From Gracilibacillus suaedae (lineage in GTDB: Bacteria; Bacillota; Bacilli; Bacillales; Amphibacillaceae): DNA of 34,315 bases. The notes beneath the pieces are model-generated. The model saw only the letters and a program-made list of their open reading frames with translations, was not told the origin of the DNA and did not search any database. Below, piece by piece: positions 1 through 34,315 of this stretch (the first letter of the stretch is position 1; the number at the start of each line of letters is the position of its first letter). The position numbers and the translations under genes are program-made. The stretch is taken from NCBI RefSeq assembly GCF_017599345.1, contig NZ_JAGFVL010000018.1, forward strand, positions 1-34,315. Direction: 5' to 3'.

Positions 1-110
1 TCAATAAAAGTTGACTTGCGCTCGCTTCTATAAGCTAGCTTGTTTCATGTTTATAATCATACTGGTTGTTTTGTTCAGTTTTCAAAGATCAATGTCATTT
101 TGAAGCGACA
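1..110 (-). other. rRNA operon leader upstream of 16S rRNA (16S gene off the left edge)
   Basis: Read on the minus strand this stretch holds the hallmarks of a Bacillaceae rrn leader: a boxA-like TGATCTTTGAAAAC (plus 78-91) followed by TGAACAAAACAACCAGTA, then ACATGAAACAAGCTAGCTTA, and finally CAAGTCAACTTTTATTGA at the edge. In this group such a string runs directly into the GAGTTTGATCCTGG start of 16S rRNA, so the mature 16S 5' end should lie at or within a few bases of position 1. BoxA-type sites bind the antitermination complex. The recognition rests on remembered leader sequences; no 16S body is visible here. Confidence 0.85.
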
Positions 111-115
111 AATAA

Positions 116-144
116 ATTATAGCAAATCGCTATATATCTGTCAA
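116..144 (-). promoter_or_regulatory. rRNA operon P2 promoter
   Basis: On the minus strand there is a perfect sigma-A promoter: TTGACA (139-144), a 17-base spacer and TATAAT (116-121). It points into the rRNA leader. A consensus promoter with optimal spacing just upstream of the leader is typical of the core rrn P2. Confidence 0.9.
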
Positions 145-183
145 TAATTTTTTTGAGCTCTTTTTAACGAGTCAACTTTTACA

Positions 184-212
184 ATGATACAGATTGTGTA
201 ACAAAAAGTCAA
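184..212 (-). promoter_or_regulatory. rRNA operon P1 promoter
   Basis: Minus strand TTGACT (207-212), 17-base spacer, TATCAT (184-189), about 68 bases upstream of P2 and facing the same way. A tandem P1/P2 pair is usual for Bacillus-type rrn operons. AT-rich DNA upstream (213-260) could act as an UP element. Confidence 0.75.
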
Positions 213-307
213 TACCATATTTCAAATTTTATTATGGAATGATACAAATTAAAATATACATCAAAATTTTAATATAACGTAATTCTAGTTGGTCATTAGT
301 TAATGTC

Positions 308-338
308 AAAACCCGCTTCTACAACTAGAAACGGGTTT
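308..338 (-). terminator. leuS terminator
   Basis: Hairpin with arms AAAACCCG (308-315) and CGGGTTT (332-338), extended inward by a TTCT/AGAA pairing. It is followed on the minus strand by a short T run (GGGTTTTGAC). It lies 30 bases beyond the leuS stop codon and separates leuS from the rRNA promoters. Confidence 0.7.
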
Positions 339-367
339 ATATATGAAGTATATCGAAAGCGCGCTAT

Positions 368-2785
368 TTAATTCGCAACAATATTCACTAACTTACCAGG
401 TACTACAATCACTTTACGCACCGTTTTCCCTTCAATACGTTCTTTGATAGCTTCTTGTTCTAAAGCTTTTTGTTCGATTTCGTCTTTAGACGCATTTTTA
501 TCCACCAACATTTTCGCACGAACTTTCCCCATAATTTGAATGACAATCTCTACTTCATTTTCCACTAATTTAGATTCGTCATATTCTGGCCATTGCTCAT
601 ACGCTAATGTGTCATCATGTCCAAGCAACTGCCAAATCTCTTCTGTTAAGTGCGGAGCCACAGGTGATAACAACTTCACAAATCCTTTCACATACACTCT
701 TGGGATTTCCTCCGCTTTATAAGCTTCATTAATAAATACCATCATCTGTGAGATACCAGTGTTGAATCTTAAACCTTCAAAATTCTGTGTAACTACTTTT
801 ACTGTTTCATGATAGATTTTTTCTAAATCATCTGAACGATCTGCTTCCGTTACTTTATTAGATAATTGATGGTCATCCGTTACAAACAAACGCCAAACAC
901 GATCTAAGAATCGTCTTGCACCGTCTAATCCATTGGTACTCCATGCCACAGAAGCATCTAATGGCCCCATGAACATTTCATACAGCCTTAATGTATCAGC
1001 ACCATGTGTTTGGACAATCTCATCTGGATTCACAACATTGCCTTTGGATTTACTCATCTTTTCATTATTTTCACCAAGAATCATACCTTGGTTAAACAAT
1101 TTTTGAAATGGCTCTTTAGTCGGTACAACACCGATATCATATAAAAACTTGTGCCAAAATCGTGCATACAACAAGTGTAATACAGCATGCTCAGCACCAC
1201 CTATATAAACATCAACAGGCAGCCATTCCTTCAATGTATTAAAATCCGCAAGCTTCTCAGGATTATGTGGATCGACATAACGTAAGAAATACCAACAACT
1301 CCCTGCCCATTGTGGCATCGTATTTGTTTCACGGCGACCTTTCATACCTGTTTCAGGATCTGTCACATTGACCCAATCTTCTATATTAGCAAGTGGAGAC
1401 TCTCCTGTTCCCGAAGGCTTTATTTCAACAGTTTTGGGAAGTACCAATGGTAACTCTTCCTCTGGAACAGCAGACATAGAGCCATCTTCCCAATGGATAA
1501 CTGGGATTGGTTCTCCCCAATAGCGTTGACGACTGAATAACCAGTCGCGAAGGCGATAAGTTACTTTTCGTTCCCCTCTCTTTTTATCCTCTAACCAATT
1601 GATTGCTTTAGCGATAGCTTCTTCTTTATTTAATCCATTCAAAAACTCTGAGTTGATGTGTGGACCATCACCCGTAAATGCTTCTTTTTCTATATTGCCA
1701 CCTTCTAAAACAGGGATAATTTCAAGGTTAAATTGTTTCGCAAACTCATAGTCACGCTCATCATGTGCCGGAACCGCCATGATTGCACCAGAACCATAAG
1801 TCATTAACACATAATCTGCCACCCAAATAGGAAGCTTCTTTCCGTTAATTGGATTAATTGCATATGCTCCAGTGAAAACGCCTGTTTTATCTTTGGCTAG
1901 GTCTGTTCGTTCTAAGTCACTTTTTGTCTTTACGTTATCTAAGTATACATTGACATCTCCCTGTTGCTCAGCTGTAACCACTTTATCCACTAGCGGGTGC
2001 TCTGGGGCTAACACAGCATAAGTAGCACCAAATAATGTATCCGGCCGTGTTGTAAAAACGGTAAAGGATTCATCATGAGCATCGATATCAAAAATGACTT
2101 CTGCACCCTCAGAACGGCCAATCCAGTTACGCTGCATGTCTTTTATACTTTCCGGCCAATCTAACTCATCTAAATCTTCCAATAAACGATCAGCATAAGC
2201 TGTGATTTTTAACATCCACTGCTTCATCGGTTTTCGTTCAACTGGATGTCCGCCACGCTCACTTTTTCCATCTATTACTTCTTCATTAGCTAGTACAGTA
2301 CCTAAGGCTGGGCACCAGTTGACTGGAACTTCATCAATATAGGCTAATCCTTTTTCGTACAGCTTCAAGAAAATCCATTGCGTCCATTTATAATAATTTG
2401 GATCTGTTGTATTCACTTCGCGATCCCAATCATAAGAGAAACCTAACTCCTGAATTTGTCGACGAAAGGTATTAATATTCTGTTCTGTAAAATCTGCCGG
2501 GTCATTTCCTGTATCTAACGCATATTGTTCAGCCGGCAGACCAAATGCATCCCAACCAATTGGGTGTAATACTTCATATCCTTGCATTCGTTTCATTCTT
2601 GATAAGATATCTGTTGCTGTATAACCTTCTGGATGTCCAACGTGCAAACCAGCCCCAGATGGATAAGGGAACATATCTAACGCATAAAATTTATCCTTAT
2701 CAGAACCCGCATTCGTTGCAAATGTTTTATTTTCTATCCAATAATTGCGCCATTTTTCTTCAATTTGTTTATGATCAAATGACAT
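368..2785 (-). CDS. leuS: Leucyl-tRNA synthetase
   Basis: Class I aminoacyl-tRNA synthetase that charges tRNA-Leu in the cytosol (805 aa, the usual bacterial length). The HIGH signature appears as HVGH at residues 48-51 within [16 protein letters not shown], and KMSKS at 576-580. Between them lies the CP1 editing domain with the threonine-rich TTRPDT (245-250) and [15 protein letters not shown] (331-345), whose aspartates handle mischarged amino acids. The C-terminal anticodon-binding region and the closing [11 protein letters not shown] segment are present, so the gene is intact. The start is supported by GGAGGAAGG just upstream. Expression is expected to follow the upstream T-box leader, and a hairpin terminator lies just downstream. 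The identification is secure. Confidence 0.98.
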
Positions 2786-2841
2786 ATCTTCCTTCCTCCT
2801 TCAAACCATTATACATATACCGAACATACGTTCTTTAACGC

Positions 2842-3085
2842 AAAAAAATCTCCCTGATCCCAAAATGGGACGAGAGAGATTCCCGCGGTACCACCCAACA
2901 TTAGTGTTAAGCTATTCGTTAACACCCACTTAAACTCCTTAACGCGGATAACGACAAAAGCTACTAGACTTGTTCACTTTTGTAACATCTGAGGCGAGTT
3001 CGTAACAGGATAGGAGTGACTCACACCGACCGCCACCTCTCTTAGCCTAATCCTATAACTACTATTCCTCTTCATCGTCATATAT
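2842..3085 (-). promoter_or_regulatory. T-box leader controlling leuS
   Basis: The minus strand carries the invariant T-box GGGTGGTACCGCGG (2883-2896). It is followed by a terminator hairpin (2842-2881) of ATCTCTCTCGTCCCA against TGGGATCAGGGAGAT, ending in seven T. Upstream lies a Stem I region beginning GATGAAGAGGAATAGTAG (about 3062-3079), with closing arms ATAGGA/TCCTAT. In its specifier loop I read GAA-CTC-GCC, giving a Leu CTC specifier at 2996-2998. Uncharged tRNA-Leu pairing would stabilise the antiterminator and switch leuS on during leucine starvation. The T-box call is firm; the exact specifier assignment is an inference. Confidence 0.93.
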
Positions 3086-3160
3086 ATGCTTTATTGTACT
3101 TAATCTGCTTTACTTTCTGATAGTTTAAAGAAATGTCTGAATTTTGTCAAGGAGTGTTCA

Positions 3161-4819
3161 TTACCAGATATAAACCTTTGCTTCATAAGGCTGCAAAACC
3201 ATTTTTTCAGATAATTGCTTTCCATTTACATTTGTTAATACTAATTCAGGAGATTTTTCAAGGACATGTGTGGGAATGTTTACTTCCGCCTCTGTATCAA
3301 ACAAGTTCGTTATAATAAATGCACCTTGTTTCTCTAAGTATCGGGTATATGCATACACCTTGTCGTGATTTGCTAACTCAAGTTCATAACTGCCATACAC
3401 TAGAACCTCGTATCGCTTTCGTGTCGCAATCATTCTTTTATAGTATTGTAATATAGAGTTCGGATTTTCTTGCTGAACTGCCACATTTATTTCCTTATAG
3501 TTTGGATTGACTTTCAACCAAGGTGTACCGCTCGAAAAACCTCCATTTACATCAGGGCTCCATTGCATAGGCGTTCTGGAATTATCACGACCACTCTTCC
3601 AAATCTTCTTCATGATTGTTTCATGTGATTTACCTTCTGCAATCTCGTTTTCATACATATTTTTGATCGCTACATCGTTATAATCATCAATCGAATCAAA
3701 CTGTACATTAGTCATACCGATCTCTTGTCCTTGATAAATAAAAGGTGTCCCATGCATAAAGAAAAACATAGTTGCTAAACATTTCGCTGATTGCTCATGA
3801 TATTGATCGTCGTTTCCCCAAGTCGAAACCGAACGAGGCTGGTCATGGTTTTCTAAAAAAAGCGCATTCCACCCAACACCTTCCAACCCTTTTTGCCACT
3901 TTGTCAAAGTTTGTTTTAAAGTGTGAATATCTAATCTCCCTTCTGCACTCATATTCCACAGACCTAGATGCTCAAATTGAAAAATCATATCAAAATATCC
4001 TGCTTCCTCACCAACCCATTGATCAGCATCCTCTACCGTTACACCATTCGCTTCACCAACCGTCATAATATCATAATGATGAATGGTCTCCTTCGCAAAT
4101 TCTTTTAAAAACTTATCAATACCTGGGCGATTCATATGACCATCGAAGGAAGGTACATATTTTTTGTTATCAGGGTTTGGCATATCAGGAAACCCTGGCA
4201 CTTTTTTTATATGAGATATCGCATCCACCCTAAATCCATCAATCCCTTTTTCTAACCACCAATTCACCATATCATAAAGATCCTGTCGTACATCTGGATT
4301 CTCCCAGTTTAAATCAGGTTGTTTAGTAGAAAAAACATGCATATAATATTCTTGAGTCTTCTCGTCATATTCCCAGGCAGAGCCGCCAAAGATTGATTCC
4401 CAATTGTTTGGCTCTTTTCCATCTTTACCAGGATGCCAAATATAATAATTACGATACGGATTATCTTTAGATGAACGTGACTCCATAAACCATTCATGCT
4501 CATCAGAAGTGTGATTAATAACTAAATCCATGATTAATTTCATATTACGACTATGTACTTCTTCCAGAAGCAGGTCGAAATCTTCCATTGTTCCGAAATC
4601 ATCCATAATCTTCTGATAGTCACTAATATCGTATCCGTTATCATCATTAGGTGACTCATAAACAGGACTGATCCAAATCACATCAATACCTAAGTCTTTT
4701 AGATAATCAAGCTTCTTAATAACACCTTGTATATCTCCGATTCCGTCTCCATTTGAATCCATAAAACTGCGCGGGTAAATTTGATATGCTACTGCTTCTT
4801 TCCACCATTTTCTATTCAT
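3161..4819 (-). CDS. GH13 alpha-glucosidase (MalL/oligo-1,6-glucosidase family)
   Basis: Cytoplasmic alpha-glucosidase of the GH13 oligo-1,6-glucosidase/maltase branch (552 aa, normal length, no signal peptide). It hydrolyses small alpha-glucosides taken up by the cell. Conserved regions are DLVINH (98-103), GFRVDA with the nucleophile Asp199, GEA with the acid/base Glu256, and ENHDQ with Asp326. The residue after the nucleophile is Ala200. In characterised GH13 glucosidases valine here goes with alpha-1,6 activity and alanine with alpha-1,4, so a maltase-type preference is inferred. The start has a good AAGGGGG site. No sugar transporter or regulator gene is adjacent. The promoter region carries two LacI-type operator palindromes, so substrate induction is likely. 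The family is certain; the substrate is a prediction. Confidence 0.92.
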   Translation of the reverse strand: MNRKWWKEAVAYQIYPRSFMDSNGDGIGDIQGVIKKLDYLKDLGIDVIWISPVYESPNDDNGYDISDYQKIMDDFGTMEDFDLLLEEVHSRNMKLIMDLVINHTSDEHEWFMESRSSKDNPYRNYYIWHPGKDGKEPNNWESIFGGSAWEYDEKTQEYYMHVFSTKQPDLNWENPDVRQDLYDMVNWWLEKGIDGFRVDAISHIKKVPGFPDMPNPDNKKYVPSFDGHMNRPGIDKFLKEFAKETIHHYDIMTVGEANGVTVEDADQWVGEEAGYFDMIFQFEHLGLWNMSAEGRLDIHTLKQTLTKWQKGLEGVGWNALFLENHDQPRSVSTWGNDDQYHEQSAKCLATMFFFMHGTPFIYQGQEIGMTNVQFDSIDDYNDVAIKNMYENEIAEGKSHETIMKKIWKSGRDNSRTPMQWSPDVNGGFSSGTPWLKVNPNYKEINVAVQQENPNSILQYYKRMIATRKRYEVLVYGSYELELANHDKVYAYTRYLEKQGAFIITNLFDTEAEVNIPTHVLEKSPELVLTNVNGKQLSEKMVLQPYEAKVYIW

Positions 4820-4913
4820 AGAATAACCCCCTTAATATATGTAACAAGTGCCTTCTCTTTTCCTCTTTCTTCCTTTTAAATTCGGAGACACTATAATTTC
4901 TTCTAAAAATTGC

Positions 4914-5013
4914 GCAAGCGATTGCATACATATAATATTATCATTTAATGTTTTTATGTCAATAGTATTTATAGAATTAGAAATATCATTATACAGACAA
5001 AGCAATCGATTGC
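4914..5013 (-). promoter_or_regulatory. Promoter with two LacI-family operator palindromes for the GH13 glucosidase
   Basis: Two 12-bp sites fit the LacI-family core GCAANCGNTTGC: GCAAGCGATTGC (4914-4925) and the perfect palindrome GCAATCGATTGC (5002-5013). Their centres are 88 bp apart. Between them the minus strand has TTGACA (4957-4962) with an AT-rich -10 area (about 4932-4942), so one operator lies downstream and one upstream of the promoter. This fits repression, possibly with looping, by a MalR-like or other LacI-family regulator encoded outside the window. Confidence 0.7.
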
Positions 5014-5068
5014 ATCTTGCACTAAATAATTGCTGACCTCTATGCTTGTGTGGAAAAGCATTTGTTGA

Positions 5069-5249
5069 GCGGACATTTAGTGCGTTATTTGGCGAAATAA
5101 CTACCAAATTTCGGTGTTGACGGACATTTAATCCCTTATTCGGTTCATTTCAGGTTGAATTAATACTATTTTCGATGAATAGCGGAATAGATGTCCACAG
5201 CTTCATCAAAAACGGCATTTTTGTCACAAATAACGGAACAAATGTCCGC
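5069..5249. repeat. GCGGACAT four-unit dispersed inverted element, copy 1
   Basis: Four related units of about 25 bases occur here. Two are in plus orientation (GCGGACATTTAGTGCGTTAT at 5069; CGGACATTTAATCCCTTATT at 5121) and two inverted (AATAGCGGAATAGATGTCC ending 5196; AATAACGGAACAAATGTCCG ending 5248). The whole therefore forms a large imperfect inverted repeat. A second copy with the same unit order lies at 20696-20876. It occupies the gap between rlmN and the glucosidase promoter and encodes nothing visible. Confidence 0.85.
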
Positions 5250-5284
5250 TTCAACTCCCATTTATCAGAGAGTAACCTTTACGT

Positions 5285-5313
5285 AAAAAAGAGTACCCGC
5301 TGGATACTCTTTA
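5285..5313 (-). terminator. rlmN terminator overlapping its stop codon
   Basis: Hairpin AAAGAGTATCC/GGGTACTCTTT on the minus strand (plus 5288-5312) followed by a run of T (plus A-tract 5285-5290). The stem reaches into the rlmN stop codon at 5311-5313. Confidence 0.8.
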
Positions 5314-6384
5314 CGCTTTTTGTTTTTCTTTATCTTTTTTGATTTGTTTACTACGAAGCTGTCCACATGCTGCATCAATATCTGTACCGTGTTCAACACG
5401 GACACCACAGTTAATGCCATTTTCCAATAATACTTGATAAAAATCTAAAATTGCCTTTTTCTCACTTCGATCATATTGATTGTGTTCATCAACAGGGTTA
5501 TATGGAATTAAATTGACATAGGACAAATGACGTTTGTCTTTTAACAAAGACACTAATTGTTCTGCTTCTTTTTTATGATCATTAACATCTTTAAGCAAAA
5601 TATATTCAAAAGTAATGCGACGGTTGGTTTTTTCTAAATAATAATCGATTGCTGGCATTAATTTTTCTAATGGAAAAGCTTTATTAATTTTCATAATTTT
5701 TGTTCGCAACTCATTATTAGGAGCGTGTAATGACAGCGCCAAATTCACTTGTAAATTCTCATCAGCAAAATCATAAATACGTTTAGCTAAACCACTTGTT
5801 GAAACGGTAATATGTCTTGCACCGATAGAAAGCCCTTCTTGGTCGTTAACAATTCGTAAAAAATCCATCATGTTATCATAATTGTCAAATGGTTCACCGA
5901 TCCCCATGACAACAATATGACTCACCCGTTCCTCTTTCCCTTTAGTATCCAAGTGTTTTTGCACATTCATTATTTGTTCAACGATTTCACCAGCAGAAAG
6001 ATCGCGATTCTTCGTTAATAAACCACTCGCGCAAAACGAACAGCCAATATTACATCCGACTTGTGTTGTCACACAGACTGAATAACCATAACTAAATTTC
6101 ATTAGGACTGTTTCAATTAAATTACCATCGGAAAGCTTAAATAAAAACTTAATCGTTCCATCCTTCGATTCCTGTTTAATTTCCTGTTCTAATGTACCTA
6201 AATAGAAGTTTTCCTTTAATACCAGTTGGCAATCTTTATTTAAATTATACATTTCTGCAAATGTATTCACTCTTTTTTTATACAACCAATTCCAAACTTG
6301 TTTTGCACGGAATTTTTTTTGACCATGTTCTATTAACCATTCTTGTAGTTGATCAAATGTCAATGAATAAATCGAGCGTTTCAT
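5311..6384 (-). CDS. rlmN: 23S rRNA (adenine-2503-C2) methyltransferase RlmN
   Basis: Radical-SAM methyltransferase that modifies A2503 of 23S rRNA, and A37 of some tRNAs in other bacteria (357 aa). The CX3CX2C cluster is C111-NIG-C115-SF-C118. The [10 protein letters not shown] segment (161-170) binds SAM. The second catalytic cysteine is C340 in [13 protein letters not shown] near the C-terminus. The sequence follows the RlmN subtype known from Listeria-like bacteria (CASGLL after the cluster). It is not the resistance enzyme Cfr, which has MGMGEA at the GEP position. A GAGGGATT site precedes the ATG. It stands alone, away from the stp/prkC genes that accompany rlmN in Bacillus subtilis. 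Confidence 0.95.
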
Positions 6385-6458
6385 CCGAATCCCTCATTTC
6401 CATAATAGCTCTAGTTCCCATCACTACATCATACTAAATTTTCGTAACAATAACAAGG

Positions 6459-7499
6459 TCATCTTTGTCTGACAAGATCTATGTAAAGGTGGACGATAAG
6501 TAATATAATGCCAAACCCCCATGTAATCCACGCTGGGTAAATAAATACATGAGAAATATTTTTTAGAAAAGGGATCGCTAGTGCTTCAGACAACTGATAA
6601 GTAGATGTCGTATACATTGCAAGCGGGAACACCATTCCCCACATCTGATAATCATAATTAATCGGAAAACGATGGACTATATAACGCCAATACATCAAAA
6701 TAACTAACAGCGGAATCCACCATGTACCAGTTACCCAGAAAAATAATGTGAACCCTTTGATAAAGGATACGAATTGTTCAATAAAAAGTGAACCGACTGC
6801 ATTCATAATAATCAACGAACCTGCAAGTGTTGTAATTGCTACTGCCCCCATATTAATCCAATAAGGAGGTGTTAAGGAAGCATGCTTTAAATGCAAAAAA
6901 GTAAAGCGATAAAATATTAACGTTATAATACTTAAATACAGCATACATCCTAATAAAAACATGGATAGAGTAAAGAAGTTTATAAAACCAATTAATGCTT
7001 GATTTTCATAAAACGGAATTAGTAATACCCCTAATATGGCAACCGATTGAGTAGCAACGGTCGCAATTAACCATGCTCCATTAATTCCTTCAGCCAGTGT
7101 TGGTTTCTCTTCTCTAATGGTAACTGCAGTAAAAAAAGCATACATAATAACAATCCATAATACGATAGAACACATCCACAAAATAAAAGCCACACTGTAC
7201 TTTTCCTCAAGGATTACAAGCTGACTGCCAAAAACATTCGTTCCTGCTACTAAAGTAAAGAAACCCGGACCTTTTAAATGACTTGTTAAATCTTCTATGA
7301 CGTTTCTGAAATAAAAGGTGACTCTAACAATGGTTAGAATAGTGATTATTGTATAAAAAATAATATTACAAAATAAAAGCGCCTGACTTATTTTTATAAA
7401 TCCAAGTAAATGTGAAGCAATCGATAATGCACCTGTTGCCATAACTAATGCAAAATATCCGGTAAATAGATGTTTAATATTCTCTTTTATAACTGACAT
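6459..7499 (-). CDS. TDT-family (TehA/SLAC1-like) membrane transporter
   Basis: Integral membrane protein of 346 aa with about ten hydrophobic helices and the opening typical of the tellurite-resistance/dicarboxylate transporter family (HLFTGYFALVMATGALSIAS). Relatives include TehA, the malate permease Mae1 and plant SLAC1 anion channels. The substrate cannot be read from sequence; an organic or small inorganic anion is likely. It starts at an ATG preceded by AAGGAGC. It is divergently arranged with an acetolactate-synthase-like gene across a 132-bp gap containing a CRP/FNR-type palindrome, so the two may be co-regulated. That pairing hints at export of an organic acid but proves nothing. Confidence 0.85.
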   Translation of the reverse strand: MSVIKENIKHLFTGYFALVMATGALSIASHLLGFIKISQALLFCNIIFYTIITILTIVRVTFYFRNVIEDLTSHLKGPGFFTLVAGTNVFGSQLVILEEKYSVAFILWMCSIVLWIVIMYAFFTAVTIREEKPTLAEGINGAWLIATVATQSVAILGVLLIPFYENQALIGFINFFTLSMFLLGCMLYLSIITLIFYRFTFLHLKHASLTPPYWINMGAVAITTLAGSLIIMNAVGSLFIEQFVSFIKGFTLFFWVTGTWWIPLLVILMYWRYIVHRFPINYDYQMWGMVFPLAMYTTSTYQLSEALAIPFLKNISHVFIYPAWITWGFGIILLIVHLYIDLVRQR

Positions 7500-7555
7500 T
7501 TGGTACGCTCCTTAATTCACAAATGGCTTTTTGTCCAATTACACCCACTTCACTT

Positions 7556-7579
7556 TACGTGATATACATCACTACGTGA
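7556..7579. promoter_or_regulatory. CRP/FNR-type palindrome in the divergent promoter region
   Basis: CGTGATATACATCACT (7558-7573) matches the CRP/FNR half-site layout GTGA-N6-TCAC. TACGTGA occurs at 7556-7562 and again 17 bases further on (7573-7579). It lies between the TDT transporter (minus) and the ThDP enzyme (plus), where one regulator could act on both. Which regulator binds is unknown. Confidence 0.5.
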
Positions 7580-7631
7580 GTATGGATAGCAGATTACAAT
7601 AACACGAAAAGGATAAAGGGATGAATGTACA

Positions 7632-9302
7632 ATGCAACGACAAAATAAAGCTATCCATAAAGACTCCTATATTACACAATCGTTAAAAAATATCGGGGTG
7701 GACACCATTTTCGGTTCTGTATTTCAGTCATTACTGTTAAAGTATGACAAAGATATCTTACACCAACAATTAACACATGAGCAATCCATTATTCATGCAG
7801 CAGATGGTTATGCTCGTGCTACCGGCAAAACCGGTGTTGCTTTTATTACAACAGATTTCGGGATAACCAATGCTGTAACTGGTATTGCAACTGCCCAATT
7901 AGATAGCATACCACTGTTAGTCTTTATTCAAAAAACGAATACACAAGATGAGTGTCTCGACATTGAAACCATCACCAAACCTATAAGTAAACATTACTTT
8001 CAAATCGAACACCTAGAAGATTTTCCATCTATCATTAGGGCAGCGGAACAAATTGCAAGTACTGGGCGGAAAGGTACAGTTATAATCGCATTTTCTAATC
8101 AGTTAATCGAACATATCGATTCACCACCACTTCACTCTCGAGAGCTTTACACTTCCGAGAAAGTACTTCCGTCCGTCCCCCTGCCCCAACTTAATAAAGC
8201 AGTCCAGCAAATTAGAAGAGCAAAAAAACCACTTTTATTAATTGGTGGTGGGGTGATTAGTTCAGGCTGCTATCACCTTCTTGATACATTTATCAATCTC
8301 ACAAACATTCCTTTTACTAGTACATTAATGGGGTTAGGTGCCATCGATGTGAATCATCCGCTGCATTTAGGTATGGTAGGCATGCATGGGACCTTCGCTG
8401 CTAACCGTGCCGTACATCGTTGTGATTTACTTATTTGCTTAGGGGTTCGCTTTAGTGATCGAATTACAGGGAGAGCGAAGGGTTTTTCACCTCATTCCCT
8501 TAAAATCCAAGTAGATATCGACCCAGCTGAAGTGAACAAAAACATTCCAGTTGACATTCCTATTATTAGTGATATTAAACCTGTTTTAACTGCTTTCATA
8601 GACCAATTAAAAAACTTTAATGGCAATCATTGGGTTAATGAAGTGTTGAGTTGGAATAAAACTTCACCACAGTTTTCAACTTCTAGCAGCAAGTTAAAGC
8701 CCGATGATATCATCCGAATAATAGACCAATATGCTGGTAAGAATACTATTGTAGCCACTGATGTCGGTCAGCATCAAATGTGGACCGCATTACACTTTCC
8801 ATTTCGCCGTCCGCGACAATTACTAACCTCTGGGGGCTTTGGAACAATGGGCTACGGACTACCAGCTGCAATTGGCGCTGCAGTAGGAAAAAAAGAGCAA
8901 ACAGTTATATGTTTCACTGGTGATGGCAGTATTCAAATGAATATTCAAGAGCTCTATCACGTCGCTCAGCATAACCTAAACATAAAAATAATTATTTTAC
9001 GAAACGGTTATTTAGGTATGGTGCGGCAATGGCAGCAACTATTTTATAAAAATAAATATTCTCAGGTAAAAATTAGCTCTCCTGATTTTCTTACATTTGC
9101 AGAAAGTTTTGGTGTCAAAGGGTATCGTGCATCGATTAAAACAGAAGCAGAAAAAGTCATTAGTCAAGCTTTTGCGTCAAAGCAGCCGGCAGTATTAGAC
9201 TTTCTCATTGAAGAAGAAGTGAATGTCTATCCGATTGTACCACCTGGTGGAAATAATACAGATGCCATACATGGAACTGAACAAAATCAGCGCAAAAAGT
9301 AA
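7632..9302 (+). CDS. Solitary acetolactate synthase-like ThDP enzyme
   Basis: Thiamine-diphosphate enzyme of the IlvB/AlsS family (556 aa) with the N-terminal PYR, central and C-terminal PP domains in normal order. The catalytic glutamate is E50 (LTHEQ). The ThDP/Mg motif is GDGSIQMN (430-437). The MVRQWQ segment (463-468), which forms the active-site/herbicide pocket in acetohydroxyacid synthases, is intact. The N-domain diverges: the usual TSGPGATN reads TTDFGITN (73-80), the Gln after the DSIP strand is replaced (IQKTN), and the following loop is about six residues shorter. No regulatory subunit (ilvN) or other branched-chain gene adjoins it. A catabolic pyruvate-to-acetolactate role or a different ThDP reaction are both possible. 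The start has AAAGGG about 11 bases upstream. Confidence 0.8.
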   Translation: MQRQNKAIHKDSYITQSLKNIGVDTIFGSVFQSLLLKYDKDILHQQLTHEQSIIHAADGYARATGKTGVAFITTDFGITNAVTGIATAQLDSIPLLVFIQKTNTQDECLDIETITKPISKHYFQIEHLEDFPSIIRAAEQIASTGRKGTVIIAFSNQLIEHIDSPPLHSRELYTSEKVLPSVPLPQLNKAVQQIRRAKKPLLLIGGGVISSGCYHLLDTFINLTNIPFTSTLMGLGAIDVNHPLHLGMVGMHGTFAANRAVHRCDLLICLGVRFSDRITGRAKGFSPHSLKIQVDIDPAEVNKNIPVDIPIISDIKPVLTAFIDQLKNFNGNHWVNEVLSWNKTSPQFSTSSSKLKPDDIIRIIDQYAGKNTIVATDVGQHQMWTALHFPFRRPRQLLTSGGFGTMGYGLPAAIGAAVGKKEQTVICFTGDGSIQMNIQELYHVAQHNLNIKIIILRNGYLGMVRQWQQLFYKNKYSQVKISSPDFLTFAESFGVKGYRASIKTEAEKVISQAFASKQPAVLDFLIEEEVNVYPIVPPGGNNTDAIHGTEQNQRKK

Positions 9303-9326
9303 AAACGAAAATATTTCAACATTAAC

Positions 9327-9355
9327 TTGCAATTTCAATCTTAACTTGCTATAAT
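9327..9355 (+). promoter_or_regulatory. cspA promoter
   Basis: TTGCAA (9327-9332), a 17-base spacer and a perfect TATAAT (9350-9355). The transcript would start near 9362 and have a leader of about 115 bases before the cold-shock ORF, the long 5' UTR typical of csp genes. Confidence 0.8.
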
Positions 9356-9443
9356 TGCCTTAGCTATTTTGTTCGATGACACCTTCAAGTATCGTAACGT
9401 AAAGTTTTCGTTTTGAGGCAAGAGCAAGAATAGTAATACAATT

Positions 9444-9460
9444 GTGTGAACGGTTCACAC
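9444..9460 (+). promoter_or_regulatory. Perfect inverted repeat next to the csp ribosome binding site
   Basis: GTGTGAAC-G-GTTCACAC is a perfect 17-base inverted repeat. In RNA it can form a 6-bp stem with a 5-base loop. It ends one base before the TAGGAGG ribosome binding site at 9461. It could be an RNA thermosensor or translation-control hairpin, or an operator. Confidence 0.55.
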
Positions 9461-9476
9461 TAGGAGGAAAAGAAAT

Positions 9477-9677
9477 ATGGTACAAGGTACAGTAAAATGG
9501 TTTAACGCAGACAAAGGTTTTGGATTTATCGAAGTTGAAGGACAAGACGACGTATTCGTACACTTCTCTGCTATCCAAGGCGAAGGCTTTAAAACACTTG
9601 AAGAAGGTCAAAGCGTAACTTTCGATATTGAAGAAGGTAACCGTGGACCACAAGCAGCTAACGTAGTAAAAAACTAA
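9477..9677 (+). CDS. Cold shock protein (CspA/CspB family)
   Basis: Single cold-shock domain of 66 aa, a nucleic-acid chaperone that melts RNA structure. RNP1 is KGFGFIEV (13-20) and RNP2 is VFVHF (26-30), with the aromatic residues of the binding face (W8, F9, F15, F17, F27, H29, F30) in place. A strong AGGAGG site precedes the ATG. The gene is monocistronic, with its own promoter, long leader and terminator. Symbol not assigned because several csp paralogues usually exist in these genomes. Confidence 0.97.
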
Positions 9678-9694
9678 TTTAGCGCTTAACTGAG

Positions 9695-9731
9695 AAAACC
9701 GCTTATGCTTTTTAGCATAAGCGGTTTTTTA
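9695..9731 (+). terminator. Bidirectional terminator, csp / DUF488 gene
   Basis: Fourteen-base arms AAAACCGCTTATGC and GCATAAGCGGTTTT flank a short T-rich loop and are followed by T on the plus strand. On the minus strand the A-tract before the left arm supplies a U-run. The DUF488 stop codon on the minus strand directly abuts it, so it can serve both convergent genes. Confidence 0.9.
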
Positions 9732-10091
9732 TTATGAAATTAACTCCTTCAGTATGACTACATGATTATACTGCTGCTCTTTCGCAGCAAACACTAATGT
9801 AATGTTATGCTTATACTCCTCACCATAAGTACGCAATTGATCTAATGCTTCTCGTTTTTCTAAGTCATGCTCTAATTCTTTTAAATATAACTGCTTAAAC
9901 TGATCAAATTTAGCAGGGTCATGATCAAACCATTTTCTTAACTTAGGTGAAGGACCAACTTCTTTTAACCATACATCTATCTGTGCCCTTTCTTTTGAAA
10001 CCCCGCGAGGCCAAACACGGTCAACAAGAATTCGAAAACCATCTTCTTTACTCACTTCATCATATACACGCTTTAATTGAATGGAAAACAC
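9732..10091 (-). CDS. DUF488 (YeaO-like) family protein
   Basis: Small soluble protein of 119 aa in the DUF488 family. The conserved core is visible: IQLKRVYD at the start, [14 protein letters not shown] (17-30), and [12 protein letters not shown] further on. The biochemical function of this family is not established. The start is read as GTG at 10091. The only Shine-Dalgarno-like stretch (CGGGG) sits directly against it, so the start is uncertain, but no better in-frame start exists nearby. It is divergent from the luciferase-like monooxygenase gene. Confidence 0.8.
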
Positions 10092-10170
10092 CCCCGAGCA
10101 AATTATTAGACCTTTACTACTTTTGAGCGTATCATTTCTTACATCCTCAAGTAAAACAAGGAGTGATTAC

Positions 10171-11172
10171 ATGGGAAAAGAATTCTCCAATGTTAAATTT
10201 TCGATATTAGACTTAGCACCCGTCTTGCATGGATATGATGCTTCATTATCTTTACAAAATAGTGCCGATTTAGCCCAACACGTGGAAAAATTGGGATATC
10301 ACCGCTACTGGTTGGCGGAACATCATAATATGCCTGGTATTGCCAGTTCTGCTACATCACTCGTTATCAGTCATATAGCTAGTCACACAGAAAAAATTCG
10401 CGTAGGTGCAGGGGGCATTATGCTTCCCAATCATGCACCACTAGTTATTGCCGAGCAATTTGGAACGCTCGATGCACTATACCCGGATAGGATTGACTTA
10501 GGATTAGGGCGTGCTCCAGGTAGTGATCAGGCTACAGCTTATGCACTAAGACGCACCTTAAACAGCAGCCCGGAAGATTTTCCAAGTCAGGTAGAAGAAT
10601 TAGAAGCCTATTTTACAGGTGAAGCTCGCGTAACAGCAGTTCCTGGTCAAGGAGCAAATGTGCCGTTATGGTTACTTGGTTCAAGTGACTTCAGTGCTCG
10701 ACTTGCTGCTGAAAAAGGACTGCCATTTGCATTCGCAAGCCATTTTTCACCTGATTATACATTACCAGCATTACGATTGTATCGAGATCGTTTTACACCA
10801 TCAAACCACCTAAGCAAGCCTCAAGCAATGGTTGGTGTAAACATTATAGCTGCTGAAACAACTGAAAAAGCAAAATGGTTAGCAACTTCTCAACAACAGC
10901 AATTCTTGTCCATGGTACGCGGAAAACCATCTCAACTAATGCCACCTATTGATGATATGGATCATGAGTGGACTATCTATGAAAAAGCATCTGTAGAAAA
11001 ATCTGTGAATAGTAAATCAACTATTGTAGGAGACAAAGATGTAGTAAGAGAAAAATTAGCTGCATTTATCGAAGAAACAGAAGCAGATGAAGTAATTATT
11101 AATTCTCAAATTTATGATCATGAAGAACGTAAAAATTCTTACCAAATCGTGGCAGACCTTGTCCACGTTTAA
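10171..11172 (+). CDS. LLM-class flavin-dependent oxidoreductase (MsnO8-like)
   Basis: Bacterial-luciferase-like TIM-barrel oxidoreductase (333 aa) expected to use reduced FMN/F420-type cofactor and oxygen. The opening [26 protein letters not shown] and [13 protein letters not shown] are typical of the MsnO8/alkanal monooxygenase alpha-like subgroup. I chose the ATG at 10171 because AAGGAGTG stands 7 bases upstream and homologues begin at this point. An in-frame ATG at 10081 would add 30 residues of unlikely sequence overlapping the DUF488 start. The physiological substrate is unknown. A strong hairpin terminator follows. Confidence 0.9.
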
Positions 11173-11182
11173 TGATGTTACA

Positions 11183-11234
11183 ATACACTACACACGTTTT
11201 CTTTGTGTTATGGACGTGTGTAGTGTTATTTTGA
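11183..11234 (+). terminator. Terminator of the LLM oxidoreductase gene
   Basis: Thirteen-base perfect arms ACACTACACACGT (11185-11197) and ACGTGTGTAGTGT (11214-11226), then TTATTTTG. It lies 12 bases beyond the stop codon. Confidence 0.8.
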
Positions 11235-11297
11235 AATTAATTTCTGAGTTTGTACTGCTACCACTTTTTTGTGACAAATCTTTGTTCTTACTCTTGA

Positions 11298-11481
11298 GAT
11301 TTGTTGATGATCTTAATTTATTCAACAAATCCTTCTGCTCTCTCTTGAAATTTGTTAATTATCTTGGTTTATTCAACAAATCCTTCTGCTCTCTCTTGTG
11401 ATTTGTTGATTATCTCGATTTATTCAACAAATCCATCTTCTCTCTATTGTGATTTGTTGATGATCTTCATTTATTCAAGAT
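11298..11481. repeat. Tandem array of 51-bp hairpin units, array 1 (4 units)
   Basis: The motif ATTCAAC/ATTCAAG recurs at 11320, 11371, 11422 and 11473, an exact 51-base period. Each complete unit has arms GATTTGTTGA and TCAACAAATC around a 14-base loop, joined by a pyrimidine-rich spacer (CTTCTGCTCTCTCTTGTG). Unit 2 has two arm substitutions. The last unit is degenerate and runs into the 3' end of the esterase gene. TGTGACAAATC (11270-11280) precedes the array. The same unit makes up the larger array at 31130-31467. Confidence 0.95.
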
Positions 11482-12269
11482 CTACTTTTTATCGGTAACC
11501 ATGCTAACACTTCTTGAATTTTTGCATCCCAGTATTCCCAGTCATGAGCGCCGTCTGAGAAAGTATGTACGATTGGAAGGTTATATTCTTCGGCAAATTG
11601 ATAAAATTTCTGATTATCCTCCCATAGGAAATCCTCTGTACCACATGCTTGGAATAATTGCGGTAGTTCTTGATCACTTTCAAGTAAACCTTTGATAACT
11701 GTAAATAAATCATGATTTGTCCCATGAAGGTTATGATCCCCATAAACTTGATACAAAGAATTTGCAATTGGATTCTCATCTTCTTTAGCTTTTTCTACAT
11801 GGGTGGCAATATCCAATACTCCCGATAAACTTGCCGCTGCCACAAATTGCTCTGGTTTACGCAATGCTAGCTTAAAAGCACCATATCCCCCCATTGATAA
11901 ACCCGCTACAAAGTTATTATCTCTTTTGTCTGACAACGGAAAAAAGGAGCGAGCACTTCGTGGTAGTTCTTCAGAAATGAATGTCCAGTATTTTTTGCCA
12001 TACTGCATATCCGCATAAAAGCTATGATCAACTTGTGGCATAACAACCGCAATTCCATATTCCGCTGCATACCTTTCGATCGATGTCCGTCTTGTCCAGA
12101 TAGTATGATCATCACTAAATCCATGTAACAAATACAGAACTGGAACCTTTCCTTCCGACCGATTATTTTTAAGCCCAATTTGTGTTGAGGTTTCTTCAGG
12201 TAAAATCACCGTCATCGATGTACTAATAGTTAATACCTCTGAGAAAAAGTCGCATTTGATCAGTGCCAT
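11475..12269 (-). CDS. Esterase D/tributyrin esterase-like alpha/beta hydrolase
   Basis: Alpha/beta-hydrolase of 264 aa resembling the streptococcal tributyrin esterase EstA and the esterase D family. It should cleave short acyl esters in the cytosol. The oxyanion strand is LLHGFSDD, the nucleophile elbow is GLSMGGYGA, the acid is in the CGTEDFLWEDN region and the histidine is in GAHDWEYW. The start has a GGGGGGAG site. It follows a beta-lactamase-fold serine hydrolase on the same strand with a 14-base gap, so the two are likely co-transcribed. The last codons overlap a degenerate repeat unit of array 1. Confidence 0.9.
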   Translation of the reverse strand: MALIKCDFFSEVLTISTSMTVILPEETSTQIGLKNNRSEGKVPVLYLLHGFSDDHTIWTRRTSIERYAAEYGIAVVMPQVDHSFYADMQYGKKYWTFISEELPRSARSFFPLSDKRDNNFVAGLSMGGYGAFKLALRKPEQFVAAASLSGVLDIATHVEKAKEDENPIANSLYQVYGDHNLHGTNHDLFTVIKGLLESDQELPQLFQACGTEDFLWEDNQKFYQFAEEYNLPIVHTFSDGAHDWEYWDAKIQEVLAWLPIKSRS

Positions 12270-12283
12270 ATAAACTCCCCCCC

Positions 12284-13441
12284 TTACAAAAGTGCGCCAT
12301 AAATGACATTACGTATTCTTGGCTGATGATAAAACTCGAAGTTTGGCAGCATTTGCTGCATATAAACCGCAGAAAGTTTTTCTTTTGGATCAATAAATAC
12401 ATATGTTCCTGCCAAACCTGACCAACCAAACTCACCGATCGAACTATTACTACCTCCTCTGGCCTGATCGATCATAACGCGTACCCCTAGGCCATACCCA
12501 TAACCATTTTCATAATTCCATCCTAACTCTGGAAGCTGCTCATCAGGTAAATGATTTTGTGCCATTAATTCAATCGTATGCTTGCTTAGAATCGTTACAT
12601 GATCGATTGTTCCACCTAATGCTAAGCAGTGAGCAAACTTTTGATAATCTTCCAATGTAGAGTGAAGTCCTGCGCCACCACTCTCAAAAACAGCAATCGG
12701 TTCCGCATAACTATCTAATCTTGTATTCTTTACTAGTTCACCTGTTTCCTGACGGTCATATAGAGTTGCTAGTCGGTGCTTCTTAGCAAGTGGTACGTTA
12801 AAGAAAGTATCTTGCATACCTAATGGATTAAAAATGTTTTCAGCTAAGTATTCTCCAAATGATTGACCACTTACTTCTTCAATTAAAGCACCAAGCACAT
12901 CATGGCTCAGTCCATATTTCCAATGGGTACCCGGATGAAACTCTAAAGGATTTTCACTTAGTTTTTTTGTCAATAATCGCAGTTTTGATATATTTAGAGA
13001 ACGTTCTTCATCTCGCACCTCTGCCATTACTTGACTGGTCATTCTCTCTACCTCTGTATGTTCCCCACCATATGTTAATCCAGAAGTCATCGTAAACAAA
13101 TCCTTAACTGTGATTTCCTGATTTGCTGGAACAAGCTGTTCATTCTCTAATACTTGCATGTTCTGAAATTCTGGTAAATAGGCGGAAAGGGGATCTGTCA
13201 GCAAAATTTTCCCTTGTTCGATTAGTTGTAATCCTGCTACACACGTAATTACTTTAGACATGGAATAGATACGATAAATCGTCTTGCTATTTATCTCATT
13301 TTGTTTTACCAGATCTGCATACCCAAAATAATTTTCATAGATTGATTGCTGATCTTTTTTGACAGATAAAGCTATACCTGCGGGGCCGTTTTTTAGAAAT
13401 CCTTGTAATAAATCGTTTAACCGATTCTGAAGCACTGTCAT
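12284..13441 (-). CDS. Beta-lactamase-fold serine hydrolase
   Basis: Class C beta-lactamase/penicillin-binding-protein-like hydrolase (385 aa, beta-lactamase family PF00144). The SxxK motif is S60-MS-K63. A tyrosine motif occurs in the WKYGLSHDVLGAL segment, and the C-terminal strand FGWSGLAGTYVF stands at the KTG-box position. No signal peptide is seen, so it is probably a cytoplasmic esterase or peptidase rather than a secreted beta-lactamase. GGGAGGG precedes the ATG. It is the upstream partner of the EstA-like esterase. Confidence 0.88.
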   Translation of the reverse strand: MTVLQNRLNDLLQGFLKNGPAGIALSVKKDQQSIYENYFGYADLVKQNEINSKTIYRIYSMSKVITCVAGLQLIEQGKILLTDPLSAYLPEFQNMQVLENEQLVPANQEITVKDLFTMTSGLTYGGEHTEVERMTSQVMAEVRDEERSLNISKLRLLTKKLSENPLEFHPGTHWKYGLSHDVLGALIEEVSGQSFGEYLAENIFNPLGMQDTFFNVPLAKKHRLATLYDRQETGELVKNTRLDSYAEPIAVFESGGAGLHSTLEDYQKFAHCLALGGTIDHVTILSKHTIELMAQNHLPDEQLPELGWNYENGYGYGLGVRVMIDQARGGSNSSIGEFGWSGLAGTYVFIDPKEKLSAVYMQQMLPNFEFYHQPRIRNVIYGALL

Positions 13442-13561
13442 TCCCTCCCTATGTTATCGCTTTCTTTATTTTATCACATAAATGACTAATTTGCTTTTTT
13501 CATACATGTTTACTAATTTTTGATACAATAGAAACAACTTAGAAAAAAAGGACGGACGCTT

Positions 13562-15046
13562 ATGTCAGACAAAAGGACGAATCGACCACTCGTTCTCGCT
13601 TCACTTGTATTATCGATGTTTATGGCTGCGATAGAAGGAACAATTGTAGCGACGGCAATGCCTAATATTGTTGCTGATTTGGGTGGTTTTTCTTTATACA
13701 GTTGGGTTTTTTCTAGCTTTTTATTAATGCAGGCTGTCACAACGATGATCTATGGAAAGCTAGCAGATCTCTTTGGTAGAAAGCCTATTTTTATTATCGG
13801 TGTTGTGATCTTTTTAATCGGATCGATTCTTTGTGGACTTGCTCCAACTATGGGGATATTAATTGTATGCCGCTTAATTCAAGGACTTGGTGCTGGCGCG
13901 ATTCAACCGATTGTTACTACTATTGTTGGTGATATGTATACCGTAGAGGAAAGGGCAAAAGTTCAAGGGTATTTAGCTAGTGTGTGGGGTATCTCCTCTG
14001 TAATTGGTCCATTACTCGGAGGAATTATCGTTCAATTTATCGATTGGGCATGGATCTTCTGGATGAATATACCAATAGGGATAATCGGGTTGATTGGTGT
14101 CATGATCTTTTTCCACGAAAAAGTCGATACAGAGAAAAAATCAATTGATTATCTAGGATCTAGTCTGTTTTTTATCGCAATCTCTTGTCTTATCATTGTT
14201 TTCGTACAAGCAGGAACGAATTGGGCATGGACATCCTTTGAAACGATTGGTTTATTATTGATTTTTGTGATTTGTATGGCAATCTTTATATGGCAAGAAA
14301 AAAAGGCAATATCACCGATGATGCCACTAACCCTATGGAAAAATAAATTAATTGTCATTGCCAATATCGCAACATTACTTTCCGGTATGATCATACTTGG
14401 CCTATCGAGTTTTCTTCCGACATATGTCCAAGGCGTAATGGGGGAATCTGCTATTGTTGCTGGTTTCACCTTAAGTACATTATCGATAGGTTGGCCGATT
14501 TCGGCTACACTAGCAGGACATCTTGTCTTAAGAATAGGGTTCAGCAAGACAGCTTTTGCCGGTGGTTTTGCCTTATTTCTCGGTACGTTCCTATTCTTTT
14601 TATTAGATGCAGATAAAGGACCAATCTATGCTGGAATCAGTTCATTTGTCGTTGGTGTTGGAATGGGATTATCTTCGACGACCTTTATTGTCTCGATCCA
14701 GAATACAGTGTCTTGGTATGAAAGAGGGGTCGCAACCTCGCTAAACATGTTCATGCGGATAATTGGCAGTGCAGTCGGTGCATCACTACTAGGCGGAATA
14801 TTAAATATGCGATTACAATCCTTTTATCAACAAAGAGGAGAAGAACTAGAAGTTGCCAGTACAGATATGTTGTTAGATGAAGGAATGAGAGAAACCATAT
14901 CTCCTGAAACTTTGGCATCGATGCAAGAAGGTTTAACCTATGCTTTACACACTGTATATACTGGTTTATTTATGATCGGATCGTTAACCTTTATTATTTT
15001 ATGGTTCTTTCCAAAGGTTTCAATTAACAAGCAAAGAAAAAATTGA
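13562..15046 (+). CDS. DHA2-family (EmrB/QacA) drug:H+ antiporter
   Basis: Major facilitator of the 14-helix DHA2 group (494 aa). Motif D1-like TIVATAMPNIVADLGG (27-42), motif A GKLADLFGRKP (62-72) and motif C in the WGISSVIGPLLGG segment (about 142-154) are all recognisable. It would export drugs or toxic organic compounds in exchange for protons. AAAAGGACGG gives the ribosome binding site, and the -10-like TACAAT upstream is plausible. No adjacent TetR/MarR regulator is present. Substrate unknown. Confidence 0.92.
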   Translation: MSDKRTNRPLVLASLVLSMFMAAIEGTIVATAMPNIVADLGGFSLYSWVFSSFLLMQAVTTMIYGKLADLFGRKPIFIIGVVIFLIGSILCGLAPTMGILIVCRLIQGLGAGAIQPIVTTIVGDMYTVEERAKVQGYLASVWGISSVIGPLLGGIIVQFIDWAWIFWMNIPIGIIGLIGVMIFFHEKVDTEKKSIDYLGSSLFFIAISCLIIVFVQAGTNWAWTSFETIGLLLIFVICMAIFIWQEKKAISPMMPLTLWKNKLIVIANIATLLSGMIILGLSSFLPTYVQGVMGESAIVAGFTLSTLSIGWPISATLAGHLVLRIGFSKTAFAGGFALFLGTFLFFLLDADKGPIYAGISSFVVGVGMGLSSTTFIVSIQNTVSWYERGVATSLNMFMRIIGSAVGASLLGGILNMRLQSFYQQRGEELEVASTDMLLDEGMRETISPETLASMQEGLTYALHTVYTGLFMIGSLTFIILWFFPKVSINKQRKN

Positions 15047-15083
15047 ATAGTGTAGATCTTCCTATTAGTCTAAAACTGCTCAT

Positions 15084-15119
15084 GCAACTGGAATAGAAAA
15101 TTAGTCATATTCCAGTTGC
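15084..15119 (+). terminator. Hairpin after the DHA2 exporter
   Basis: Twelve-base perfect arms GCAACTGGAATA (15084-15095) and TATTCCAGTTGC (15108-15119). T-rich DNA begins only after TAAAAAAG, so it is not a textbook intrinsic terminator. It lies between convergent genes and probably serves both. Confidence 0.6.
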
Positions 15120-15155
15120 TAAAAAAGTTTTTTAATACTGCTCCGTATAATGTCT

Positions 15156-15587
15156 TTAAAAAGTCTGAAATACGCTCGGGCAATCTGCTTCGGTTGGGTT
15201 ATAAAAACAGTGGCTCTTAAAACGTCCTACATTCCATTGACCAAACCATTGTTCAGGGCAAGTTCCTTGCGGCATAAAGAACCATAAAGCATAACTTGCC
15301 GGATGATTGCGTTCCCCATTGATCGACTTTCGAGCTAAACGAATTTCTTTCTCTCTTGCTCGTTGATAAAAATACCCTTTTTGTGTTGCTTCAAAGCCTC
15401 CCGGACTTTGATATATCATTCGTTCTATCGAATTAATATCCTCAAAATCTAAACAACGGGCTTTCACCCGATTTACTCCTACATTCCCCACCATTAACAT
15501 ACCGAGCTGTCCGTCACCTTCTGCTTCTGCTCTCATTAATCGTGCTAGTAACCTCACATCTGCCTCATTTGCTTTTATTACAGCCAT
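15156..15587 (-). CDS. Spore cortex-lytic hydrolase, CwlJ/SleB type
   Basis: Hydrolase_2 (SleB/CwlJ catalytic domain) protein of 143 aa, nearly all catalytic domain and lacking the signal peptide and PG-binding domain of SleB. That makes it CwlJ-like. Such enzymes degrade the muramic-delta-lactam cortex during germination and sit in the spore coat. The catalytic glutamate is E21 in RLMRAEAEGDGQ, and the conserved NVGVNR, GGFEA and HPASYALWFF segments are present. AGAGGAGG precedes the ATG. The gerQ gene, its usual coat partner, is not adjacent. Confidence 0.9.
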   Translation of the reverse strand: MAVIKANEADVRLLARLMRAEAEGDGQLGMLMVGNVGVNRVKARCLDFEDINSIERMIYQSPGGFEATQKGYFYQRAREKEIRLARKSINGERNHPASYALWFFMPQGTCPEQWFGQWNVGRFKSHCFYNPTEADCPSVFQTF

Positions 15588-15707
15588 CCATATACCTCCT
15601 CTATTCCCTTTATATTCATTCTACAAAAAATGATGAATGTCCAAATACTTTCTAGTAATGTAACCCTTTTCATTTTGTGATATACTTGATCTAGGAGGTG
15701 CTTATTA

Positions 15708-15974
15708 ATGGAGTTAAGTAGCTTTATTTTACACAAGGATATCTTACTAATTCATGCTGATATTAATGGAAATGACTATATATTTACTGTGAAGTGGAAA
15801 ACAATCGAAAATAAAAAAGGCGGAGAATGGGAACTGAAATCCTATCTTAACAACTCTAATGGAAAAAAAGACTTGTCGGAAGAACAGTTGCAACAATTTA
15901 TAGACCGGATAAATCCACAATGGGACTGGGAAAAAGACCAAGAACAAATTATGAATGTAATCAACAATGACTAG
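15708..15974 (+). CDS. Hypothetical small acidic protein
   Basis: Eighty-eight-residue soluble protein that I do not recognise. The N-terminal half has alternating hydrophobic residues (FILHKDILLIHADI, YIFTVKW), suggesting beta strands. The C-terminal half is charged and helical (DLSEEQLQQFIDRI). No signal peptide, cysteine or metal motif. A perfect AGGAGGTG site 8 bases before the ATG and a TATACT -10-like sequence (15681-15686) support a real, separately transcribed gene. Its stop codon lies inside a 36-bp perfect palindrome. Confidence 0.75.
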   Translation: MELSSFILHKDILLIHADINGNDYIFTVKWKTIENKKGGEWELKSYLNNSNGKKDLSEEQLQQFIDRINPQWDWEKDQEQIMNVINND

Positions 15975-15998
15975 TTATCATGATAACTAGTCATTGTT
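15963..15998. terminator. 36-bp perfect palindrome between convergent genes
   Basis: Perfectly self-complementary sequence centred between 15980 and 15981, with arms AACAATGACTAGTTATCA and its reverse complement. It contains the stop codon of the small hypothetical gene (15972-15974) and ends 3 bases before the cobA stop codon. A bidirectional terminator is the simplest reading, although the T-tract (TTCTTTAC) is poor. Confidence 0.65.
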
Positions 15999-16000
15999 CT

Positions 16001-16750
16001 TTACATATAAGCTTCCGTTGATTCCTTATACCATTTAATTTGCTCCTGTAGGCGAACAACTTCTCCGATCACGATTAAAGAAGGATTACTGATTTCATGT
16101 AACCTATCTGATATCGTTTCTAAATCAGCAACAACCGTCTTTTGTTCTGGAAGTGTTCCCCAATGAATAATGGAAACTGGAGTTGTCTTACTTAATCCTG
16201 CATTCTTTAATTTTTCACAGATAATCGGAAACTTCTTTATTCCCATATAAAAACACAATGTATCAGCTCCATTGGCAATATGCTGCCATTGTTTGTCTGT
16301 TTTTGCCTCTGGATTGGAACCATTAATAAAACTTACTGATCCACTGATATGACGATGAGTGAGCGGAATACCAGCATATGCTGCAGCACTTATTCCAGAA
16401 GTGATTCCAGGCACCACTTCATATTCAATTTGATTTTCTTCAAGGTGAATGGCTTCTTCTCCACCTCTGCCGAAAATAAATGGATCTCCTCCTTTTAATC
16501 TAGTAACGATTTTTCCGATAGAAGCATAATAAATTAGTTGCTCATTTATTTTATCTTGAATCAATCCATGCTTTCGTGGTTCTTTCCCACAGAAAATCAA
16601 TTCAGCTTGTTCTTTGGCATGATTTAATAAGGATCGGTTTACCAATCGATCATACAGGATGACATCTGCTTCTTGTATAGCACGCAATCCCTTTACGGTA
16701 ATTAATTCTTCATCTCCTGGTCCTGCTCCCACTAAGTAAACTTTCCCCAT
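16001..16750 (-). CDS. cobA: Uroporphyrinogen-III C-methyltransferase (siroheme synthesis)
   Basis: SAM-dependent methyltransferase (249 aa) converting uroporphyrinogen III to precorrin-2, the first committed step to siroheme, the cofactor of sulfite and nitrite reductases. The VGAGPGD motif (7-13), YDRLV, FGRGGEEA and VVPGITSGISAAAYAGIPLTHR segments are classic for SUMT. It is a stand-alone methyltransferase without the CysG dehydrogenase/ferrochelatase part. It overlaps the end of the upstream sulfate permease gene by 41 bases and has its own AAAGGATGGG site. With the S-box leader upstream, a sulfur-assimilation role (the B. subtilis ylnD/sumT position) fits better than cobalamin synthesis. 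Confidence 0.93.
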   Translation of the reverse strand: MGKVYLVGAGPGDEELITVKGLRAIQEADVILYDRLVNRSLLNHAKEQAELIFCGKEPRKHGLIQDKINEQLIYYASIGKIVTRLKGGDPFIFGRGGEEAIHLEENQIEYEVVPGITSGISAAAYAGIPLTHRHISGSVSFINGSNPEAKTDKQWQHIANGADTLCFYMGIKKFPIICEKLKNAGLSKTTPVSIIHWGTLPEQKTVVADLETISDRLHEISNPSLIVIGEVVRLQEQIKWYKESTEAYM

Positions 16751-17807
16751 GTTGATCCCATCCTTTTTTTGTATTGGCTATTCTTGGTTTTTCTCGAAAT
16801 CTCACTAAAATGTAAGTGGCAATGATGGCTAATGTTAGTAGTATCACTTGATCAAAACGTTGATGAACCATTATTTCAGTCAAGCCAAAGGCTATCACTA
16901 ACGATACTATTGGCGATGTAATCCAGACTTTCGCTATTTGGTGGATAATTTTTTGTTTCCAAACTTCTTTAAATTGGTTGCTGGCATTTATCCCGACTAT
17001 CGCTGAAGTTGTTACCTGGGTCATTGGGATTGGAATACCTAGCAATGAAGCAACTACTACCAGTCCACCTGTTGCACCAGAAATCACAATGCCATTGCCT
17101 AAAGTAAGTGAAGTAATCTTTTTGGCATTCGTTTCTAATACTCTGCCACCAAATAAAATACTACCTAATGCTACAACGAGCGCCATTAAAGGTAAACCCA
17201 TGTCCATTGAAGTAATCCCTGCGCCTACTAACGGTCCTAATGTATTCGCTACATTATTCATACCAGCAGCAATTGCTTCTATTATACCAGTTAACAGTAA
17301 TAAAAAAGTTAAAAGCTTTACTGGTGGGCGATAATTCATTCTATCATTTAATTTTTTTCTGATTTTTTCAAGACACATTGTTATTAAAAAAGCCCCAACT
17401 GGTATAATGATCCAAAAAGCTATAATGAGTAACACCATTTGAAGATTCAGTTGTTGATAACTGAGACCTACTCCAATGATGGCTCCCACTGTCACCTCAC
17501 TCGTGGATAACGGAATTCCAATATAATTCGTAATTAACAATGTAAATCCTGAAACAACTAAAATAATACAAGCGATTCTTATATCTAAAATTTCTTCGGA
17601 GATGATACCTTTTCCAAGAGTATTCGCAACATGCTGCCCTCCAAGTATCGCACCCGTAACAGCACCAACTCCCGCAATAATTAGTGCGTACTTTCGTTGC
17701 TTGATCACTTTAGTACCGTACGTAATACTCATGCTAGCTGCTGAACCACTTGCTCCAATATTAAAGGCAAATAGACAAGCAGCTAATATTGCAATGATTG
17801 CTAACAT
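16710..17807 (-). CDS. cysP: CysP-type sulfate permease (PiT family)
   Basis: Membrane protein (365 aa from this start) of the inorganic phosphate transporter superfamily, with two inverted PiT half-repeats. The first signature is FAFNIGASGSAASM and the second GMNNVANTLGPLVG. The first matches CysP (YlnA), the B. subtilis sulfate permease, rather than true phosphate carriers. I prefer the ATG at 17807, giving MLAIIAIL. An in-frame TTG at 17819 adds four residues, and neither start has a strong ribosome binding site. The C-terminal tail (HGESLLSGSRTRR) is encoded inside the start of cobA. Control by the upstream SAM-I riboswitch fits sulfate uptake. Confidence 0.85.
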   Translation of the reverse strand: MLAIIAILAACLFAFNIGASGSAASMSITYGTKVIKQRKYALIIAGVGAVTGAILGGQHVANTLGKGIISEEILDIRIACIILVVSGFTLLITNYIGIPLSTSEVTVGAIIGVGLSYQQLNLQMVLLIIAFWIIIPVGAFLITMCLEKIRKKLNDRMNYRPPVKLLTFLLLLTGIIEAIAAGMNNVANTLGPLVGAGITSMDMGLPLMALVVALGSILFGGRVLETNAKKITSLTLGNGIVISGATGGLVVVASLLGIPIPMTQVTTSAIVGINASNQFKEVWKQKIIHQIAKVWITSPIVSLVIAFGLTEIMVHQRFDQVILLTLAIIATYILVRFREKPRIANTKKGWDQHGESLLSGSRTRR

Positions 17808-17900
17808 CTCAGATCCCAACTTTCACCACAACAATAAAGTGGAATTATTTTTAGTATAAATACCCTATCCCAATAAGAAAACTCGGATTATGAATATAGA

Positions 17901-17933
17901 AAAACTCCTACTTGACGACAAAGTAGGAGTTTT
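17901..17933 (-). terminator. Riboswitch-controlled terminator before cysP
   Basis: Thirteen-base perfect arms AAAACTCCTACTT (17901-17913) and AAGTAGGAGTTTT (17921-17933) with a 7-base loop, directly downstream of the S-box on the minus strand. Formed when SAM is bound. Confidence 0.9.
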
Positions 17934-17934
17934 C

Positions 17935-18034
17935 CTCTTATCTGCCAAGTAATACCTGCTGGAAGTAGCACAGTGCTTATTTAGCCTGTTGCTGAGAATT
18001 CGTCGGGCCAGTTCCCTCCTTCTCTCTTGATAAG
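17935..18034 (-). ncRNA. SAM-I (S-box) riboswitch of cysP-cobA
   Basis: The minus strand begins CTTATCAAGAGAGAAGGAGG and continues GGAACTGGCCCGACGA, CTCAGCAAC, and closes GCAGATAAGAGG. These are the conserved S-box blocks: P1 CTTATC/GATAAG, P2 kink-turn GA region, CTCAGCAAC core. The terminator follows immediately. SAM binding should stop transcription into cysP-cobA. Confidence 0.95.
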
Positions 18035-18078
18035 ATCATATGTTATTTTCATTTCTTACCACCGTTGATGATGTACAT

Positions 18079-18107
18079 AATATAAGCTATTCTTAAGTAA
18101 TTGTCAA
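18079..18107 (-). promoter_or_regulatory. Promoter of the cysP-cobA operon
   Basis: Minus strand TTGACA (18102-18107), 17-base spacer, TATATT (18079-18084), about 45 bases upstream of the S-box aptamer. Confidence 0.85.
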
Positions 18108-18140
18108 TAGATTCCATCCAAATATTTTTTAAGATTTACC

Positions 18141-18169
18141 TTGTAATTATTTCCTCAATGATGTATGAT
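18141..18169 (+). promoter_or_regulatory. Promoter of metI-metC
   Basis: TTGTAA (18141-18146), 17-base spacer, TATGAT (18164-18169), with an expected start about 25 bases before the S-box aptamer. It lies back to back with the cysP promoter, with 33 bp between the two -35 boxes. Confidence 0.65.
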
Positions 18170-18198
18170 GTTTGTATTATATTTCCATAATTATTATA

Positions 18199-18300
18199 TC
18201 TTATCGAGAGAGGTCTAGGGACTGGCCCGATGACACCTCAGCAACCAGCAAAGCAATTGTATGGTGCTAAATCCAGACGGTAATTTACCAAAGATAAGAG
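18199..18300 (+). ncRNA. SAM-I (S-box) riboswitch of metI-metC
   Basis: S-box blocks in order: CTTATCGAGAGAGGTCTAGG, GACTGGCCCGATGACACC, TCAGCAACC, GGTGCTAAATCCAG, and the closing AAGATAAGAG pairing with the 5' CTTATC. Followed by a strong terminator at 18317-18352. Confidence 0.97.
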
Positions 18301-18316
18301 AATGCAACCTTAATCA

Positions 18317-18352
18317 AGGAGGTCTTCTACTTATCGAAGACCTCTTTTTTTT
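18317..18352 (+). terminator. Riboswitch-controlled terminator before metI
   Basis: Arms GAGGTCTTC (18319-18327) and GAAGACCTC (18336-18344), then eight T. Expected to form in the SAM-bound state. Confidence 0.95.
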
Positions 18353-18374
18353 ATTTTAGAAAGGATGAATCAAA

Positions 18375-19460
18375 ATGAACAATATCGAAACAACCCTTGC
18401 ACAAATAGGTAATCGAAAAGATCCACGTACTGGTGCAGTAGAAGCACCTATTTATTTATCAACCGCCTATCAACACCCATCACTAGGAGAGACAACCGGC
18501 TATGATTATACACGAACTGCAAATCCTACAAGGGAAATTGTAGAAGATGCGATCGCAACATTAGAAAAAGGTGCTAAAGGATTCGCCTGTTCTTCTGGCA
18601 TGGCCGCTATCCAACTAGTCTTCTCCTTATTCAAACAAGGTGACGAAATAATCGTAACCGAAGATATTTATGGTGGAAGCTATCGATTATTTCAGCATTT
18701 TCAAGAATCTTATAACATCAAACCAGTATATGCAGATGCAGAAGAAATGGAACAGTATATTAACCCAAACACGAAAGCTATTTTCATAGAAACACCAACT
18801 AACCCGCTTTTATTGGAAATTAATATCGAGAAATTAGCCGCATTGGCTAAGAAGCATCAATTACTCTTTATTGTTGACAACACCTTTTACACACCATATT
18901 TACAACAGCCCTTAACACAAGGGGCAGATATTGTGATTCATTCCGCTACCAAATATTTAGGTGGACATAATGATGTACTCGCCGGACTAGTTGTAGTAAA
19001 GGATGTTACATTAGGCGAACAATTAACGTATCTCCACAATGCCATTGGTGCCGTACTTTCACCACTGGATACGATGCTTTTAATAAGAGGAATGAAAACA
19101 TTATCACTTCGACTTGAGAAGCAACAACAAAATGCTAGACAATTAGCAGCTTTTTTAAAGGAATTATCCTTAGTGGAGGAAGTGCTTTATCCTGGCAAAG
19201 GAGCTATGATTAGTTTTCGAGTACAGGCTAAGTCAATCGTTTCTCCATTTCTAGAAAAATTAAAAATTATTTCATTTGCAGAAAGTTTAGGAGGCGTAGA
19301 AAGCTTTATTACCTACCCAGCAACCCAAACCCACGCAGATATCCCGAGAGAAGAACGGGAGAGACGGGGAATTAGTGATACATTACTTCGATTTTCTGTT
19401 GGGATTGAGGCAGTGGAAGATTTGAAACAAGACATTCAACAAGCATTAGGAGGGAATTAA
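18375..19460 (+). CDS. metI: MetI: cystathionine gamma-synthase/O-acetylhomoserine sulfhydrylase
   Basis: PLP-dependent Cys/Met-metabolism enzyme (361 aa) that joins an activated homoserine ester with cysteine (or sulfide) on the way to methionine. The PLP lysine is K193 in SATKYLGGHND. The phosphate-binding YDYTRTANPTR (43-53) and SSGMAA (73-78) segments are present, with the VDNTF strand ahead of the lysine. It follows the S-box leader with an AGAAAGGATG ribosome binding site, and metC starts one base after its stop codon region. This matches B. subtilis metI-metC (yjcI-yjcJ). Confidence 0.93.
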   Translation: MNNIETTLAQIGNRKDPRTGAVEAPIYLSTAYQHPSLGETTGYDYTRTANPTREIVEDAIATLEKGAKGFACSSGMAAIQLVFSLFKQGDEIIVTEDIYGGSYRLFQHFQESYNIKPVYADAEEMEQYINPNTKAIFIETPTNPLLLEINIEKLAALAKKHQLLFIVDNTFYTPYLQQPLTQGADIVIHSATKYLGGHNDVLAGLVVVKDVTLGEQLTYLHNAIGAVLSPLDTMLLIRGMKTLSLRLEKQQQNARQLAAFLKELSLVEEVLYPGKGAMISFRVQAKSIVSPFLEKLKIISFAESLGGVESFITYPATQTHADIPREERERRGISDTLLRFSVGIEAVEDLKQDIQQALGGN

Positions 19461-19461
19461 G

Positions 19462-20628
19462 ATGGGATATTCAAAAGAAACAACACTCGCACATGGAGGG
19501 AGTCAACAAGGTTATCAGGAAAATCATACAGGTGCAGTTAACCCACCAATTTATGTATCATCTACCTATCATCAGCAGCAACTAAACGAATTTGGTGATT
19601 ATGATTATAGTCGATCTGGTAATCCTACGCGTGACCAATTAGAAGCAGCGATTGCCAAATTAGAGAATGGGACAGCAGGGTTTGCTTTTTCATCTGGTAT
19701 GGCGGCGATATCGTCGGCATTTATGCTGTTACAAGCTGGCGATCACATCGTCATTACCAAAGATGTTTACGGTGGTACTTTTCGTTTTGTCACGCAATTG
19801 TTAACACAATTTTCGATTGAGCATACTTTTGTTGATATGACAAATCCAGCAGAAATAGAAGCAGTGATTCAGCCAAATACAAAGGTAATATACATGGAAA
19901 CACCAGCAAATCCCTTATTACAGATTACCGATATTAGTCAAGTAGTTCAGCTTGCGAAGAAATACAAATGCTTAACATATTTAGACAATACCTTTATGAC
20001 TCCTTTGCACCAACAACCATTAGATCTTGGTGTCGATATCGTCTTACATAGTGCCACTAAATTTTTATCTGGTCACAGTGATATTGTTGCCGGTTTAGCC
20101 GTTACCAAAAATGAAGAATTGGCCGCTAGACTGAAGTTTGTCCAAAACACGTATGGTGCGATTCTTGGTGCAAAAGACTGCTATCAATTATTGCAAGGTA
20201 TGAAAACATTGGAACCAAGATTTTCTAGAAGTGTGTCATCAGCGATAAAGCTAGCTGAATATTTCGATTCACATGATGAAATAGAACATGTCTATTACCC
20301 AGGTTTACAACATCATCCCGGTTCTTCTATTCATGCCAAACAATCCTCTAGCCCAGGCGCCGTATTATCTTTTGTAATAAAGGATCATGTCGATGCCAAA
20401 AACTTTGTGGAACAATTATCTATTCCTGTGTTTGCAGTTAGCCTTGGTGCAGTCGAGTCGATTTTATCTCACCCGGCTACCATGTCCCATGCTGCAATGC
20501 CAGTAGCAGAAAGAGAAGCTAGAGGTATTAGTGAACGACTATTCCGTTTATCTGTTGGGATTGAAAATGTAGAAGATCTTATCGCAGACTTTAAAAATGC
20601 CTTAACCGTAGAAGCTAAGGTGTTATAA
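19462..20628 (+). CDS. metC: MetC: cystathionine beta-lyase
   Basis: PLP-dependent enzyme (388 aa) that splits cystathionine to homocysteine, pyruvate and ammonia. The PLP lysine is K200 in SATKFLSGHSD. DYSRSGNPTRDQLE (48-61) and SSGMAAIS (77-84) bind the cofactor. It is a paralogue of the gene just upstream; the one-base gap indicates translational coupling. Ribosome binding site AGGAGGG lies inside the metI 3' end. Assigned as the lyase by position and length, as in B. subtilis; sequence alone does not fully separate the two activities. Confidence 0.9.
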   Translation: MGYSKETTLAHGGSQQGYQENHTGAVNPPIYVSSTYHQQQLNEFGDYDYSRSGNPTRDQLEAAIAKLENGTAGFAFSSGMAAISSAFMLLQAGDHIVITKDVYGGTFRFVTQLLTQFSIEHTFVDMTNPAEIEAVIQPNTKVIYMETPANPLLQITDISQVVQLAKKYKCLTYLDNTFMTPLHQQPLDLGVDIVLHSATKFLSGHSDIVAGLAVTKNEELAARLKFVQNTYGAILGAKDCYQLLQGMKTLEPRFSRSVSSAIKLAEYFDSHDEIEHVYYPGLQHHPGSSIHAKQSSSPGAVLSFVIKDHVDAKNFVEQLSIPVFAVSLGAVESILSHPATMSHAAMPVAEREARGISERLFRLSVGIENVEDLIADFKNALTVEAKVL

Positions 20629-20695
20629 GTAAAGCTTGATAATCCACTGCTACTGTGAACTAATGAAAATTTGTCTCGATACTATCGTTTGTTGA

Positions 20696-20876
20696 GCGGA
20701 CATCTGGTGCGTTAATTGACGGAATAGCACCCGTTTTTCGGTGTTTGCGGACATTTAATACCTTAATCGAATCATTTGAACTTCAAGTAACACTATAGTC
20801 GATGAATAGCGGAACAGATGTCCGTGGGCACCCTAAAAACAGAGCTTTTGTTACAAATAACGGAGCAAATGTCCGT
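20696..20876. repeat. GCGGACAT four-unit dispersed inverted element, copy 2
   Basis: Same order as at 5069-5249: plus-oriented GCGGACATCTGGTGCGTTAA (20696) and GCGGACATTTAATACCTTAA (20747), then inverted AATAGCGGAACAGATGTCCG (ending 20824) and AATAACGGAGCAAATGTCCG (ending 20876). The segments between units are also alike, for example TTTTCGGTGTT and TCGATGAATAGCGGAA. Just beyond, at about 20954-20975, the internal piece CAAACTTCAAGTAACAC recurs once more. It fills most of the metC/tauE convergent gap. Confidence 0.88.
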
Positions 20877-21017
20877 CTTTTTCCACACTGCAGCACAACA
20901 CTTATTCCCATTCAAAATCTTTGTTCAACTTAAACGTCTGTATATCCCATCATTTCAAACTTCAAGTAACACAGTGATAACAAGAAGCTAATACCTTGAT
21001 AAGCTTCACTAATGATC

Positions 21018-21049
21018 AAGGGGCAAAATCCCCCAGACCATAGCCCCTT
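21018..21049. terminator. Possible bidirectional terminator, metC / TauE gene
   Basis: Arms AAGGGGC (21018-21024) and GCCCCTT (21043-21049) followed by TGTTGTT on the plus strand; a weaker CTTGAT/ATCAAG pairing lies just before. It is the only hairpin of note between the convergent genes apart from the repeat. Confidence 0.5.
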
Positions 21050-21062
21050 TGTTGTTAATCTA

Positions 21063-21818
21063 TTAACCTATCAAAAGCCGAATCGCTCCCAAAGCAGCAA
21101 ATGTTAATACTAATATTTGAAATAATTTTTGCGGCATAATTTTGATAATCCTTACACCTATCCAAGCTCCGATGAGTATAGCAGGAATAAGCCATACATT
21201 GAATGTTATCGACTCGGCTGTAATAATACCTAAAGAAATATAGAATGGCACCTTGATAACATTCACAAATAAGAAGAACCAAGCACCTGTACCTACAAAT
21301 TCTTGTTTCGGTAATCCTTTGACGAGTAAATATATTGCCATTACTCCGCCAGCAGCATTACCAATCATTGTAGCAAAACCTGCTAGGACACCCATACTAA
21401 AAGTAAAAATCTTTGATTTTGGTAACAGTTTTACGAAGCGTTCTCCTAATTTTTCTCTACTAATATGTAATAAAATAAGTGCTAATATTAAAACACCAAT
21501 CATTGGTTTTAACTGCTCACTTGTCACAATATCTAACACAAGATATCCAAGTACAATCCCTACTAATACCCATGGTACTAACGAGAATAAATAACGCCAA
21601 ACAACATTTCTGCGATAATAAATAACAGCAAATAAATCACCGACGATTAATAAAGGTAATAAAATACCTACAGATTCACGAGCCGGAAAGATTATCATAA
21701 AAATAGAAACCACCAAAATCCCCATACTCGCTACTCCAGCTTTGGCAAAACCTATTAAAAGTGCCGAAAATATGATAATTATCCATTCTAATATAGTTAA
21801 CTCAAAAATGATAAACAC
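21063..21818 (-). CDS. TauE/SafE-family membrane permease
   Basis: Integral membrane protein (251 aa, about eight helices) of the sulfite/sulfonate exporter TauE/SafE family. The family opening FSALLIGFAKAGVASMGIL (17-35) and a second half-repeat around MGVLAGFATMIGNAAGGVMA are visible. Members move sulfite, sulfoacetate or other small anions. Its position beside methionine/sulfate genes is suggestive, but no sulfur-responsive leader is seen. The start is read as GTG at 21818 with only GAG directly before it, so the exact N-terminus is uncertain. Confidence 0.85.
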   Translation of the reverse strand: MFIIFELTILEWIIIIFSALLIGFAKAGVASMGILVVSIFMIIFPARESVGILLPLLIVGDLFAVIYYRRNVVWRYLFSLVPWVLVGIVLGYLVLDIVTSEQLKPMIGVLILALILLHISREKLGERFVKLLPKSKIFTFSMGVLAGFATMIGNAAGGVMAIYLLVKGLPKQEFVGTGAWFFLFVNVIKVPFYISLGIITAESITFNVWLIPAILIGAWIGVRIIKIMPQKLFQILVLTFAALGAIRLLIG

Positions 21819-21844
21819 CTCATTCTATGGATACGATAAAGTGA

Positions 21845-21881
21845 GACTATGATCAGTGGTGGTCTTACAGACGATTAGCAT
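21845..21881 (+). repeat. TACAGNCGATTAGCAT dispersed repeat, copy 1
   Basis: GACTATGATCAGTGGTGG followed by TCTTACAGACGATTAGCAT. A second copy at 26787-26820 shares GACTA, TCAG, a G-rich stretch and TTACAGCCGATTAGCAT. Noncoding, between the SDR and TauE genes. Confidence 0.65.
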
Positions 21882-21890
21882 CGTTAGAAA

Positions 21891-21912
21891 GTGAGAGTTT
21901 TAAAACTCTCAC
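21891..21912 (-). terminator. SDR gene terminator (perfect palindrome)
   Basis: Perfect 22-base palindrome with arms GTGAGAGTTTT/AAAACTCTCAC, followed on the minus strand by TTTCT. It lies 20 bases beyond the SDR stop codon. Confidence 0.7.
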
Positions 21913-21931
21913 TGACCATTAGCGAATCTTA

Positions 21932-22750
21932 TTAGGAAAAATCCTTCCACCTTAAATAACGATAATCTTTTTCACTTGCTTTAGCAGCCTTTTGTTTTAA
22001 ATCGTCCAAGTGATCATAAACCGTAACAATCCTCCCTTGAAAGGCTTGTAATTGATCATCGATCATTTTCTCGACCCAACTAGGTGCACGATCAGGTGAA
22101 ACGTCTACATTATCTTCAAAAAGCTTTTCAACATTGGCTAAATATTTCTTTCCCTCGTTACTGGTTCGCTGATATTTTGTCATGTCCGTATCATTTAAAC
22201 CGGGATCAAGTGCATAAACTTCAACACTGGTTTCCTGTAATTCCTTAGCTAGATTTTCTGTAAATCTGGCAATGGCTGTTTTGGATGTGCCGTAACCATT
22301 TCCATATGGAAAAGCATCAAGTGTGCCTCCTCCAATAATATTAATGATTTTACCGGCTTGTTGTTCCAACATGAATGGAATAACTGCTGAAGCACAATGA
22401 TAGGTTCCAATTAGATTGGTTTCGATATCTTGTTTAAACAAATCAGAAGACACTTCCCACGTTGGACCTATTGCCCGAAAAGACCCTGCATTATTAATCC
22501 ACACGTCAATTTTTCCAAACGTATCAATGACATACTTTAAAGTAGTTACTACATCATTTAAATTAGTTACATCCATGGCAACCATTCGGTGGTCTCCCGC
22601 ATATTGTAACAGCTCTTCTCGAACTTCTTTTAATTGCTGTTCATTTCTTCCGGATCCAATGACAATAAATTCACGTTTAGCAAAATAATGAGCCATGTTT
22701 CGACCAATGCCCCTTGTTGCACCAGTAATGAAAATCACTTCTTGATTCAT
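21932..22750 (-). CDS. Short-chain dehydrogenase/reductase
   Basis: Classical SDR fold (272 aa) with the NAD(P) motif TGATRGIG (9-16), NNAG (86-89) and the catalytic Y153-x3-K157 (YGTSK). The substrate is unknown. The position of the catalytic serine, 13 residues before the tyrosine, is Gly140 (NIIGGGT); Thr143 is the nearest hydroxyl. The R35 after the second strand (GSGRN) suggests NADP(H). Spacing of 49 bases to the AEC carrier upstream allows co-transcription. A palindromic terminator follows. Confidence 0.88.
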   Translation of the reverse strand: MNQEVIFITGATRGIGRNMAHYFAKREFIVIGSGRNEQQLKEVREELLQYAGDHRMVAMDVTNLNDVVTTLKYVIDTFGKIDVWINNAGSFRAIGPTWEVSSDLFKQDIETNLIGTYHCASAVIPFMLEQQAGKIINIIGGGTLDAFPYGNGYGTSKTAIARFTENLAKELQETSVEVYALDPGLNDTDMTKYQRTSNEGKKYLANVEKLFEDNVDVSPDRAPSWVEKMIDDQLQAFQGRIVTVYDHLDDLKQKAAKASEKDYRYLRWKDFS

Positions 22751-22799
22751 ATTATCACCTCTTATGTATATTCCTACTTTAATGGATTAATAGTTTGAA

Positions 22800-23711
22800 C
22801 TAGACTATCAGATTAACAATCAACCAAATTAAGATAAAACTGATTATCATCGTAATATTGGACGCAGTACCGACAAGCCGTTGGTTATAGCCAAACATGA
22901 TGGCATATGGTAATACAGACGCAGGGGTTGGTAATATAAAACCGATCAATAACGTAAATTTAAACATTTCCTCTACTGGTAACCACACGTAACACGCAAA
23001 CCCGGCAATCAGTCCAATCCCATACTTGGTAAATAAAAATTTCGCAATAAGTTTTCCATACCCTTTTGCAAAAGAGAAGTTTAAGTACAAACCTAATAGC
23101 AATAGTGATAACGGCATATTAGCTCCAGAGATTACACTCGTTACATCTATAACTATATCAGGTAATTCAAAACCGATAATATTAATCAAACACATCATTA
23201 GATATGTCTGCAGCGGAATCGATTTCGATAATTTAACGATAATCGATCTCGTCTCCAGCATCCCGGCACTACCTGCATATACACCGGCAATAATATAGCT
23301 GAGTCCAAATACAATAAATGCATTACCGACATCAAACATGCCAAAATATTTTAACCCATCGAAACCAAATAAACCTTCTACAAGTGGATAGGCAAATAAT
23401 CCGATGTTTAATCCTGGGACCATCATCCCGAACGTACCTTTAATATCTTTCGGATGATTACGAAATACCATAAGTGCAAGTACGGCATTAATCACACCGT
23501 ATATAAAAGCAATAATAACCAAATAAAATAATGAAGCCGAAAAGTCAACATCACTAAACGTCACGATAATTAAACATGGTAATGTTAAATTAAAGACTAC
23601 CCTTGCTATTCCTTCGCCATCTTTTTCTTTAACAAGACTAAATCGTTTTAATACATAACCAATTGCAATAATAACAATTGAAATTATAAATTGTTCGTTA
23701 AATCCGCTCAT
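22800..23711 (-). CDS. AEC-family membrane carrier
   Basis: Auxin efflux carrier-like transporter (303 aa, about ten helices). LTLPCLIIVTFS in the first half and the C-terminal GFILPTPASVLPYAIMFGYN with its helix-breaking prolines are typical. Bacterial members carry malate, malonate or other organic acids. I chose the ATG at 23711 because AGGGAG lies 10 bases upstream. An in-frame GTG at 23747 would add 12 polar residues (MKRNETTGSYSK) with a poorly spaced site. It is probably transcribed together with the SDR gene downstream. Substrate unknown. Confidence 0.85.
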   Translation of the reverse strand: MSGFNEQFIISIVIIAIGYVLKRFSLVKEKDGEGIARVVFNLTLPCLIIVTFSDVDFSASLFYLVIIAFIYGVINAVLALMVFRNHPKDIKGTFGMMVPGLNIGLFAYPLVEGLFGFDGLKYFGMFDVGNAFIVFGLSYIIAGVYAGSAGMLETRSIIVKLSKSIPLQTYLMMCLINIIGFELPDIVIDVTSVISGANMPLSLLLLGLYLNFSFAKGYGKLIAKFLFTKYGIGLIAGFACYVWLPVEEMFKFTLLIGFILPTPASVLPYAIMFGYNQRLVGTASNITMIISFILIWLIVNLIV

Positions 23712-23796
23712 TTTACTGTAACTCCCTGTTGTCTCGTTTCTTTTCACCCCTTCTACTATATCACATCGTGCAACAATTCGTATTTATCTTAATCTT

Positions 23797-23825
23797 TTGA
23801 CAGATATAGTCCCTAGATGTACCAT
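23797..23825 (+). promoter_or_regulatory. Candidate promoter of lipM-lipA
   Basis: TTGACA (23797-23802), 17-base spacer, TACCAT (23820-23825). The leader then holds AAGGGGGACTAG and an imperfect TAGTTTTC/GGAAACTA inverted repeat (about 23866-23886) overlapping the ribosome binding site. Confidence 0.6.
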
Positions 23826-23893
23826 AATTATGGAAATAGTTTAAAAATTCTAAAAGGGGGACTAGTTTTCTCATCAAGGGAAACTAACACTAT

Positions 23894-24712
23894 ATGACGG
23901 AGACATGGTATTTTATAGACACAGAGAAACAGACACCAGCTTACAATATGGCAGTCGACGAGTGCTTACTTCATTGGCACAGCAAAAACAAAATACCACC
24001 AACTATTCGTTTTTATGAATGGCTGCCAGCAGGATTGTCGATCGGTTATTTTCAAAAAACCGTCAATAAGATTGATTTGGAAGCAGTCCGGAATCATGGT
24101 ATAGATCTTGTCAGACGGTTGACAGGTGGGCGTGCTGTTTTACATGATCAGGAATTAACCTACAGTGTGATCGTATCCGAGGCGCATCCTAAAATGCCTA
24201 AGTCCATAAAAGAAGCCTATATGGTACTATCAAAAGGATTGTTAGAAGGTTTCCGTAGCTTAGGTATTGATGCATCCTTTGCTATACCTGAGGGTAAGTT
24301 AAATACAACACAATCTGCTGTCTGTTTTGAAGAGCCTTCATGGTATGAACTGGTAGTCGATCAAAAGAAAGCTGCGGGCAGTGCCCAAACAAGAAAACAA
24401 GGGGTTATTTTACAGCATGGCTCGATCCCGTTATCAGTCGACAATGATAAACTTTATGATTTGTTTATTTACCGAAATGAAAGGGTAAAGCAAAGAGCAC
24501 GGGATGCCTTTGATAATAAGGCCATTTCTATTGAGCAAGCAGCAAACAGAAAAGTCACATTAAAAGAAGTGAAAGAAGCCTTTAAAAAAGGATTTGAAAA
24601 AGGGCTAGACATTAAGCTACAGGAATTTCAATTTACGAAGGAACAAGAACAAGAAATCAGTGAACTTATGGAACGCAAATATTTGAGTGATCAATGGAAC
24701 TTTACTAGATAG
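23894..24712 (+). CDS. lipM: Octanoyltransferase LipM
   Basis: Lipoate biosynthesis enzyme (272 aa) of the biotin/lipoate A/B ligase fold that moves octanoate from acyl carrier protein to GcvH. The RRLTGGRAVLHDQELTYSV segment (74-92) binds the acyl chain. The catalytic cysteine is C144 in QSAVCFEEPSWYEL, and the lysine motif is KKAAGSAQTR (158-167). The presence of this cysteine and overall likeness to B. subtilis LipM favour octanoyltransferase over lipoate-protein ligase LplA. It is followed after 12 bases by lipA, which inserts sulfur into the octanoyl group it delivers. Confidence 0.9.
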   Translation: MTETWYFIDTEKQTPAYNMAVDECLLHWHSKNKIPPTIRFYEWLPAGLSIGYFQKTVNKIDLEAVRNHGIDLVRRLTGGRAVLHDQELTYSVIVSEAHPKMPKSIKEAYMVLSKGLLEGFRSLGIDASFAIPEGKLNTTQSAVCFEEPSWYELVVDQKKAAGSAQTRKQGVILQHGSIPLSVDNDKLYDLFIYRNERVKQRARDAFDNKAISIEQAANRKVTLKEVKEAFKKGFEKGLDIKLQEFQFTKEQEQEISELMERKYLSDQWNFTR

Positions 24713-24724
24713 GAGCGATACACA

Positions 24725-25672
24725 ATGGCAAAAGAACAAGAACACCTTCGCAAACCGGAATGGTTGAAAATAAAAATAAATACAAACAAATCATATAACC
24801 GTCTAAAACACTTAATGCGCGATAAACGGTTAAATACTGTTTGTGAGGAAGCAAAATGCCCGAATATTCATGAATGCTGGAGTGAGAGGAAAACAGCTAC
24901 CTTTATGATTCTCGGTGATACTTGTACAAGAGGGTGCCGATTCTGTGCTGTTAAAACAGGCTTACCGAATGAACTGGACTGGGGCGAACCAAAAAGAGTT
25001 GCTGAGTCTGTTGAGATTATGGACTTAAAGCATGTTGTTGTCACAGCAGTTGCACGTGATGACCTAAAAGATGGCGGTGCTGCAGTATTTGCTGAAACGG
25101 TTAGACAAATTCGCGAAAGAGTGCCAGGTTGTACCATTGAAATTTTACCCTCTGATATGAAGGGTGATTATGAAAGCTTACATACTTTGATGGATAGTGG
25201 TCCAGACATTTTTAATCATAACATCGAAACAGTGAGAAGACTTACCAAAAAAGTACGCGCTATTGCCATGTATGACCGCTCTCTTGAATTATTACGCCGC
25301 GTAAAGGAAATTGCTCCCAATACTCCGACTAAATCGAGTATCATGGTCGGACTTGGTGAAACAAAAGAAGAACTTATTGAGGCAATGGATGATTTACGCG
25401 CCAACAATGTGGACATTGTGACGATCGGTCAATACTTACAGCCTACTAAAAAGCATTTAAATGTGGAACGTTATTACCATCCAGACGAATTCAATGAATT
25501 AAAACAAATAGCCTTATCAAAAGGTTTCAAGCATTGTGAAGCAGGGCCACTAGTTCGTTCATCCTACCATGCTGATGAACAAGTAAATCAATCTGCTGCT
25601 CAACGTCGTATTAAGTATATGAAGGGCTATGAAGAAACAAGTGGCGAAGAATTAAAGAACTTTACTTTTTAA
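24725..25672 (+). CDS. lipA: Lipoyl synthase
   Basis: Radical-SAM enzyme (315 aa) that inserts two sulfurs into protein-bound octanoate to give lipoate. The auxiliary [4Fe-4S] cluster ligands are C40-X4-C45-X5-C51 ([12 protein letters not shown]). The radical-SAM cluster is C67-X3-C71-X2-C74 (CTRGCRFC). The C-terminal serine ligand motif is seen in [21 protein letters not shown] gives the ribosome binding site. Together with LipM upstream it makes an almost complete lipoate assembly unit. Confidence 0.97.
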
Positions 25673-25685
25673 TCAAGGGAGACTG

Positions 25686-26480
25686 ATGATGACCAACTAC
25701 AAAGCTCTTTTCTTAGATATTGATGGGACTATTCTACGACGTGATCATACGATTGAGGATACGACTAAGCTTGCCGTTAAACAAGCACAATATAAAGGGA
25801 TTGAAGTATTCCTTGCTACTGGACGTCCTCTCCATGAAGTAGATGATATCGCTAAAGAATTAGAGGTAGATTCCTTTATAGGTTACAACGGGGCATATGC
25901 GATTTATGATGGAAAAACAGTAGTTGATGAGCCGATATCTAGCTCTGTGATTGATCAATTTTTAGATGTCGCTAAACAAAATGAACATGAAATGATTCTG
26001 TATACTAATGAATTAAATTTAGTGACTTCAGAATCAAAGCAAGTAGTAAAAGATTTCATTGATTATTTTGATTTGAAGAATCACCAAGCATATGAAGATA
26101 TCTATCGCGATCAAATATTAGGTATTACGCTGATGGATGTTCAACCTAATGAACCAGTTCTTTATGATGTAGAGCAAGAGGATATTTATTTTTCACAAGT
26201 AAATGTAGCTGGCTTAGAGCATTGTTATGATATGATCAGAGAAAATGTCAACAAAGGGCAAGCTATTCAAAAAGTACTCCAAGAACTAGACATCCCAGCT
26301 GAGTCAGCGATTGCCTTTGGTGATGGGATGAATGATAAACAAATGCTGCAATATGTCGGTGAAAGCTTTGCAATGGCAAATGCAAGTCCTGAAGTGTTTC
26401 AATACGCCAAACATCGCACCACTTCCGTAGAGGAATCTGGAATCTATAACGGCTTGAAGCAATTAGGGATTGTTAACTAA
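25686..26480 (+). CDS. HAD-superfamily Cof-type phosphatase
   Basis: HAD-IIB (Cof-type) hydrolase of 264 aa, usually a phosphatase of sugar phosphates or small metabolites. Motif I is FLDIDGTI (D11 and D13), motif II lies in LATGRP, and motif III/IV is the lysine NKGQAIQK followed by FGDGMNDKQM. There is a cap insertion in the middle. The gene starts at one of two adjacent ATGs 13 bases after lipA, with AAGGGAG upstream, so it is probably the third cistron of the lipM-lipA transcript. Substrate unknown. Confidence 0.9.
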   Translation: MMTNYKALFLDIDGTILRRDHTIEDTTKLAVKQAQYKGIEVFLATGRPLHEVDDIAKELEVDSFIGYNGAYAIYDGKTVVDEPISSSVIDQFLDVAKQNEHEMILYTNELNLVTSESKQVVKDFIDYFDLKNHQAYEDIYRDQILGITLMDVQPNEPVLYDVEQEDIYFSQVNVAGLEHCYDMIRENVNKGQAIQKVLQELDIPAESAIAFGDGMNDKQMLQYVGESFAMANASPEVFQYAKHRTTSVEESGIYNGLKQLGIVN

Positions 26481-26591
26481 TCCACATTAGATATAAACTG
26501 CGAAGTAATGAAAATACTGTTTGTTCGAAACTAAAAGCATAGTCACCTATGAAGTAATTTTGACATATATCGTGATTATAACTGCCACTCC

Positions 26592-26709
26592 GGCTGCCCA
26601 CTTCCCTTTCCGTGGGGTTTGCCCTTCATCTAATTTTTTCGAGCAAATACCGCTCGAAAAAGTGGATCTTCAGGTCAAACAATTCCCACAGGAGTGAAAG
26701 TGGGCGGCC
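26592..26709 (-). repeat. Fold-back element, copy 1 (minus orientation)
   Basis: Outer arms GGCTGCCCACTT (26592-26603) and AAGTGGGCGGCC (26698-26709), one G-T pair. Inner perfect 10-base stem TTTTTCGAGC (26635-26644) / GCTCGAAAAA (26652-26661) with the 7-base loop AAATACC. The flank GTGGATCTTCAG and CCCACAGGAGT match the element at 26890-27002 in reverse orientation. No coding sequence. Confidence 0.85.
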
Positions 26710-26770
26710 TTCGTTAAGATATGCTCCACAACACTAATTCGAAATCAACCAGTCGATTTCTCACCAACCA

Positions 26771-26820
26771 TAGTCGCATAGGGTGCGACTACTCAGGGGG
26801 GTTTACAGCCGATTAGCATT
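26771..26820 (+). repeat. Hairpin and TACAGNCGATTAGCAT repeat, copy 2
   Basis: An 8-bp stem TAGTCGCA/TGCGACTA with loop TAGGG (26771-26791), running into GACTACTCAGGGGGG and TTTACAGCCGATTAGCAT, the second copy of the repeat at 21845-21881. Noncoding. Confidence 0.6.
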
Positions 26821-26889
26821 GCAATAAAACAGAAAAGTTTAGTACCTTGAGTCCATTTCATTCTATACTCAGCGAACAAAAATAGCGGA

Positions 26890-27002
26890 GGCAGAATACG
26901 GAGACTCCTGTGGGACAGCGAGAGCTGAAGATCCACTTGGTAAAGTGGTTTTCTTTACCAAGTTAGCTGAAGTCGAGCCCACCGAAAGCGCAGTATTCTG
27001 CC
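26890..27002 (+). repeat. Fold-back element, copy 2 (plus orientation)
   Basis: Outer arms GGCAGAATAC (26890-26899) and GTATTCTGCC (26993-27002). Inner perfect 11-base stem ACTTGGTAAAG (26935-26945) / CTTTACCAAGT (26953-26963) with a 7-base loop. Conserved linkers ACTCCTGTGGGA and CTGAAGATCCAC. I recall GGAGACTCC...CTGAAGATCCACTTGGTAAAG-type repeats as common in halophilic Bacillaceae genomes. No transposase gene is nearby. Confidence 0.88.
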
Positions 27003-27104
27003 GGAGCGAATGGTAGCACTCTTCAAAATTCAGCGTGGAAGAGAGCAAATCCTTTTCACGTTATTTCATAGTATATCAATTATCTGAACAGTTATATATT
27101 AGAT

Positions 27105-27149
27105 CACAAAGAAGCCAACCTCGTTGTGAAGTTGGCTTCTTTGTGTTTT
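27105..27149 (+). terminator. Orphan intrinsic terminator-like hairpin
   Basis: Fifteen-base perfect arms CACAAAGAAGCCAAC (27105-27119) and GTTGGCTTCTTTGTG (27131-27145), then TTTTG. No credible gene ends here: the nearest upstream coding sequence stops at 26480. It may end a small RNA, a read-through transcript from the lipM-lipA-HAD operon, or a decayed gene. Confidence 0.7.
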
Positions 27150-27245
27150 GTGAAAACAGACACCTTAAATGGATAGGGGAGCAACAAGCTAGCATACATA
27201 TAAGCAGGCTAAAGTGGACTAATTATTTAGGCTTACATGTATATT

Positions 27246-27280
27246 ATTAATTAATGAACTTTCCACATTCACTAATTAAT
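27246..27280. repeat. AT-rich inverted repeat
   Basis: ATTAATTAATGAA (27246-27258) and TTCACTAATTAAT (27268-27280), one mismatch in 13 and a 9-base loop. Role unknown; apart from this and the promoter I see nothing in 27150-27410. Confidence 0.5.
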
Positions 27281-27399
27281 AGGATGAATATAATATAACA
27301 AACCTTTTTCACTCCAACAGTAAACTTGTAAATATATCTGACAATAAATTTTCCAAAGCTGGTATCGCCCATTTTCTCTAAAACTAGTCATTTACCCTA

Positions 27400-27426
27400 A
27401 CTTATCTGTAAAAAGTACATACATTA
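27400..27426 (+). promoter_or_regulatory. Mother-cell (sigma-K/E-type) promoter of yjcZ-like gene
   Basis: CATACATTA (27418-27426) fits the sigma-K -10 consensus CATANNNTA exactly, and AC at 27400-27401 is placed 16 bases upstream as in the sigma-K -35. It lies 17 bases before the AAGGAGG site of the spore peptide gene. The sigma-E and sigma-K -10 elements are alike, so either is possible. Confidence 0.6.
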
Positions 27427-27458
27427 TATAGTGACAATACACAAGGAGGTTGATAGGA

Positions 27459-27599
27459 ATGAGCTATTACGGAGGCTGCTCTCCATACGGTGGATACGGT
27501 TCTGGATATGGACACGGCGGTGGTTATGGCGGTGGATTCGCCCTAATCGTTGTGCTTTTCATTTTGTTAATTATTGTAGGTGCTTCTTTCTATAGCTAA
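27459..27599 (+). CDS. YjcZ-family sporulation peptide
   Basis: Tiny 46-residue protein: a Gly/Tyr-rich N-terminal half ([18 protein letters not shown]..) followed by one hydrophobic helix ([18 protein letters not shown]) and a short YS tail. This is the layout of the YjcZ/YhzM family of sporulation-associated membrane peptides found across spore-forming Bacillaceae. Their exact role is unknown. AAGGAGG stands 9 bases before the ATG, a mother-cell-type promoter lies upstream and a strong terminator follows, so it is a monocistronic gene. Confidence 0.92.
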
Positions 27600-27634
27600 T
27601 TATATATCCAGGATATCCTGTTCCATCATTAAGC

Positions 27635-27664
27635 AAGATCCCCGCTAGCCGGGGATCTTTTCAA
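27635..27664 (+). terminator. Terminator of the YjcZ-like gene
   Basis: Arms AAGATCCCCG (27635-27644) and CGGGGATCTT (27650-27659) around a 5-base loop, then TTTC. The A-rich left flank could also stop the convergent GH127 transcript. Confidence 0.9.
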
Positions 27665-27683
27665 TTATAGAATAACCCTTACC

Positions 27684-29960
27684 CTATAATGAAGGTTCAT
27701 TTAACATTCGAACATGATATACGCCACCAGCAATCTTATTTTTTTCTGCATAAAAGGTAACCGTCACTTTGTCTTTACCATTGATAAGTGCCGTTGGTAT
27801 CGGGTAGGATTTGGAATATAACTCGCCAATATTTGGTTTATTAAAGTGTTCTCTAGCTAGCACATGTCCATCAATTTTGATTTCAAAATCTCTTTCCATC
27901 TTCTTACCACTAATTTCTAACATAAAATCACTTTTGTTATACGTGATGTATAAATACATCTCTTTTTCCGGATCAACTCGTAAGTCATAACTAAAATATC
28001 CTTCATCCCGAGCATCTCTCCAACCGCTATGGACGTCATTACTATAACTGGAAGTTGAATTTTTCGCCTGGATATTATGATCTACTTCTGGTTGCTGTTC
28101 ATTCGGCGTAACCTCATCAACTATAATTTTTTGTTCTCGAGCTTTTCGTTTTCTTTCTTCATCACCAAATTCTTTGAACTCCTGTTCCGACATAATATTC
28201 CAATAGATAGTATAACGTTCGTGGTGGATATTATAAAAAGGTTTCAACTGTAGCTGTTGATGGCCAGGTTGTCCGATAGCTTCTGTTTCAAATACCAGCT
28301 TTTTAACGTCTTTAATCTTTATCCAATCATTCAACGGTTCATTTGTCACCAATACTGGCACATCAATTAATGGATGATTATTTAATGCCTGGTGATCATC
28401 CAGAATATCTGTTTCAGGAAAATTTTCACGCCCTAATGCCCCTGCTAACACAATCGGTCCGTACATGATAACTTGCTTTTTCTGATCATCTTTTGCATGG
28501 TATCGATGTAAATTCAATGGTAGATCATACGTAATCTGATCTCCACTTTGCCAAGCGTGGTTGATAATTAGGTATCCATTAACTTCTTTCGTTTTTACTT
28601 CATTTCCATTAATTCTAACTGTCGGTACACCAGAGAACCAGTAAGGCTTGCGAAAGGCAATTTCTTTTATTTCACTGCTAGCCTTTTCGATTGTGATGGT
28701 TGTGTTTGGCTGATATGGAAAAGTGGTTTGTTGACGAACAACCATATCATCATTATCGATGGATGCTTCTGCGGAGATAAATAAATGGACGTACAATCTG
28801 TCAGCTATTTTTTCAAAAATACGTCGATTATATCTAGCTGGATTCTCCATTCCTGTACCAGTGCAACACCAAAAGGAATGATCGTGTGAATGATATACTT
28901 TAAAGTGACCTGGCTCAGAAGATACAAAGTATGTTTTCATTCCTGAATCAGGATCTTGTGACGCAAGAATATGATTATACAAAGCACGCTCGTAATAGTC
29001 ATAGTAATGAGCCGATTGCTCCCATGTAAAAAGAATTTCCGTTAACTTAAGCATGTTATAGGTATTACATGTCTCCGTTGTCAATATCCCCAATTCTTCA
29101 TCATTTTCTGGACCAAAATGTTCCCGAATACTATTTCCACCAATAGCATACGTGCGATAACGAACGACTTGATCCCAAAAAAATGTCGCTATCTGCTTAT
29201 ATTTTTCCTTCCCTGTGATATTATAGAGTTTAGCTACTCCTATCACTTTTGGAATTTGTGTGTTGGCATGCTTTCCTTCTAAATCATCTTGTTTATTCGC
29301 TAATGGATCTAATACCGCCTCATGATAAAATCTTTCAGCTAACTCTAGGTAACTCTTATCAGCTGTTATTAAATAAAGATCAGCAAATGCTTCATTCATC
29401 CCACCATGCTCACAAGTCAACATACGTTGGAATTGGTCTTTTGTTAAACCTTTCAAGCCGTTATATGCCCAATCAGCAAGTTTTGTTACCATTTCCAATG
29501 CTAATCTGGAACCAGTTATCTGATGAACATCGATAAGTCCTGCATATATCTTATGTATGGAATACCACGGTACCCATGATCCTCCTAAGCTAAAGTTCCC
29601 TACTTCAAACTCACCAGAAAACACCTTGTCAAAACAATCTCGAGAGAAACCACTTACATAGCCATCTTTATCAAGTGACTGAACAGTAGCTAATTCAGAT
29701 AAAGCATATTCCATTTTATTTTTTAAAGATTCATCTTGAGTTACTTGATACATTGTTGCTGCAGCTGACAGCCAGTGACCAATCGAATGGCCAGCAATTT
29801 CCATTGACTCCCATCCGCCATATCGATCTTTTTTAGCTGTCTTACCTGCTGCCTCATAACATGGCGCAACAAGTCGATCAACATCTAAATATAATAAGTA
29901 TTCCTTTCCTTTCTGTTGAGAGTTTTTAAACATTCCGTCTAACAAATTCACTTTTTGCAT
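27684..29960 (-). CDS. GH127 beta-L-arabinofuranosidase family protein
   Basis: Glycoside hydrolase of family GH127 (DUF1680), 758 aa from this start. Characterised members such as Bifidobacterium HypBA1 release L-arabinose from beta-arabinofuranosides using a zinc-bound cysteine nucleophile. The HypBA1 Glu-x-Cys and Cys-Cys zinc/catalytic set is matched by TETCN (E296, C298) and FWCCTG (C365, C366). The C-terminal part is beta-sandwich-like. No signal peptide, so it acts on imported oligosaccharides. I chose the ATG at 29960 because GGAGGTG stands 6 bases upstream. An in-frame ATG at 30023 adds 21 residues spanning this ribosome binding site. Divergent AraC-type regulator next door. Confidence 0.9.
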   Translation of the reverse strand: MQKVNLLDGMFKNSQQKGKEYLLYLDVDRLVAPCYEAAGKTAKKDRYGGWESMEIAGHSIGHWLSAAATMYQVTQDESLKNKMEYALSELATVQSLDKDGYVSGFSRDCFDKVFSGEFEVGNFSLGGSWVPWYSIHKIYAGLIDVHQITGSRLALEMVTKLADWAYNGLKGLTKDQFQRMLTCEHGGMNEAFADLYLITADKSYLELAERFYHEAVLDPLANKQDDLEGKHANTQIPKVIGVAKLYNITGKEKYKQIATFFWDQVVRYRTYAIGGNSIREHFGPENDEELGILTTETCNTYNMLKLTEILFTWEQSAHYYDYYERALYNHILASQDPDSGMKTYFVSSEPGHFKVYHSHDHSFWCCTGTGMENPARYNRRIFEKIADRLYVHLFISAEASIDNDDMVVRQQTTFPYQPNTTITIEKASSEIKEIAFRKPYWFSGVPTVRINGNEVKTKEVNGYLIINHAWQSGDQITYDLPLNLHRYHAKDDQKKQVIMYGPIVLAGALGRENFPETDILDDHQALNNHPLIDVPVLVTNEPLNDWIKIKDVKKLVFETEAIGQPGHQQLQLKPFYNIHHERYTIYWNIMSEQEFKEFGDEERKRKAREQKIIVDEVTPNEQQPEVDHNIQAKNSTSSYSNDVHSGWRDARDEGYFSYDLRVDPEKEMYLYITYNKSDFMLEISGKKMERDFEIKIDGHVLAREHFNKPNIGELYSKSYPIPTALINGKDKVTVTFYAEKNKIAGGVYHVRMLNEPSL

Positions 29961-30102
29961 ATTATGCACCTCCACTAGCTTTTCCTTAATACTAGTATGA
30001 AGTGTTAAGGTACCATTGTACATTCACAATAACTAAAATTACATATCTTTTTTTTAGATTTCTGATAAGATATAATTAAACTGTTTTAAAGGAGCGATCG
30101 TT

Positions 30103-30969
30103 TTGGCTCATCCAGTAATTATATCAAGCTACTCATTCCCACTTATTCATGAAATAGGTTTAATGACTGATAAAAATGGTGTGGAGAAACATCCAGATCG
30201 TGTGATGCCTAAATTAAATGTATTTGTTTACGTTAAAAAGGGACAATTACAAGTTATAGAAGATAACGAAGTATATAACCTAAAAAAAGGATCCTATCTT
30301 TTTCTTAGAAAAAACATCCATCATTGGGGGACCGAATTCTATCAACCTGGTTCTGAGTGGTTTTATATTCATTTCTTTAACCACGACATACAGGAAAGTG
30401 TTAATGAATACAGCATGTATGGAAAAACTTCACTCGTTCATCATGAAGAATACCAGAGAAAGCTGACATTGCCTAAATATGGTGAAGTTTCTCACCACGG
30501 CTACACCCAGTCACAACTTGAGCAATTATTCGAAATGTTTGAATCATCTCACCCGATGCGACCTTTATTAACCAGTATGCATACACATCAGTTCTTTTTA
30601 GAGATATACTTGGAGAATTTGGAAACCTATACAAATAAAAAATCAAATAGAATGATAGCTAAAATGATTCAGTTAATTGATGAACAACAAAGCAACAAGT
30701 TATCCAGCCAAGAAATATCGGAAGCTTTAGGTATGAATTATGCGTATCTCTCTACCCTGTTTAAACAGCATACAGGTAAAAGCATTACACAATATCAAAA
30801 TGAACGCATGGTGGAAAAGGCAATTCAATTATTTCGCAAAGAAAACTATAATGTTTCAGAGGTAAGCGACAAACTAGGATTCTCTAATCCTTTTTATTTC
30901 AGCCGAGTCTTCAAAAAAGTAACCGGCATGCCGCCGACAGATTACTTGCGACAAATATACCGAGGGTGA
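30103..30969 (+). CDS. AraC-family transcriptional regulator
   Basis: Regulator of 288 aa with an N-terminal cupin-like sugar-sensing domain (KLNVFVYVKKGQLQVIEDNEVYNLKKGSYLFLRKN region, in short YVKKGQLQV) and two C-terminal helix-turn-helix motifs (about 190-288: SQEISEALGMNYAYLSTLF and VSEVSDKLGFSNPFYFSRVF), ending GMPPTDYLRQIY. It starts at TTG 30103 with AAAGGAG 8 bases upstream and a TATAAT -10 at 30071-30076. The divergent GH127 gene across about 140 bp is its most likely target. The palindrome ATACTAGTAT (29989-29998) lies in that gap but is not a proven operator. Confidence 0.92.
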   Translation: MAHPVIISSYSFPLIHEIGLMTDKNGVEKHPDRVMPKLNVFVYVKKGQLQVIEDNEVYNLKKGSYLFLRKNIHHWGTEFYQPGSEWFYIHFFNHDIQESVNEYSMYGKTSLVHHEEYQRKLTLPKYGEVSHHGYTQSQLEQLFEMFESSHPMRPLLTSMHTHQFFLEIYLENLETYTNKKSNRMIAKMIQLIDEQQSNKLSSQEISEALGMNYAYLSTLFKQHTGKSITQYQNERMVEKAIQLFRKENYNVSEVSDKLGFSNPFYFSRVFKKVTGMPPTDYLRQIYRG

Positions 30970-31129
30970 AATATAGCTATGTATTTTTCTCCACTCCAAT
31001 ATTAATCGGCTCCATTTGCTACTGATGCATCTTTAGGGATAATGCAATTCTGGAGAGGTGCATTAATTTGCTGTGACAAATCACCGCTTTGTTGGATCCT
31101 TACCTAGGCCTCTTTTCTATATATAGATA

Positions 31130-31467
31130 GATTTGTTGATTATACGGCTTATTCAACAAATCTTTCTTTCATCCCTTAGGTTTGTTGATTATCTCGATTT
31201 ATTCAACAAATCTTTCTTCTCATCCTTTTGATTTGTTGATTATCTCGTTTTATTCAACAAATCTTTCTTCTCATCCTTTTGATTTGTCGATTATCTCAGC
31301 TTATTCAACAAATCTTTCTTCTCATCCTTTTGATTTGTTGATTATCTCAGCTTATTCAACAAATCTTTCTTCTCACCTTTTTGATTTGTCGATTATCTCA
31401 GCTTATTCAACAAATCTTTCTTCTCACCTTTTTGATTTGTCGATTATCTCGATTTATTCAACAAATC
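31130..31467. repeat. Tandem array of 51-bp hairpin units, array 2 (7 units)
   Basis: ATTCAACAAATC recurs at 31151, 31201, 31252, 31303, 31354, 31405 and 31456: one step of 50, then five of exactly 51. Each unit has arms GATTTGTTGA (or GATTTGTCGA) and TCAACAAATC around a 14-base loop, with a pyrimidine-rich linker CTTTCTTCTCATCCTTTTG. A remnant GGATTTGTTG follows at 31484. TGTGACAAATC precedes it at 31072-31082, as before array 1. It lies between the convergent AraC regulator and ddl genes. The 17-codon period makes a long but meaningless ORF. Confidence 0.97.
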
Positions 31468-31505
31468 ATTTTTCCCCTTCTACGGATTTGTTGTTTTTAT
31501 CGTGC

Positions 31506-31545
31506 AAAAAAAAAGACACGGTAAATAAATTCTACTCCGTGTCTT
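31506..31545 (-). terminator. ddl terminator
   Basis: Minus strand arms AAGACACGG and CCGTGTCTT (plus 31537-31545 and 31513-31521) followed by nine T. Nine bases beyond the ddl stop codon. Confidence 0.93.
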
Positions 31546-31554
31546 CAACATGAT

Positions 31555-32733
31555 TTATTTTCCTTTTGCCCCCTGCCCCTTACTGTGTAGTGAGAAAAGG
31601 TTAGTGTCAATGGAGAACTGGATCGATTGGCGTTCTCTCTCTCGTTTTAACGCTAGTTGGATAAGTTGATCTGTTAATTGTTCAAAATCTTTTCCGCTTG
31701 GTTCCCATAAATAGAAAGATAGTGAACCTGGAATCGTATTGATTTCATTGACAAAAACTTTTCCATCGGGGTTTAGTAAAAAGTCGATTCGAGATACACC
31801 ACTAGCATTCAATAAGCGGAAGGTTTTCTCTGCCAGTTCTTTAACCTTCGCAGTAGCTTGCTCACTAATTTCTGCAGGGATAATCCGATTTACACTTTCC
31901 ATCCCTTTTGTATCTCCTGTTTTACCACCACTCTGATATTTATCTGCATAAGATAAAATTTCATCGGTGCTTAACACCTGTTCACAGACCGAGCTTTCCA
32001 CTTTCTCATAGTCACCAATCACAGAACAGTTAACCTCTGTTAAATCTGTTACCATTTTTTCAATAATCACTTTAAAGCTATAGGAAATCGCAAGCTCAAT
32101 AGCCTCTTCTAATTCCTCTTCATTTTCTGCCTTGGAAATTCCTACGCTTGATCCAAGGTTAGCAGGTTTCACGATAACCGGATAACCGACTTTGTCTGCC
32201 ATTTGCTTTATCTCATCTTGCTCTTCATGCCACTGACTTGAGTAAAACCACTCATAATCAACAATAGGTATTCCGGAATCATGCAAAATCTGCTTCATCA
32301 TTACTTTATCCATACCAGCTGCTGATGACGCAACATCACAGCCGACATAAGGAAGACCTAATAATTCCAGATAACCTTGTAATGACCCATCCTCACCATT
32401 TGTACCATGAATAACCGGGAAAACAATATCTATAGTTGTAATAACTCCTTTTGAGAAAAGGGAACGTTCCTTTTTCTTTAATACAATATTCCCTTCTCCT
32501 TCTTGTTCTAATACGACTTTGTCAGCTTGTTTAAACAACTGGTCCAAGTCTTTATAATTTTCGATATCTGTTAATACATCGCCTGTATACCATTCTTTTG
32601 TTTTGCTAATATAAATCGGTACTGGTTCATATTTGGATCGATCGATTGCATTATATGCTTGAAGTGCCGAGATAACGGAAACTTCATGTTCTACAGAAAC
32701 GCCACCAAAGATAACGGCTACTTTCGTTTTCAC
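31555..32733 (-). CDS. ddl: D-alanine--D-alanine ligase
   Basis: ATP-grasp ligase (392 aa) making the D-Ala-D-Ala dipeptide for peptidoglycan. The N-terminal FGGVSVEHEVSVISA (9-23), VFPVIHGTNGEDGSLQGYLE, the ATP loop KPANLGSSVGISKA and the C-terminal FVNEINTIPG with metal ligands are all present. The GSSVG form is that of D-Ala-D-Ala rather than D-Ala-D-Lac ligases. A polar tail of about 25 residues (after LALKRERERQ) is extra. The start has AGGAGG upstream; it follows the MurF-like gene by 21 bases, so the two are likely one transcript. Confidence 0.95.
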   Translation of the reverse strand: MKTKVAVIFGGVSVEHEVSVISALQAYNAIDRSKYEPVPIYISKTKEWYTGDVLTDIENYKDLDQLFKQADKVVLEQEGEGNIVLKKKERSLFSKGVITTIDIVFPVIHGTNGEDGSLQGYLELLGLPYVGCDVASSAAGMDKVMMKQILHDSGIPIVDYEWFYSSQWHEEQDEIKQMADKVGYPVIVKPANLGSSVGISKAENEEELEEAIELAISYSFKVIIEKMVTDLTEVNCSVIGDYEKVESSVCEQVLSTDEILSYADKYQSGGKTGDTKGMESVNRIIPAEISEQATAKVKELAEKTFRLLNASGVSRIDFLLNPDGKVFVNEINTIPGSLSFYLWEPSGKDFEQLTDQLIQLALKRERERQSIQFSIDTNLFSLHSKGQGAKGK

Positions 32734-32754
32734 TGCCTATTCCTCCCAATATCA

Positions 32755-34315
32755 TTACTCGTTATATGTGTCAGGTAAATCATTCTCCAATAAAATAATC
32801 GCATCTTGCCGGTTTAATGCTTGTATTTGTGATATCGCATGATTTAAGTCTTTTGCGATAAACAATTGCTCTTCCGGGTAACCTTTTTCACGAAGACCAT
32901 CCTGAATAGGTTTTGTCTGTTTTTCACCTACTAAAATCACATAGTCACACGCATCACTCGCATATTCACCAAATGCTTTATTATATGAATATTCCTTATC
33001 ACCTAATTCTACCATACCTGGTGTCACCAATACTTTAAATCCTTCCATTGAGGAGAGTACTTCTAAAGCCATTCGGGAACCGGTCGGATTTGAATTAAAA
33101 CTGTCATCAATTACTGTTAAATTACCGAAGCCTTTCTTTATTTCCATTCTGTGTTTCACTGCCTGAATCTTCTTCACACCCATTTGCAGTTTGGCGAGAG
33201 GTACTCCCATTTCCCACGCCACACTAATCGCAGCCAAAATATTATATACATTATGCTTACCTAATATCTTTGTTTCAAAATCTGCATCTAATGTTCCTGC
33301 TTTATTCGTCACTCTAAAAGTCGTTCCTTTTTTGTGAAAACGAATAGCAGAAGCTAAGTAGTCTGCTTCTTGATCATCGATTCCAAAATAAACTTTACGG
33401 CACTGATTTTTCGGGGTATAAGACATAATGTTTGGATCATCACGATTGAGGAAAGCAATGCCGTCAGCAGGCAATGTTTCAACAATCTCATATTTGGTTT
33501 TTTTAATGTTGTCTAATGATTTAAACGTTTCTAAGTGCTGTTCCCCAATTGCTGTTAGAATCGCATATTTATGCCCTACTAACTCACAGATTTCTTGAAT
33601 ATTGCCAGGCTCTTTCGCCCCCATTTCAGCAATAAATACATCATGATATGGCTTTAAAGAGTTCCGAATAGTGATCGTTACACCGATTTTCGTGTTAAAA
33701 CTGTTCGGTGTTTTTAACGTGTTAAAGTGTGATGACAATATCGTATCTAAAATAAACTTTGTACTTGTTTTACCGAAGCTCCCTGTAATACCAATTGTTT
33801 CGGTATTTTTCGCACTGTTGATAATACGTTTTGCATCTTGGTAATAATATGCTTTAATTCTATTTTCAATCGGTTTATTCATGAGATTCGCCAATAACAC
33901 TACTCCGTATGTGAGAATAGAACCTAGTACAATCACTAACCCAGCATAGCTTAACGGGTAATCATTCCAAATAAAATGTAAGCTAGTTGCTAGGAAGAAA
34001 AGATAGATAATTGCAATAGTCGTAATCAGACGTTTGACACGTGCGGTCACAGCTAATTTTTTCTTTTCTTGTTTATTTCTAGGCACAAATAGACCTAGCA
34101 ATACGATCACGAATATGAGCCAATTCCACGCCAAAAATAATAATAGTAGTGCGAAAAGAAGTGCTAACCACTCATGAACCGGTACAACTTTTGACCAATG
34201 CTCTGTCATCCAGCGCCATAATCGATTGTTAAAATAACTGTTTAATTGCAGCATGTGGATTGATTGTTTCACTCGGAAGAATACATATACCATCCATAAT
34301 ACACTGACAATTGAA
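32755..34315 (-). CDS. Membrane-anchored MurF-type Mur ligase (N-terminus cut by window edge)
   Basis: Mur ligase with hydrophobic helices before the catalytic domain instead of the usual N-terminal UDP-MurNAc-binding domain of MurF. Counting from the first in-window ATG (34293), the ATP P-loop is GITGSFGKTSTK (168-179), then NSFNTKIGV, AEMGAKEPGNI, the carbamylated-lysine region and the C-terminal VIDDSFNSNPTGSR. It should add D-Ala-D-Ala to the UDP-MurNAc tripeptide, or a similar D-Ala adding step. The frame stays open upstream of that ATG to the edge (SIVSVLW, again hydrophobic) and the ATG has no ribosome binding site. The true start therefore lies outside. It precedes ddl, the reverse of the usual ddl-murF order. 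Confidence 0.85.
   Translation of the reverse strand, partial: SIVSVLWMVYVFFRVKQSIHMLQLNSYFNNRLWRWMTEHWSKVVPVHEWLALLFALLLLFLAWNWLIFVIVLLGLFVPRNKQEKKKLAVTARVKRLITTIAIIYLFFLATSLHFIWNDYPLSYAGLVIVLGSILTYGVVLLANLMNKPIENRIKAYYYQDAKRIINSAKNTETIGITGSFGKTSTKFILDTILSSHFNTLKTPNSFNTKIGVTITIRNSLKPYHDVFIAEMGAKEPGNIQEICELVGHKYAILTAIGEQHLETFKSLDNIKKTKYEIVETLPADGIAFLNRDDPNIMSYTPKNQCRKVYFGIDDQEADYLASAIRFHKKGTTFRVTNKAGTLDADFETKILGKHNVYNILAAISVAWEMGVPLAKLQMGVKKIQAVKHRMEIKKGFGNLTVIDDSFNSNPTGSRMALEVLSSMEGFKVLVTPGMVELGDKEYSYNKAFGEYASDACDYVILVGEKQTKPIQDGLREKGYPEEQLFIAKDLNHAISQIQALNRQDAIILLENDLPDTYNE

Follow-up and report, generated by a model that had tools for sequence, protein, structure and literature searches.

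A composite repeat with two divergent, unlike hairpin arms in Gracilibacillus suaedae, and its structured relatives across the Bacillales

The element at the locus

The window analysed here is the whole stretch of 34,315 nucleotides from Gracilibacillus suaedae (contig NZ_JAGFVL010000018.1, positions 1 to 34,315). Within it, a composite element occupies positions 26489-27080, with outer limits that are approximate to a few bases and that were placed by aligning 13 full copies with 300-bp flanks, by end logos and by the end pair L211. It starts about 9 bases beyond the stop codon that closes ORF 25686-26480 on its upstream side. The left inverted end, AGATATAAACTGCGAAGTAA (26489-26508, plus strand), was located by an end-pattern search and end logos, and the right inverted end, GTTATTTCATAGTATAT (27060-27080, minus strand), is degenerate in the window copy. 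Between the ends lie arm A (118 nt, 26592-26709, minus strand) and arm B (113 nt, 26890-27002, plus strand), whose 5' ends are separated by a spacer of 180 bp (26710-26889). Read on the minus strand, arm A contains the outer stem GGCCGCCCACTT/AAGTGGGCAGCC and the inner stem TTTTTCGAGC/GCTCGAAAAA; read on the plus strand, arm B contains the outer stem GGCAGAATAC/GTATTCTGCC, a middle stem CTGTGGG/CCCACCG with one mismatch in the window copy, and the inner stem ACTTGGTAAAG/CTTTACCAAGT.

Both arms are recovered by a covariance model of host-genome copies, arm B at 121.3 bits and arm A at 102.9 bits, although it should be noted that both window arms are themselves in the alignment behind this model; even at E up to 1, the window yields no third arm. 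The sequence CTGAAGATCCAC, with at most one mismatch, occurs at two sites in the window against 0.17 expected, and 0/100 shuffles reached two. An earlier note on this DNA had described two fold-back elements in an inverted pair, and its coordinates, linkers, stems and 7-base inner loops were all confirmed on re-inspection. Both fold-backs are real; however, they are halves of one composite element, since the homology of full copies extends to inverted ends outside the stretch that had been noted.

No sigma-70 consensus promoter was found in the window element, its one terminator-like site is at chance level, and no Rfam 15 family matches the arms in the window or in 12 Bacillales loci. Elsewhere in the window, two SAM riboswitches at 17935-18036 (minus strand) and 18198-18300 (plus strand) are also arranged divergently, with about 160 bp between them, and a T-box leader at 2863-3084 (minus strand) lies upstream of the minus-strand ORF 368-2785.

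Copies in the host genome and their ends

In the host genome (G000; 4.65 Mb, 64 contigs), a DNA search with the 426-bp core (26585-27010) yielded 99 matches, 13 of which, the window copy included, are nearly full length with 79-100% identity. When aligned with their flanks, the full copies are bounded by inverted ends of the ATAWACTGCGAAGTAA type. The end pattern with at most two mismatches occurs at 114 host sites, compared with 8 for the same pattern read backwards. The host counts are lower bounds, with 100 of the 114 end sites listed and at least one arm (C57:68093) lying outside the fetched loci.

A comparison of 51 ends of the left type with 46 of the right type, among which a few are probably false, revealed that the ends are shared among elements and have a half-palindromic target preference. 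The sequence immediately outside partly mirrors the end itself: on the left, TTCRYAGTA lies outside and ACTGCGAA inside, and on the right the outside sequence is CACAaaA. Such junctions, with TTCRYAGTA outside and ACTGCGAA inside, look like those of a tyrosine recombinase, and the host genome contains seven Phage_integrase matches. Ends of the ACTGCGAAGTAA type also enclose other interiors (L205, L236, L244, L265, L272, L276, L292, L295 and L306), and such other interiors in the host genome carry GCGGACATTTGTTC-like or GGGATATCCCCGGAAG-like repeats; two further host elements with the same ends, L210 and L274, are short. The ACTGCGAAGTAA-ended structure is a chassis with interchangeable structured contents. 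With at most two mismatches allowed, a host-type end lies within 250 bp outside 8/34 Gracilibacillus arms as against 6/116 arms of other genera, and the reversed pattern was found within that distance of none of these arms.

The insertion sites were compared with those in related genomes. No length of target duplication stands out (identity 0.22-0.37; the candidate end pairs include false ones). At the window site, the nearest relative, G014, shows a left end that is of this type but degenerate, and its interior, where readable (part of it is N), is different; in G016 a remnant resembling the right end persists, and G002 has unrelated sequence. At 11 of 12 other host sites tested, G014 also has an insert between joined flanks, and thus these sites give no evidence of recent movement; for the twelfth, the G014 flanks fall on two contigs. 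Among the 11, L256 and L298 align with G014 nearly throughout, L298 with a deletion, and in L245 the alignment is confined to the flanks; at most of the other sites, G014 matches the flanks and the outer parts at 81-97%, and much of the interior has no in-place alignment. This pattern suggests that the insertions are old and that interiors may have been exchanged or turned over inside them. At the 12 sites with joined flanks, no clean empty site was readable in G016 or G002, where the alignments are too gapped.

Fold of the arms and covariation

Each arm comprises an outer stem, an internal loop, a middle stem, a second internal loop and an inner hairpin, and the hairpin as a whole is imperfect. 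Two alignments were used: one of host arms (47 of the 75 that passed the filters, thinned by hand) and one of Bacillales arms (the best 150 of 155 matches, from 100 of at least 114 contig stretches, 90 of the 100 giving an aligned arm). The length is 90-120 nt in 132 of the 150 aligned Bacillales arms. Among the 47 host arms, standard pairs fill 94.1% of the cells of the stems 1-10/113-122, 19-25/98-104 and 49-59/70-80. The host alignment has the near-invariant linkers ACTCCT, GAAGA and GGAAAG, and the inner internal loop occurs in two alternating forms, ATCCACTT/AAGTTAG and ACCCCGCA/GAGGAGG. In both alignments, the asymmetric internal loops are conserved across arms. Pairing and covariation extend beyond the outer stem at -4/+4 and -5/+5, G.A is frequent at -1, -3 and -6, and the foot has the consensus AGCGGA ... 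GGAGCG in 148 arms.

The claim of the earlier note that selection acts on the structure is supported by the covariation of the stems. The 47 host arms score 0.465 for covariation, compared with a mean of 0.163 in shuffles and a maximum of 0.144 for slid partners; for 147 distinct Bacillales arms, whose alignment was fitted to the model and thereby favours the score, it is 0.464 against 0.130 and 0.082, respectively. In each set, 0/500 shuffles reach the observed score. The slid-partner controls carry particular weight because related sequences can exceed shuffles even without structure. Counting the pairs that have changed on either side is cruder and less telling against shuffles if both sides must differ: it gives 19/28 pairs in the host arms (equalled by 5/500 shuffles) and 24/28 in the Bacillales arms (32/500). 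Compensating change had originally been read from the two window copies alone, which provide no such evidence, as they belong to two arm subfamilies, each present in many copies, and these account for their different stems; the compensation is instead supplied by the many copies of the family. Overall, the folded shape of the arms seems to matter.

Several unusual arms should also be mentioned. One has become a nearly perfect palindrome (L224:907-1022) and two appear to be half-arm chimeras (L241:882-1007 and L242:635-741), which suggests events of the kind expected from template switching at hairpins. Arms of approximately 160-173 nt in L216, L233, L237, L247, L279, L286 and L300 have a longer segment in place of the inner hairpin, and these copies are alike. 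In Lentibacillus kapialis (L044, L068 and L072), inverted repeats of the CCAAAATCTATGGTTGA type enclose the arm and form a still longer palindrome.

Wobble pairs provide an indication of which strand folds. One pair is T.G in 136/149 arms. At the other model pairs, there is no bias when the internal-loop positions are kept (G.T 110 vs. A.C 95, p = 0.33), and the A.C cells come mostly from one position in a conserved internal loop. After exclusion of four pair positions (that T.G pair, plus three in the conserved internal loop), which were chosen after the first table had been seen, G.T exceeds A.C by 106 to 25, and by 22 to 8 (p = 0.016) when the arms are thinned to 22 sequences below 70% identity. 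In the host alone, for which columns 20 and 50-52 are omitted, the bias is weak (35 vs. 25). This suggests that the folding strand is the one with GGAGACTCC...GGAAAG, as RNA or single-stranded DNA, rather than a cruciform of both strands.

Paired arms are divergent and unlike

The arrangement of the arms follows two rules. Adjacent arms are divergent in 41/41 pairs at the fetched host loci (115 arms, i.e., 120 model matches minus 5 weak reverse-strand echoes) and in 49/50 pairs within 800 bp at 100 other loci. The spacers of the host pairs cluster near 98-101, 112, 171 and 180, and 33 host loci, some at contig ends, have a single model match.

Paired arms are also unlike each other. Identity was compared in 39 of the 41 host pairs, L283 and L287 being omitted as near-identical to L252. 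Within pairs it averages 0.632 and does not exceed 0.805, so that 0/39 pairs reach 0.85, whereas 461/2964 comparisons between arms of different host elements do. In 5000 random pairings of host arms, the mean identity was never as low as that observed; an average of 6.0/39 random pairs reached 0.85, and only 5/5000 pairings contained none. In other Bacillales, 0/49 pairs reach 0.85 and the maximum is 0.79, the host set alone having been compared with random pairing. The difference between the stems of the two window arms is therefore real, but given these figures it is a family-wide rule and not a change between two copies, and this rule accounts for what was seen in the window. Two causes are conceivable: loss of long identical inverted repeats, or an inability of arms to fold singly when they could pair with each other.

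Distribution and genomic setting

With strict filters and up to 18 candidates scored per genome, the covariance model matches arms in 148/199 Bacillales genomes and 76/97 genera. The exact 16-mer GGAGACTCCTGTGGGA was found in at least 114 contig stretches, all but six from Bacillales, and in these six, all of which fell within the model search of 100 stretches, no arm was aligned. Among phage and plasmid records searched, no phage and one plasmid record contained arms. Elements are under-represented between divergent genes (9/75, as against 63/222 for other gaps; p = 0.005), with no significant enrichment between convergent genes (p = 0.19), and 24/100 overlap a mechanically called ORF by more than 40 nt. 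TATAAT-like hexamers are not enriched upstream of the arms (211 vs. 223 in shuffles). No description of the repeat was found in the open-access literature searched, including by sequence words. The arms thus belong to a real, order-wide structured repeat that is undescribed as far as the open-access literature shows.

Search for a mobilising protein

The earlier note had suggested either a structured RNA or a hairpin recognised by a protein such as a RAYT-type transposase, and had proposed that a RAYT or IS200-like gene be sought elsewhere in the genome. The RAYT suggestion was not supported. No match to RAYT (NF047646) was found in the host genome at E 1e-8, and the only Y1_Tnp match there is a truncated IS200-like piece without arms. 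RAYT-like genes occur in 120/199 Bacillales genomes at E 1e-8, 53 of them above the curated cut-off. Of 22 RAYT-like loci from 13 arm-bearing genomes, 0 are flanked by arms with either the host-built or the order-wide model; the two proteins checked from these loci score 79.8 and 61.4 against the NF047646 cut-off of 80. Co-occurrence is not significant (93/148 genomes with arms vs. 27/51 without, p = 0.25), in a test that is limited by the relatedness of the genomes and by strict filters applied to up to 18 arm candidates per genome. RAYT was consequently not retained as the probable mobiliser.

Other Y1 transposases were considered as well. Outside one genome of the same genus, G006, arms lie beside 0/37 other Y1 loci (35 places). 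A search of 114 contig loci and of 111 host loci revealed no TnpA, and its queries did recover the positive controls L421, L145 and L397. In G006, eight of nine Y1_Tnp matches were fetched, and all of them lie between two divergent arms, 1 of the 16 arms being weak. The gene concerned is IS200-like, and multicopy composites (L421-L424) combine the arms with a broken copy of it, with outer ends GAGACTGGGACAGAAGTA in those that were aligned. However, this IS looks like a passenger, because it is related to the armless host piece and because none of the matches listed spans the profile without a stop. Y1 remnants between arms were seen in G006 alone, and the IS was not taken as the likely autonomous partner. 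Thus, searches of genes, flanks and co-occurrence found no protein partner of the arms.

Comparison with known repeats

Dispersed repeats with partly similar properties are known from several bacteria. The bcr1 repeat of the Bacillus cereus group is a dispersed non-coding Bacillaceae repeat, and the BOX elements of pneumococcus are a modular structured repeat; by description, the former is set apart from the window family by a different size and by its restriction to one taxonomic group, and the latter by other modules and another taxon. The window element has terminal inverted repeats, as does a MITE, and its stems covary, as in structured RNA families, although unlike these it has no Rfam 15 match. 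The Bhal-1 repeat of Bacillus halodurans (74 bp, 36 copies) is, by description only, another Bacillaceae stem-loop repeat with a predicted conserved structure (PMC2267715). The arms also resemble the ends of IS200/IS605 elements, whose subterminal hairpins are recognised by TnpA on single-stranded DNA (PMC6006769); unlike these, the window element has no tnpA, and the Y1 loci checked outside G006 have no arms.

The closest parallels are offered by REP, BIME and REPIN elements (GTAG and CGTC superfamilies), which are likewise multicopy palindromes, often found in pairs of opposite orientation (PMC3733652). In many REP families, though not all, the pairs are preferentially heterodimeric without an obvious explanation, and protection from SbcCD has been suggested for such heterodimers by Di Nocera and colleagues (PMC3733652). 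REPs lie mostly between unidirectional or convergent genes (PMC3733652), and elements of the window family are similarly scarce between divergent genes. However, REPs measure 20-40 bp and their foot bears the tag GTAG or CGTC (PMC3733652), whereas the window arms have 113 and 118 nt, those of the family mostly 90-120 nt, and the foot is AGCGGA ... GGAGCG. The present arms further differ in having three stems with conserved internal loops and, with regard to GTAG REPs, in the absence of a RAYT from the host and of arms beside the 22 RAYT-like loci checked elsewhere. The text of PMC3733652 never uses the words Firmicutes, Gram-positive or Geobacillus; it has Bacillus twice, in neither case for a REP.

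Interpretation

It appears, on balance, that the window element is probably a copy of a non-autonomous, multicopy, two-armed Bacillales repeat that works like a REP/BIME heterodimer. A single strand of each arm would have to fold back upon itself. With a partner complementary to the entire arm, one long hairpin would arise instead, and this hairpin would misfold or be destroyed, so that only unlike pairs would persist. With less certainty, the folded arm may be the recognition site of a putative trans-acting protein, which would most likely act on single-stranded DNA during replication and so spread or keep the element. Our best guess is therefore that a putative protein recognises the hairpin in single-stranded form; that the arm acts as single-stranded DNA is a tentative view, and that it acts as RNA is doubtful. 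Within the host, arms are often carried inside the ACTGCGAAGTAA-ended chassis, which probably has its own mobilising enzyme.

Some of the same observations would also suit a structured RNA. On this reading, each arm would fold as an RNA in its own right or as a module of a 3'-UTR, and might serve, for instance, as a signal for processing or stabilisation; with paired arms diverging, read-through from either side would always yield one arm in the folding sense. Covariation together with conserved asymmetric internal loops, the outer extension, which is rich in G.A and whose pairs at -4/+4 and -5/+5 covary, and the avoidance of gaps between divergent genes all point in this direction. So do the G.T bias outside the excluded positions, which fits a single folded strand, and the T.G pair of 136/149 arms. 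This reading is nonetheless somewhat unlikely: one arm would be antisense in any transcript crossing the element, hexamers of the TATAAT type are no more frequent upstream than in shuffles, and the element has neither a consensus promoter, nor a terminator-like site above chance, nor an Rfam family. That the matching stems are a mutational artefact, with template switching correcting quasi-palindromes in the absence of selection, is most improbable. The palindromised arm and the two chimeras suggest that such events occur, and hairpin-templated repair could be the source of part of the covariation; however, correction of this kind should remove the asymmetric internal loops as well, although these are conserved, and predicts no strand bias, yet G.T exceeds A.C once the internal-loop positions are excluded.

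The remaining alternatives concern mobility. A REPIN-like element whose arms are cut in trans by RAYT or an IS200-type TnpA is improbable. REP dimers are similarly organised (PMC3733652), RAYT-like genes are common in Bacillales, and the fetched G006 matches do sit between divergent arms; against this, the host has no RAYT and only a truncated, armless IS200 piece, the G006 gene looks like a passenger, no arms flank the 22 RAYT-like loci or the 37 other Y1 loci checked outside G006, and neither the TnpA searches nor the co-occurrence test revealed an association. It is also very unlikely that the element is a plain MITE of a transposon with ACTGCGAAGTAA ends and that its arms are passive filler. 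The ends are indeed common to many elements, some of them short (L210, L274) or with other interiors, but they accompany few arms of other genera (6/116, compared with 8/34 in Gracilibacillus), the G006 composites have quite different outer ends, and no target duplication was read. Filler would not be expected to covary or to obey the rule of unlike arms, and the conservation of the arm across the order with other flanks already disfavours this explanation.

Returning to the heterodimer-like repeat, a broader proposal, to which we give slightly less than even credence, is that the arms represent an unnamed order-wide class of multi-loop hairpins of approximately 90-120 nt in divergent, obligatorily unlike pairs, which would be recognised in folded, single-stranded form by a putative dedicated Bacillales protein, or else a large undescribed class of RNA. 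In either case, a structured sequence present in 148/199 sampled Bacillales genomes stands without a name or a partner found thus far, and the covariance model makes the family searchable. If the proposal is true, the class would have evolved separately from REPs as their counterpart in Bacillales. The rule of unlike arms offers a natural test of why heterodimers prevail among REPs, a preference that has no obvious explanation according to PMC3733652.
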